From a bacterium (GTDB lineage: Bacteria; JAMOTN01), in assembly GCA_027062325.1 (NCBI GenBank), contig JAMOTN010000014.1:1-52479 (forward strand): a DNA stretch of 52,479 nucleotides, in the 5' to 3' direction. The notes below the pieces were generated by a model. It ran no database searches. It had not been told where the DNA came from and was given only the letters and a program-made list of their open reading frames with translations. Positions 1 through 52,479 of the stretch are shown piece by piece. How positions within the stretch are numbered: the first letter of the stretch is position 1; each line of letters begins with the position of its first letter. A program made the position numbers and the translations under genes.

Positions 1-276
1 AAGAAAAACTTTGAACTTACTCTCTGTTAAATGAACGTCCGCTTCCGTCAAAAGCTCAACTACGACCTCCAAAAAGTCGCGAACACTTGCAACGTGTAGT
101 TTCCGCAAATCAAGGTAAAAAAACGTCTGCGTCTTAGCTAGGCGCTTCATCACTTCTTGCATAAGTGCAGTCTTGCCACAGTTCGCCTTGCCCGTCACTG
201 CTAGGATCTTATTCGCCTCATGCTCCAAATACAGCCTCATCCAACCTATCTCGCGTTCACGCCCTATAAATACCAT
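1..276 (-). CDS. ATPase_2-type P-loop ATPase, C-terminus beyond window
   Basis: Reading right to left from an ATG at 276, 92 codons stay open to the window edge, so only the N-terminus is present. It begins MVFIGRERE, the usual opening of archaeal-type ATPase_2 (STAND-like) proteins, then has a Walker A loop GKANCGKTAL at about residues 29-38 and a strand FFYLDLRK followed by helices. A Shine-Dalgarno GAGGTG lies about 8 bases upstream. Family members bind ATP through this fold and usually end in a winged helix and a DUF234-like domain; many are orphan genes of unknown role. Walker B and the C-terminal parts lie outside. Family call is firm, function unknown. A degenerate relative lacking this loop occurs at 38733-39911. 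Confidence 0.8.
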   Translation of the reverse strand, partial: MVFIGREREIGWMRLYLEHEANKILAVTGKANCGKTALMQEVMKRLAKTQTFFYLDLRKLHVASVRDFLEVVVELLTEADVHLTESKFKVFL

Positions 277-382
277 TAATTTTCACCTCACAAACAGCAG
301 GAGTGATGAAGGGGGTGGCCGATAGACACCATTAAAACCACCTCATTTTAATTGTAGCAAATTTAGGGAGGTAAAACTGTGG

Positions 383-400
383 TTATGATAACTAACAATC
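383..400 (+). repeat. 18-bp direct repeat, copy 1
   Basis: TTATGATAACTAACAATC occurs here and again, identically, at 503-520, 120 bases downstream. Copy 1 overlaps the left arm of the palindrome at 390-410; copy 2 keeps only that half site. This spacing and half-site arrangement resembles paired binding sites for a DNA-binding protein, but that is inference. Confidence 0.8.
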
Positions 401-410
401 CTTGTTAGTT
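390..410. promoter_or_regulatory. Perfect 9-bp palindrome, operator-like
   Basis: AACTAACAA (390-398), a 3-base centre TCC, then TTGTTAGTT (402-410) form a perfect inverted repeat. The site lies about 115 bases upstream of the ATPase start at 276. There is no U-rich tail, so a terminator is unlikely; a repressor or recombinase site is more plausible. No regulator gene is seen beside it. Confidence 0.5.
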
Positions 411-502
411 AGTCGGGTAAATTGTCAAGGGAAAGCTGGTGGGAGGCGAGTTAGTGGTTGGAATTGAGTGTGTAACTAGAGGGGAATTATAAAATAAGAT
501 AA

Positions 503-520
503 TTATGATAACTAACAATC
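503..520 (+). repeat. 18-bp direct repeat, copy 2
   Basis: Second identical copy of TTATGATAACTAACAATC. It is followed almost at once by the 19-bp tandem repeat at 522, so it forms the left boundary of that array. Confidence 0.8.
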
Positions 521-521
521 G

Positions 522-597
522 CTTTTGGTATCCTGTTAAACTTTTGGTGTCCTGTTAAACTTTTGGTGTCCTGTTAAACTTTTGGGGGCTGTTGAAA
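522..597 (+). repeat. 19-bp tandem repeat, three good copies plus one degenerate
   Basis: The unit CTTTTGGTGTCCTGTTAAA is present at 522-540 (one change), 541-559 and 560-578 (both identical), then decays at 579-597. Copies abut without spacers, so this is not a CRISPR array. Such short direct repeats can be iterons, binding arrays or slippage products; nothing nearby (no Rep or partition gene) favours an origin. Confidence 0.9.
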
Positions 598-670
598 AGG
601 ATTAAAGTGGGGGAGTTGACCGCGCTTGCGCTGAAGTGAGTTTTGAGCAAACGCTGTAATGTGAACATAA

Positions 671-699
671 AAAAAGGGGCAGGTTCCCCTGCCCCCTTT
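671..699 (-). terminator. Rho-independent terminator after the lipoprotein gene
   Basis: Read on the minus strand, GGGGCAGG (688-695) pairs perfectly with CCTGCCCC (676-683) around a 4-base loop, extended by flanking A/T pairs, and is followed by a run of seven T (669-675). It lies about 30 bases after the stop codon at 727 and should end the flgB-flgC-lipoprotein transcript. Confidence 0.92.
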
Positions 700-726
700 G
701 TTGCCGCGATAGCGCGCTCAGAAGGA

Positions 727-2460
727 TTAGTCATTATCAGTAATCTTTGCCTCAAACTTAAGTTGATAGTTTTTAGTATCCCAGATGTCATCTCCAGTTG
801 TGTCATCAATCAAGTCCTTGGCACTTACCCCATCAGGATACATCTTAAGATCGGCAGTCTTTCCTGCAAGCTCATCATACCAGCTCATCGTTGCACCAAC
901 ATAGAGTTTCATTGTGTCGTTGCTACCACCAGCAGCGGTGTCATCATTATCAATAGCATTAGCATCGGCAGCATTCTTCAACGCTACAAACTTATCTGCA
1001 CCGTAGAAGAGGTAGAGCTTCTTGTCGGTGAACTGATGAACCTTCAAGTCAGTAAACAGCTCATAAAGATCAAGCTCAAGTCTTTCACTTTTCAGGTTAT
1101 CTTCGTTCAACTCTATGGAGAGGATATTAGTGGCGTTTATATAAAGACCATTATTATCATTATCATTTACCCCAAACGCACTACTCAAATTAATGCCAGT
1201 GGCAGTTTCTTCCGTGGCGGTCGTATCATTTCCTTTAAGAACCTTCAAAGTGACTGTTGCATTTGTCAAATCTGCTTCAATTTTATCTCCATCTTTAACC
1301 TCTGCTGGAACCTTTATCTCTGCATACACTTTGTAGGATGCATCTGCGCTAGTTGCTCCGTTAAGATATATATCCTGCTTCAACAACAGTTTGAAGTAGA
1401 GATAACCTTTACTGAAGTTTTCAATGTTTTTGAATGTGTAGGCGATTTTCATCTTGCCATTTCCAAATACAGCTTGAGTTAAAGAATCCACATCTCCACC
1501 TGCTACTCCTATCTTATCAACATCTGCATTCTTTAGAATCCTGTTACTTGCATCGTAACTCAAGTCAAGTATACTATCATCTTTTGCAGCATCATCGTTA
1601 TCATACTTAGTATCATAGCCTGCAGTATGAGTACCTGCACCTGTACCATCACTCAAATAAGCTACTACTGGCATGTTTGTATTTCCGTTATTCCTCAACG
1701 CAATTACTGGGACTGCGTTTTCTCCGCCGGACTGGATGTTGTAGTAGTTCTTCATAACTGCAAGGATATCACCATCCGGATTACCACCACTCCACACATC
1801 AGCATTTTCTTTTCCTTGAGCTTTGTAAACCAATTCTCTTAAGAGAAGGACTCTATCTTCATCTACATTTACATTAGGTTTAATTTTCCCCACAAACTGG
1901 TGGGCGTCTGCCATGAAGTCGGTGGTGCTGACAATCTTTCCTTTCAAAACATCGTCGCCCAAAGTCGCATTATTCATTGCCACCTGATATACCTTCTTTA
2001 CGAAATCCTTAGCATTTGCATAGAGGCTATCAGTTGGAGTATTTCCATCCATGTATGCCACAACCATTTCGGTGAAGAGGTTCGTTACAACAGTGTTGTT
2101 CTCAATTTCAGAACCCTTAAGAATTGCCCTCAACGCATAATCTGCCTGAGGTACTCCCTTATCCAACTCATAAACGACAAACTTCACAAAGTCATCATCT
2201 GCTATTGACTCCCTTACAGAAACAGGTGCATTCTCAACACTTGTTACGTTATTAAAGGTTTTCTCTCCAATCTTTTTCCATCTGGCATCCGTGCTATCCC
2301 ACTTGTAAACCTCTACTTTATAGTTCGTCCACACATCATCAACCGCACCAACATAGTAAGTTCCTGCGACATCATCATCGTCGTCACCGCAACCTGTCAA
2401 AAACATCGGCACCATTACAACAACACCAAGCATCAACAGCAAGCTCAACAACTTCTTCAT
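727..2460 (-). CDS. Large Asp-rich surface lipoprotein, unknown function
   Basis: The 577-residue protein starts with a lipoprotein signal peptide: MKK, a hydrophobic stretch and lipobox LTGC with Cys24, followed at once by GDDDDD. The body is acidic and rich in Asp, Asn and Thr, with alternating beta-type segments, as in exported repeat or carbohydrate-contacting proteins. I recognise no domain. The start has AAGGAGGTG about 10 bases upstream. It is the last gene after flgB, flgC and an anchored protein, with a strong hairpin before it and a perfect terminator after it, which suggests substantial and possibly separately tuned expression. Outer-membrane anchoring is inferred from the diderm context; the residue at +2 is Gly. 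Function unknown. Confidence 0.85.
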   Translation of the reverse strand: MKKLLSLLLMLGVVVMVPMFLTGCGDDDDDVAGTYYVGAVDDVWTNYKVEVYKWDSTDARWKKIGEKTFNNVTSVENAPVSVRESIADDDFVKFVVYELDKGVPQADYALRAILKGSEIENNTVVTNLFTEMVVAYMDGNTPTDSLYANAKDFVKKVYQVAMNNATLGDDVLKGKIVSTTDFMADAHQFVGKIKPNVNVDEDRVLLLRELVYKAQGKENADVWSGGNPDGDILAVMKNYYNIQSGGENAVPVIALRNNGNTNMPVVAYLSDGTGAGTHTAGYDTKYDNDDAAKDDSILDLSYDASNRILKNADVDKIGVAGGDVDSLTQAVFGNGKMKIAYTFKNIENFSKGYLYFKLLLKQDIYLNGATSADASYKVYAEIKVPAEVKDGDKIEADLTNATVTLKVLKGNDTTATEETATGINLSSAFGVNDNDNNGLYINATNILSIELNEDNLKSERLELDLYELFTDLKVHQFTDKKLYLFYGADKFVALKNAADANAIDNDDTAAGGSNDTMKLYVGATMSWYDELAGKTADLKMYPDGVSAKDLIDDTTGDDIWDTKNYQLKFEAKITDND

Positions 2461-2494
2461 AAGCCCGCTGCACCTCCTTTTACAATGTTTTGGA

Positions 2495-2526
2495 GGGCAA
2501 CAGGTTGCCTCGTTACCCTGTCGCCC
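2495..2526 (-). promoter_or_regulatory. Intercistronic hairpin before the lipoprotein gene
   Basis: On the minus-strand RNA, GGGCGACAGG (2526-2517) pairs over ten positions with CCTGTTGCCC (2504-2495), with one G-U pair and a 12-base loop. On the plus strand the same spot would be an A-C mismatch, so the fold favours minus-strand RNA. It starts right after the stop codon of the upstream gene and ends shortly before the lipoprotein ribosome site. No U run follows, so it is more likely an RNA-processing or stability element, or a weak attenuator, than a full terminator. Confidence 0.6.
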
Positions 2527-3828
2527 TTACTCATTGTGTATTATAGATGAGACATTGGCACGTGTCAACGCCACCGGTACCTTCAGCTTTACATGCGGCA
2601 TTATACCACGTCCAAACGCCAAATCAGACGCACAAAACTCACGAGTACAATAATCTGCATACAATTCATCACCATCAAGATAAAAGCATGACAAAACACC
2701 AACTGATGCATCTTCCGGATACAACGCATCAACTCCCCAGCTGTCGCGCAGCTTCTTCTTCAAGCTAGACAAATTGGACGCAGCTACAGTCACTATCCAC
2801 TCATCAGAAAAATAAAGAGTCGCCTTGATCTTCTTATCTTCATACTTCAAAGAAGCAGGCACTATGCTTCCTGAAAGAGAAGCCATCCATTTTTTTCCCA
2901 GAATAGTGGTCTTAGGAAGATGGTTTAAAAAGTTCTCGACAACATCCTTATTAAATTTTAAAAGCTCCAAGAAATAGTCAGAATTGGAAGCAGAATCTGA
3001 AAGTTTTTTCGTAGTAAACTTCACATTTCCTGCAAATTCATATACTTCTTTAATAGGACTTGCCGTCACAAGCAGCTGTTCACCACTTGAAAGTTTGACA
3101 AGTGTCAGATATGCCACCTCTCTCTCTCCTTCAGGCTCTTCCCATCTTTTCAAGCTACGCACAGAATAAGAGAGAAATTTGGCACGGTGCAGCTTAAAAT
3201 CCAAATCCAGCGTTTTTTCTGCTTTTCTTCCCCATAAATCCTCTGCCAAAACATGAAGAGTGTAAGCTTTCTTCTCTATTACTGATGGGTAAACTTCCCA
3301 TGTGTGGCTATCCAGCGATTTTGCAATGCAGGCACTTTTCTTAACAGTTTCTCTATCAACTAGATAAGCTGTCAGCATATGAAGAGGAACCGTTGATTTT
3401 ACCTTAACTTGAAATGAATTACATCGTTCTAAAGAAAGCTCTAAACTTGCAGGAGGTGATGTGAGATTCACTGTGTAAATCACCTTATCCTTTTGATAAG
3501 TGGGCGCAATTGAGGAGTTAAGCTCTCCATAGAGATGATGTGATGGAAGGCGCACAACTACCCGTGTAAACTTTTCATCAAATGGCAGCTCATAAGGTGG
3601 ATTAAGTGAAGGAGAAAGATGAGCCACCTGCTTTTTCTTGTAGTAGATATCTATTATGGGGGTTATGGAACCTATATTTTTCCCAATAGCAAGCTTTATG
3701 TACGTCTTTGGAGTGGCTTTGAATCCCTGTAAAAGGGATATGACACTCAAAATTATTCCAATCCAGAAAAACGCGCGGTGCGCTTGAATTTTAGAGCCGA
3801 ACATCGATCCGAACATCAATCCTAACAT
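2527..3828 (-). CDS. Membrane-anchored protein of the flgBC operon, unknown
   Basis: A 433-residue protein from ATG 3828, chosen because GGAAGGTG sits 7 bases upstream; a TTG one codon earlier (3831) is too close to that site. Residues about 20-37 form one hydrophobic segment (FFWIGIILSVISLLQG), with a short charged N-terminus, so it is a signal anchor or uncleaved signal. The rest is predicted extracytoplasmic and rich in beta-type stretches with proline turns; no known domain is evident. It follows flgC with only a few bases between them, where fliE often lies in other genomes, yet it does not resemble FliE (about 100 residues). A role in rod or flagellar assembly is guilt by association only. 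Confidence 0.75.
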   Translation of the reverse strand: MLGLMFGSMFGSKIQAHRAFFWIGIILSVISLLQGFKATPKTYIKLAIGKNIGSITPIIDIYYKKKQVAHLSPSLNPPYELPFDEKFTRVVVRLPSHHLYGELNSSIAPTYQKDKVIYTVNLTSPPASLELSLERCNSFQVKVKSTVPLHMLTAYLVDRETVKKSACIAKSLDSHTWEVYPSVIEKKAYTLHVLAEDLWGRKAEKTLDLDFKLHRAKFLSYSVRSLKRWEEPEGEREVAYLTLVKLSSGEQLLVTASPIKEVYEFAGNVKFTTKKLSDSASNSDYFLELLKFNKDVVENFLNHLPKTTILGKKWMASLSGSIVPASLKYEDKKIKATLYFSDEWIVTVAASNLSSLKKKLRDSWGVDALYPEDASVGVLSCFYLDGDELYADYCTREFCASDLAFGRGIMPHVKLKVPVALTRANVSSIIHNE

Positions 3829-3834
3829 CAATAA

Positions 3835-4293
3835 TCACCTTCCAATGCGAAGTGCCTGCTGATACATGGATTTTATGGTGTTCATAACCGTGATGCCAGC
3901 CTCAAACGCCCGCGATGCATCTATCATGTCAACCATTTCACGCAACACGTTTACATTTGGATAATGCACATAGCCATTTTCATCAGCATCCGGATGCGAT
4001 GGATCATAAACAAGGCGCCCCGGTGACGAATCCTCTGCAACTCCTACAACGCGCACTCCAGCTGCATCTTCTCCCATGATGCGATTGCGCCCAAAGCCGC
4101 GTCCAAATGGTCCCATTGAATCCATATCCCGCGCAGCAAATACGGGAATTTTGCGTCGGTAGGGTTTACCATCTGGACCGCGTGTCGTATTTGCATTCGC
4201 AATGTTATCAGCTATAACATCAATTCTGAATCGCTGAGCAGTCAGTCCGCTTGCTACTGTATCAAACGTACCCCAAAATGACATTCCCGGCAT
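3835..4293 (-). CDS. flgC: Flagellar basal-body rod protein FlgC
   Basis: FlgC is one of the proximal rod proteins of the flagellar basal body, exported by the flagellar type III apparatus. The 152-residue protein has the N-terminal rod motif ADNIANANTT at residues 28-37 and the characteristic C-terminal segment with DPSHPDADENGYVHYPNVN and the amphipathic helix ending in MYQQALRIGR. I chose ATG 4293 because GAGGTG lies 6 bases before it; a GTG at 4302 in the same frame is closer to another GAGGTG and would add three residues. The ribosome site overlaps the flgB stop, so the two are translationally coupled. Length is normal for the family. Confidence 0.95.
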   Translation of the reverse strand: MPGMSFWGTFDTVASGLTAQRFRIDVIADNIANANTTRGPDGKPYRRKIPVFAARDMDSMGPFGRGFGRNRIMGEDAAGVRVVGVAEDSSPGRLVYDPSHPDADENGYVHYPNVNVLREMVDMIDASRAFEAGITVMNTIKSMYQQALRIGR

Positions 4294-4298
4294 GGTGA

Positions 4299-4721
4299 TC
4301 ACCTCGCACCTCTTAGAACTGTGCGTATGCGAGAGATATGATCCGAATACATCTGAGTTATTGCCTGGTAGTAAAGAGCTGTTTTTTGAAGATTGGCAAG
4401 CTCAGTATCAAGGTCCACGTTGTTCCCATCATTGCGTGAAGTAGTCGTTGCCTCTACGAAGGGACGCGGTTTAATTGCCCAATCCGGACGGCGGCCTATG
4501 AAGAAGTGGCGCGGATCCGTGCGGCGTCCCACGAATTTGCGCTGATCGTTTTTGGCAAGCTCATCCACCCAAGCAACGTCTTTTCTCTTGTAGTTTGGAG
4601 TAGAGATGTTAGCTATGTTGTCAGAGATTGCAGATAGACGCCTTTCAGCCCAGTCCATTGCACGCTCTAAGAGTGCTTGATTAGCAAACATTGAAGACAT
4701 ACCACGAGATACTCCGAGCAT
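4299..4721 (-). CDS. flgB: Flagellar basal-body rod protein FlgB
   Basis: FlgB forms part of the proximal rod of the flagellar basal body with FlgC, FlgF and FliE. The 140-residue protein shows SDNIANISTPNYK at residues 33-45 and the C-terminal NDGNNVDLDTELANL segment followed by an amphipathic helix, both diagnostic. A purine-rich site AGGGGGG lies 7 bases before the ATG. It heads the minus-strand operon flgB-flgC-anchored protein-lipoprotein. fliE, fliF and the export genes that often follow are not here, so flagellar genes are dispersed in this genome. Confidence 0.95.
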   Translation of the reverse strand: MLGVSRGMSSMFANQALLERAMDWAERRLSAISDNIANISTPNYKRKDVAWVDELAKNDQRKFVGRRTDPRHFFIGRRPDWAIKPRPFVEATTTSRNDGNNVDLDTELANLQKTALYYQAITQMYSDHISRIRTVLRGAR

Positions 4722-4809
4722 GTGTTATCCCCCCTCATAGCTATCAATCGGCTGTAAGAGAAAATTTTTGAATGCTATCATTGAAATGAAAAGATGGTAG
4801 GTGAATCAC

Positions 4810-5343
4810 ATGAGAAGAGAAACTGCAGCGCATCCTGAAGAGATGGTCGAAAGGTTATTTTCAAAACTTCACTCTGAAGTTGCTCTAATGTGGCAGGAAA
4901 AGAATCTCGACAAAAAGCTTGAATACGTGCTAAAAAAGCTCGTTTCAATTCCTCAAGTGGCCGCAATAATCCTGTTCGGCTCAGTTGCAAGAGGTAAAGC
5001 TATTCCTACCTCAGACATCGATTTAGCTGTTCTCTTAAGTGAAGATGTGGAATTTGGAGAACTTAAAAAACTTGAAGTAGAAGTAGGAAGTCTTGCTGAC
5101 AATGACATAGATCTGGCTTTGCTTCACAAACTCCCTTATTACATTCAAAGAAGTGTCTTCGAAGAAGGGATAGTCGTATTTTTAAGAGATGAAAGAGCAG
5201 ATAAAATTCTCAAAAATGCCCTTTTTCACGCAATAAAAGGCTATATTGAAAATGAGAGAATGTATAAAATGGTGGCGCGTAGTTTGAGAAAAAAACTGAT
5301 GGCAGAAGGGAGAGTGGGAGAAGATAAGAAATGGAGAAGATGA
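4810..5343 (+). CDS. mntA: MNT-type nucleotidyltransferase, antitoxin of HEPN/MNT pair
   Basis: A 177-residue protein with a minimal nucleotidyltransferase domain in its middle: LFGSVARGK (Gly57, Ser58), then DID (Asp69, Asp71) and a third acidic position DIDLAL (Asp101), the full GSx10DxD plus D catalytic set. In characterised type VII systems MntA transfers AMP to a tyrosine of the partner HEPN toxin and so silences it. ATG 4810 is preferred over the GTG at 4801 because TAGGTG ends 6 bases before it. Unusually there are about 50 extra helical residues before the domain and a basic C-terminal tail. The HEPN partner follows after 26 bases. Symbol by family resemblance. Confidence 0.85.
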   Translation: MRRETAAHPEEMVERLFSKLHSEVALMWQEKNLDKKLEYVLKKLVSIPQVAAIILFGSVARGKAIPTSDIDLAVLLSEDVEFGELKKLEVEVGSLADNDIDLALLHKLPYYIQRSVFEEGIVVFLRDERADKILKNALFHAIKGYIENERMYKMVARSLRKKLMAEGRVGEDKKWRR

Positions 5344-5369
5344 AAGGTTAAAAGGAGGTAATTGGAGAT

Positions 5370-5765
5370 ATGAGACTATACTCACAAGCGATAAGATTTT
5401 GGACGCACTTTAATCAAATAAAAAAATTGCTCAATGGCAATCTTGATGACTACTACGTTGCAACAGCTTTAGCGATGGAGTGTTTTCAAGCTGCAAATTC
5501 TCTCATCGATATTGCTACAAAACTCGTATCCGAAAATTCCCTGGGCTTTCCGCAAAACGCTGTAAACGCCTTTGAACTTCTCATGAAACACGGCCTAATC
5601 GAGAAGGAAGAGTTAGAAGCAGCAAAGCGAGCAATTTACTTGAGAAATCTTATCGCTCATGAATACCACGCAATTGAAAAGGAGGACTTGTTGGACTTAT
5701 ACAATGCCCTTGAAAGTTTACAAGCTTTTGTGAGGAGAGCTGAGATTAAAAATGGGGAAAGTTAA
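5370..5765 (+). CDS. hepT: HEPN-domain protein, HepT-like toxin
   Basis: A 131-residue all-helical protein carrying the RNase motif RNLIAHEYH, an exact Rx4HxY with Arg92, His97 and Tyr99. HEPN proteins of this type form dimers whose paired motifs make an RNase site, and the motif-associated tyrosine is the AMPylation target of MntA in studied systems. AAAGGAGGT lies 10 bases before the ATG. Together with the upstream nucleotidyltransferase it makes a complete type VII toxin-antitoxin pair. Toxicity here is inferred; some HEPN/MNT pairs act in phage defence or have no proven toxicity. Confidence 0.87.
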   Translation: MRLYSQAIRFWTHFNQIKKLLNGNLDDYYVATALAMECFQAANSLIDIATKLVSENSLGFPQNAVNAFELLMKHGLIEKEELEAAKRAIYLRNLIAHEYHAIEKEDLLDLYNALESLQAFVRRAEIKNGES

Positions 5766-5891
5766 GGCTGAAATGGAGTAGTTTGCGAAGATGGTTAATT
5801 ATCGGTTAATTTGCTATATTACTATTTGGAAGACACAGTTGGTGTAGGGGATTTGAAAATAACCTCATATTTTGGCAAAGGAGGGATAGAG

Positions 5892-7226
5892 ATGAATCGC
5901 AAAAAGGTGGTGATTTTGGGCGCAGCAGGACGTGATTTTCACAATTTCAACGTATTTTTCAGAGATAATGAAGAGTGGGAAGTGGTAGCTTTCACAGCTA
6001 CTCAAATTCCTGACATTGATGGAAGAAAATATCCTGCTGAGCTTGCTGGCAAGCTTTATCCAGAGGGCATTCCTATCATTTCCGAGGATGAGCTTGAAAA
6101 AATAATCAAGGAAAAGAGCGTTGATTTTGCAGTATTCGCTTACAGCGACGTAGCACACGAACATGTGATGCACCTTGCAAGCCGTGCAATGAAGGCTGGC
6201 GCATCCTTCATGCTCCTGGGTCCAGAGCACACCATGCTCAAATCCTCAAAGCCGGTCATATCAATCTGTGCAGTCAGAACCGGTTGCGGTAAGAGTCAAA
6301 CTACAAGGCGTGTAGCAGAGCTTTTGACTAAAGCCGGCTTAAAGGTTGGAATTGTAAGGCACCCAATGCCTTATGGAGATTTGGTAGCTCAGCGTGTTCA
6401 GAGGTTCGCAAGTTATGAGGATCTTGATAAACACAACTGCACAATTGAGGAGAGAGAGGAATACGAACCGCACATTGATCGTGGTAATGTTGTGTACGCA
6501 GGTGTTGACTACGAAGCAATATTGCGTGAAGTTGAAAAGGAAGCAGATGTAGTAATATGGGATGGAGGAAACAATGACTTCCCATTCTTCAAGTCGGATC
6601 TTGAAATTGTCGTAGTAGATCCACATAGGCCAGGCCACGAGCTTGCCTACTTCCCCGGCGAGGTGAACTTTAGAAGAGCAGATGTTATCGTGATAAACAA
6701 GATCGACTCTGCATATCCAGAAGGAATTGAAGAGGTGCGCGAAAACATTTACGCGGTTAATCCTCAGGCTGTAGTCGTAGAAGCAGCAAGTCCTCTATTT
6801 GTAGATGAGCCGGAAAAGATCAAGGGCAAGCGTGTCGTAGTGGTTGAAGACGGTCCAACGGTAACTCATGGAGAGATGCCTTATGGGGCAGGATATGTTG
6901 CAGCACTCAAATACGGAGCAGCAGAAATTGTTGATCCAACTTCTCATCTTGTTGACACGATAGCTGAAACTTTTGAGAAATATCCCCATCTTTCAAATAT
7001 TATCCCAGCAATGGGCTACTCTCCAAAGCAAGTTGCAGACCTTGAGGCAACTCTTAATGCCGTCGATGCAGATGTAATAGTCAGTGCAACACCAATTGAT
7101 ATAAGGCGCGTTGCAAAAAACTTGAATAAACCGGTTGTTCGCGTAAGATACGAACTTCAGGAGATCGGCACTCCGAATCTTGAAGGAGTAATTGAAGAGT
7201 TTATAAAAGAAAAGATTAGAAAGTAA
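5892..7226 (+). CDS. COG2403 GTPase, cyclic 2,3-diphosphoglycerate synthetase-like
   Basis: A 444-residue protein with two joined parts: an N-terminal Rossmann-like region starting VVILGAAGRDFHNFN, and a P-loop domain with VRTGCGKSQTTR (Gly131-Ser135), DGGNNDFPFF and the guanine-type NKID motif. It matches the COG2403 family, whose archaeal members make cyclic 2,3-diphosphoglycerate; bacterial members are mostly untested. The start is ATG 5892 (AAAGGAGGG 6 bases upstream); the frame is open further back but without a ribosome site. The next genes are carbamate kinase and ornithine carbamoyltransferase, and my recollection is that such neighbours recur for this family. A link to carbamoyl-phosphate or arginine/purine breakdown is inference. 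Confidence 0.85.
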   Translation: MNRKKVVILGAAGRDFHNFNVFFRDNEEWEVVAFTATQIPDIDGRKYPAELAGKLYPEGIPIISEDELEKIIKEKSVDFAVFAYSDVAHEHVMHLASRAMKAGASFMLLGPEHTMLKSSKPVISICAVRTGCGKSQTTRRVAELLTKAGLKVGIVRHPMPYGDLVAQRVQRFASYEDLDKHNCTIEEREEYEPHIDRGNVVYAGVDYEAILREVEKEADVVIWDGGNNDFPFFKSDLEIVVVDPHRPGHELAYFPGEVNFRRADVIVINKIDSAYPEGIEEVRENIYAVNPQAVVVEAASPLFVDEPEKIKGKRVVVVEDGPTVTHGEMPYGAGYVAALKYGAAEIVDPTSHLVDTIAETFEKYPHLSNIIPAMGYSPKQVADLEATLNAVDADVIVSATPIDIRRVAKNLNKPVVRVRYELQEIGTPNLEGVIEEFIKEKIRK

Positions 7227-7328
7227 TTAACAAAATAATAAACAACACAATACTAGCTCAACATACTCAAATTGTTGAGGCTCATTTACATATCCAGCAC
7301 AAGCTGTTTAAAGTAAAATTGTTAAGGA

Positions 7329-7359
7329 GGCGGTGCCTTGATTAGGTGCCGCCTTTTTT
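7329..7359 (+). terminator. Rho-independent terminator after the COG2403 gene
   Basis: GGCGGTGCCT (7329-7338) pairs with AGGTGCCGCC (7344-7353) over ten positions including two G-T pairs, with a 5-base loop and a T run to 7359. It ends the COG2403 transcript about 100 bases after its stop, so carbamate kinase needs read-through or a promoter close to its own start. Confidence 0.88.
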
Positions 7360-7405
7360 ATACTATGAGTGGTGGCAAGTTTTAAGCAGGTAAGGAGGGA
7401 TACAT

Positions 7406-8350
7406 GTGTCTGGAACCAACAGCAAAAAGGTCGTAGTAGCTCTCGGAGGTAACGCTTTTCAAAATTCAAAGGAAGATAATTACTTTGTGCAACTTAGAAA
7501 AGCAGAAGAGACAGGAAAAATCATTGCTCAGCTTTCTAAAGAAGCAGATGTCATCGTAACACATGGAAACGGACCTCAAGTTGGTGAAGCGTTGTTGCGT
7601 GTTGCAGCAGCTGAAAAGGATGGAATAGATCCAATTCCACTTCATGCATGTGTTGCCAACACTCAGGCACGAATTGGTTTCTCACTTGAGCGGGGAATTA
7701 GACTTGCTCTTAAAAAAGAGGGCATTGAAAAGGAAGTTGCATGTGTCATCACTCAGGTTATCGTCGATGAAAACGACCCAGCGTTTTCCAATCCAAGCAA
7801 ACCAATAGGTCCTTTCATGACAAAAGAAGAGGCAGAGAAAAAAGCAGCAGAGGAAGGTTGGTCGGTAGTTGAAGACGCAGGGCGCGGCTGGAGGCGAGTG
7901 GTTCCGTCCCCTAAGCCACTTAAAGTGGTCGAGCTTCCCGTTATAAAGAAGTTGCTTGAAGAGAAAACAGTAGTTATAGCAGCAGGTGGCGGTGGAATCC
8001 CCGTCAGAGAAAGTGATCTATCAGGACTTGAAGCTGTAATTGATAAAGATTTGGCATCAAGTTTGCTGGCTAGAAATATTGGTGCAGACATGCTCATAAT
8101 TGCAACGGCTGTTGAGAAAGTGTGCCTCAACTTTGGAAAACCCAATGAGAAAAAGCTAGATCGAGTAAGTGTAAAGGAGTTAAAAAAGTATGCTGAAGAA
8201 GGACATTTTAAACCAGGTAGTATGCTTCCCAAAGTTCAGGCTTGTATAGAGTTTGTTGAAGCAACGGGTAATATAGCAGTCATCACCCACCTCAATAAGC
8301 TTGCAGGAGCTGTGGGAAATCCAGAGATTGGCACAGTAATTGTCCCCTAG
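7406..8350 (+). CDS. arcC: Carbamate kinase
   Basis: Carbamate kinase interconverts carbamoyl phosphate plus ADP and carbamate plus ATP; in fermenters it yields ATP from citrulline. The 314-residue protein has the amino-acid kinase motifs VALGGNA (residues 11-17), THGNGPQVG, AAGGGGIPV and DKDLASSLLA, and full family length. Translation starts at GTG 7406, set by AAGGAGGG 6 bases upstream; an overlapping ATG at 7404 is out of frame. Ornithine carbamoyltransferase follows after about 30 bases with its own strong ribosome site. Arginine deiminase is absent from the window. Confidence 0.95.
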   Translation: MSGTNSKKVVVALGGNAFQNSKEDNYFVQLRKAEETGKIIAQLSKEADVIVTHGNGPQVGEALLRVAAAEKDGIDPIPLHACVANTQARIGFSLERGIRLALKKEGIEKEVACVITQVIVDENDPAFSNPSKPIGPFMTKEEAEKKAAEEGWSVVEDAGRGWRRVVPSPKPLKVVELPVIKKLLEEKTVVIAAGGGGIPVRESDLSGLEAVIDKDLASSLLARNIGADMLIIATAVEKVCLNFGKPNEKKLDRVSVKELKKYAEEGHFKPGSMLPKVQACIEFVEATGNIAVITHLNKLAGAVGNPEIGTVIVP

Positions 8351-8383
8351 TTATAAAATTACACTGTTAAAGGAGGGATATTT

Positions 8384-9325
8384 ATGGCTGTAAACATGAA
8401 AGGAAGAGATTTCTTAAGCATCATGGACATAACTCTTGAGGAGATGGAGGCAATATTTGACTTGACAAGGCGTCTGAAACAGGAGCGTCTTGCAGGAATA
8501 AGGCACGATCACATTTTAGCAGGTAGAAAGTTGGCGATGATTTTTGAGAAGCCATCTACCAGAACGCGCGTATCGTTTGAAGTTGGAGCATATGAGCTGG
8601 GGATGTATCCGTTATACCTTTCTGCACGCGACTTGCAACTTGGAAGGGGTGAAACAATTGGAGACACCGCTCGTGTTCTTGAAAGATACGTTGACGGAAT
8701 AATGGCCCGTGTTTTCGAACATGAGAAGCTTGTAGAACTAGCAAACAACGCAGAAATTCCAGTCATAAATGGGCTTTCTGACACTTTCCATCCATGCCAA
8801 ATAATGGCGGATCTTTACACAGTCTTGGAGAAGAAAGGACGTCTTACAGGCCTTAATATGGTATTTGTTGGAGACGGTGCAAACAATATAGCGCACTCTC
8901 TGCTTGTTGGATGCACAAAGGTTGGAATGAATATAACAATTGCAACTCCTGAAGGCTATGACCCCGATGCAAAAATAGTTGAGTATGCTAAAGGACAAGC
9001 TGCTCGTATGCACTGTGAAGTAAAAATTGCACGCGATCCTTATGAAGCAGTGAAAGATGCAGACGTTATTTATACTGATGTATGGGTAAGCATGGGAGAT
9101 GAAGCAGAAGCAGAAAAGAGAAAGAGAGACTTCGCAAACTACCAAGTGAACACAAAGCTGCTTTCCGAAGCAAAAGAGGATGTAATTGTTCTTCATTGTC
9201 TTCCTGCACATCGCGGAGAAGAGATAACCGATGAAGTCATGGATGGTCCACATTCTGTGGTATTTGATGAAGCAGAGAATAGATTACACGTTCAAAAAGC
9301 AATAATGGCAATGCTTATAAGATAG
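8384..9325 (+). CDS. argF: Ornithine carbamoyltransferase
   Basis: The enzyme joins ornithine and carbamoyl phosphate to give citrulline, or runs backwards with carbamate kinase. Its 313 residues contain the carbamoyl-phosphate site STRTR (58-62), HPCQIMADL, the ornithine loop SMG (236-238) and HCLP (271-274), so it is an OTC rather than aspartate carbamoyltransferase. AGGAGGG precedes the ATG. Sequence alone does not separate biosynthetic ArgF from catabolic ArcB; lying directly after carbamate kinase favours a catabolic or ATP-yielding role. No arginine repressor site was recognised. Confidence 0.94.
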   Translation: MAVNMKGRDFLSIMDITLEEMEAIFDLTRRLKQERLAGIRHDHILAGRKLAMIFEKPSTRTRVSFEVGAYELGMYPLYLSARDLQLGRGETIGDTARVLERYVDGIMARVFEHEKLVELANNAEIPVINGLSDTFHPCQIMADLYTVLEKKGRLTGLNMVFVGDGANNIAHSLLVGCTKVGMNITIATPEGYDPDAKIVEYAKGQAARMHCEVKIARDPYEAVKDADVIYTDVWVSMGDEAEAEKRKRDFANYQVNTKLLSEAKEDVIVLHCLPAHRGEEITDEVMDGPHSVVFDEAENRLHVQKAIMAMLIR

Positions 9326-9367
9326 CTAACTATCTGCAATTAATAAAAATAAAAAGGGGGGAGGCTT

Positions 9368-10366
9368 ATGAAAGTTGTATTTAAAAATTTTGTAAGAAGG
9401 GTGTGCCTTCCCCCCATTTTCTTCATTTTCATCATCGCTTTCACATTTATTTTTCTGGAAATTCCAGTGCACGCTTCAACTCTATTTGATAAAGCTCAAA
9501 AATTTGAAGAAGCCGGTAATTTACAGCAAGCGCTCAAGTACTACTTGATGGATGCAGATGCAACTAGAAATTTGGAGGCTGCAAAAAGAGCTGCTGTTTT
9601 GCTTCACAAATTTGGGCGTGATAACGAGGCAATAGCTCTAGCAAGGAAGTTTTCCACTGCCCGCGACACTCTTGAAGAGACAGCTATTGCTGAAAATAAT
9701 CTTACCTTCCTAAAGAAGCTTGATAACACGATTGGTTTATCAGAAGCTGGTCGTCAAGCTCTTAAGCAGCTTGAAATTGAGGAAGAGCACAGGGAAGTGA
9801 TAAAAAATTTAAAGGGTGTTGAGAAACTTTGGCGAAAACGCAACTTTCTCGACACAATTGCAATTCTAACTAAAGAAGCAAAAAACGCAAAGTTTGAAAA
9901 TAACTCTGAGATTCTGCACGAAGCTCTAGTGGTTAACTTCGTGCTTCTGAACTTCTGGGATAACGTTTTAAATGAAAAGGAAAACGTAAGAGACGAAAAT
10001 TTCTTGAAGATGCTAGATATGGTACAAGAGCTATACGATGGGCATAGTAAATTTCAACCTAAAAAATTCTTTGAACTCGCTGAGAAGCTCGAGTGGTCGA
10101 TGCCTGTGAGGTGGCTTACCAACTATGTAATTAAGCTATTGTTCAGCAAAGGAGATCTAGATAATCTCATCGAACTCTTGAATGCATCTCTTAAAACTTC
10201 CTACACACCTATTCTTCAAAAGAGCCTTTTAAACCTTGCAATTCTTTATCACAAATTAGGGGATGATGCAAAAGCTGCTCAGTATTTCTACCAGATTACA
10301 CCTGAACTGCTGCCAGAAGATAGCATCGCTGTTTACAATAAGATGAAAAAGATGTTTCCACAGTAG
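9368..10366 (+). CDS. Secreted helical-repeat (TPR-like) protein
   Basis: A 332-residue protein with a signal peptide (basic MKVVFKNFVRR, long hydrophobic core, likely cleavage near VHAS) followed by paired helices of TPR type, clearest in FEEAGNLQQALKYYLMDAD near the start and YHKLGDDAKAAQYFYQITPE near the end. Such proteins scaffold other envelope proteins. The start has GGGGGAGG a few bases upstream. It follows the OTC gene by 42 bases and may be read from the same transcript, though a functional tie is not apparent. The protein belongs to no family I can name. Confidence 0.78.
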   Translation: MKVVFKNFVRRVCLPPIFFIFIIAFTFIFLEIPVHASTLFDKAQKFEEAGNLQQALKYYLMDADATRNLEAAKRAAVLLHKFGRDNEAIALARKFSTARDTLEETAIAENNLTFLKKLDNTIGLSEAGRQALKQLEIEEEHREVIKNLKGVEKLWRKRNFLDTIAILTKEAKNAKFENNSEILHEALVVNFVLLNFWDNVLNEKENVRDENFLKMLDMVQELYDGHSKFQPKKFFELAEKLEWSMPVRWLTNYVIKLLFSKGDLDNLIELLNASLKTSYTPILQKSLLNLAILYHKLGDDAKAAQYFYQITPELLPEDSIAVYNKMKKMFPQ

Positions 10367-10391
10367 GCATAAGTAGCGTCACATTTCATAC

Positions 10392-10458
10392 AATCACCCC
10401 CTCTATAGACAATGAGGCAACATAAAGCCTGTGCAAACTCAAACCGGGGGGGGTGATT
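10392..10458 (+). promoter_or_regulatory. Long inverted repeat masking a ribosome binding site
   Basis: AATCACCCCC (10392-10401) is the exact reverse complement of GGGGGTGATT (10449-10458), and T-G/C-G pairs can lengthen the stem inward by about four. The right arm is the Shine-Dalgarno region of the 34-residue peptide at 10462. Folded RNA would hide the ribosome site. The loop includes a small AGGC/GCCT hairpin. This is the layout of structured, translation-inert mRNAs such as those of type I toxins. Confidence 0.65.
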
Positions 10459-10461
10459 ATT

Positions 10462-10566
10462 ATGAGCTTCATCACAGCCATTATTGTTGAGTTGCTCGAA
10501 ATCTCCATTGGCTTACTTGGAATAGTTATAAGAATCCTTACACTCATAATTTCAATGCTGGTTTAA
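10462..10566 (+). CDS. 34-residue hydrophobic peptide, type I toxin-like
   Basis: An ATG at 10462 opens a 34-codon frame ending TAA at 10564. The peptide starts MSFITAIIVELLEI and continues through GLLGIVIRILTL to a hydrophobic end: one amphipathic or membrane-spanning helix with only two Glu and one Arg. An unusually G-rich ribosome site (10446-10453) lies about 8 bases upstream and is part of the inverted repeat. Size, hydrophobicity and masked translation resemble type I toxins or small membrane regulators; phenol-soluble-modulin-like or bacteriocin peptides are alternatives. No antisense RNA promoter could be confirmed by eye. The gene is short, so its reality rests on the ribosome site and composition. 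Confidence 0.55.
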   Translation: MSFITAIIVELLEISIGLLGIVIRILTLIISMLV

Positions 10567-10600
10567 TAACAAAGTTATAACTAGCTGAAAAATTCAACAC

Positions 10601-10646
10601 AAACAAAAAGCCTGCTGCAGAAGCTTTCTTGCCCCCACAGCAGGCT
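10601..10646 (-). terminator. Rho-independent terminator after the pilin-like gene
   Basis: On the minus strand AGCCTGCTG (10646-10638) pairs perfectly with CAGCAGGCT (10617-10609) around a 20-base loop, then TTTTTGTTT follows. It lies about 40 bases beyond the pilin stop. The same hairpin lies 3' of the small peptide on the plus strand, but without a T run there. Confidence 0.85.
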
Positions 10647-10688
10647 GGATAAAGTAGTAAGCTACAATTCACATTTAAGCTTTAAAGA

Positions 10689-11243
10689 TTACTGTATAGT
10701 GTCCCATATACTTCTAAGAGTAGCTCCGCCAACCAATTGTGCTCTTATTCCACCATCTCTTCCTTCGGTATCAGTAGCATAATTATTAGTATTCCAACCC
10801 AAATCGAATTTTATCTTATCATCTTCACTCCAGCTTGCTTTTGCAACTAACATGACAAAGTATTTAGTTGCTCCACTCTTTGTTGGAAACTTGACAGCCT
10901 CCGGAGTAAGGTATCCCTTCCTGACAAGAACCTTCAAGAAAGCAGTATCCGAAGAATTCCAAGCACCAGGTTTAACCTCTTCAGAAGAACCACTGTAATC
11001 TCCATCACTATTCCAATCCACTTTCCAATCAGTTGTTCCATTTGTCTCACAAGGATACTTCCACTCAACCAATCTTACTGCTGTCATAATCATACCGTAG
11101 TTTGAAGCAAATGTAGAAAATCTTGCATCCTCAATTGCACTCTGCCCTTTACTGAAAATGTTTGGAGCAACAACTGCTACCAACACCACCAAAATAGCGA
11201 TAACAAGCAACAATTCAAGAAGTGTAAAACCTCTCCTCCTCAT
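10689..11243 (-). CDS. Type IV pilin-like protein
   Basis: A 184-residue prepilin: MRRRG then FTLLELLLVIAILVVLVAVV, the classic class III signal with cleavage after Gly5, Phe at +1 and Glu at +5. The remainder is a soluble head of about 150 residues with two Cys-poor, aromatic-rich segments and no strong match I recognise. ATG 11243 is chosen because GGAGGTG lies 6 bases upstream; the frame is open for five more codons without a better site. It stands alone on the minus strand among plus-strand genes and has its own terminator. It could be a major or minor pilin, or a pseudopilin of a secretion system; the window holds no assembly ATPase. Confidence 0.88.
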   Translation of the reverse strand: MRRRGFTLLELLLVIAILVVLVAVVAPNIFSKGQSAIEDARFSTFASNYGMIMTAVRLVEWKYPCETNGTTDWKVDWNSDGDYSGSSEEVKPGAWNSSDTAFLKVLVRKGYLTPEAVKFPTKSGATKYFVMLVAKASWSEDDKIKFDLGWNTNNYATDTEGRDGGIRAQLVGGATLRSIWDTIQ

Positions 11244-11408
11244 ACAACACACCTCCATTCTGGATTTTAATTTATTTTCCTCCCATTAATTCTTCAAATC
11301 AATTATTTAATTAGCTTACCTACCTTATTTTTTATTATAACACAATAAAAACCTGCCACCTTCCAAAACATTTTAATTCAGCACTCCTTAGATGCAGCAC
11401 CCCAAACG

Positions 11409-11437
11409 TTGTAATAAATCGCCAAGTATTGTAAAAT
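11409..11437 (+). promoter_or_regulatory. Promoter of rpmB
   Basis: TTGTAA at 11409-11414 and TAAAAT at 11432-11437 are separated by 17 bases, the optimal sigma-70 spacing. The ATG of rpmB follows about 50 bases after the -10 box. Confidence 0.65.
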
Positions 11438-11485
11438 AGATAACACAGATTGCGGCATTAAACAATAATCAAAGGAGTGATAGAG

Positions 11486-11677
11486 ATGGCACGTGTATGC
11501 GAAATCTGTGGTAAGAAGCCGGGCTACGGTTACAAAGTTTCTCACTCCAACAAGCACTCTAAAAGACGTTGGATCCCAAATTTACAGCGTGTCAAAGCTA
11601 TTGTGGATGGCAAAGTGAAGAGAATCCGTGTCTGCACCAAATGTTTAAAAGCCGGAAAGGTAAAAAGGGCAGTCTAA
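11486..11677 (+). CDS. rpmB: Ribosomal protein L28 (bL28)
   Basis: bL28 is a small basic protein of the large ribosomal subunit. The 63-residue product starts [12 protein letters not shown], has the hallmark [11 protein letters not shown] and ends with a second CxxC ([10 protein letters not shown]). The two CxxC pairs make it the zinc-binding form. ATG 11486 has AAAGGAGTGA just upstream, so three extra in-frame codons before it are leader. It has its own promoter and terminator and appears to be monocistronic. Confidence 0.97.
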
Positions 11678-11730
11678 AATGCACGTAGGGGTTCACAAAT
11701 TTTTTTATTTGTTCTTTGTTTTTTAATCAG

Positions 11731-11760
11731 AGGGGCACTTCAAAGGTGTCCCTTTTTTTT
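11731..11760 (+). terminator. Rho-independent terminator after rpmB
   Basis: AGGGGCAC (11731-11738) pairs with GTGTCCCT (11746-11753), one G-T pair, 7-base loop, then eight T. The next gene starts only 16 bases beyond it, so that gene depends on read-through or on a promoter hidden upstream. Confidence 0.88.
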
Positions 11761-11775
11761 GTTGAGGTGATTACT

Positions 11776-12672
11776 ATGAAAGGTAAAGTTGCTAAATTTT
11801 TACGGGAACTCACAGTTGGCCTTGTCGCTGTTTTACTTTTATCATCATCTTCTTTGGCTTTCGAAGTAGAGTTTCCTCAACCTAACATTGTAATCACAGA
11901 CTATCCATTCAAGTTCAAAATCAAGATGAATGATAATGATGTGCCACTCACCGTGAAGATCTACGATAGCAAAGGAAAAATTTTATTCTCAGAAACAGAA
12001 ACCTTCTCTTTTGTCGAGATGCCAATAGGCAACCTTTCCTACCACAAAGACAAATTAATTCTTCACATCACAAATAGGAACGGAAAATCCACTAAAATTC
12101 CTTTCTACTTTCATCCGGATGCCGTAATAAACGCAGACTTAAAAGAAAGATGTGCAACTACCAAAGAAGCATTGAATATAGCTGTTATCAACACAAAAAA
12201 AGCGTATCTAATCACAGAAAATCAGGTTACCTCTTTTAAAGATAAAATTTCCCTACCTCTCAAAATCGGTGTAAACAGAGTTAGCGTAGTAGCATTTGGT
12301 AAAAACGGAAAAGTCAAAACGACGCTTTTCACAATAGTGCGTCTCACTCCTGAAATGATTAAGAAAGCAGGCAATATAAAACGCGGTGCTGTTGAAAACC
12401 TCATAAAAGCTAGGGTGGGAGAGATAATAGTACTTCCTACTTTTACATCGCGCAGCATGTTCCCAGGCTTTATAAGATTTAAAGAGGAGGAAGCACGCGC
12501 AAACTTCGCAGTATTTGAATATCTACCTTTAGACTACACTTATTGCCACGTGTTGATTCCCCAAAAAAGAGGCACCTATACCGTGCAAATATGGGCAAAA
12601 GTGGCAAACCCGTTCTTTGAAACCCGCGGCAAAGACTCTCTTCTTGCTACCGTAAAAATTACAGTTGAGTAG
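11776..12672 (+). CDS. Secreted beta-rich protein, unknown function
   Basis: A 298-residue protein with a cleavable signal peptide (MKGKVAKFLRELTVGLVAVLLL, likely cut after SSLA) followed by alternating short beta strands and polar turns, suggesting two or three Ig-like or beta-sandwich domains. It contains only two cysteines beyond the signal (CATT and TYCHV). The start is ATG 11776, with GAGGTGA just upstream; the frame is open through the rpmB terminator but that part is leader. panB begins about 50 bases after it. I recognise no family. Confidence 0.72.
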   Translation: MKGKVAKFLRELTVGLVAVLLLSSSSLAFEVEFPQPNIVITDYPFKFKIKMNDNDVPLTVKIYDSKGKILFSETETFSFVEMPIGNLSYHKDKLILHITNRNGKSTKIPFYFHPDAVINADLKERCATTKEALNIAVINTKKAYLITENQVTSFKDKISLPLKIGVNRVSVVAFGKNGKVKTTLFTIVRLTPEMIKKAGNIKRGAVENLIKARVGEIIVLPTFTSRSMFPGFIRFKEEEARANFAVFEYLPLDYTYCHVLIPQKRGTYTVQIWAKVANPFFETRGKDSLLATVKITVE

Positions 12673-12724
12673 TCACACTCGCACAAAACCGGTTAACATC
12701 AATTCAAAGAAAGGGGGAAAAATC

Positions 12725-13504
12725 ATGTTTACTCCCCTTGCAAAATCGCTAACTAAAGTCTCGCAGGTATGGGTATCAACTTACGATGCATTAACTGCTA
12801 GAATTTGCGAAGAGGCAGGAGTTGACGTAATTCTAGTTGGAGATTCAGTAGCAAATGTATATCTTGGCTTTAGCTCTACCGTTCAGATTTCACTCGAGGC
12901 AATGAAGATATTTACAGGAGCTGTATCTCGTTCTGTATCCATTCCTGTGGTGGCAGACATTCCGTTTGAGAGCACACACTCTCTCGATTCAATAAAACGC
13001 GCAGCAGTGGGACTCATTAAAGAGGGAGCTAGCGCTGTAAAACTTGAAATTCCATCAAAAGAAGCTGTCGATTGGATAATGTCCGTGGCAGAACTTGGCA
13101 TCGAAGTCGTAGCTCACATTGGACTTACTCCCCAAACCTTTATGAAAATCGGAGGCTATAAGAAGCGTGGCAAAGAAAAAAGCGATGCACAGTATCTAAT
13201 TAAACTTGCAAAGCTTTGTGAAAATGCCGGGGCAAGCTGCCTTGTATTGGAAATGGTCAAGCCAGAAGTTGCCGGCGAAATCACTGAATCCCTTTCTATT
13301 CCAACAATAGGCATAGGCAGTGGCTCAAATACCACAGGACAGGTGTTGGTCTTTGCAGACTTAGTGGGTTTAAATCCTGATGCACCACCTTTCGTAAAAA
13401 AATTTGCTAATTGCTATCAGGAAGCTCTTTCAGGCTGTAAAGCATTTGTGGAAACTGTGAAGGAAGGTAAGGGAGAAGCAAAAGTAACTAAAATAGCCGA
13501 TTAA
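12725..13504 (+). CDS. panB: 3-methyl-2-oxobutanoate hydroxymethyltransferase
   Basis: PanB makes ketopantoate from 2-oxoisovalerate and methylene-tetrahydrofolate, the first committed step to pantothenate and CoA. The 259-residue TIM-barrel protein shows VGDSVANVYLG with the metal ligand Asp40, VVADIPF, a KLE strand, HIGLTPQ and GIGSG near the phosphate-like end. Length is typical. ATG 12725 follows AAGGGGG; earlier in-frame codons lack such a site. panC and panD are not in the window. Its neighbours are unrelated secreted proteins. Confidence 0.95.
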   Translation: MFTPLAKSLTKVSQVWVSTYDALTARICEEAGVDVILVGDSVANVYLGFSSTVQISLEAMKIFTGAVSRSVSIPVVADIPFESTHSLDSIKRAAVGLIKEGASAVKLEIPSKEAVDWIMSVAELGIEVVAHIGLTPQTFMKIGGYKKRGKEKSDAQYLIKLAKLCENAGASCLVLEMVKPEVAGEITESLSIPTIGIGSGSNTTGQVLVFADLVGLNPDAPPFVKKFANCYQEALSGCKAFVETVKEGKGEAKVTKIAD

Positions 13505-13509
13505 ATTAT

Positions 13510-13518
13510 TGGTATAAT
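13510..13518 (+). promoter_or_regulatory. Extended -10 promoter of the clostripain gene
   Basis: TGGTATAAT gives a perfect TATAAT with the TGn extension just after the panB stop. No good -35 box is visible, which extended -10 promoters can tolerate. It would give a leader of about 60 bases, including a purine-rich GGAGGGG stretch at about 13544. Confidence 0.55.
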
Positions 13519-13587
13519 AAGGTAGGTAATTTGTTAAATTCAAGGAGGGGTGACCTTCTTTTACACGTTTAGTGTGAGGGGTTAGGT

Positions 13588-15000
13588 ATGAAAATATCAA
13601 AAGTTTTACTTCTTTTTATCACAGTGGCAGCTGCACTATTTTTATCAGCATGTGCTGGAGGGGACGAAAATACTGGCGTAATAATAAACGGAGTTTCTGC
13701 TGCTGAAACTTCCCAAGAGGTTGGACTTGAAGTAACATTTACCGTTGATTTCACAGAGATAAATACCAAAGTTGCTAAAGTAGTATGGGATTTTGATGAT
13801 GGAGCAACAGCAGAAGGAACGACTGTCTCACATACCTTCTGTGCAGGAACTTTTTTTCCAAAAGTATTCGTTTACGACGAAGATGGGCGTGTTTACTTTG
13901 CCAACGCGAAGAGTGTGAAAGTTCCAGCAAAGCTTCTCCTACTAGTTTATATGGGAGCAGACACATCAAATATGACTCCACAAGTTCCAAAAGACTTAGC
14001 TGAGATGGAAAACGCAGATCCTTTTCCAAAAGATGTGGCTGTAGTTTGCTTTGTGGACACAATTCAAACAGACGGAGTGCGATACTATCAAGTTCTTCCA
14101 AAATACTTAAAGACTCTGCAGACTTTGCCTGAGCAAAACAGCGGATCCATATTAACTTTCAAAAACTTTCTCGAGTGGGCAAAGCAGAATTTTTCGTTTG
14201 AACGTGTCATGATCGTTTTATGGGATCATGGAACCGGTTGGTATCCCTACACACGTTCCTCTCCATTCACAAGAGCAATTGTATTTGACGACTATTCTCA
14301 CAGTGCACTCGAGTTATCTGAAGTTGCAGAAGCAATTTCAGATGTATTCACTAAAGTTGATGTCCTTGGATTTGACGCATGTCTAATGGGCTTGATAGAA
14401 ACAGGCAGTGTCTTTAAAAGTGTCGCCTCATATGTAGTAGCAAGTGAGCTTGAAGAGCCCCTTACCGGATGGAATTATGAACTGTTCTTAGAAAAGATCG
14501 CCAACCTTGAAAAGAGTGCTTATCAGGTAGCAAAAGCAGCAGTTGATGCTTACAAAGAAACTTACTCTACATACACTCTTATGGACTGTTCCTTAGCAGT
14601 CTATGATATGTCTTACTGGGCTAATTTGGAACACCAAGTTTCAAATTGGGCTTCAAAGTTAGCTCAGCTTTATTCTGATGATTTTGACAATCGTGTAATG
14701 AATCCCTTCTCAGAAGATTCTCCAACCTACAACGTTAGTGTTAGCTCTCCATCGCTTTACTACTTTGATCTTGAGGGACTGGCTCGCATATGGGTTGACG
14801 CCACAAATACAGCAGGGGCAACTTCCCCCGACATCACTAATGCCGTTCCTTACAGGTGGACATCCGATACTCATAACTGGTGCGGAGTTGGAATAACCGT
14901 TCCTGCAACAGATGAAGTAACAACATGGTGCACATATTTTGAAGATGTCATGCCGGGTTGGGCCTCTTTGATAAAGAGAATAAGGGGAATAACAGAGTAG
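13588..15000 (+). CDS. Clostripain-family (C11) peptidase lipoprotein with PKD-like domain
   Basis: A 470-residue lipoprotein: signal peptide with lipobox LSAC (Cys22), then a PKD/Ig-like domain (VVWDFDDGATAEG, SHTF) at about residues 30-110, then a C11 cysteine peptidase domain. The catalytic pair is visible as WDHGTGW (His214) and FDACLMG (Cys265), inside the expected VYMGAD opening and SELEEP stretch. Clostripain-like enzymes cleave mainly after Arg and often mature by self-cleavage. Anchoring by lipid suggests work on the cell surface, scavenging peptides or processing envelope proteins. The OPT transporter at 30555 could import products, which is speculative. Confidence 0.9.
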   Translation: MKISKVLLLFITVAAALFLSACAGGDENTGVIINGVSAAETSQEVGLEVTFTVDFTEINTKVAKVVWDFDDGATAEGTTVSHTFCAGTFFPKVFVYDEDGRVYFANAKSVKVPAKLLLLVYMGADTSNMTPQVPKDLAEMENADPFPKDVAVVCFVDTIQTDGVRYYQVLPKYLKTLQTLPEQNSGSILTFKNFLEWAKQNFSFERVMIVLWDHGTGWYPYTRSSPFTRAIVFDDYSHSALELSEVAEAISDVFTKVDVLGFDACLMGLIETGSVFKSVASYVVASELEEPLTGWNYELFLEKIANLEKSAYQVAKAAVDAYKETYSTYTLMDCSLAVYDMSYWANLEHQVSNWASKLAQLYSDDFDNRVMNPFSEDSPTYNVSVSSPSLYYFDLEGLARIWVDATNTAGATSPDITNAVPYRWTSDTHNWCGVGITVPATDEVTTWCTYFEDVMPGWASLIKRIRGITE

Positions 15001-15057
15001 TATTTTTGTCTCCCTAAACATATACAATGACACTAAAAGTAAAAGGAGGTTTTCAAA

Positions 15058-16965
15058 ATGCCCGAATTACTAGAAGTAAAAAAGGGCACTCACCTTTTTA
15101 AGCTTTGGGAAGAAAACTTCAAAGATAAGGAGATCGTTGCCTTTAAAACAGAAGACGGTAAATTGTTTGATATTCGTGATACAGTTGAAGAGGACTTGAA
15201 ACTTATTCCTGTAAAACTTTCTTCTCCTGAAGGAATAGAGATAATGAGACACACAACTGCTCATATCCTTGCTCAAGCTGTCAAGAGATTACTAGGAAAT
15301 GACACAAAATTGGGAATAGGTCCTGTTATCGAAAACGGTTTTTACTACGATATAGACTGCACGTTGTCCGAAGAAGAACTTGACAAAGTTGAAGCCGAGA
15401 TGAACAGGATAATTGAGGAAAACATACCAATAGAAAAAAAGTGGCTTTCTCGCGATGAAGCAATAGAGTTGTTTGCTTCTCTTGGAGAAACTTACAAAAT
15501 AGAGCTTATAAAAGAAATTGAAGAGCCAATAGTAACCATTTACACACAGGCGGAATTCACAGATCTGTGTCGTGGTCCCCATCTTCCCTCAACTGGATGG
15601 ATCAAAGCTTTCAAGCTTACGAGCATAGCTGGAGCTTACTGGCGCGGAGTCGAAACAAACCCAATGCTCACAAGAATTTATGGAGTTGCATTCTACGACA
15701 AAAAGCAACTCAAAAAGTACTTGAAGATGCTGGAAGAAGCCAAAAAGCGCGATCATAGAAACTTAAATCGAGCTCTGGACCTCTATTTAACTTCTCCAGA
15801 AGTCGGAGCTGGTTTAATAATTTGGAAACCAAATGGTGCAACTGTCCGCCTCCTAATAGAGGAGATAGAGAGAAAAGCACATCTAAAACGTGGTTACAAA
15901 CCCATAATATCTCCACATCTTATGAAGGAGACTCTTTGGCATACCTCAGGACACATCGAATACTACCGTGAAAACATGTATTTCACTGAAATTGAAGGTG
16001 CAAAGTACGCAGTTAAGCCGATGAACTGCCCGGCACACATACTTGTCTATAAATCTCACATACGCTCCTACAGAAATCTTCCAATCCGCTACTTTGAGCA
16101 CGGAACAGTTTACAGATATGAAAGGAGTGGTACAATTCACGGCTTAACGCGTGTAAGAGGCTTTACTCAAGATGACGCACACATATTTTGCACCGAAGAA
16201 CAGTTAAAAGATGAAATAATAGGTGTATTTGATCTAATAAAGCGCTTTTTAAAACTGTTTGAATTTGATTACTCTGTTGAATTGAGCACTCGTCCAGAAA
16301 AGTACATCGGAACAAAAGAAGTATGGGACAGAGCCGAATCTATTTTAAAAGAAGCATTGGAGGAAGCTGGATTAGAATATGAAGTTGCAGAGGGGGAGGG
16401 TGCTTTTTACGGTCCAAAAATCGACTTCCACCTGCACGATGCTCTTGGAAGAAAATGGCAAGGCCCAACCATTCAGGTTGACTTCAACCTAGCAGAGCGC
16501 TTTGACCTCACATACATAGCTCCTGATGGATCAAAGAAGCGTCCTGTCATGGTACACAGAACCGTTTTGGGAAGTATGGAGCGCTTCATAGGTGTTCTGA
16601 CGGAGCACTGGGCTGGCTGGTTTCCCGTATGGCTTGCTCCTATTCAAGCAGTAATCATACCTATCACTGAAAACGAAGTGGAATATGCTCAAAAAATTGA
16701 GTCGGAACTTCTTTCACACGATATGCGTGTGTTTGTAGATGACTCAGAAAACACGATGAATTACAAAATTAAAGCTGCAACAAAAGCCAAGATTCCCGTG
16801 TCAATAATAATAGGAGCCAAAGAACGAGAAGCTGGCAAGATATCTATCCGCTGGCATGACGGCAAGAGAGAGAATATGATAGAGGTTGAAGAATTCATTA
16901 AAGCAAACCACAAAACTGTAGATGAAATAGTAACGATGATTCTCTCCGATGAGTGGATCAAGTGA
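15058..16965 (+). CDS. thrS: Threonyl-tRNA synthetase
   Basis: Charges tRNA-Thr with threonine. The 635-residue protein has an N-terminal TGS domain, the editing domain with HTTAH (His65, His69) and CRGPH (Cys171, His175), the class II core with MNCPAH (zinc ligand Cys324), RYFEHGTVYRYE (motif 2) and GSMERFIGVLTEH (motif 3), and a C-terminal anticodon-binding domain. Length and order are complete. AAAAGGAGG sits upstream of the ATG, and the 57-base leader is too short for a T-box. It overlaps the next gene by 17 bases. Confidence 0.97.
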   Translation: MPELLEVKKGTHLFKLWEENFKDKEIVAFKTEDGKLFDIRDTVEEDLKLIPVKLSSPEGIEIMRHTTAHILAQAVKRLLGNDTKLGIGPVIENGFYYDIDCTLSEEELDKVEAEMNRIIEENIPIEKKWLSRDEAIELFASLGETYKIELIKEIEEPIVTIYTQAEFTDLCRGPHLPSTGWIKAFKLTSIAGAYWRGVETNPMLTRIYGVAFYDKKQLKKYLKMLEEAKKRDHRNLNRALDLYLTSPEVGAGLIIWKPNGATVRLLIEEIERKAHLKRGYKPIISPHLMKETLWHTSGHIEYYRENMYFTEIEGAKYAVKPMNCPAHILVYKSHIRSYRNLPIRYFEHGTVYRYERSGTIHGLTRVRGFTQDDAHIFCTEEQLKDEIIGVFDLIKRFLKLFEFDYSVELSTRPEKYIGTKEVWDRAESILKEALEEAGLEYEVAEGEGAFYGPKIDFHLHDALGRKWQGPTIQVDFNLAERFDLTYIAPDGSKKRPVMVHRTVLGSMERFIGVLTEHWAGWFPVWLAPIQAVIIPITENEVEYAQKIESELLSHDMRVFVDDSENTMNYKIKAATKAKIPVSIIIGAKEREAGKISIRWHDGKRENMIEVEEFIKANHKTVDEIVTMILSDEWIK

Positions 16966-18208
16966 GCGGAAAGTAAATGAAACTGTGAAAAACTTAAATC
17001 AAAAGGCTAGTAATCATAATAAAAGTAACTATAATAAGAGCAGAGATACAATACAATCAGAGCAGAAAAAACAGGAAGTGCTAGTAGGAGATTTGAGCAC
17101 AAAGTTCAGGCTACATCAGCAATGTCATCATTTACAAAAACTTTTGACAGTAGAAAGGCTCCTTCCTGCTCCACTTGCTGAGTACTCATCTTTTCCATTA
17201 AGAGAGGCACTGCGTTTATTTGGTTCAGTTGTCACATGGATTCCACTTGTACATATTCGAAGTCTTCCCTATTGGATAAAAGATTGGCAGAACCTGTTAA
17301 GAATTTATCCAGAGAAAAATTGTATTCTTCAAATTCACGGTCGTGCTGAGGATTTCAGGGAATTCCATAAGCACTTATCATACATTGAAGATCTTGTTAA
17401 AAGTTTCCCAAATACTGTAATTGCTCTAGATATAAACGCTGGATGTCCCATGCCAAAGATTGCTGGTAAAGGATCAGGGGCTGGTCTATTAAGGAATCTT
17501 AATGAGCTTGAAGAGGTCGTCAAAATAGTCATGGACAACACCTCGCTTCCCGTTACTGTAAAGTGTCGCATAGGATTTGAAAATTGGCAGTTTGATAAAA
17601 TCGCTGAAATTTTAATCAAAACAAGACCCGCAATGGTATGTGTACATACACGTCTTGCAGTCGAAAAGTACTCGGGCAGTGCATCAAGAAGGTGGCACCT
17701 TGTAAAGACATACTTCAAAGCAATGAAAAAAGAGGGGATTGTTACCTGCATTAATGGCGATATAACCGATACTGCAACTTTCCTAAGGGCTCTTGCCGAA
17801 GCTGGATCAGACTTAGCTGCTGTAGGACGAGCTCAAATTTCAACACCTGCTGCCATTGCCCAAATTTCAGGGCGCCTTCCAAATAAGCTACCAATATGGT
17901 TTGAAGCTGCGTCTTTGGTGCTATTTTTAATACTCACGGTAAACTATTTTGTACGCACCGAAAGTAGTCGCAATGAGAAAGTCACTAACACACAGCGAGC
18001 ACTTTCATTCTTCAAACGTTTTGTGTGGAGCGCCTTCAAAGGAGCACGCGGAGTTAAGGGATTTAGAAGGGAACTTGCAAAGCTTGATTGGTCTAAAATT
18101 TCCTATCTCATCGAATTAATCTTTTCCTTTGTAAAAACTAATTACGGACAAGAAGAGTATAATAGGATGATAGAATACTTAAGTAAAGTTACCCGTGAAT
18201 TTACATAA
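16949..18208 (+). CDS. tRNA-dihydrouridine synthase-like flavoenzyme
   Basis: Dus enzymes reduce uridines in tRNA using FMN. The TIM-barrel part starts at LLPAPLAEYSSFPLREAL (about residue 70) and shows DINAGCPMPKI with the catalytic Cys, GSGAGLL, VKCRIG, VHTRL, CINGDI and VGRAQIS, so it is catalytically complete. The 70 residues before it are Asn/Lys/Gln-rich and unlike the family. No good ribosome site precedes ATG 16949, which overlaps thrS by 17 bases, so the true start may lie later (in-frame GTG and TTG codons occur around 16985 and 17091). The C-terminal helical domain is present but very hydrophobic in one stretch. Subfamily not assigned. Confidence 0.82.
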   Translation: MSGSSERKVNETVKNLNQKASNHNKSNYNKSRDTIQSEQKKQEVLVGDLSTKFRLHQQCHHLQKLLTVERLLPAPLAEYSSFPLREALRLFGSVVTWIPLVHIRSLPYWIKDWQNLLRIYPEKNCILQIHGRAEDFREFHKHLSYIEDLVKSFPNTVIALDINAGCPMPKIAGKGSGAGLLRNLNELEEVVKIVMDNTSLPVTVKCRIGFENWQFDKIAEILIKTRPAMVCVHTRLAVEKYSGSASRRWHLVKTYFKAMKKEGIVTCINGDITDTATFLRALAEAGSDLAAVGRAQISTPAAIAQISGRLPNKLPIWFEAASLVLFLILTVNYFVRTESSRNEKVTNTQRALSFFKRFVWSAFKGARGVKGFRRELAKLDWSKISYLIELIFSFVKTNYGQEEYNRMIEYLSKVTREFT

Positions 18209-18248
18209 AAGCAGCAGTCACGTTGCACATTCGAAAGGAGGTTTAAAC

Positions 18249-19568
18249 TTGAGGATAAAAACTTTTTTGCGTTCGAACTTTTTCGAAAACCTTAAGTTGA
18301 TGTGGACAGTTGGAATCCAAACGAGTATAACATACGTTGGTTTCTCAATCGCGCGCACATTTCAAACCGCTCTTTATGGCACAAAAAGTACAACCGACAT
18401 GGCTGCTTTTGGAATTGCACTTATGCTGCTTGATTTACCCTGGACAGTAGTAGGAGGCTATTCGTGGATATATCTTTCACTAATTGCTCGCAGTAAAAAT
18501 GAAGAGGAGAGGAGACTATTCACTCACGCAAGCTGGGTTTTTTTTGCATTTTTTTATGTTATCACACTGATCATCTACCAAAAGTTTGCCATGCCCATCG
18601 CTATGTTTTTCACCGCCTATCATGAGGACGTGGCAATCAGAGTTGCAGAATATATGAAGCTCACAAGCTGGTTCTTTTTTATCCCATTTTTTGCATACCC
18701 TGTTGCCATGATTTTAAGAAATGACAACAGAGCATACATTCCCATGTTTACATCACTTGCTGACAATGTAGTTGACCTAGTAGTAACCTGGCTCCTTCTC
18801 AAAAAATTTGAGGGAATAGTTCCTTCTGCATACTCTATTATCACCACATTTTTAGTGGTGCACGGTCCAGTTTACTTTACGTGGGCCTTGAAATACAATT
18901 TATTCAAGAAGTTTCGCTTAAGCTTATCCCATCTAAAAACCTTTCTCAAGCTTGGAACTCCACACGCTCTTGAAGCTACAGCGGGTTTAATTGCCTTCAT
19001 GATATTTTCAAAGTTCATAGGTTCAATTTCAGAAAAAGCACTTGCCGCAAATGCCATCGCCTCACAAATAACGGGATTTGCTTACAGTTTAGGAGGAGGA
19101 ATATGCCTCGGTGCAATAGCTGCAACGGGGAAGACTATAGGCTCTGGAAATGCAGTTCGCGGTAGAATTTTTGCTAATCTAGCCGTTGCTTCATCAATCG
19201 CTTTTGGAATAATTCTGGGATTGCCTTTCATGCTGTTTCCACAAAAGATAGCCACTCTTTTTAGTAAAGATATGGAAGTTGTGAGACTAGCCGTGCCTGT
19301 TTTAAAAATGTTTGGAATAATTTTCGCAATTGATATTTCCTCTTATCTTCTATCGAGCATAATACAAGCCGGAGGAGACACTCTATTTTCAATGCTGGTC
19401 ACAATGTCGCTGAATTACGGTGTCTGGCTACCTCTTGCCTACTTTTCAGCTCTTCATAAAAGCTTTGCAGGGTGCTGGTTAGCCCTATTTATAGCCATGA
19501 CAGCTGCATACATGATATTCAGAATAAGAATAGACTCTATGAAGTGGGTGAAAAAATTGAACGACTAA
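18249..19568 (+). CDS. MATE-family multidrug efflux transporter
   Basis: A 439-residue membrane protein with about twelve hydrophobic segments and the MATE layout: two homologous halves, with SITYVGFSIARTFQTALYG opening the first and LGTPHALEATAGLIAF the second. MATE pumps expel drugs or metabolites in exchange for Na+ or H+. The start is TTG 18249, fixed by AAAGGAGGT 6 bases upstream; an ATG 54 bases earlier lies inside the preceding gene and has no such site. Its stop directly abuts the stop of the convergent membrane gene that follows. Substrate unknown. Confidence 0.85.
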   Translation: MRIKTFLRSNFFENLKLMWTVGIQTSITYVGFSIARTFQTALYGTKSTTDMAAFGIALMLLDLPWTVVGGYSWIYLSLIARSKNEEERRLFTHASWVFFAFFYVITLIIYQKFAMPIAMFFTAYHEDVAIRVAEYMKLTSWFFFIPFFAYPVAMILRNDNRAYIPMFTSLADNVVDLVVTWLLLKKFEGIVPSAYSIITTFLVVHGPVYFTWALKYNLFKKFRLSLSHLKTFLKLGTPHALEATAGLIAFMIFSKFIGSISEKALAANAIASQITGFAYSLGGGICLGAIAATGKTIGSGNAVRGRIFANLAVASSIAFGIILGLPFMLFPQKIATLFSKDMEVVRLAVPVLKMFGIIFAIDISSYLLSSIIQAGGDTLFSMLVTMSLNYGVWLPLAYFSALHKSFAGCWLALFIAMTAAYMIFRIRIDSMKWVKKLND

Positions 19569-20072
19569 CTACTTTTCCTGATCTACCTTTCCACCCTTCT
19601 TAACTTGATAATAGTAAACCAACACACCAACAACCATCGCTGTTGATATTCCATAAAACATTATTGACTTACCATCACTCCATGTTACCAAGTGCTCTGT
19701 AAACGTTATTGCAAGCATCAATATTACCAAACTAGTAAGATTTGCCTTCAAATCATCTATGGACTTGATTTGCAACCACTCTGGAACACTCATCTTACCA
19801 ATAAACAATTCGTAAAGTGTAATTGAAAACAGATAAAACACAACGGCTTGAAGAATTATATCCAAAACCGAAAGGAAACTTGCCGATATTATTGATACAG
19901 AAACCGGCTGACTACCCGAAAATGTCATTTTGCCAATGCTGTAAACCACTTGAAACAGCCGGCACGTTCCTATCAAAACCAAGGCTAAGAAGCCTATAAA
20001 CAGGGTAAAGCACGCTATGAAAACGACGTATCTTCCCTTCTCAAGCACTCTTTTAAGATTTCTAAAGCGCAC
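19569..20072 (-). CDS. YqhA/UPF0114 family membrane protein
   Basis: A 167-residue protein with four predicted membrane helices. The segment LYELFIGKMSVPEWLQIKS followed by IDDLKANLTSLVILMLAITF is the conserved core of the UPF0114 (YqhA) family, whose function is unknown. It reads convergently with the MATE gene; the two stop codons touch with no base between them. The coding start overlaps no other gene, and the pyrophosphatase gene diverges about 120 bases away, so both promoters share that gap. Confidence 0.85.
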   Translation of the reverse strand: MRFRNLKRVLEKGRYVVFIACFTLFIGFLALVLIGTCRLFQVVYSIGKMTFSGSQPVSVSIISASFLSVLDIILQAVVFYLFSITLYELFIGKMSVPEWLQIKSIDDLKANLTSLVILMLAITFTEHLVTWSDGKSIMFYGISTAMVVGVLVYYYQVKKGGKVDQEK

Positions 20073-20194
20073 GAAAAAGCCCCCTTAAAATTCCCACTTT
20101 TTTTAATTTTAACTTAAAAGAACTTCATAATCCAAAACTTTTTCGTGTAAACTATTGAAGTGTGGAGTAAAACTTATTTAAGGAGGTGCAGGTT

Positions 20195-22330
20195 ATGCAG
20201 TTAGTCTGGTCCGTGTTAGCTGTGGGGTTGATCAGCATTATTTACGTAATTTTTGTGACTAAGTGGGTTAAATCAATTCCCGAAGGAAATGACAGAATGA
20301 AAGAAATCGCCCAGATGATAAGGCGTGGGGCTATGTCCTTTTTGCGCCGCGAGTATTTGACGCTTGTCTGGTTCATAGTAATCGTATTCTTAATTCTAGG
20401 ATTCGCTCTGAGCTGGAAAACAGCAGTCGCTTTTATCTGTGGTGCTGCTTCTTCAATGCTTGCAGGATTTATCGGAATGCTTGGTGCAACTCTTTCAAAC
20501 GTCAGAACCGCTCACAAAGCTCAAGAAGGGGAGCCTGCTGCTCTCCAAACTGCTTTCTTTGGAGGCAGTATAATGGGATTTGCTGTTGCATCCCTTGGTA
20601 TCGTTGGATTAAGCATAGGTATATTGTTGCTTAAATCCCACGCAGCAAGCGTTATGACTGAGATTCTATCTGGATTTGCAATGGGAGCTTCCTCTATCGC
20701 TCTTTTTGCTCGTGTCGGTGGTGGAATTTACACTAAAGCTGCTGACGTTGGAGCAGATCTTGTTGGTAAGGTAGAAGCTGGAATTCCAGAAGATGATCCA
20801 AGAAATCCAGCTGTCATCGCAGACAACGTCGGTGACAATGTTGGAGACGTAGCAGGAATGGGAGCCGACTTGTTTGAGTCGTTTGTAAGTTCAATTGTTG
20901 CAACCATGGCAATTGCTGCCGTGGGAAAACTTGGAGCAGATAAGGGACTATTTCACTCTTACTTATACCTTCCAATATTTTTAGCAGGCATTGGAACCTT
21001 CAGCTCACTTATTGGAGCTTTCTTGATGTTAATTTTCAAAAATAAAGAGCCACAACTTGCTTTGCGCATCACAACCGGCGTTACAGGATTTCTGTTTATC
21101 GTTCTTTCATTCTTTGCAGTTAAATTTTTAAAGCTTCCAATGGCAATATTCTGGACAGTGCTCTCCGGTATATTGGCAGGACTTTTAATCGGATGGATCA
21201 CGGAATACTACACATCAGGTAAACCAATAGTTGAAATAGCAGAAGCTGCACAAACTGGAGCTGCCACTAATCTAATTGCTGGATTATCTGTGGGTATGAG
21301 AAGCACATTTTTGCCAATATTTGTAATAGCCGTTGCAATGCTATTAGCTCACAAACTTGCAGGACTTTACGGAGTTGCCTTGACTGCAGTTGGAATGCTT
21401 GGAACAATTGGAATAACTATGTCAGTAGATGCATATGGCCCAATTGCAGATAACGCCGGCGGTATCGCTGAAATGTCCGAACTTGGAGAAAATATCAGAA
21501 AGATTACTGACAAACTTGACGCTCTTGGAAACACTACTGCTGCAATTGGTAAAGGCTTTGCTATTGGTTCTGCAGCTATGACAGCTCTAGCCCTATTTAG
21601 TGCATACTCTGAAAAAATTACCCCCATCTTCAAAAAAGTTATTGGGGGAGATTTCACCGTCATATTAACCGATCCTACAACAGTCATCGGTTTATTCCTT
21701 GGAGGAACATTGCCATTCCTGTTTGCAGCTCTCACCATGGATGCCGTTGGCAAAGCAGCAGAGAAGATAATTGAAGAAGTGAGAAGGCAGTGGAGAGAAA
21801 TTCCCGGCTTGAAAGAGGGGACAGCAAAACCTGAACCTGAGAAGTGCGTTGATATAAGCACAAAGGCAGCTCTAAAAGAAATGATTATTCCTGGCCTGAT
21901 AGCAGTTATAACTCCACCACTTGTTGGATTCACTCTCGGGCCAAAAGCAGTAGCTGGGCTACTTGCAGGCGCTCTTATAGCAGGAGTTCTTCTGGCCATC
22001 ATGATGGCGAATGCTGGCGGGGCTTGGGATAATGCTAAGAAGTTCATAGAGGCCGGAAACTTTGGAGGTAAGGGCAGTGATACTCACAAGGCAGCAGTTG
22101 TTGGAGATACTGTTGGAGACCCATTCAAAGACACATCAGGGCCATCCATGAATATCCTCATAAAGCTCATGTCCATTGTTTCCCTCGTATTTGCACCAAT
22201 CATACCAAAGATCTATAAGTCTATGGCTAATATTCCAGCCAAAGAACTAATTCCATTTGTGGCAATATTGATTCTTCTGGCATTTGTATCCACAAAGCGC
22301 TCACACGCACCTCAGAAAGAAGACAAGTAA
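20195..22330 (+). CDS. hppA: Membrane pyrophosphatase, K+-dependent, probably Na+-pumping
   Basis: Couples pyrophosphate hydrolysis to ion transport. The 711-residue protein has about 16 membrane segments, [11 protein letters not shown] and the metal/PPi loop [19 protein letters not shown], and a C-terminal [12 protein letters not shown] and [14 protein letters not shown]. Position 449-450 in GNTTAA is Ala, as in K+-dependent enzymes, where K+-independent ones have Lys. The helix motif ADLFESF puts a Glu (228) where Na+-pumping members have it. From established work on this family I infer a K+-dependent, Na+-transporting (or dual) enzyme. ATG 20195 follows AAGGAGGTG. Confidence 0.95.
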
Positions 22331-22370
22331 ACCAAACTCAACTTAGTTTCGCGAGAATGTAACTGTCGTG

Positions 22371-22376
22371 TATAAT
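22371..22376 (+). promoter_or_regulatory. Possible -10 box before the pseudopilin cluster
   Basis: A perfect TATAAT lies about 70 bases before the pseudopilin start. No convincing -35 box precedes it at 16-18 bases. A transcript begun here would start inside the hairpin at 22380-22410. Confidence 0.35.
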
Positions 22377-22379
22377 ATG

Positions 22380-22416
22380 AGGGCAGGGGTAGTTAGTTAT
22401 TCCCTGCCCTTAATTA
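22380..22416 (+). terminator. Hairpin after the pyrophosphatase gene
   Basis: AGGGCAGGG (22380-22388) pairs perfectly with CCCTGCCCT (22402-22410), 13-base loop, followed by TTAATTAATTT. The T run is interrupted, so it may be a partial terminator for hppA or an attenuator for the genes beyond. Confidence 0.65.
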
Positions 22417-22444
22417 ATTTCAAACTATCAGGGAGGATAACGTG

Positions 22445-22840
22445 ATGAAAAAAAGGGGCTTAACCCTTACAGAGATAATATTTGCTATCTCATTACTTGG
22501 AATTCTTCTTCTCATAATTGTTCCAAGTTACGGTCGCATAAGACAAAGAGTTGAGCTCAAGGCATGTGTCACAAATATGCGTATGATTTTAGGAGCCGCT
22601 CAACTTTACATACTTGAAAACCCCGAAGAAGAGCACGTAACTGTGGATAAGCTTGTAAAAGCTGGTCTTCTTCCGCAAGTTCCAGTATGCCCCTCACTAA
22701 AATCACCAAAGGGCGGATATTATGAAATAGTTGATGAACCTAATAGGCCCTTAGACGTTATATGTATTCATCTCCACGGCAAGGGACATGGTTCCCTAAG
22801 ACAAATAATCGCAGGATCCGAAAGTGAAGGTAGCAAGTAA
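22445..22840 (+). CDS. Pseudopilin
   Basis: A 131-residue prepilin-like protein: MKKRG, cleavage after Gly5, then LTLTEIIFAISLLGILLLII with Glu at +5; +1 is Leu rather than Phe. The small head domain has two cysteines before the C-terminus (CVTN and VPVCPSL) that could pair. GGAGG lies 8 bases before ATG 22445; a GTG one codon earlier is also possible. It is the first gene of the long plus-strand run and only a few bases precede the methyltransferase gene. It may belong to a type II secretion or type IV pilus apparatus elsewhere. Confidence 0.87.
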   Translation: MKKRGLTLTEIIFAISLLGILLLIIVPSYGRIRQRVELKACVTNMRMILGAAQLYILENPEEEHVTVDKLVKAGLLPQVPVCPSLKSPKGGYYEIVDEPNRPLDVICIHLHGKGHGSLRQIIAGSESEGSK

Positions 22841-22845
22841 GAGCA

Positions 22846-23790
22846 ATGAAATTTGTTGACTTTTTCTGCGGTGCCGGTGGCTTCTCTTTGGGATTTATAA
22901 TGGCAGGTTTCGAACCTGTGATCTCATTTGAGATAAACTTTAACGTTTGTCGCACATACTCGAAAAATATCGGAAATCATGTAGTTTGCATGGATGTTGC
23001 TTCCATATCCAGCTCCCTCTTAACACGTCTAAAGGGAAAAATTGATGTTGTCATTGCCTCCCCTCCCTGTGAAGGATTTACACCGCTAAATCCAAAGCGA
23101 GTAAAAGATCCAGTACAGCGTTTTTTCGATGATCCTTTAGCAAATCTATCTCTTAAAACCTTTGAGATAATAAAAATTTTAGAACCCAAGTATTTTGTTA
23201 TAGAAAACGTACCCGATATGGCTCAAGGAAAAGCTAAACATTTTATACGATCTGTACTATCAGAAAAATACGGAGAAATCTACTTTAATATTCTGGATGC
23301 TCAGCGCTTTAAAGTTCCTTCATACCGCAAAAGGCTTTTTATATCCAACATAATGCTATTTGCCCCCCAACGATTCAAACTGATATCTGTAGGCGAAGTT
23401 TTGAACTTTCCAGAACCAGATCTTACTCACACTATAAAAAATCATCTGTTTATTCCACCTCCTCGCAAAGCAAAACTAAATCGATCATGGGGCAAAGCAT
23501 CCACCTTTTTCAAAGGTAGCGGTAAAGTCTTCAAAGATCTAATTCGCCTTGATCCTAGACGGCCTGCACCCACTGTAAGAGGAAGTGCTCGCTTTATACA
23601 TCCACTACGTGATCGCCTGCTATCCCCACGTGAGCAAGCTACTCTAAATAGCTGGCCAGTTTCATATGAATTTACAGGCTCCGTAACTGAACAATACAAT
23701 ATGATAGGAGAGGCAGTTCCTCCATTGGTAGCATATGATATAGCCAAGCAAATTTTAAAACATTATGATAAAATGCAAGGCTCAAAATAA
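22846..23790 (+). CDS. DNA (cytosine-5) methyltransferase, solitary
   Basis: A 314-residue C5 methyltransferase with motif I FCGAGGFSLGF, motif IV SPPCEGF with catalytic Cys75, motif VI ENVP, motif VIII QRFKVPSYRKR and motif X YNMIGEAVPP. The usual Gln after the catalytic Cys (PCQ) is replaced by Glu here. The target-recognition region is short, so the enzyme is compact. There is no restriction nuclease nearby and it starts 5 bases after a pseudopilin gene, so it may be an orphan epigenetic methylase. Shine-Dalgarno is weak, which suggests coupling to the upstream gene. Target sequence unknown. Confidence 0.9.
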   Translation: MKFVDFFCGAGGFSLGFIMAGFEPVISFEINFNVCRTYSKNIGNHVVCMDVASISSSLLTRLKGKIDVVIASPPCEGFTPLNPKRVKDPVQRFFDDPLANLSLKTFEIIKILEPKYFVIENVPDMAQGKAKHFIRSVLSEKYGEIYFNILDAQRFKVPSYRKRLFISNIMLFAPQRFKLISVGEVLNFPEPDLTHTIKNHLFIPPPRKAKLNRSWGKASTFFKGSGKVFKDLIRLDPRRPAPTVRGSARFIHPLRDRLLSPREQATLNSWPVSYEFTGSVTEQYNMIGEAVPPLVAYDIAKQILKHYDKMQGSK

Positions 23791-23810
23791 CGGATAAAGG
23801 AGTGAGTGAG

Positions 23811-24233
23811 TTGATAAAGACACTGGTACTCGCAAATCTTTCTAATCAAACAAAGCTTTTAGAAGCACTGCAAGTTGCAAAATTTTTTGGTATTGAGAAT
23901 GTAATTCTAATAAAGCCAGCTGGAACTGTTGCACAGTATGGATTAGCCCTAGCATACAAAGAATTCGGTCCCCAACTAAAAATCGCAGTTTTACCAGAAA
24001 TTGAAGACATTTTTTCATTCCTGAATATCAACAAAGAAAATTGTATAGGGCTTGTCTTAGAAGGAACTACTGGAGAAATACCAAAGCTACCAGAACACAT
24101 TGAAACTCTAATACTATCATTTGCGTATCCACAAAATCCAAAACTATTCGAAAACTTAGGCATAAATCACATACAGATAAATGAGAAGCTCCCAGAAGTT
24201 GTAAACTTGGCTCTAATTTTTGCCCGCGAATGA
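23811..24233 (+). CDS. Small alpha/beta protein, possibly SPOUT-fold
   Basis: A 140-residue protein from TTG 23811, selected because AAAGGAG ends 8 bases before it; a GTG at 23802 overlaps that ribosome site. It opens with a strand LVLANL, then a helix and AKFFGIENVILIKPAG, and ends with LILSFAYPQNP and VVNLALIFARE. The order of elements recalls SPOUT RNA methyltransferases (N-terminal strand-helix-FGxxN, C-terminal knot helix), but the diagnostic glycine-rich knot loops are not clear. I treat this as a hypothesis. It sits tightly before ispE, whose ribosome site overlaps its stop. Confidence 0.6.
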   Translation: MIKTLVLANLSNQTKLLEALQVAKFFGIENVILIKPAGTVAQYGLALAYKEFGPQLKIAVLPEIEDIFSFLNINKENCIGLVLEGTTGEIPKLPEHIETLILSFAYPQNPKLFENLGINHIQINEKLPEVVNLALIFARE

Positions 24234-24242
24234 GGTGACATT

Positions 24243-24992
24243 ATGCTAGAGATAAAATGTCCTGCAAAGATAAATTATATATTAGAAATTTCAGGTAAAT
24301 CATCAGACGATTTTCATATTATCAAAACCCTTGCCATTAAAGTAGATCTAGTAGATACAGTTTATATTGAAGAAGCCAAATTTGGTTTGGAATTTTCATC
24401 CAATGTATCACTTCCTGTCAACAACTCAATTGTCAAAACCGTATATATGCTGGTCGAAAAAGGATACATTCCACACTCAAACTTCAAGATTCATCTACAA
24501 AAGAGAATCCCTCTTGCATCCGGTCTAGGATCTGCTTCTTCTACAGCTGTTGAGGTAGCCAAGGCTCTCTGCAAACACTTTGCATCTCATACACCAAAAC
24601 TCGAGGAACTTGTCGAAACAGCAGGTTCTGATGCTGCAATATTTTACCTTGATTCAACTGCCGTAATTGTAAAGCAGTTTTCAAAGTTCAAGTTTGAAAT
24701 AAACTCTTTAGAGATCTCTCTTATCAAGAAACTTCCACAGCAATTGTTTTTATTTTTTCTGCCTTCTTTTAAAAATAAAACTAAAAATATGTATTCAAAG
24801 CTTACTCCAGAAATATTCTCGGATAAATTTGAAGAACTGCTCACAAATTTACAGCCCTTTAACACATTTGAAGCAGTATTTCCCTACAAAACTTTTCTAA
24901 ACACACAAAACTTACATCTATCTGGAGCTGGCCCAACTCTATTCTCAACCGAACAACTAGAAGGAGGATTGCCAGTTCAAATATGGAGATAG
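24243..24992 (+). CDS. ispE: 4-diphosphocytidyl-2-C-methyl-D-erythritol kinase
   Basis: IspE phosphorylates CDP-methylerythritol in the MEP pathway of isoprenoid synthesis. The 249-residue protein has the GHMP-kinase motifs CPAKIN near the start, IPLASGLGSASSTA (about residues 89-102), GSDAAIFY and SGAGPTLF. It is shorter than the usual 280-300 residues, mainly in the C-terminal half, yet all motifs are present. GAGGTGA lies just upstream, overlapping the previous stop. It overlaps the HEAT-repeat gene by 10 bases. Other MEP genes are not in the window. Confidence 0.88.
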   Translation: MLEIKCPAKINYILEISGKSSDDFHIIKTLAIKVDLVDTVYIEEAKFGLEFSSNVSLPVNNSIVKTVYMLVEKGYIPHSNFKIHLQKRIPLASGLGSASSTAVEVAKALCKHFASHTPKLEELVETAGSDAAIFYLDSTAVIVKQFSKFKFEINSLEISLIKKLPQQLFLFFLPSFKNKTKNMYSKLTPEIFSDKFEELLTNLQPFNTFEAVFPYKTFLNTQNLHLSGAGPTLFSTEQLEGGLPVQIWR

Positions 24993-27415
24993 AAAGGTTT
25001 ATTCCACTTTTGATGGACCCAGACACCAAAACTCGCCAAGAAGCAATATACACTGTTGCAAAACAGGCACATATTTCCGACCTGAGAGCCATTCTTGCAT
25101 ACATAGTGCAAACTCCCAATCAAATCCTAGAAGACTCTTTCACCAGAGTGATACACTTCTTACAACCCTCGCTTGCAATCCGCCTTTTCAACGAAGCCAT
25201 ATCAATGTATAGTAATGACATAAAAACTTTAAGGCGAGTTGCTGAAATATTTCTCAGAGCCAAAAATGAACGCTTAAGCAATTCCATGGTTGAATCTCTT
25301 TTCTTATCAAGGGATATCACCTTAAAAAATATACTCTCTGCTGTGTTCGAGGAGAACATAACCCTCGTTCTGTATTCAATCTTGAACTTTTTCATCTCAA
25401 GAACTCCATCAGCTACACAAATCCAAGAAGCAGTCACTCTGTTAAGCAATGCATCACTGATCGAGAAGATAAAAACCTTCATCCATCAAGAGGATCCTAT
25501 CCTAAAAATTTTTTCTCTCCGCTTCTTAAGAACTTTTCCATTCATCGAATTAAAAGACGAAGTGGCCGCTCTTTTAACTCACTCAAACATTACGATAGCC
25601 GTTGAAGCCTTAAAAACATTGCGTTCTTATCCTCCAAAGTTGACAGCACCTCTGATAATAAAACTGGCTGTGTTCTCCAATAAAGAGATTCAACAGGTTG
25701 TACTTGAGTTTATAGAAGAGAATATGCCCAACCCTCAGATTGAAGAGGAAATCAAAAAACTCATAGAATCTTCGACCGATCAAAATCTTGAAACGTTAAT
25801 TCCAATAATAAAAGTCACCTCATCTCCTATTATTTTCAAGGAGTTTATCAAACGAGTTGTCAACTCCAAATTGGAAATAGAGCATCTCATAAAGATATTA
25901 AACACTATCAAAAACACATTACTTGCAATAGAAAAATACGAACTTGAAGAGATGAAAGAAGTAGTAGCTCTATTTGAACCTCTCATAATTCACCCGAACA
26001 AAGAAGTACAGACAATTGCCTTTGCTATACTAAAGTTATGGGAAGCAGAGGGAATATTTAAGATACTTGAAACTGTTTATAAACACAAAGAGTACTCTTA
26101 CGAAACAAAACTTGAGATTGCCAAATCTGTCTTATTCTCAGTCACCCAAACGGAGTACAAACAACTTATTAATAGAGTATTAAGTCAGCCGAGCGAAGAT
26201 TTTATATCCTTCTTTTTAGAAGCTTCCGAGGACCTTGTCAAAACCTCCACTTATGTTTCAGAAATTCTTGTTAACATATTACCACAAGTAAAAGGTGAGG
26301 TTGCCAAAAAACTCACACACCTCCTCACTCAAACTGAAGCAGATAAAGAAAATATCAAAACAACCTACTGGCAGGAAGCGAGAAGCCCCAATCCTGATGC
26401 AAGAATCAAAGCAGCAGAGGTGTTATCAGTATTTATAAACGACGAAGATGTCCTATCCCTGTTTTCAAAACTCATCAAGGATCCAGAACCGGCTGTTAGA
26501 AAACGCGTCATAGAGCTTCTAGGTACTGTGCAACGTCAAGAAGCAGCAAGTCTTATACTTCAAAGTTTGAATGATGCCAACAGAGAAGTTGTCTTAGCTT
26601 CAATAAGAGCACTCGCTAACTTTCCAAATCCAAACGTCTTCACTTCTCTTTCAAAATTTCTCACTTCAACCGATAGTAATCTGAGTATGGAAGCAGCAAA
26701 AAGTCTCGTTAAAATAATCATCAAAGCAGCAAAGCTCGCAAGCAATTGGTTTCCTTTCGAGGTAAAAAATGAAGTTCTCAACAAAGTTATGGAGATATAC
26801 AACGAAGAAGACATTCCAAAGTACTTATCAATTCTTCAATCACTTCCAAAACCATTCAATCGTCAAATATTTAACCTCATTACTACTGGTAAGGAAAATC
26901 TGCAACATCTATTTTCTCAAGTCTTCTCCTCATCTCAAGAAACAGCTGTTCAATGCATCCAAACTATATTTTACTGGTCCCCACCCGTAGTTAGAGAAAA
27001 TACTATAAAGCTCCTTTTGAGTGTAAAAAATTATAGAGATAAGTATTTATCATACTTTTCAAACAAAAAACACTTCATATACTCTCTCGTTCCCGGTATA
27101 ACCAATCCGCATATTATGGAAGATTTCATAGCTTTACTGCTTGATTTTCAAGATAGTATGGCTTCTCAAGTAATAAAAGCAAAGTTGTCTTCACAATTCG
27201 AGAATGATATTATATGGGCACTAGAAGTTCTACGTTTGTATCCACATCCAGAATTTTTAAGTAAGCTTGAAGAACTTGCGAATCATCCAAAAGAAGAGGT
27301 TCGTCTAGAAGTTGCTAAAACTGCTAAAATTTTTGGCGATAAAGGTAAACCAATACTGGAGAAACTTGCTTCCGATTCAAGCGATCTAGTACGCCTAGAG
27401 GTGAAGAAGAAATGA
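24983..27415 (+). CDS. Large HEAT-repeat protein
   Basis: An 810-residue protein made almost wholly of HEAT-type helix pairs, clearest in DPEPAVRKRVIELLGTVQR, SLNDANREVVLASIRALANF and HPKEEVRLEVAKTAKIFGD. There is no signal peptide or membrane helix, so it should be cytoplasmic. HEAT solenoids bind proteins or nucleic acids; the function here is unknown. Start ATG 24983 is uncertain because AAGGAGG lies 15 bases upstream, inside ispE; translational coupling is likely. The following membrane gene overlaps by ATGA, so the two are probably made together. Confidence 0.82.
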   Translation: MEIERFIPLLMDPDTKTRQEAIYTVAKQAHISDLRAILAYIVQTPNQILEDSFTRVIHFLQPSLAIRLFNEAISMYSNDIKTLRRVAEIFLRAKNERLSNSMVESLFLSRDITLKNILSAVFEENITLVLYSILNFFISRTPSATQIQEAVTLLSNASLIEKIKTFIHQEDPILKIFSLRFLRTFPFIELKDEVAALLTHSNITIAVEALKTLRSYPPKLTAPLIIKLAVFSNKEIQQVVLEFIEENMPNPQIEEEIKKLIESSTDQNLETLIPIIKVTSSPIIFKEFIKRVVNSKLEIEHLIKILNTIKNTLLAIEKYELEEMKEVVALFEPLIIHPNKEVQTIAFAILKLWEAEGIFKILETVYKHKEYSYETKLEIAKSVLFSVTQTEYKQLINRVLSQPSEDFISFFLEASEDLVKTSTYVSEILVNILPQVKGEVAKKLTHLLTQTEADKENIKTTYWQEARSPNPDARIKAAEVLSVFINDEDVLSLFSKLIKDPEPAVRKRVIELLGTVQRQEAASLILQSLNDANREVVLASIRALANFPNPNVFTSLSKFLTSTDSNLSMEAAKSLVKIIIKAAKLASNWFPFEVKNEVLNKVMEIYNEEDIPKYLSILQSLPKPFNRQIFNLITTGKENLQHLFSQVFSSSQETAVQCIQTIFYWSPPVVRENTIKLLLSVKNYRDKYLSYFSNKKHFIYSLVPGITNPHIMEDFIALLLDFQDSMASQVIKAKLSSQFENDIIWALEVLRLYPHPEFLSKLEELANHPKEEVRLEVAKTAKIFGDKGKPILEKLASDSSDLVRLEVKKK

Positions 27416-27876
27416 GCCTCTTTACATATCTATTTGAACAGATAAAACTGTTCACATTAACATTTGGTTCAAGTTGGATACACTATCTGATAATGGGAAT
27501 AGTCATACTGATAAACCTTGTATTACTAATCATGTACTTCCGAAGCGCTCAACCTAAAGATACATTTTCAGCTTTAGAAGTCATAAATTTTATAAGCGAT
27601 ATATCAGGATTGACAGACTTTGAAAGAGACATCCTCATAAAAGTAGCAGAAGAGCAAAAATTTTTCCCAATTTATGAAGTATTTATATCACTTGCAAAGT
27701 TTGAAGAGGTAGAGCCCTATTTGATATTTGAATTAACTAATTATCTTGATCAACTATCAGCCATGAAATTAGTAGCATCCATAAAAGACAGATTATTCTT
27801 TCGACCAGTACTTGTTCAGGAAGTAGGCGCTCAACTTTTTAAAGAGTTTTACAATAGAACACTTGGACTGCAATAA
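27412..27876 (+). CDS. Small inner-membrane protein coupled to HEAT protein
   Basis: A 154-residue protein with one membrane helix (about residues 22-42, SWIHYLIMGIVILINLVLLI) and a helical cytoplasmic part. It starts by ATGA overlap with the HEAT gene, with GAGGTG in the upstream coding end. The stoichiometric coupling suggests that it anchors or works with the 810-residue HEAT protein. No family recognised. Confidence 0.72.
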   Translation: MSLFTYLFEQIKLFTLTFGSSWIHYLIMGIVILINLVLLIMYFRSAQPKDTFSALEVINFISDISGLTDFERDILIKVAEEQKFFPIYEVFISLAKFEEVEPYLIFELTNYLDQLSAMKLVASIKDRLFFRPVLVQEVGAQLFKEFYNRTLGLQ

Positions 27877-27939
27877 ATACTCACAGCATCTCAAATTTTT
27901 GTAAAATAGTAGTGTATTACGCAAAAGGAGTGAAATCAA

Positions 27940-28404
27940 ATGCTAAATAAAGTAATGCTTATAGGAAATTTAGGGGCAGATCCAACGATAAGGTACAGGC
28001 CAAGTGGAGATCCTGTCGTCACTTTTAACCTTGCCACAACATCAAAGTACAAGGGACAAAACGGCGAGGTCAAAGAGGTAACCGATTGGCACAGAATTGT
28101 GCTTTTTGGAAGATTAGCATCTGTTTACTCCGAACTACTGAGAAAAGGAATGAGAGTTTACATAGAAGGCAGGATAAGAACCCGCAGTTGGGTCGGTAGC
28201 GACGGCCAAAAACGTTTCACAACAGAGATAGTCGCAAAGCAACTTTTAATCCTATCTCCAAAGAAGCAATTTGCGGGAAGAGACGAATTTTCTGACGCTG
28301 GAGTAGAAGAGACGTTTAGCGAGGAACCTCTTAATGACTCTTTTGAAACAGATTCATTTAACGATTTTGAGGATGTAAGTTTCGACGATTTTTTGAGCGA
28401 CTGA
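27940..28404 (+). CDS. ssb: Single-stranded DNA-binding protein
   Basis: SSB coats single-stranded DNA in replication and repair. The 154-residue protein has the OB fold with MLNKVMLIGNLGADP, VTFNLATTS, DWHRIVLFG and GRIRTRSW, then an acidic tail. The tail has DFEDVSFDDFLSD rather than the usual DDDIPF tip, so the terminal Pro-Phe that docks partner proteins is missing, although an FDDF remains just inside. A TAAAAT box lies about 30 bases before the ATG. Confidence 0.95.
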   Translation: MLNKVMLIGNLGADPTIRYRPSGDPVVTFNLATTSKYKGQNGEVKEVTDWHRIVLFGRLASVYSELLRKGMRVYIEGRIRTRSWVGSDGQKRFTTEIVAKQLLILSPKKQFAGRDEFSDAGVEETFSEEPLNDSFETDSFNDFEDVSFDDFLSD

Positions 28405-28438
28405 TCTTACCCATTCTACGTGGGAAGAGTGTAGTAAC

Positions 28439-30172
28439 ATGATAGTAAAAAAACAACAATCTACTGAGAAGTATGAAAAACTCATAAACTCATCTCCTGA
28501 GTTAGCTTGGCTTGAAATCAGAAAAGCACTTTACAAAGCTTTAAATGACGAAGAGACAGATCAAGAGTTTATTCAAAATTTGAAAGAGCTACTCAAAAAT
28601 CTCGATGAAAAGTTAAAACCGAAAAAACTTAAAATAGCCAAGAAGGTAAAAGAAGCTTCTATAGAGGACTTTATTGAACTCATAAACAATCATAACTTTT
28701 TTGTTAGATTATACTCATCTTTATTCGCCGCAAAGTTTCAGAAGTTTCAATTTGCATCGGCCATAGAGGATCGCCTCAAAAAAGAGTTTAACCCGTTTGT
28801 TCAAGCAACGCTAATATCCTCTCTTGCTAAACTCAATTACAAAGCTGCTATCCCAACAATAAAAGAATTTTTAAAAAGCCCTGATGAACGTGTGCGTTCC
28901 AACGCTTATGAAGCTTTATTCTCCTTTGGAATAACTCCTGATGAAATAAAAAAAGAAGAAGAAAGAGTAATAACAAGGGTTACTTATAAAGTAGCAGATG
29001 TCAATTTAGAACCAACTAAACCAATTGATGAAAAAAACACTATATTAAAACTTCTTGCAGCCTTATCTGTAATCATCTTTATAATAGCAACCATAGGAAT
29101 AATAAAAATGAAGACAAAATCAAAAAAAATATCAAATGAATTAAAATCCATCTCAGAAGAATTGGCACAACTTTCAAAAGAAAAAAAACAAACTCCTCCC
29201 ACTACCTTTTCAAAACTCAAGCCCACTACTTATAAAGCACAACCTAAACTTAAAAAAAATACTCTCTCCAACAAAGAAAAACTAAAAATCATCTACACAT
29301 TTTTGAACAAATCTCATCCATTCCTAAATATTCTCACCATATCACAACTTTCCGATCAACGTCTCCCATTTTCAATAATCTTTCCAAAATTTTCGCAAAA
29401 CGTAGAGATAGTAAGTAATCAAGTTTTTTGCAAATTAATAACCAAAGGCCTCAATCACGTTTTTTTACCATCCATAATTCGAATTAAAGCAAACGTATAT
29501 AAGGATCTTTCCTGTAAAATAACTTCGAAAACTCCCAAACCCCTTCAAAAAGCAACTAGTTTAAGAAAGAATTGCGAACAAATAGAAAAGCTTTTCTTTG
29601 CTGGAAAAGTTGAGGAGGCAGAAGTTGAACTCGAAAAAATTCTAAAGAAGGGAATCTATCCCACACCAATCTCATCCATAGTCAAAGCTTACATTGACAC
29701 TGGCGGAGATAAGAACCTCGTAAACAAAGCCTTAAACAACTTCTCAAGTTTTTGGAATGCTGAGATTGCCTCTTCTTATGGATTAAAGCCGGAGCTATTT
29801 GAAAATTTGAAGCTCGCCCTTATCGCAAACACTCCTCTTCCAAAACTCCCCAAAAAAGACCCGTATATACCCATAAAAGCAGAATATATGATCAAAAATG
29901 GAAGTTATGAACTGGCTCTCAAACTTTTGAAAAATTCTAAGCTAAAAGAAGCTCGTGCACTTGAAATAATAGCCGAAGCAAAGTTGCTCCTTAAGTCCTT
30001 CAAAACCACTCTTACTCTGCCCAGACAAAAAGCCCATCAAAATTTCAGCCACGTTGAAGTTGAAATTTCTAAACTTAACAATAAAATTAAACACTTTTTC
30101 AAGAAATATCCATTATTTCTTGGATTCCAAAGCTTCTTAGCAGGAGGCAGCCTCTGCTTTCCAAACCTCTGA
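28439..30172 (+). CDS. HEAT-repeat protein with central membrane helix
   Basis: A 577-residue protein: HEAT-like helices at about residues 90-170 (KSPDERVRSNAYEALFSFG), one membrane helix near 198-222 (LLAALSVIIFIIATIGII), a Lys-rich coiled stretch, then about 300 residues with further helix pairs late in the chain. The HEAT part is on one side of the membrane and the long C-terminal part on the other. It resembles the neighbours in HEAT content only. Its ribosome site is weak (GGGAAGAG). Function unknown. Confidence 0.78.
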   Translation: MIVKKQQSTEKYEKLINSSPELAWLEIRKALYKALNDEETDQEFIQNLKELLKNLDEKLKPKKLKIAKKVKEASIEDFIELINNHNFFVRLYSSLFAAKFQKFQFASAIEDRLKKEFNPFVQATLISSLAKLNYKAAIPTIKEFLKSPDERVRSNAYEALFSFGITPDEIKKEEERVITRVTYKVADVNLEPTKPIDEKNTILKLLAALSVIIFIIATIGIIKMKTKSKKISNELKSISEELAQLSKEKKQTPPTTFSKLKPTTYKAQPKLKKNTLSNKEKLKIIYTFLNKSHPFLNILTISQLSDQRLPFSIIFPKFSQNVEIVSNQVFCKLITKGLNHVFLPSIIRIKANVYKDLSCKITSKTPKPLQKATSLRKNCEQIEKLFFAGKVEEAEVELEKILKKGIYPTPISSIVKAYIDTGGDKNLVNKALNNFSSFWNAEIASSYGLKPELFENLKLALIANTPLPKLPKKDPYIPIKAEYMIKNGSYELALKLLKNSKLKEARALEIIAEAKLLLKSFKTTLTLPRQKAHQNFSHVEVEISKLNNKIKHFFKKYPLFLGFQSFLAGGSLCFPNL

Positions 30173-30202
30173 GTAGGAAAAACTTAGTAGGAGGAAAAAT
30201 CA

Positions 30203-30637
30203 ATGTTTTTAGAAACACATAATAAAGGCAAAGAACCATCATTCATAAATACAGGCAATAAAAAATCAAGCATTGTAGCTCGCCTTTCAAACATTATCGA
30301 AAACATTAAAATTTTATTACCAATCATACTATCTTCTTTAAAAAAAATTTGGCAAAGTATCAATATTCACCTTGTACTTGCAACACCTCATATAGATAAA
30401 CTCTTCTGGATAGTAACTCTTCCAAACGTCTCACTTTTGCATACAACTCGCTCAGATTTGAAGGCAAAGCTTACTGTGAAAACAAATTTATTCAGAGTTT
30501 TAAAACTTGTGCTTTCCATTCTTTTAATATTTTGGAAAAACAGGAGGGATATCTATGAAATTCTTAGACGGCAAAGAGGTAACGTGGAGAGCACTGCTTT
30601 TAGCAATCGTAATGGCAATAGTATTCGGAGCTGCTAA
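30203..30637 (+). CDS. Hypothetical protein overlapping the OPT gene
   Basis: A 144-codon frame with a good ribosome site (TAGGAGG about 10 bases before ATG 30203). It is basic and hydrophobic in places (ILLPIILSSLKKIW, VLKLVLSILLIFW) and its last 83 bases overlap the OPT gene in another frame, where it must be spurious or compressed. No homology is apparent. Either a small membrane-associated protein or a decayed or leader frame of the transporter gene. Confidence 0.45.
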   Translation: MFLETHNKGKEPSFINTGNKKSSIVARLSNIIENIKILLPIILSSLKKIWQSINIHLVLATPHIDKLFWIVTLPNVSLLHTTRSDLKAKLTVKTNLFRVLKLVLSILLIFWKNRRDIYEILRRQRGNVESTAFSNRNGNSIRSC

Positions 30638-32381
30638 CGTCTACCTTGCTTTAAAAGTTGGAATGACTGTGAGCGCTTCAATCCCCGCAGCATGCATATC
30701 CATGGCTATTTTTGCCACAGTTATGAGTAAAACTTCTATTCTGGAAAACAATATGGTCCAAACAGTAGCCTCCGCAGGGGAAAGTCTTGCAGCAGGAGTT
30801 GCATTCACGGTTCCTGCTCTTCTTTTGATGGGGGGAGAGTTCAACTGGTTTTCAACTTTTATGCTTGCCTTAGCAGGAGGTTTTTTAGGAGTTTTGTTCA
30901 TGGTTCCTCTAAGAAAGCTCTTGATTGAAGACGAAGATAAAAATCTCCCTTATCCCGAGGGCAGAGCTTGTGCATCTGTTCTTCAAGCTCCAAGCAAAGG
31001 TATGGGAGCTGTTTGGAAAGTTCTAGCAGGAATTATCATAGGAATTGTGGTAAAGCTCTTGGTTGACGGTGGTTTTGGACTCATAAACGAATTTCCAATG
31101 TGGAAGCTGCCATTTGGTAAGGGTTTCGTTGTCTCTTTTGATGTATTGCCAGCTTTGGTTGCGGTAGGTTTTATCATAGGCTTTAGAATATCTGCCATGA
31201 TGTTGGCTGGAGCTGCCCTTGGCTGGTGGGTGATAATTCCTTTATTTGCAGCTGCTCCTGAAATATTCTCAAAGATCGGAGTGAAAGTTGTTGGCGAGAT
31301 CAAAGACATATTCGTCGTTCAGAAAAATATTCTTCGCTACATAGGAGCCGGTGCAGTCGCTGCAAGCGGTATCCTAGGAGTGATAAAAACATTACCTGCA
31401 ATTATATCTTCAATTAGAAAAGCTATATCAGGTGGTTTTACTGGCTCAAAGAGAGATTTATCACTCAAAGTAGTTGGACTAATAGCCTCTCTGATAGCTC
31501 TTTCAATCGCACTATTTCCTGAACTTTATGGCATAAAAGTTCAAATGTGGATATCCATTCTGATAGCTGCATTCGTAGTCATCCTGTCATTTTTATTCGT
31601 TGCTGTATCTTCTCGAATTGTAGGACTTGTCGGCTCATCTTCTAATCCAATATCTGGTATGACAATTGCAACTCTTGTTATCACCTCCCTAGTATTTGTC
31701 AAAGTTGGTATAAAAGAACCAGTAACCGTCATGCTCATTGGAGCTTTTGTATGCATTGCAATGGCAATAGCAGGTGACACTTCCCAAGATTTAAAAACAG
31801 GTTATCTGGTTGGAGCAACTCCATTCAGGCAGCAGATAGGAGAGCTAATAGGAGTATTGGCTTCTTCTTTGTTTGTAGGATTTTCTCTTTACATGCTCTA
31901 CAAAGCATACGGCTTTGGAAGTAAGCAGCTCTCTGCTCCGCAGGCCGTTACAATGAAGCTTTTAGTAGAAGGATTGGTAACAGGAAACGCTCCTTATCAA
32001 CTTTTGATAATAGGAGTCTTTGTAGCATTGATGTTTGAACTCCTCGGAATGTCTGCACTTCCAATAGCAATTGGCCTTTACCTTCCTCTTGAGCTTTCCA
32101 TGAGCGTCATGGTAGGTGGATTAGCACGTTGGATATTTGACAACTACATTAAAGGAGATCTGGAAGACTCAACCTTAATAGCATCAGGACTAATAGCAGG
32201 TGAAGCACTCACTGGCATAATTTTAGCTGTCCTTGCAATTTCTGGAATATCCCTTGAAGTGGCCAAAAAACTTCCGGATACTGTATCTCTCATTGTTCTC
32301 GTGACCATTGCTCTTATAATAATGTTTCCCAACCTCATAGTTCCTTCTAATAAAGACTCATCTCCACAAATCAAGGAGTGA
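30555..32381 (+). CDS. OPT-family oligopeptide transporter
   Basis: A 608-residue membrane protein of the OPT family, which takes up peptides or metal chelates by proton-coupled transport. It shows about 14-16 membrane segments, NMVQTVASAGESLAAGV and LPYPEGRACASVLQA, and a central NPISGM loop, all typical. AGGAGGG lies 7 bases before ATG 30555. A small lipoprotein follows with its ribosome site inside the OPT end. Peptide uptake would fit the surface peptidase at 13588 but the substrate is unproven. Confidence 0.9.
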   Translation: MKFLDGKEVTWRALLLAIVMAIVFGAANVYLALKVGMTVSASIPAACISMAIFATVMSKTSILENNMVQTVASAGESLAAGVAFTVPALLLMGGEFNWFSTFMLALAGGFLGVLFMVPLRKLLIEDEDKNLPYPEGRACASVLQAPSKGMGAVWKVLAGIIIGIVVKLLVDGGFGLINEFPMWKLPFGKGFVVSFDVLPALVAVGFIIGFRISAMMLAGAALGWWVIIPLFAAAPEIFSKIGVKVVGEIKDIFVVQKNILRYIGAGAVAASGILGVIKTLPAIISSIRKAISGGFTGSKRDLSLKVVGLIASLIALSIALFPELYGIKVQMWISILIAAFVVILSFLFVAVSSRIVGLVGSSSNPISGMTIATLVITSLVFVKVGIKEPVTVMLIGAFVCIAMAIAGDTSQDLKTGYLVGATPFRQQIGELIGVLASSLFVGFSLYMLYKAYGFGSKQLSAPQAVTMKLLVEGLVTGNAPYQLLIIGVFVALMFELLGMSALPIAIGLYLPLELSMSVMVGGLARWIFDNYIKGDLEDSTLIASGLIAGEALTGIILAVLAISGISLEVAKKLPDTVSLIVLVTIALIIMFPNLIVPSNKDSSPQIKE

Positions 32382-32386
32382 TATTA

Positions 32387-32746
32387 ATGAAGCTAATAAT
32401 TTTCACACTGCTACTTATCACAGGTCCACTTCTACTACTAGGATGTGTTACAAATAGAGAAAAAGGATTCGTATCAGATAACAAAGTGATCATTCCAGCA
32501 AGGGAAGGGGTTATAATAGTTGTTGATGGGATAAATAGAGACTGTGTATTTAAAGTTGACGGTGGTAAGGTATTTATGCACTGTAAATTCAAAAATCCGC
32601 CGTACGAAGCTTCAGTTCTAGTTCCCTCAAAATACGTGAACCTTCATTATATTATGAAACTTGAGGATGTTAATACTCTTATAGCTTCTTTGAAAAAAGA
32701 GCACAAAATTATCAAGGAAGGTGGTACAGGTGTATTCGATAAGTGA
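32387..32746 (+). CDS. Small lipoprotein
   Basis: A 119-residue lipoprotein: MKLIIFTLLLITGPLLLLGC with Cys20 as the lipid site, then a compact domain with strand-rich segments VIIPAREGVIIVVDG and a later Cys pair (DCVFKV, MHCKFK). ATG 32387 is set by AAGGAGTGA a few bases upstream, which overlaps the OPT stop. A substrate-binding partner of the transporter is conceivable but it is far too small for a classical binding protein. No family recognised. Confidence 0.75.
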   Translation: MKLIIFTLLLITGPLLLLGCVTNREKGFVSDNKVIIPAREGVIIVVDGINRDCVFKVDGGKVFMHCKFKNPPYEASVLVPSKYVNLHYIMKLEDVNTLIASLKKEHKIIKEGGTGVFDK

Positions 32747-33395
32747 AGTAAAATCGTTACTTGAAAAAGACTCCATAGAAAGTATCGAAATGTTGGTCGA
32801 ACTTTTAAATAATTCAGCTAATATTGAAGAAACATTTGAGAGATGGAGTGAATTCAGCATAGACGAAAAGTTAAAACTTTGTAAAGTGATGGAAAAAGTT
32901 CAAAGCATTCCCATACTCGCAGCTAAAATTGCGAAAGCTGAAGATGACTTAAAGGTTAAAGCATCTCTTGTAAAGATTCTTTACAAGGTTGGAGATGAAG
33001 CCGTAATTGAAATTCTGGCAGAATTTTTAAAGCATCCTGATCGTAGAATTCGTGCCAATGCAGTAGAAGCACTCGGAATAATGAACTCCAGAAAAATCAA
33101 AGATTTGCTTATGCCATATTTAGAAGATCCAGACAATCGTGTGAGAGCAAACACTGCTGTTGCACTATGGAAATTTCCTGAAATTCGTGAAAAAGTCAAG
33201 CAGGCTTTTGAAGAGATGCTTCGTAATGAAAACAAGTGGATGAAAGCCAGTGCTTTCTATGCTTTTGGGGAAATTGGAATAAGAGAATTCTTGGAGCAGC
33301 TGGTAAATGATCTATACAATAGCGATGAAGACCTTGCAAAGAACGCCTTTTTAGCATTGGTAAGCTACTCAGAAAAGGTCGAAGAAGAGTTATAA
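32730..33395 (+). CDS. HEAT-repeat protein
   Basis: A 221-residue soluble protein with HEAT pairs in its second half: HPDRRIRANAVEALGIM, DPDNRVRANTAVALWKF and ASAFYAFGEIG. The first third is helical and less typical. GTG 32730 is chosen since AAGGAAGGTGG lies just upstream; a GTG at 32721 is a weaker alternative. It overlaps the lipoprotein end by 17 bases. Third HEAT gene within 8.5 kb. Confidence 0.78.
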   Translation: MYSISEVKSLLEKDSIESIEMLVELLNNSANIEETFERWSEFSIDEKLKLCKVMEKVQSIPILAAKIAKAEDDLKVKASLVKILYKVGDEAVIEILAEFLKHPDRRIRANAVEALGIMNSRKIKDLLMPYLEDPDNRVRANTAVALWKFPEIREKVKQAFEEMLRNENKWMKASAFYAFGEIGIREFLEQLVNDLYNSDEDLAKNAFLALVSYSEKVEEEL

Positions 33396-33398
33396 ACG

Positions 33399-33407
33399 TG
33401 TTAAAAT
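33399..33407 (+). promoter_or_regulatory. Extended -10 box before the Myb-like gene
   Basis: TGTTAAAAT provides TGn plus TAAAAT about 45 bases before the ATG at 33451. No clear -35 box. Similar TGn-TAAAAT/TATAAT boxes precede the genes at 13588 and 38733. Confidence 0.45.
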
Positions 33408-33450
33408 AGGAATAAGCGCAAATCTTAAAACTTCAAAGGGGGGCAGAACT

Positions 33451-34029
33451 ATGCCTAAGAGAAAGAGATGGACAAAAGAGGAAGAGCAATGGCTCAAAGA
33501 AAACTATCAGAAATTTAGCAATAAAGAATTAGCTGAAAAATTTGGAGTATCTGAAACTTCCATACAAAAAAAGCTTGCAAGTTTAGGGCTCACTCGTCAG
33601 CAGCAGAAAAAGTGGACTAAGGAAGACGAAGAGTTTTTAAAAGAAAACTATGAGAGTATGTCCATAGAAGAGCTTGCTAAAAAATTCAACGTAACTCCGC
33701 TTGCCGTTAAGAAAAAGCTGGCCCGTCTTGGACTCAGTAAGCGTTCGAAAAAAAGAACTAGCGAGCAAACAGAAGTCATAAAAGTTAAAATGAGTACAGA
33801 AGCTTTAACTGCAGAAGTGGATGAAACAACAACTTCTTCTCCTTCTACGTCCATTGAGTACAAACCAAACTTATCATACGAAGTAGGCAATATCATATAT
33901 CACCCCGTCTGGCAAGAAAAGGGAGAAGTCATTGGAAAAACAACAACTGCCGGTGGGCACAGTGCCATAATTGTTAGATTTGAAACATTAGGCGAGAAAA
34001 AATTAGTTGAGAGGTGGAGAAAGAGATAA
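33451..34029 (+). CDS. Double Myb/SANT-like DNA-binding protein with Tudor-like tail
   Basis: A 192-residue basic protein. Residues about 4-45 and 54-97 are two near-copies of a Myb/SANT-type helical unit: RWTKEEEQWLKENYQ with KKLASLGL, then KWTKEDEEFLKENYE with KKLARLGL. A Ser/Thr-rich linker follows, then about 50 residues starting YEVGNIIYHPVWQEKGEV and ending with FETLGEKKLVE, which recalls the Tudor-like tail of UvrD/PcrA helicases and CarD-type RNA-polymerase-binding modules. The combination suggests a DNA-binding protein that also contacts polymerase or a helicase. AAGGGGGG precedes the start. Domain calls by pattern only. Confidence 0.75.
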   Translation: MPKRKRWTKEEEQWLKENYQKFSNKELAEKFGVSETSIQKKLASLGLTRQQQKKWTKEDEEFLKENYESMSIEELAKKFNVTPLAVKKKLARLGLSKRSKKRTSEQTEVIKVKMSTEALTAEVDETTTSSPSTSIEYKPNLSYEVGNIIYHPVWQEKGEVIGKTTTAGGHSAIIVRFETLGEKKLVERWRKR

Positions 34030-34032
34030 AAA

Positions 34033-35115
34033 TTGAAGATAATTGATAGATACATTATTAAGTTACTGATTCCATATTTCATTGTTGGTTTTATATCATT
34101 TTCTATTCTTGTAGGGCTGGAACCATTGGTGAAGGCCCTCTATTATTTTTTTAAGTCAAAAGTGGATCTTTACACAGCCTTAAAATTTTTCATGTTTAAA
34201 ACAACTGATGGAATGTTTTATGCATTTCCTCTATCAATGCTCCTTGCCTCTCTTCTTCTATTCTCACGTCTTTCTCAAACTGGCGAGTATATAGCCATTG
34301 TAAGTAGCGGAGTCCCATTCAAGAGAGTTGCTGCTCCTGTAGTCATATTCTCCATTCTTATCTCTCTCATAGCAGGTTATTTCATCGCAAAAGTTGTCCC
34401 ACCATCTCTTAACAAAGCAAAGCAAATAGAAAACAAAAAAATAAAAGGAATACTGTACGATGAATACGTTTTCAACCTTTTTCTTCGCAATTCAACTAAC
34501 GAGATAGTGTACATCAGGCGTTTTTCTATGCGGACAAATGATGGAGATGACTTTATGCTCGTTAAGTTGAAAAATCACATGCTTGTGACGAAGATTTGTG
34601 CTAAAAAAGCTTCTTATGTGGGAAGTGGTATATGGCAGCTGAAGAGGGTGTTCATATATAAGTATCGCCCTGGAAAGCTGAGGGAGATCAGCACTCTTAC
34701 TATGCCAACAATGGAGCTTAATCTCTCAATAAAGCTTAAAGAGTTCAAGAGTCTCAAAAAACGCCTAAGATACCTCACAAATTCTGAAATTTTAGCTAAA
34801 ATTAAACTTATAAGAGAGAGGGGCTTGGGCTTAGCTCTTGATCTATTAACAGAGTATTATTCACGTTTCGCTCTTGCAGCCTCTCCTCTCATATTTGCAC
34901 TTTTAGGGGTTGCTCTTGGCATAACAAATAAACGCTCTTCAGCAGGAGTTAGTTTTGGAATGTGTCTATTTATCATGTTTACATATTATGTTGCAAATTC
35001 AATATTTAAAACTTTTGGAAAGGAGGGAGTAATACCACCACTTCTAGCAGCTTGGGCTGCAAACTTTGTGTTTATATCAATCATCACTTATCTGCATTCA
35101 AAAGTCACAACTTAA
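34033..35115 (+). CDS. LptF/LptG-family permease
   Basis: A 360-residue protein with three membrane segments at each end around a beta-jellyroll periplasmic region, as in the LptF/LptG pair of the lipopolysaccharide exporter. It starts KIIDRYIIKLLIPYFIVG, the family hallmark, and has ASPLIFALLGVALGI before the last helices. This implies an outer membrane with LPS or a similar glycolipid. The start is TTG 34033, a few bases after the previous stop, with a modest ribosome site. Sequence alone does not tell F from G. The other Lpt genes are outside. Confidence 0.9.
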   Translation: MKIIDRYIIKLLIPYFIVGFISFSILVGLEPLVKALYYFFKSKVDLYTALKFFMFKTTDGMFYAFPLSMLLASLLLFSRLSQTGEYIAIVSSGVPFKRVAAPVVIFSILISLIAGYFIAKVVPPSLNKAKQIENKKIKGILYDEYVFNLFLRNSTNEIVYIRRFSMRTNDGDDFMLVKLKNHMLVTKICAKKASYVGSGIWQLKRVFIYKYRPGKLREISTLTMPTMELNLSIKLKEFKSLKKRLRYLTNSEILAKIKLIRERGLGLALDLLTEYYSRFALAASPLIFALLGVALGITNKRSSAGVSFGMCLFIMFTYYVANSIFKTFGKEGVIPPLLAAWAANFVFISIITYLHSKVTT

Positions 35116-35129
35116 AAAGGGAGGAATGA

Positions 35130-36392
<1,263 letters not shown>

Positions 36393-36450
36393 TTGGCAGA
36401 ATCAATTACCATCAATACAGCCCTATAACTTTCGATTTTGCCGAAAAGTA

Positions 36451-36479
36451 TTGACTATAAATTGTTGATACAATAAAAT
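36451..36479 (+). promoter_or_regulatory. Promoter of the UPF0173 gene
   Basis: TTGACT (36451-36456) and TAAAAT (36474-36479) are 17 bases apart, the best sigma-70-type promoter in the window. The start codon follows at 36502, so the leader is very short. Confidence 0.75.
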
Positions 36480-36501
36480 TTTTTCGAAGGGGGCGATAAA
36501 G

Positions 36502-37152
36502 ATGAGAATAAAGTGGTTAGGTCATTCAGCTTTTTTAATAGAGGGATCAAAAAAAATCATCATTGATCCATTCATAACCGGCAACCCAAAAGCTCCGGTA
36601 AAAGCAGAGGATATTAAAGCAGATATTGTTCTTGTTACACACGATCATGGCGATCATCTTGGAGACGCATACGATATAACCAAGAAAAATAACGCCGTGC
36701 TTGTTTCAATATTTGAAATTACTCAAGATGCAGCAAGTAAAGGTGTTGAGAAAACTGAAGGTGGAAATATCGGTGGAACCATTGAAATAGATGGAGTAAA
36801 GATTCACTTCACAGCAGCTGCTCACTCCTCAGAAGGATTAGGAGATCCTGTTGGATTCATTATTGAAATGGATGGTAAAACAATCTATCACGCTGGTGAT
36901 ACAGGATTGTTTTCAGATATGGCACTGTATGGGGAATTTTTCAATATAGATGTAGCACTTTTGCCAATTGGAGACAGATTTACCATGGGGCCAAAATCTG
37001 CTGCTAAAGCTGCAAAAATGCTCAAAGCTAAAAAGGTAATCCCTATGCACTGGGGAACATTTCCACTTCTTCCGGGAGATCCTGCTGAGTTTGCAAAACT
37101 TGCAGAATGCGAAGTTGTAATTTTACAACCCGGCGAAAGTGTCGAAATATAA
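36502..37152 (+). CDS. UPF0173 metallo-beta-lactamase-fold hydrolase
   Basis: A 216-residue member of the UPF0173 (YtkL-like) family of metal-dependent hydrolases. The metal motif HDHGDH is at residues 47-52, with later ligands in AAAHSS, HAGDTG and PMHWGTF. The substrate of this family is not established. A strong promoter lies directly upstream and GAAGGGGG precedes the ATG. The HD-GYP gene follows about 40 bases downstream in the same direction. Confidence 0.92.
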   Translation: MRIKWLGHSAFLIEGSKKIIIDPFITGNPKAPVKAEDIKADIVLVTHDHGDHLGDAYDITKKNNAVLVSIFEITQDAASKGVEKTEGGNIGGTIEIDGVKIHFTAAAHSSEGLGDPVGFIIEMDGKTIYHAGDTGLFSDMALYGEFFNIDVALLPIGDRFTMGPKSAAKAAKMLKAKKVIPMHWGTFPLLPGDPAEFAKLAECEVVILQPGESVEI

Positions 37153-37190
37153 TATTAGGTAGAAAAATTCAGCTTAAGAAGGGGTTTGAT

Positions 37191-38666
37191 GTGGTATTGA
37201 AACTCACAAAAATAGAGCAGTTGAAGCCGGGCGTGCGCTTAGCGCGCCCGGTTGTTAAAGATGGTAAAATCCTGTTCGAGCGCAACACCGTCCTAAAGCT
37301 TGAGCACATAGATATGTTAAAAAAATGGAAAATTCCGTATGTGCTTGTTGATGAACCTTTAAAAGTAGCAGATGAAGCTCCAAAAGAGGATGTAACGTGG
37401 GAACTTCCTTTTGAAGGAGAAGAGGCCCCTAAGCCCGTCATTCTCAATGAAGAAGAGCTTAAAAATTGGGAACCTCCAATATCGGAACCGGACTTTTCAA
37501 AACCTGTCGAACCAAAGATAGGATACGTTAAAGTTCCGCGCCCTGCAGGGCCTGCCCAGCAAGTCTTTTTAGAATCATATAGACAGGGACTTCAACTGGT
37601 CAAAAATTCCTTTCAAAAGCTGAGAGCCGGAGAATCCCCAAGTGTTGAAATTCTGCAACGCTGGGTATCCCAAAAGTTTGACGAGTTTCTTGAAAATCCA
37701 CTGGTTGCCCTTCAAACTAAGGAGTTCACGCCCGACAACTACCTGCTTTCCCACTCCATAAACGTCTGCATTTTAACCGTTATGATTGGCTTTAAATTAG
37801 GATGGGACGCAGACAAAATTGTAGAAGCAGGAATCGCAGCACTTCTGCACGACGTTGGCATGGTTAAAGTTGAAAATCAAATCTGGAATAAACCCGGTGA
37901 TCTCTCACAAAAAGATATTTTTCTTATTAGAAAACATCCCATATATGGAATGGATGCAATAATAGAAGCAAGACTTGATGAAATTTTTGGTTGGGTTGCT
38001 TATCAACATCATGAACGATTAGATGGCTCCGGATATCCTAAAGGACGCGAGGGAATATTCTCAACTCTGGAATATTCAAGGGTTGTGGCTGTCGCTGACA
38101 CCTTTGAAGCACTAACGAGCCCTCGTAATTGGCGTCAACCACTTCCTCTAGAACGCGTTGCATCTTATCTAATTTCAAACAAGGATATGTTATTTGATCC
38201 AAAACCAGTGGACGCTTTAATAGATTCTTTGGATGATTTAAATCTTATTGACAAAGCCTCAATAGAAGCAAGTACCTCTGCAAGCATATTGATGCTTGTC
38301 ACAGATGACTTCGTAAGAAGAAAGATCTCCTACATACTGGGTGGTGTAGGTTATTATGTAATGGAAACGCAAACCATTGACCAGATGACTCAACTTTTAG
38401 AAACCAATCCAAATATGATAATAATTGAACATACTAAGTATGGAGCGTATTCCTCTTTGGAAATAGCAAGGATGCTCCGTGTCCACAAATCCTTTCCACC
38501 AAATAGACCCATTATTCTCTTAGTCACTGGCAAAATTTCAAAAGAAGAGGTAGTATCAGCAATCAAAAACGGTGTCAGCTGGATTCTAGTCTATCCTCTT
38601 CCAGAAGATGTGTTCATCAAAAAAGTTGACGAAGTATTCGAGAAATTTTTTAGAAACCCTAAGTAG
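37191..38666 (+). CDS. HD-GYP phosphodiesterase with degenerate receiver domain
   Basis: A 491-residue protein with an N-terminal DUF3391-like region (LKPGVRLARPVVKDG), an HD-GYP domain with HDVGM (His220, Asp221) and GSGYP (Gly281-Pro283), and a C-terminal response-regulator-like domain. HD-GYP domains degrade cyclic di-GMP, or in some cases cGAMP. In the receiver-like part the phospho-acceptor strand reads MIIIEH, giving Glu413 where Asp is expected, so it is probably not phosphorylated and may mimic the active state. GTG 37191 is chosen as AAGAAGGGG ends 6 bases before it. The domain order (receiver at the C-terminus) is the reverse of common RpfG-type proteins. Confidence 0.88.
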   Translation: MVLKLTKIEQLKPGVRLARPVVKDGKILFERNTVLKLEHIDMLKKWKIPYVLVDEPLKVADEAPKEDVTWELPFEGEEAPKPVILNEEELKNWEPPISEPDFSKPVEPKIGYVKVPRPAGPAQQVFLESYRQGLQLVKNSFQKLRAGESPSVEILQRWVSQKFDEFLENPLVALQTKEFTPDNYLLSHSINVCILTVMIGFKLGWDADKIVEAGIAALLHDVGMVKVENQIWNKPGDLSQKDIFLIRKHPIYGMDAIIEARLDEIFGWVAYQHHERLDGSGYPKGREGIFSTLEYSRVVAVADTFEALTSPRNWRQPLPLERVASYLISNKDMLFDPKPVDALIDSLDDLNLIDKASIEASTSASILMLVTDDFVRRKISYILGGVGYYVMETQTIDQMTQLLETNPNMIIIEHTKYGAYSSLEIARMLRVHKSFPPNRPIILLVTGKISKEEVVSAIKNGVSWILVYPLPEDVFIKKVDEVFEKFFRNPK

Positions 38667-38684
38667 TCTCTAAGCTTTTTCGTA

Positions 38685-38693
38685 TGGTAAAAT
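38685..38693 (+). promoter_or_regulatory. Extended -10 box before the ATPase-like gene
   Basis: TGGTAAAAT offers TGn plus TAAAAT, 40 bases before the ATG at 38733. The -35 region is poor. Confidence 0.45.
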
Positions 38694-38732
38694 TCTATTG
38701 GAAACCCTGCAATGTATTACAGGAGGGATCAG

Positions 38733-39911
38733 ATGTTAAAATTCATTTTAATTCCGAAGGGAGCAGGAGAGTACTTTGTAGCCGATAAACCAGTGGACAT
38801 AACCCTTGACTGGAAATACATAAGTGGTATGCCATTTACACTTGCCGAGCGCTTCAAAGCATCTTCAACATCTCCAGAAGACATAATACAGGCAATTGTT
38901 CGCTTTGTAGACTCAAAAAACGTTCTAATGCTAAGCTTTGAAGAGCTTGTAAAACTGGATCAGCTAAACAACTTTGAAAATTTCACCGAAAAATTGCTAG
39001 ATGCAATTGATAAAGTATCAAATTGCTTCATCGTATCTACCACAATTAACCAAACAAAAGAATGGCTAAAAGAAAGAGGTATCTCGTGGATCGAATACTC
39101 CAAAATGCCTCCTGCAGCATTTCTTGCAGCTTTGAAAAAGTACAATCTTGAGTTTCATCCAATTGAAAGTGCAAAGCTATACGAACTTTCCTTCCACCGC
39201 TACATATATGCAATAGCTTTTATAGACGAATTCAAGAGATCTTCAAGGAGACTTGATTGGACTCAAAACGAAATCGAATGGGTCATTTTATCCAAACTTT
39301 CAGGATTTTTAGAGTATCTGTTTGACTGGTCACTTTCACGTTGTAGAGGAGATCTATCTTTGCGTTCCATACTAGGACTTCTTGCATCTGCAGGTCCCCT
39401 TAGAACCAAAGACATAGCTGAAAAATTAGAAAGAAATCCGGGGCAGATTAGTGGCTATATGCAGCATCTTAAAAACTCCGACTTAATTAGGGTAGAAAAT
39501 AGATTTTACCAAATAACCGATCCTCTCTTTGCATGGTGGATAGCCTATAAGTTCGGAACAAAGCTAGATGTAAATCAAGTAAAATTAAACTTTTCTAAAA
39601 GAATGGCTCTAATAAACTTTATCAAATCGAGCACTGATATTCCACGCGCTCTTAAGATGGCAGAGCACATAGGCCCCATGCTTGTAAATCTTGGCAATTC
39701 TTTACTATTTCTTGACGTTGCCTTCGCCCTTAGAACAACCACCGATCTAGTAGCCTTTTCTTTTGAAGTAACTGAACCAATTGTAACTAAAGTTTGGAAC
39801 AGAAAACTGTCAATTTTCCCAGTTGATAAAAATTTTTCTCACCAAACCCTCTCAACTCAAAATACAGCCACCAAACCTTCACAAAACTTAAAATTTACCT
39901 TACAATTTTAG
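38733..39911 (+). CDS. ATPase_2-like protein lacking the P-loop
   Basis: A 392-residue protein from ATG 38733 (AGGAGGG 5 bases upstream). The second half has the winged-helix of ATPase_2 proteins, SILGLLASAGPLRTKDIAEK with ISGYMQHLKNSDLI, then YQITDPLFAWWIAYKFG, the DUF234-type junction. The N-terminal half keeps Walker-B-like and sensor-like strands (NVLMLSFEELVKLD, CFIVSTTIN) but there is no GxxxxGKT/S loop anywhere, and the chain begins with a shortened domain. It is thus probably a nucleotide-independent regulator or DNA-binding derivative. Its 3' end overlaps the convergent lytic transglycosylase gene by 17 bases. Not a frameshift remnant, since the frame is intact throughout. Confidence 0.75.
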   Translation: MLKFILIPKGAGEYFVADKPVDITLDWKYISGMPFTLAERFKASSTSPEDIIQAIVRFVDSKNVLMLSFEELVKLDQLNNFENFTEKLLDAIDKVSNCFIVSTTINQTKEWLKERGISWIEYSKMPPAAFLAALKKYNLEFHPIESAKLYELSFHRYIYAIAFIDEFKRSSRRLDWTQNEIEWVILSKLSGFLEYLFDWSLSRCRGDLSLRSILGLLASAGPLRTKDIAEKLERNPGQISGYMQHLKNSDLIRVENRFYQITDPLFAWWIAYKFGTKLDVNQVKLNFSKRMALINFIKSSTDIPRALKMAEHIGPMLVNLGNSLLFLDVAFALRTTTDLVAFSFEVTEPIVTKVWNRKLSIFPVDKNFSHQTLSTQNTATKPSQNLKFTLQF

Positions 39912-41286
39912 CTTTATTAAGATTATTTCGTGCCTTTGGAGAACCGTATTTTCTCTTTAAAGCTTTCATTGCATACTTTAGCTCGTATGAAGCTATTGGC
40001 AGTCCTGCTTCTATCCTCACCAAAATTGAGTGATAAATACTCTCCATAGGAATTAATCTTCTAGTTACAATTTCACGCCACGTATAGTTCTTATAAGCTT
40101 TTAAGTATTTTCCACTATTGTATCCAGCAATAGCTTTAGCAATTATTGCAAAATCGCTCTTGTCTTTAGAGTTTTTAGCCATGTATTGAATACATGCATT
40201 GAGCTCAGCAGCTCCAGCAATCAAATTCGCCATAGAATTTTTAATTGGTGAATACGGTAATTTAAGCTTTTTTTGCCAGTATTTTGCAGTTTGGGGCATC
40301 AATTGAGCAAAGCCACGTGCACCAACTCCACTTTTAGCATATGGATTACCACCGCTTTCAACAACAATCAAGCCTTTAAGCAGTTTTTCTGAGCCAACTC
40401 CAAATCCTTTCAGAATATATGAAGAAGTTTCAAGCTGCCTGCTGGCAACTTTTATTGCACCCATCCTTTCCGCATCTTTCAAACTTCTCCACTTATGAGC
40501 TTGTGCATAAAGTTTTGAAACATCAACATGCAAAGTAGAAGTAGGAATGCTAAATCCTGGGGCTGCTAAACCAACTGAAAGATTAACTACAACATCTTTA
40601 CTAGTCGTCACCTCAGAAGGTCGCAATTCATTCACTTCACGTTCAAAATCTCGCCGCATCTCACTTTGCTGAATATCAAAGATTATGTAAGAAGCCTCTC
40701 TACTAGCTAAATCAAAATCAACATCACTTGCTAAAGCAAATTCATAAAGATTTGTGAAGTATTCAGTCAATAATAACTCCAAAACCTCTCTTGGAGCACC
40801 ATTTGCAACTGCAAGATTGTAAGCTTCGCGAGCAAGCAAAGCCTTTTCAAACAAGCTCCTCACATAATCCTCGTAGGTACTTTCTAAGTGCAAATCTGAA
40901 GATTGGGGGGGTAATATGTAAACCGCATCCATTCCCACCATACCTTGCCCTGGCTTCAATTCCACTTCTGGATTCTTGTAACGAGCTATTGCTCTATCAA
41001 CTGCACTGACATGAGAAGTTATTTCAAATGTTGAGTTTTTAAGAACAGGTGAATAAGTCTTCTCAATACGAACAAAATTTTTATCCTCATTCACTTTAAC
41101 TTCATGAGAAAACTCATCCTTAAAACTTACTTCTTTCAGTTGATCAAGATACTTTTTAGCCTCAGCATAATTTCGGGATTGCAAAGCTTTCAAATAAAGC
41201 TTATAGAGGCGGCTGCTATCAGAAGCAGCCGCCCCACTCAAAGTAAAGCTCATAATCCCTATAATCAGCCAAGCAATAATTCTCAT
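39895..41286 (-). CDS. Lytic transglycosylase (SLT domain)
   Basis: A 463-residue exported protein: signal peptide MRIIAWLIIGIMSFTLSGAAA, about 280 residues of helical region, then an SLT domain with VVESGGNPYAKSGVGARG (catalytic Glu310), FAQLMPQTA and AGYNSGKY. Such enzymes cut peptidoglycan glycan strands, forming 1,6-anhydro ends, and make space for flagella, pili or secretion machines. ATG 41286 is supported by GGGTGA about 9 bases upstream; the open frame extends six codons further. It is last in the minus-strand run and overlaps the convergent gene by 17 bases. The long unassigned region before SLT may bind wall or partners. Confidence 0.88.
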   Translation of the reverse strand: MRIIAWLIIGIMSFTLSGAAASDSSRLYKLYLKALQSRNYAEAKKYLDQLKEVSFKDEFSHEVKVNEDKNFVRIEKTYSPVLKNSTFEITSHVSAVDRAIARYKNPEVELKPGQGMVGMDAVYILPPQSSDLHLESTYEDYVRSLFEKALLAREAYNLAVANGAPREVLELLLTEYFTNLYEFALASDVDFDLASREASYIIFDIQQSEMRRDFEREVNELRPSEVTTSKDVVVNLSVGLAAPGFSIPTSTLHVDVSKLYAQAHKWRSLKDAERMGAIKVASRQLETSSYILKGFGVGSEKLLKGLIVVESGGNPYAKSGVGARGFAQLMPQTAKYWQKKLKLPYSPIKNSMANLIAGAAELNACIQYMAKNSKDKSDFAIIAKAIAGYNSGKYLKAYKNYTWREIVTRRLIPMESIYHSILVRIEAGLPIASYELKYAMKALKRKYGSPKARNNLNKAKIVR

Positions 41287-41310
41287 ACTCAATTCACCCT
41301 GCAAAACAGA

Positions 41311-42150
41311 TTATTCTCCAATCATCTCCCTTACTTCTTTAACTGTATCCACTGCATTCTTCTGCCCTGCTAACCAAAGGATGACATTTTTTGCAAGTTG
41401 AGGATGATCAAAGTCATCCCAGTTGTCGTGAAGGTGATTTCCCGGCGCTCCTTTTCCATCATCAAACGGAGACGAATCGCCAATTGCCACAAACCTTCCC
41501 TTTCCATAAGTTCCATAAACCACGTATGGCTTTTCACCCTTCTTATTAAACTTGAAGTAAATTGCTGCTTTTGCAATCTTTGGATCTGTAATCTCAATCC
41601 AAGTTGCTCCCCAACCGCCAACTGCCTTCACACCTTTAGTAATAGGACAATTTACTATTGGTCCTCTATTTGGAGCCTGGCTAACTGTCTTCTTCGCAAA
41701 GTAGAAGCCAAGTTCAGGAACAAATACGTTAAATATCTTTACTGCATCCCAACCGTCGTGATCTCTGTCTGCCCCAGCGTGATCACCTATGAAAAAGACC
41801 CCACCACCGTTCTTTATATATTTAAGTATTGCTTTTACCTCATCATCTCTGAAACGTCTATTTGGCTCGGGAATAACAAATGCAACATAGTTCTTCAATA
41901 ACTCATAGGTTATAGGTCCATCTGCCTTTTCATGAGATTCGACCTTGAAACCAAGGGACTTAACCACATCAGCAAACTCAGAATAACCACCGTAAATTGT
42001 CCAATCGGCATTTCCTGCGGTTTGAGCATGCGCATTGTCAAACAACACTTTTGGCAACTCTTTTCCAGCCATCGAAATACCAAATCCAACAACTGCAAAC
42101 AGAAACACCAGCACCATAGAGAGTCTAAACAAACTACCCACTCCCCTCAT
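41311..42150 (-). CDS. Secreted ThuA/GATase-like fold protein, paralogue 1
   Basis: A 279-residue protein with a signal peptide (MRGVGSLFRLSMVLVFLFAV) and a domain starting KVLFDNAHAQTAGNADW, with ELLKNYVAFVIPEPN, GGGVFFIGDHAGADRDHDGWD and GRFVAIGDSSPFDDG. The IxGDH and DSSPFD patterns sit as expected for a class I glutamine-amidotransferase-like (ThuA/GldG-like) fold with polar residues at its edge. I cannot assign a reaction; several His/Asp residues could bind metal. GGAGGTG is 7 bases before ATG 42150. It lies next to a close copy at 42242-43069, by eye about two-thirds identical. Confidence 0.78.
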   Translation of the reverse strand: MRGVGSLFRLSMVLVFLFAVVGFGISMAGKELPKVLFDNAHAQTAGNADWTIYGGYSEFADVVKSLGFKVESHEKADGPITYELLKNYVAFVIPEPNRRFRDDEVKAILKYIKNGGGVFFIGDHAGADRDHDGWDAVKIFNVFVPELGFYFAKKTVSQAPNRGPIVNCPITKGVKAVGGWGATWIEITDPKIAKAAIYFKFNKKGEKPYVVYGTYGKGRFVAIGDSSPFDDGKGAPGNHLHDNWDDFDHPQLAKNVILWLAGQKNAVDTVKEVREMIGE

Positions 42151-42241
42151 TTCAAAACACCTCCTACACTCCATACTTCCTTCTCCTACCTTCTATTGTA
42201 AGAAGATATAGGCAAAAAGTTTCTACTCACAATAATTAACA

Positions 42242-43069
42242 CTACTCAGACAACATATTCATGATTTTTTCAACATTTCCTTTTGGATCATCTTCCCCAG
42301 CCAACCACCTTACAACATTTTCTGCAAGTTGTGGGTGATCATATGTTTGCCATCCATCGTGCAAGTGATTTCCAGGAGCACCCGTTCCATCATCAAATGG
42401 AGAAGAGTCTCCAATCGCTGCAAACCTTCCTTTTCCATAAGTTCCGGTTATAACATATGGCTTCTTCCCCTGCTTTTTAAATTTAAAGAATATCCACGCT
42501 TTAACTCTCTTCGAATCCTTAATCTCAAGCCAAGTTGCCCCCCATGCTCCAACTCTGTAAACACCTCTAGTTATAAAACCTTCCACTCGTCCACCAGCAA
42601 CTGGAGCCTGCGACACCCACTTTTTAGCAAAGTAGAAACCGAGCTTTGGAGCAAACACGTTGAATATCTTGGGAGAATCCCACCCATCGTGATTCCTATC
42701 AGAACCGGTATGATCACCTATCAGGAACACTCCGCCGCCGTTTTCAATAAATTTCAAAATTGCATCAACCTCAGCATCTTTGAACGGACTATTTGGCTCC
42801 GGCAATACCAAAACCTTGTAATTCTTCAAAAGTTCGTAAGTCAATAAACCATCACTCTTTTCATGAGATTCCACAATAAAACCAACACTTCTCAATCTGT
42901 CTGCAAAGTCAGAATAAGCTCCATAAATCGTCCAATCAGCATTTCCAGCAGTTTCTGCATGTGCATTGTCAAATAACACCTTAACAGCTGGCCTAATAGA
43001 ATTTGCTGCACCAGTAAAAGCTACAAACATCACCAAGATAAGAAGCACTACCCACTCCCTACTCCTCAT
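42242..43069 (-). CDS. Secreted ThuA/GATase-like fold protein, paralogue 2
   Basis: A 275-residue copy of the preceding entry, with signal peptide MRSREWVVLLILVMFVAFTG and the same blocks: KVLFDNAHAETAGNADW, GGGVFLIGDHTGSDRNHDGWD and GRFAAIGDSSPFDDG. All the polar signature residues are kept, while surface stretches differ, so both copies look functional. ATG 43069 has GAGGAGGGG 6 bases upstream; a TTG one codon earlier is possible. Its first bases overlap the thiT end by 11 bases. Separate functions or substrates for the copies cannot be told. Confidence 0.78.
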   Translation of the reverse strand: MRSREWVVLLILVMFVAFTGAANSIRPAVKVLFDNAHAETAGNADWTIYGAYSDFADRLRSVGFIVESHEKSDGLLTYELLKNYKVLVLPEPNSPFKDAEVDAILKFIENGGGVFLIGDHTGSDRNHDGWDSPKIFNVFAPKLGFYFAKKWVSQAPVAGGRVEGFITRGVYRVGAWGATWLEIKDSKRVKAWIFFKFKKQGKKPYVITGTYGKGRFAAIGDSSPFDDGTGAPGNHLHDGWQTYDHPQLAENVVRWLAGEDDPKGNVEKIMNMLSE

Positions 43070-43631
43070 CAATATCCCCTCCTCTCAAAGCAAATAAGCT
43101 CCTAAATTTTATTGTAATGGAAAAATAGGCAACTAGTGCCAACAAAGCCTCCGGTATCGTATAACTTGCATTATATGAAAGAGACCAAATCCATAAATTT
43201 TTGCCGGCAGGAGCAAAATCTTTGAAAAATATAACTCCTGAAAGGGTATGCAAAAACAACTTAACACTGAATGCTCCCAATATTACCAGCCCCTGAGCTA
43301 TTTTTGACCTCTTCACAACCCTGGTGAGATTCAATTTTATCATTATTAGACTCATCTGTGCAAGTGGGTAATCGAGTAAAAATTGAACAACTCCTCTGTA
43401 ATAAGGTTCCATAGCAAAAACTATGAAGCTGTAGATAACTGCAAACAAAAAACTTCCCTTAACATCCAAGATAATATAAGCAGTAACCACAAATACAACG
43501 GATAAATTAACACTCCCCCCCTGCGGCATTCTGAAAATTTCAAAGCGCCTTGAAGCTGCAGCCAAAGCCAAAAGAAGAGCAACGAGGGCTATCTTTTTAA
43601 AATAACTTTTTTCCCATGCTACACCTTTCAA
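43059..43631 (-). CDS. thiT: Thiamine ECF transporter S component (ThiT/YuaJ)
   Basis: A 190-residue protein with six membrane helices and the ThiT hallmarks: MPQGGSV after the first helix, LLDYPLAQ, HTLSGVIFFKDFAPAG and WSLSYNASYTIPEA. ThiT binds thiamine and works with the shared EcfAA'T module, none of which is here. The start is TTG 43631, 7 bases after the previous stop, with GGTGAG upstream; no TPP riboswitch is visible, but it is internal to the operon. Its position between pseudopilins and secreted proteins is odd for a vitamin transporter. Confidence 0.88.
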   Translation of the reverse strand: MKGVAWEKSYFKKIALVALLLALAAASRRFEIFRMPQGGSVNLSVVFVVTAYIILDVKGSFLFAVIYSFIVFAMEPYYRGVVQFLLDYPLAQMSLIMIKLNLTRVVKRSKIAQGLVILGAFSVKLFLHTLSGVIFFKDFAPAGKNLWIWSLSYNASYTIPEALLALVAYFSITIKFRSLFALRGGDIDEE

Positions 43632-43637
43632 CTTATC

Positions 43638-44147
43638 TCACCACTGCCAGTAAAAACTTTTACCATCAAGAGCAACAGATTTAGGTATCAATCGTCTTCT
43701 ATCTTCCTCTGGTTTTTTACACCTTATATCATAGATACCACTTTTAGGAGTTGGAAAAGCCAAGAATTTTTCCATGGGATAAGTTGGGAATACATAACGA
43801 TTTTCCTCACTGGACCAGACTGGAGAGCATATAACCACCCATCCGTATATATCTTTTGTAAAAGGATTTATAGGAGGAGAGTGTCTCAAATAAGGCCTTT
43901 TCAAATAAGGATCAAAAAATAAATCCTGCCACGAAACCGGATAAAAACCATGATCACGGTAGTACCTATCTATGGCATCACGCGTTGTTATCAAAACTTC
44001 TTTTAACATCTCCTCTTTTTCACGAAGATATACCACTTTAGCAAGAGGCATCGCCAACATTGCAAGTATTGCAAGCATCACCATCGCTGCCATTAGCTCA
44101 ACTAATGTGAACGCTCGTAATTTTTCCAAACTCAACCTACCAAACAT
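43638..44147 (-). CDS. Pseudopilin with Ala at the cleavage site, copy B
   Basis: A 169-residue prepilin-like protein with FTLVELMAAMVMLAILAML, Glu at +5, but Ala12 instead of Gly before the Phe. The head has HGFYPVSWQDLFFDP, PPINPFTKDIYGWVVICSP and ends VALDGKSFYWQW. The NPFT-type loop is like GspG-type major pseudopilins of type II secretion. GGTGGGG lies 6 bases before ATG 44147. It pairs with the upstream copy at 44178. Confidence 0.85.
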   Translation of the reverse strand: MFGRLSLEKLRAFTLVELMAAMVMLAILAMLAMPLAKVVYLREKEEMLKEVLITTRDAIDRYYRDHGFYPVSWQDLFFDPYLKRPYLRHSPPINPFTKDIYGWVVICSPVWSSEENRYVFPTYPMEKFLAFPTPKSGIYDIRCKKPEEDRRRLIPKSVALDGKSFYWQW

Positions 44148-44177
44148 CTCTATCCCCACCAAATTGCATAAAACGTA

Positions 44178-44708
44178 TCACCAATCGCAATACAAAGTGC
44201 CATCGAGAGCAACATCCTCTCGCGGATACCTAACATCCCAGATTCCAGATTCATTTGGAACTTTGTGAATTACTTCATACGTTGTACCATCGTAGAACTT
44301 CAAACCTATCATAAAAAACCTTTTATAAGGCAATCCCGGATACTTAATAGTCTGCTCACTTGCAGGAAGATAGGCAGAGTTATCGTAAACTCCAGAAGAT
44401 ATAACCCACCAATCGTAAGGATCCGGAGTAAAAGGATTTATCGGAGGAGCCTCTCTATAATAAGCCACTCCCTTGTAATACCTGAGTTGCGACCATCTTA
44501 CTGGATAAAAACCGTTATCTATGTAAAAGTAATCTATTCCCTGTCTCAAATCGTGTAGGGTCTGCCTTAAAACCTTTTCCTTATTGCGAATTATCATCAT
44601 CTCAAAGGTTGGTAGGCTTAAATAAGCCAGTATTCCCATAACCGTTATAACAACCATTAACTCTATTAAAGTAAATGCAAATTTTTCTTTTAAAAATTTT
44701 CCGAGCAT
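44178..44708 (-). CDS. Pseudopilin with Ala at the cleavage site, copy A
   Basis: A 176-residue relative of the preceding entry: FTLIELMVVITVMGILAYL with Glu at +5 and Ala11 before Phe, then NGFYPVRWSQLRYYKG, PPINPFTPDPYDWWVISSG and an ending VALDGTLYCDW. The shared INPFT and VALDG...W end blocks show tandem duplication. GGAGATG precedes the ATG. Prepilin peptidases can accept Ala at -1 but Gly is preferred, so both copies having Ala looks inherited. Confidence 0.85.
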   Translation of the reverse strand: MLGKFLKEKFAFTLIELMVVITVMGILAYLSLPTFEMMIIRNKEKVLRQTLHDLRQGIDYFYIDNGFYPVRWSQLRYYKGVAYYREAPPINPFTPDPYDWWVISSGVYDNSAYLPASEQTIKYPGLPYKRFFMIGLKFYDGTTYEVIHKVPNESGIWDVRYPREDVALDGTLYCDW

Positions 44709-44732
44709 TCTTTCATCTCCAATGAATCTTTT

Positions 44733-46316
44733 CTATTTTGATTTTATCAAACTTAAAACAGTCGATTCCAGCACCTCAGGAGTTGCAGAGAATATGCATT
44801 CGCTATCAGATTTTTTACAAACTTTTGAAAAGCACTTTTTAGGATACTTAGAACATTTAGTCCTCAAAATCTTGAAATCAGTGAAAGAATAAAAAAAGTA
44901 TGCGTCAAAAGAATTTTCTATAAGCAATATCGGAAACGGAAATTTATAAAACCTAGTCTTTCTTGCAAACAAACAATCCGTCATAACAACACAATCCGGA
45001 TCAAATTCTAACACTTTACTCACATCATCTCTTTCAGCAAAAGTTAAAAATTGAATCTCAATCCCCTTTTCTTGCAACTTTTCTTTCAACAATTTTTTGT
45101 AATGAGTAGGATAAGAAGCTGTAGCCCAATCTATGCTATCTATAAACAGGACTTTTTTTAAACTGTTCCCCTCTTTCAAAAGCATCTTTTTATCAAGGTA
45201 ATCTTTACCAATAAACTTCCTAAACTCATCTACTCTACTGAAAAATCTTATCCCCTCTTTAGCTAACTCTTTTTTCAAAGCCTCAAATATGTTTTGATAA
45301 TCTTTTTTGAAGACATTTATAGAAACTCCAACTTTTAAACCAATTTTATGCAATATCTTCTCCAAAGTAGCGTAAGGATAGAAATCTAACACATGAATCC
45401 TAATGTCTTCTCCATTTAAATCGTCCAGCAAATTCTCCCTCTCTTTTTCAACACTAGAATTTACAATTCTCTCCCAAAACTTCAATTCTTCAGATTCTGG
45501 ATAGAATCTTATTGAATCTATGACATCCAAAAAGTTTTCCAAGTGACGCTTATCTTTTTCAATCTCTTCAAAAAAATTATCAAGAAGTAAGTATTCCTTT
45601 GAGTTAAAATTTTCAGCACTTTTTAAAACATCCAACATCTGCCATTTGGTAAATAACATCTCAGCCAAACCACTGGAAGCAATAACACTTACAGACTTCG
45701 AAAAGCAATTAACGAGGTAAATTTTTCTAAGATTTTCAAACAAATTTGGAAGAGGTGGCACCACAAAGCAGAATATCACATTAGCCTTCTGGGCAATCTC
45801 TTCAAAGCTTTTAACGTGCTCTATGTAAACCTTTTCTTCCCAATTTACCTGTAGAATATCCGCTTCATCCGCATAGGCTATAACCTTAAATCGAGAATAC
45901 TTACTCTTCAACAGAGGCCAGCAAACTTTGACAAAAAACTTCAAATCCTCATATTTGGGTAAATAAAGTCCCACAATTGGACGCGCTTCTTGCCAACCTA
46001 TTTTAGCCTTTCTAAATTCGTAAAATCCCAATCGCACACTCAACTGCCTAAAAGGATATTTAGTACTCAAGAATATGGTCTTATGAGGTAAAACAGCACC
46101 AACAAATCTTGTAGAACTGACATCAACTTTTTCAAGATGAAGTTCATCTCTCAACTTGTAAAGTCTTAAAAAAGCACGTAATTCATTCCTATCCTCTTCT
46201 TTCAAGCATTCATTTAAAACAAAATTAAAACGATGGGAAAACTTCAATCTCAAATATCTAACTATCCCGCTGTTTTGTAGACTTTTTTCAATCAATACAA
46301 CAGGCTTTGTCCACAT
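44733..46316 (-). CDS. Cytoplasmic 527-residue protein, unknown
   Basis: No signal peptide or membrane helix. The chain has several alpha/beta segments, such as ARPIVGLYLPKYEDLKFF, ANVIFCFVVPPLPNLFEN, SVSVIASSGLAEMLF and LKKVLFIDSIDWA, spread over two Rossmann-like halves. This suggests, but does not show, a GT-B type glycosyltransferase layout. A short Cys-rich run near the end (KCSKYPKKCFSKVCKK) is unusual. It is in the minus-strand run just upstream of the pseudopilins, so a sugar-modifying role on the envelope or on pilins is possible. No family assigned. Confidence 0.72.
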   Translation of the reverse strand: MWTKPVVLIEKSLQNSGIVRYLRLKFSHRFNFVLNECLKEEDRNELRAFLRLYKLRDELHLEKVDVSSTRFVGAVLPHKTIFLSTKYPFRQLSVRLGFYEFRKAKIGWQEARPIVGLYLPKYEDLKFFVKVCWPLLKSKYSRFKVIAYADEADILQVNWEEKVYIEHVKSFEEIAQKANVIFCFVVPPLPNLFENLRKIYLVNCFSKSVSVIASSGLAEMLFTKWQMLDVLKSAENFNSKEYLLLDNFFEEIEKDKRHLENFLDVIDSIRFYPESEELKFWERIVNSSVEKERENLLDDLNGEDIRIHVLDFYPYATLEKILHKIGLKVGVSINVFKKDYQNIFEALKKELAKEGIRFFSRVDEFRKFIGKDYLDKKMLLKEGNSLKKVLFIDSIDWATASYPTHYKKLLKEKLQEKGIEIQFLTFAERDDVSKVLEFDPDCVVMTDCLFARKTRFYKFPFPILLIENSFDAYFFYSFTDFKILRTKCSKYPKKCFSKVCKKSDSECIFSATPEVLESTVLSLIKSK

Positions 46317-46359
46317 AGGACTAAACCATCACTCCAAAGAAAATTTCACACTCAAACAA

Positions 46360-47712
46360 CTACTCCACCCCAAAAACTCTTCTCAAATAAAGTCCTAATG
46401 GATCTGAGAAGTCAAGTTTCAAAATATCCTCACTTGAATTCGTATTTATCCACTTCAATAAAGCATTCTCAACGCTAGCGGTAAACCTATCTTTAGCCTG
46501 AGTTCTATAAAACTTCATATAAAATTCAGGTAGCAAGAGAGTCTCATAAGTAGTATTCCACCATTCTATCAAAGCCTCCTTTTGAAATTGAGACAACCAC
46601 ATCCAACTCATCTTTTTACCCATCAAATTCTCAACTTCCTCAAGTTTTTCAAAAGAATCCACAAATAGTATAATTTCAGAGCTACGTTCTTTAACCAGCA
46701 AGTCGTAAACTTCCTCGTACATGTCAGCATTTATACAAGCTCTTATATAATAAGCTTTCATCTTATCCTTCAAGTTAAGCTCCTTCAAAGTTTTTACCAC
46801 TAAACGTGGCTTAGACTCAACAAAATCCCATATAAGAGAATTCTGATGATTTAAAAGAGCAACTATAAATGCCCTTCTATTATCATCATTTAAAAGTGCC
46901 ATAAAAAACTCCTTTTTCCATCCTGAAAGAAGCTCTATAAATTTTTCCTTATTTTCTGGAGATAAGCTATTAAAAACTCTCAAAAGATATGAAGGAGGAT
47001 ACATAGCTATCTTATTCTTTAACCAATCAAACTTTCCAGCTTCGAACAGCAAGGCTAAATAACGGTAACTTCCAACAGCTCCAAATTTTTCAAGAACTCG
47101 TATCGCCTCATCGTATTCACCTTTTTCCTCCAAATAACTCACGTAATCCTCGAAATTATTGATACTTAAATTTTTTCTCATACAATCTTCGTTTTGAGAG
47201 TAGTAGCAATAGTAAAAGAGAGCATCTCCTTTTAAACCCTTAGGCGGTAATCCAGCCTTATAAAAAATATACGCAACATCTTTTGGAGCTCCCTGAACAT
47301 AGGAAGAAGTTTCATTAAAATGTTTTTTTAAATATTTTTCCACAAAATTCCAATCGTAGCTTGCTATCTTAATCAAATCAGAAACCGTTAGCTTAGCATC
47401 CTTTAGCCACAACCTAGCTTCCTGAGTTGCCCCTATTTTATAACATATAACAGCAGCATCAACAGAAACTCTAGAAACTTCTATCTTCTCCTTTGAAAAC
47501 TCTGTAACCAAACGTTTATAAACCTCTAGAGCCGCTCGTGGATCAAATTCTGAAAGTCTTCGAGCATATTTTAATCCAACATTTGGATCATTTGTTATAA
47601 GCCACTTTTGATAAAGTTCTGTAAGCTCACTTTCTCCAATCCCCGCTGCATAACCCCAAATATAAAAGCATAAACAGATTAAAATTATTAAGATCAGCTT
47701 ATTAAACTTCAT
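46360..47712 (-). CDS. Exported helical-repeat protein
   Basis: A 450-residue protein: signal peptide MKFNKLILIILICLCFYIWGYAAG, then helix pairs of TPR/Sel1-like character (DPRAALEVYKRLVTEFSK, EKGEYDEAIRVLEKFGAVGS, LLNDDNRRAFIVALLNHQ). ATG 47712 is favoured by GGTGGG 8 bases upstream, with ATG 47718 too close. It follows the LysM amidase by a few bases, so it may assist that enzyme or be a periplasmic scaffold. Distinct from the shorter exported protein at 9368. Confidence 0.75.
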   Translation of the reverse strand: MKFNKLILIILICLCFYIWGYAAGIGESELTELYQKWLITNDPNVGLKYARRLSEFDPRAALEVYKRLVTEFSKEKIEVSRVSVDAAVICYKIGATQEARLWLKDAKLTVSDLIKIASYDWNFVEKYLKKHFNETSSYVQGAPKDVAYIFYKAGLPPKGLKGDALFYYCYYSQNEDCMRKNLSINNFEDYVSYLEEKGEYDEAIRVLEKFGAVGSYRYLALLFEAGKFDWLKNKIAMYPPSYLLRVFNSLSPENKEKFIELLSGWKKEFFMALLNDDNRRAFIVALLNHQNSLIWDFVESKPRLVVKTLKELNLKDKMKAYYIRACINADMYEEVYDLLVKERSSEIILFVDSFEKLEEVENLMGKKMSWMWLSQFQKEALIEWWNTTYETLLLPEFYMKFYRTQAKDRFTASVENALLKWINTNSSEDILKLDFSDPLGLYLRRVFGVE

Positions 47713-47732
47713 GTTCATTACCCACCAATATA

Positions 47733-49139
47733 TCACTTTGAACATTTAGAAGGTATTAAAAGTTTTTGTCCAACCTCTATCCTATCATCTCTCAACCCAT
47801 TTGCTCTTTTAATACAACGCCAATCTACACCAAATTTCTTACTAATTCTAAAAAGCGTATCACCTTTTTTAACAACATACCAGCGCTTTTGAATTTTAGG
47901 TGATGGGGAAGTAGTCTTGAGACTAGTTTTTCGATATTGGCTGACACGAGAAACTTTTAACGAATCAGAAACTTCACCCTCTATTGCTCTTTTCCCTGTA
48001 ACATTTTTACTCAATACATACCATTTACGAGTCTTTTTTAGAGTCTGAACTGTCCTATCTTCAAAAGCATACTCTTTTTTCATCTCTTTAATAGTTTCAA
48101 ATATAGCCATCGCAAGTTGCATTTTATAAAACCTATCAAATAGCAACTTTCTATCTTCTGTATTCGTTATAAAACCAATCTCTAACAAAACCGAAGGCTT
48201 TACAAGATTCGTTAGAACTGTTAACAGCGCACTCTTAACTTTTCTAACAATAAGCCCCCTTTTTTTCAATTTCATAAACAATTTTGATGCAAATTGAGCA
48301 CTTTTTCTTATGAACTCCTTTTTCTTCAAATCTATTACCAAACCCTCTGGTTCACCAATAACTCCAAGAGTATCCTGCATATTCTCACGGGCAACAAGCT
48401 GAACATCCAACCAATCCTTGGAAGGTTCAGGCGATAAATAAAATATCTCTATTCCACGAACTTTTTTATCTCTGCATGAATTTACATGTATGCTTAAGAA
48501 AAAATCAGGACGCGCTTGCCAAACAAGTTCTACTCTCTCCCGCAATGATAAATAGTAATCATCACTCCTCGTTAATACCACCCCAATTCCATTTTTCTTC
48601 AAGTAAGAAGCTATATACTTAGCCACATCTAAAACTACATCTTTCTCTTTTATTCCCTTCCAAACAACTCCCGGATCCTTACCACCGTGACCTGGATCCA
48701 ACATTACTACCGTCTTTCCTGCTTCCTTGTAGCGCCTCACAACCTCTGCAATCGCCCTAGCGTAGGCCATGAAGCTGCGTGTGAAGAATACTACTTCCAA
48801 AGTTTTCTTATCCTTGGACATAAGGACACGAGTATAAACCGTATCTGAAAATTGAAAGACTGTAAAGTTTGTGAAGACTTTTACTTCAGGTAACTCGTAA
48901 TTTGGAAGCATTCTGGTCTTATTTACAATCTTTTCTATCTTTTCTGGAATACGCAAAATAAACGTTTTACTCCCTTTTTCAAAAAAGTAAGACTTAACAG
49001 GTTTGTCAAATCTTATAACAAAAATCCAAGATGAATAGCCGGCAAGCCAGCGGGCAGTTGCCGCTGTAACCTGCCGGCCACCTATGAGTACCAGTAATCC
49101 TAAAAATAATAAGAACAACTTCCTCCTAAAAAGGATCAC
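47733..49139 (-). CDS. N-acetylmuramoyl-L-alanine amidase with AMIN-like and LysM domains
   Basis: Removes stem peptides from peptidoglycan. The 468-residue protein has a signal peptide, an N-terminal AMIN-like beta domain (residues about 28-120), the Amidase_3 zinc domain with MLDPGHGGKDPG (His151), LTRSDDYYLSL, SIHVNS and VLLEIGFITN, and a C-terminal LysM (WYVVKKGDTLFRISKKFGV). Start is GTG 49139, only 2 bases after the porB stop. Domain order is that of cell-separation amidases of diderms. The linker before LysM is Ser/Lys-rich. Confidence 0.92.
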   Translation of the reverse strand: MILFRRKLFLLFLGLLVLIGGRQVTAATARWLAGYSSWIFVIRFDKPVKSYFFEKGSKTFILRIPEKIEKIVNKTRMLPNYELPEVKVFTNFTVFQFSDTVYTRVLMSKDKKTLEVVFFTRSFMAYARAIAEVVRRYKEAGKTVVMLDPGHGGKDPGVVWKGIKEKDVVLDVAKYIASYLKKNGIGVVLTRSDDYYLSLRERVELVWQARPDFFLSIHVNSCRDKKVRGIEIFYLSPEPSKDWLDVQLVARENMQDTLGVIGEPEGLVIDLKKKEFIRKSAQFASKLFMKLKKRGLIVRKVKSALLTVLTNLVKPSVLLEIGFITNTEDRKLLFDRFYKMQLAMAIFETIKEMKKEYAFEDRTVQTLKKTRKWYVLSKNVTGKRAIEGEVSDSLKVSRVSQYRKTSLKTTSPSPKIQKRWYVVKKGDTLFRISKKFGVDWRCIKRANGLRDDRIEVGQKLLIPSKCSK

Positions 49140-49141
49140 CC

Positions 49142-50074
49142 TTACTCTTCACCACACCTTTTCAAAAGCTGATGCCACTTCCTATCAACATCTTCCTGAA
49201 TTTGACGCAATAATTCATCCTTATCTTCTCTCTTGAATATGTGGGAGAAGCGTCCTTGCAATTTTAACCACTCTTCAACGGGCTTCTTTTCACGTGGTTT
49301 ATAAAGAAGCCTCCACTCTCCGTTATCTACCTCATACATTGGCCAAACACAAGTTTCAACCGCAAGGCGTGATATCTCTATTCCCAAGGATGGATCAAAT
49401 TTCCAACCTGTTGTACAAGGCATATATACGTTTATGAACGAAGGACCATCTGCTTCAAGAGCTTTCTCAACCGCTTTTATAAGCTGATTTGGATAACCAA
49501 GAGCAACTTGCGCTACATACGGAATATCATGAGCTGCTACTATTGAAGTCAAATCTTTCCTCATCTGAGGCTTTCCTGGAATCTTCTTACCTGCAGGAGA
49601 TGTAGTCGTAGCCGCCCAACGAGGCGTAGCTCCACTCCTTTGAATTCCCGTATTCATGTAAGCATCATTATTGTAACAGACATACAAAAACCTATGCCCA
49701 CGCTCGAGTGCTCCAGAGAGAGACTGCAACCCTATGTCATAAGTTCCTCCATCTCCACCAAACGCTATAAAGCGAATTTCCTTATCAACCTTTCCTTTTT
49801 CTTTGAGAGCACGGTAAGCAGCCTCAGCACCAGAAATTGTGGCAGCAGCATTTTCAAACGCATTGTGAATAAATGGAACAGTCCATGCAGTATCCGGATA
49901 TATGGTAGTCGCAACTTCCAAACATCCAGTTGCAGCACCAACAACAACATGATACTTATTGAGAGCTGTGAGGAGGACCTGGCGCACAATAGTTCCCGCC
50001 GTACATCCAGCGCATAACCTGTGTCCGCTCGCCAAACCCTCTTTTGCCTTGCTCAAATCCCTTATAGTAGTCAT
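49142..50074 (-). CDS. porB: Pyruvate:ferredoxin oxidoreductase beta subunit
   Basis: Binds thiamine diphosphate and one [4Fe-4S] cluster and converts pyruvate plus CoA to acetyl-CoA, CO2 and reduced ferredoxin. The 310-residue protein shows CAGC (Cys21, Cys24) and ATGC (Cys51), a later PCTTGW cysteine, the TPP motif GGDGGTYDIGLQSLSGALE and NNDAYMNTGIQRS, specific to the pyruvate type. ATG 50074 follows AAGGGGGG; ten further upstream codons are open without such a site. Last of porCDAB. Confidence 0.96.
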   Translation of the reverse strand: MTTIRDLSKAKEGLASGHRLCAGCTAGTIVRQVLLTALNKYHVVVGAATGCLEVATTIYPDTAWTVPFIHNAFENAAATISGAEAAYRALKEKGKVDKEIRFIAFGGDGGTYDIGLQSLSGALERGHRFLYVCYNNDAYMNTGIQRSGATPRWAATTTSPAGKKIPGKPQMRKDLTSIVAAHDIPYVAQVALGYPNQLIKAVEKALEADGPSFINVYMPCTTGWKFDPSLGIEISRLAVETCVWPMYEVDNGEWRLLYKPREKKPVEEWLKLQGRFSHIFKREDKDELLRQIQEDVDRKWHQLLKRCGEE

Positions 50075-50106
50075 GATTTTTCCCCCCTTTACACCAAACC
50101 TCAAGA

Positions 50107-51267
50107 TTATTCTCTTACATTGAGCATTTCAAAGTGCCCGTGTCTTCCTTCCTTAGCAACATCAATCGCATGCTTTATGTTATCAGTAGTAATATCCCTT
50201 CCTCCAAGTCCGTAAATAAATGAAGATACAGGCGTATCGCTTGCGGTAGCTCCCGCCAAGTAAAGAGCAGACTGAATCTCTATCGAAAGAGGACCTGCCT
50301 GAGCCCCAAAGCTCATAGCCCTGTCAAGAACCGCAACTTTTTTACCCTTCAAAATTTCTGCTATTTCAGCAGCAGGGAATGGACGGAACAAACGAGGTTT
50401 CAATAAACCAACTTTTTCTCCCTTACTGCGAAGTTCATCAATTACAGCCTTAGTAGTTCCAGCAGCAGAGTTCATCACAACAACCACAACCTCTGCATCA
50501 TCTGTCATGTAAGCCTCAAACAAACCATACTTACGGCCAAACTTCTTGCCAAATTCCTCTCCAATTTTTAACACAACATCTTTTGCCTTCGGCATATCAA
50601 CTATCTGCTGTGCCTTGTGCTCAAAATAGTAGTCAAATAGATCAAGTGGACCAACAGTTATAGGGTTATCCACATCCAATATGCTGTAAGCAGGTTTGTA
50701 TTCTCCTATGAACTCGCGAACCTCTTTATCCTCAAGAACATCCAACACTTCTACAGAGTGAGAGGTAATAAATCCATCTTGACAAACCATTACAGGAAAG
50801 CGAGCTTCTTCTGCGATTCTCACTGCTTGAATCAAGTTATCGTAAGTCTCCTGAGCACTTTCTGAATAAATCTGAATCCATCCAGAATCACGCGCTCCCA
50901 TACTATCCGAATGATCACAATGTATGTTGATTGGTGCAGATAGAGCACGATTAACAACAGTCATAACTATGGGAAGCCTCAAAGAAGCTGCAATGTAGAG
51001 AATCTCCCACATAAGAGCCAATCCATTCGCACTCGTAGCAGTCATAGTGCGAGCTCCAGAAGCAGCTGCTCCAACAACTGCGCTCATTGCAGAGTGCTCA
51101 CTCTCAACAGTGACAAATACAGTATCAACCTCACCGTTATGCACGTACTGAGAAAATGTCTGAACAATTTGTGTTTGCGGAGTTATAGGATAAGCTGCCA
51201 CCACATCAGGATTTATCTGCTTCATTGCGAGGGCAGCAGCATCATTTCCAGTTATAGCAACTCTCAT
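50107..51267 (-). CDS. porA: Pyruvate:ferredoxin oxidoreductase alpha subunit
   Basis: A 386-residue alpha subunit with MRVAITGNDAAALAMKQ, AAYPITPQTQIVQ, a TSANGLALMWEILYIA stretch and the C-terminal domain beginning AEVVVVVMNSAAGTTKAV. AAAGGAGGGG precedes the ATG. It lies between porD and porB in the classical four-subunit arrangement found in Thermotoga and many archaea and anaerobes, rather than the single-chain enzyme. Confidence 0.96.
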   Translation of the reverse strand: MRVAITGNDAAALAMKQINPDVVAAYPITPQTQIVQTFSQYVHNGEVDTVFVTVESEHSAMSAVVGAAASGARTMTATSANGLALMWEILYIAASLRLPIVMTVVNRALSAPINIHCDHSDSMGARDSGWIQIYSESAQETYDNLIQAVRIAEEARFPVMVCQDGFITSHSVEVLDVLEDKEVREFIGEYKPAYSILDVDNPITVGPLDLFDYYFEHKAQQIVDMPKAKDVVLKIGEEFGKKFGRKYGLFEAYMTDDAEVVVVVMNSAAGTTKAVIDELRSKGEKVGLLKPRLFRPFPAAEIAEILKGKKVAVLDRAMSFGAQAGPLSIEIQSALYLAGATASDTPVSSFIYGLGGRDITTDNIKHAIDVAKEGRHGHFEMLNVRE

Positions 51268-51303
51268 CTTTTTCCCCTCCTTTACCCGTTTTGCACGTGT
51301 TTA

Positions 51304-51597
51304 CTATTCTTTTTCAGGAACAAGCTCCAAAGCCTTATTTCCTTTCTTCCCTGGGCACTCATGAACACATATTCCACAACCTTTACAGTAGTCGTAATTT
51401 ATTCCTTTCATCTTACCATCCTCTATAATTATTGCGGAATCAGGACAGTACCACCAACAAAAAAGGCAGTTTATACAGTTTTCCTCGTGAAATATTGGTT
51501 TCATTGAACGCCAACTTCCAGTCTTATTTTGAATAGAAGTTGGAGCGTTAAGAATTAAACCTGCATCAGGTATCTCTTTATATCCCTTTAAACTCAT
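51304..51597 (-). CDS. porD: Pyruvate:ferredoxin oxidoreductase delta subunit (ferredoxin-like)
   Basis: A 97-residue 2[4Fe-4S] protein with the motifs CINCLFCWWYCP and CKGCGICVHECP, which carries electrons from porB to ferredoxin. The start ATG 51597 overlaps the porC stop (ATGA), so the two are translationally coupled. Length and context fit porD. Confidence 0.95.
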   Translation of the reverse strand: MSLKGYKEIPDAGLILNAPTSIQNKTGSWRSMKPIFHEENCINCLFCWWYCPDSAIIIEDGKMKGINYDYCKGCGICVHECPGKKGNKALELVPEKE

Positions 51598-52142
51598 CTC
51601 TTTGACACCTCCTCATAAGCTCTATCCATAGCCTTCAAGTTAGCCTCTATCTTAGGAATGCCAAACTCACGTGCAGCCTCCTTTACTACATCAAGCTCTA
51701 CAACCTCAAGTGCCTTTACAACTGCTGCAAGCATTGGCATATTTGTAATTTCTCTCCCCAGCTCATCCATAGCAATCCTTGAAGCATCAACAGTCCAAAG
51801 CTGAATGTCATCTCTTCCAAGAAGCTTTTTTAACTTATCCACATCATCCTGCCAGTTTACTATGACAACTCCCCCATTCTTCAATCCCTCTGTGACGTTA
51901 ACAGCCGTTACCAAAGTTGGATCTATCACTACAACAACATCTGGCTCATAAACCTGAGAGTGAATCACTATGGGCTTGTCATCTATCCTATCAAAAGCTT
52001 TAACAGGAGCACCTCTTCTCTCTGGTCCATACTCAGGAAAAGCCTGAACATACTTCCCAGCTTTAACAATTGCTTTTGCCAACACTTTAGCCGCAGTGAC
52101 CGCTCCCTGTCCACCACGACCGTGCCATCTGATCTCTAACAC
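51594..52142 (-). CDS. porC: Pyruvate:ferredoxin oxidoreductase gamma subunit
   Basis: A 182-residue gamma subunit with EIRWHGRGGQGAVTAAKVLA, FPEYGPERRGAPV and DVVVVIDPTL, the usual signature. It starts with GTG 52142, with AAGGGGGG 7 bases upstream, and heads the order porC-porD-porA-porB. The gap to the upstream propeller gene is about 30 bases, so a promoter may lie inside that gene or further upstream. Confidence 0.95.
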   Translation of the reverse strand: MLEIRWHGRGGQGAVTAAKVLAKAIVKAGKYVQAFPEYGPERRGAPVKAFDRIDDKPIVIHSQVYEPDVVVVIDPTLVTAVNVTEGLKNGGVVIVNWQDDVDKLKKLLGRDDIQLWTVDASRIAMDELGREITNMPMLAAVVKALEVVELDVVKEAAREFGIPKIEANLKAMDRAYEEVSKR

Positions 52143-52171
52143 AACTTATCCCCCCTTTACCACGATAAAAC

Positions 52172-52479
52172 TCACTTACGCCCAAAACCGAACTTCATTC
52201 GGCAAGTAGTCTTCTTTTCAATCTCCTTTTTATAGTATTTTACTTTATAAACTCCACTTCTTGTAGCAACGTAAACCTCGTTTGAAGAGGCAACCTCAAT
52301 ATCAATAATTCTTTCCCTTATTCTATCAAACCTCTTGACCCACTTCTTGCCATCAAACATACAAAGTCCTTTAGAAGTACCTATCCAAACGCGGCCAGCA
52401 TCATCACTAGCAACGTCTGTAGTCCAACCAGTAGGTAGCGGACTATTCCCCTCAACATTCCGATAACTCAACTTTCCTG
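52172..52479 (-). CDS. Two-component-regulator-type beta-propeller protein, N-terminus outside
   Basis: The frame is open to the window edge; about 100 C-terminal residues are visible. SPLPTGWTTDVASDDAGRVW then IGTSKGLCMFDGKKW, followed by NEVYVATRSGVYKV, are the repeats of Reg_prop-type propellers found in hybrid sensor kinases and surface proteins. The tail is basic (KKEIEKKTTCRMKFGFGRK) with no kinase or regulator domain after the repeats. So it is not a complete hybrid kinase here; it may be a secreted or anchored propeller. Upstream parts are unseen. Confidence 0.75.
   Translation of the reverse strand, partial: GKLSYRNVEGNSPLPTGWTTDVASDDAGRVWIGTSKGLCMFDGKKWVKRFDRIRERIIDIEVASSNEVYVATRSGVYKVKYYKKEIEKKTTCRMKFGFGRK

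Follow-up and report, generated by a model that had tools for sequence, protein, structure and literature searches.

A hairpin predicted to bury the ribosome site of a small hydrophobic peptide in a bacterium that looks thermophilic

Results

We analysed a window of 52,479 nucleotides, on the plus strand of which the genes for carbamate kinase, ornithine carbamoyltransferase (OTC) and a TPR-like exported protein are followed by a hairpin and by a short hydrophobic open reading frame (ORF; Table 1). The stop codon of the TPR-like gene lies 18 nt ahead of the start of the hairpin, so a ribosome terminating there would not be expected to melt it; the peptide ORF lies 95 nt past the same gene. On the other side, the strong terminator of the convergent pilin-like gene should end that gene's transcript before it overlaps the peptide in antisense. 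Further upstream on the plus strand, a 471-aa protein (5811-7226) is 63-66% identical to OTC-adjacent proteins in Cryosericum, other Caldiserica and several Clostridia-like MAGs; its Pfam matches are weak and of LpxK/CobW type, and its place beside carbamate kinase and OTC is conserved. At 4801-5765 (plus strand) an MNT-like nucleotidyltransferase gene and then a HepT-like gene form a typical HepT/MNT toxin-antitoxin pair.

Table 1. Positions of the hairpin, the peptide ORF and the surrounding genes in the window
Feature	Position	Strand	Basis or remark
Carbamate kinase and ornithine carbamoyltransferase genes	7406..9325	+	possible head of the transcript entering the peptide ORF; putative co-transcription
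Co-directional gene ahead of the hairpin; signal peptide-like start, orphan apart from weak TPR matches	9368..10366	+	
Outer 5' strand of the hairpin (UUCAUA), partner 10461-10466 including AUG	10385..10390	+	fold
5' arm, anti-Shine-Dalgarno AAUCACCCCCUCU; first 10 nt exact complement of 10449-10458	10392..10404	+	fold, pairing statistics
Lock loop, with small inner hairpin 10415-10418/10427-10430 (AGGC/GCCU)	10405..10445	+	fold
Shine-Dalgarno region GGGGGGGGTGATT with G8 tract	10446..10458	+	duplex with 16S tail
Hydrophobic ORF of 34 residues, of which 2-33 are predicted as a single helix	10462..10566	+	translation, structure prediction
Intrinsic terminator of convergent pilin-like gene (10689-11258, -)	10609..10646	-	

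A preliminary description of this DNA had pointed out that AATCACCCCC (10392-10401) is the exact complement of GGGGGTGATT (10449-10458), within a long inverted repeat that locks a ribosome site. Indeed, the two arms, separated by 47 nt, are 100% complementary at these coordinates, and the stem proved longer than first stated. Folding of 10385-10470 gave a main stem of 13 bp with two G-U pairs (10392-10404 with 10446-10458), which takes in the entire G8 ribosome site, G·U pairs included, and an outer helix of 6 bp (10385-10390 with 10461-10466) that has the AUG inside. The minimum free energy of this fold was -29.9 kcal/mol, against -17.2 (sd 3.1) for shuffles (z -4.07; reached by 0 of 200). 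The wider fold of 10370-10570, a check proposed in the preliminary description, was less extreme (z -1.77; 12 of 200 shuffles), which locates the signal in the hairpin itself. A canonical terminator was ruled out by the loop of 41-47 nt and the lack of a T run. In 327 kb, the G8 tract (10446-10453) ranks with the longest G/C homopolymers, just one further run of 8 being present, at the end of a contig; slippage on the tract could move the Shine-Dalgarno (SD) spacing or the register of the stem.

We compared the strength of the lock with a background of sampled stretches of the same genome (615 kb, including the window). At -27.8 kcal/mol, pairing at this locus was matched by none of 494 genes against their own upstream regions. 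Equally strong pairing with this ribosome site was seen for 21 of 29,473 random genomic 74-mers and for 4 of 5,000 composition-matched shuffles, and the longest exact upstream complement to the start region is 10 nt here versus 9 nt at most in 242 genes. The duplex between the SD and the 16S tail (-18.7 kcal/mol) was stronger than in all 242 genes compared; the tail of this genome, GGATCACCTCCTTT, confirms the SD reading, and the 5' arm resembles it because the 3' arm is the ribosome site complementary to that tail. A search of the same genome for the pattern, over a wide range of gaps, returned this locus and three short-armed places.

G/C-rich SDs easily meet complements by chance. The lock nearest to this one in strength, at -27.4 kcal/mol, belongs to a gene that looks CarD-like by eye (12269-12841, plus strand, of stretch L093), where the partner is an arm of the terminator just upstream and is probably not on the same transcript. 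A lock by itself can, therefore, be incidental. However, the peptide locus tops both the list of locks (494 genes) and that of hydropathy (192 short intergenic ORFs) in the 615 kb, and the coincidence of lock, strongest SD duplex and top hydropathy makes a fortuitous frame unlikely.

The 34-codon hydrophobic frame noted at the outset runs from the ATG at 10462 to a TAA stop at 10564-10566, encodes MSFITAIIVELLEISIGLLGIVIRILTLIISMLV and is present as a single copy in the genome sample. Its mean hydropathy of 2.25 ranks first among the 192 short intergenic ORFs. Intergenic sequence simulated to a length of 4 Mb contained 10,409 ORFs between 30 and 60 aa, of which only 2 reached 2.0 or more. AlphaFold, run on the single sequence, predicted one helix over residues 2-33 with a pLDDT of 97. 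Residues A6, E10, E13, G17, G20, R24, T27 and S31, spaced by 3-4 as in a heptad, form one polar/small strip (shuffle p 0.0002, for a heptad score defined after the sequence was viewed); the hydrophobic moment of the full-length peptide had p 0.019, and that of residues 5-34 p 0.07. By analogy with the charge strip reported for TisB (PMC8309996), we infer that an antiparallel pair centred on G17 would bring E10 opposite R24. These two residues and E13 are the charges of the peptide, giving a net charge of -1, and its C-terminus (...LTLIISMLV) is not cationic. Synonymous codon usage is background-like (log CAI -0.49, against -0.33, sd 0.08, for the genome and -0.49 for background).

To judge what holds the ribosome site closed, we computed the openness of the SD in transcripts with different ends. 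With a start at or before 10392, predicted openness was 0.02-0.03 at 37 °C and 0.08-0.12 at 70 °C. With a start at 10402 it rose to 0.46-0.58 and 0.56-0.64, respectively, for 3' ends from 10470 to 10566, and to 0.45 and 0.46 for a 3' end at 10650; the gene medians are 0.45 and 0.64. Since openness comes near the gene medians once the 5' arm is lost, the 5' arm alone appears to hold the lock. Heat had little predicted effect: in a heating series the openness went from 0.15 at 37 °C through 0.21 at 80 °C to 0.27 at 90 °C, whereas the gene median rose from 0.45 to 0.74.

The sampled genome has a G+C content of ~38%, its 16S G+C is 62%, and the IVYWREL estimate of the growth optimum is ~70 °C; from these values the lineage looks thermophilic, at about 70 °C. 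Its phylum is represented by one genome in the collection searched. No match to the peptide better than E 0.05 was obtained in 386 domain-wide genomes, and none was found in 24 named genomes from the OTC scan or in plasmids or phages; a degenerate pattern of the peptide gave nothing above chance in viral contigs. The preliminary description had recognized no known type I family by eye, and searches agree: the peptide has no match in Pfam, its best E-values in NCBIfam (0.2) and PHROGs (1.7) are far short of the cut-offs, and Rfam returned nothing at gathering scores in the window and nothing at E up to 5 for 10300-10700. There is no homologue in the PDB. The weak peptide matches inspected (L134-L136) lay in other reading contexts and were not similar small genes, and a Sec61-beta match (E 0.0056, short of the cut-off) to the open frame of 46 codons was set aside, as it begins upstream of the ATG. 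Judged by sequence, the peptide is an orphan across the collections searched. The TPR-like gene has no relative found either, and the OTC scan of genome contigs revealed no syntenic locus with the peptide or with its TPR, pilin or L28 neighbours. As a recurring pattern, the inverted repeat occurred in 11 viral contigs, in none of which it precedes a short hydrophobic frame.

We scanned both strands of the locus for promoters and saw promoter-like sites at chance level only, including in the antisense direction. Matches to the locus elsewhere in its own genome, which might have indicated an antisense RNA, were short and scattered.

Discussion

The predictions support well a locked mRNA, in which the ribosome site and the start codon would be buried and would be opened by removal or displacement of the 5' arm. 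We propose, with a probability of roughly 0.45, that the mRNA of this locus is translation-inert, encodes a small membrane-helix peptide and works like locked type I toxin mRNAs such as those for TisB and AapA. Transcripts reading in from the preceding gene, or starting upstream of 10392, would remain silent until the ribosome site is freed by an RNase cut, by a trans RNA or by a start site inside the arm (~10400); the freed peptide would then insert as a single amphipathic helix and may disturb the membrane or a membrane partner. The preliminary description had spoken of a translation-inert toxin mRNA that needs processing or an RNA trigger. Folding and the genome background bear out the inert part, while the toxin part stays a matter of resemblance; removal of the 5' arm does open the site in silico, but no antisense RNA was found. 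A toxin with an RNA antitoxin is the least certain step of this explanation.

The resemblance lies in a short, very hydrophobic peptide, predicted as a single helix with a heptad polar strip. Two traits of type I toxins are seen here: a short hydrophobic product with one predicted transmembrane helix (34 aa, hydropathy 2.25, residues 2-33), and, by prediction, an mRNA kept inert through secondary structure, which is common among such systems and not universal. A third, the cationic C-terminus, is absent; most membrane type I toxins have it, IbsC, ShoB and DinQ being exceptions (PMC8309996). With a common trait of such toxins missing, and with both the antitoxin and the toxicity putative, we liken the locus to a type I toxin mRNA and do not file it as one.

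In E. coli tisB/istR-1, TisB is a 29-aa single-helix membrane peptide with its charged residues on a narrow polar strip (PMC8309996), and the primary tisB mRNA is inactive through a 5' UTR structure that masks a standby site, until activated by processing (PMC8145889). The locus shares with it a short, predicted single-helix peptide with a polar strip and a 5' structure that is predicted to block the mRNA. However, at our locus the SD and AUG are themselves paired, the peptide (net -1) has no sequence match to TisB, and an antisense RNA was not found. In the aapA/IsoA systems of Helicobacter pylori, too, a short membrane peptide (30 aa in AapA1) goes with a sequestered SD: in aapA3, anti-SD motifs in hairpins sequester it and the full-length mRNA is inert until nucleolytic truncation (PMC6733600). 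There, inertness comes from long-distance 5'-3' pairing relieved by 3' trimming, whereas here the 5' arm is predicted to be enough. The toxicity of AapA1 depends on C-terminal K29/R30 (PMC8309996), residues of a kind that our peptide lacks, and the promoter scan gave no IsoA-like antisense promoter. Structure in the 5' UTR also limits translation of the transposase mRNAs of ISPpu9 and IS200 (PMC8450116); that trait is shared, but our locus has no transposase or IS feature and its product is a 34-aa helix.

A non-toxic reading of the same lock deserves attention, though we hold it rather unlikely: the peptide may be a small membrane protein (a subunit or modulator) and the last cistron of the carbamate kinase/OTC/TPR transcript, its level set by the hairpin via an RNA, a protein or an internal start site. 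Its position on the same strand 95 nt past the TPR-like gene, the strong SD, the single helix, the acidic net charge and the lack of an antitoxin signature in the promoter scan all fit. On the other hand, so extreme a lock and such hydropathy would be more typical of peptides that are dangerous if made accidentally, and no conserved partner gene could be demonstrated alongside. The hairpin might also guard against read-through, if a promoter inside or after the 5' arm produced unlocked transcripts and only those from the preceding genes were locked. TACAAT at 10389-10394 would put a start at ~10401, just beyond the arm, transcripts from 10402 are predicted to have an open SD, and the sigma-70 pattern is valid in this genome, where at least one leader carries a full TTGACA-17-TATAAT. 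Yet TACAAT has no fitting -35 at 16-18 nt, and with the scan giving no promoter here and nearby sites at chance level only, we regard this arrangement as improbable.

We give equally little credit to the idea that ORF and hairpin are fortuitous, or act as RNA only (for example, by protecting the 3' end of the upstream transcript). Neutral codon usage, the lack of a homologue and the ease with which G/C-rich SDs find complements, as at the CarD-like gene, speak for it; the rarity of such hydropathy in simulated ORFs, the correct spacing and strength of the SD, and the meeting of ORF, SD and lock in one place speak against. An RNA thermometer that opens on heat is very improbable. Pairing of SD and AUG within a local hairpin is shared with SD-pairing thermometers and is their principle, and the 16S and IVYWREL values point to a thermophile, but the stem is predicted to stay closed across the likely growth range. 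Opening of the SD in that range was not seen in the predictions, and a hairpin predicted to persist beyond 80 °C makes a simple thermometer unlikely.

Returning to the locked toxin-like mRNA, a bolder version of that proposal, which we find doubtful, is that the locus represents a new type I-like toxin family from a single-genome thermophilic phylum, in which a charge-strip helix peptide would be controlled by direct 5' anti-SD pairing that withstands 70 °C and more and yields only to 5'-end removal or a trans RNA. If true, the translation-locked membrane peptides would gain a member of a new sequence family, from a lineage that is deep and heat-loving, and it would show how such a lock can be built to last at high temperature.

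Another structured leader lies in the same window, on the minus strand at ~2461-2580, ahead of the gene at 727-2460. It has no Rfam match. A perfect sigma-70 promoter (TTGACA-17-TATAAT) is followed by the structured leader, GAGGCAACCTGTTGCCCTCC, an arm of which faces the AAGGAGG site; among the gene locks of the sampled 615 kb, this one ranks second in strength (-24.5).
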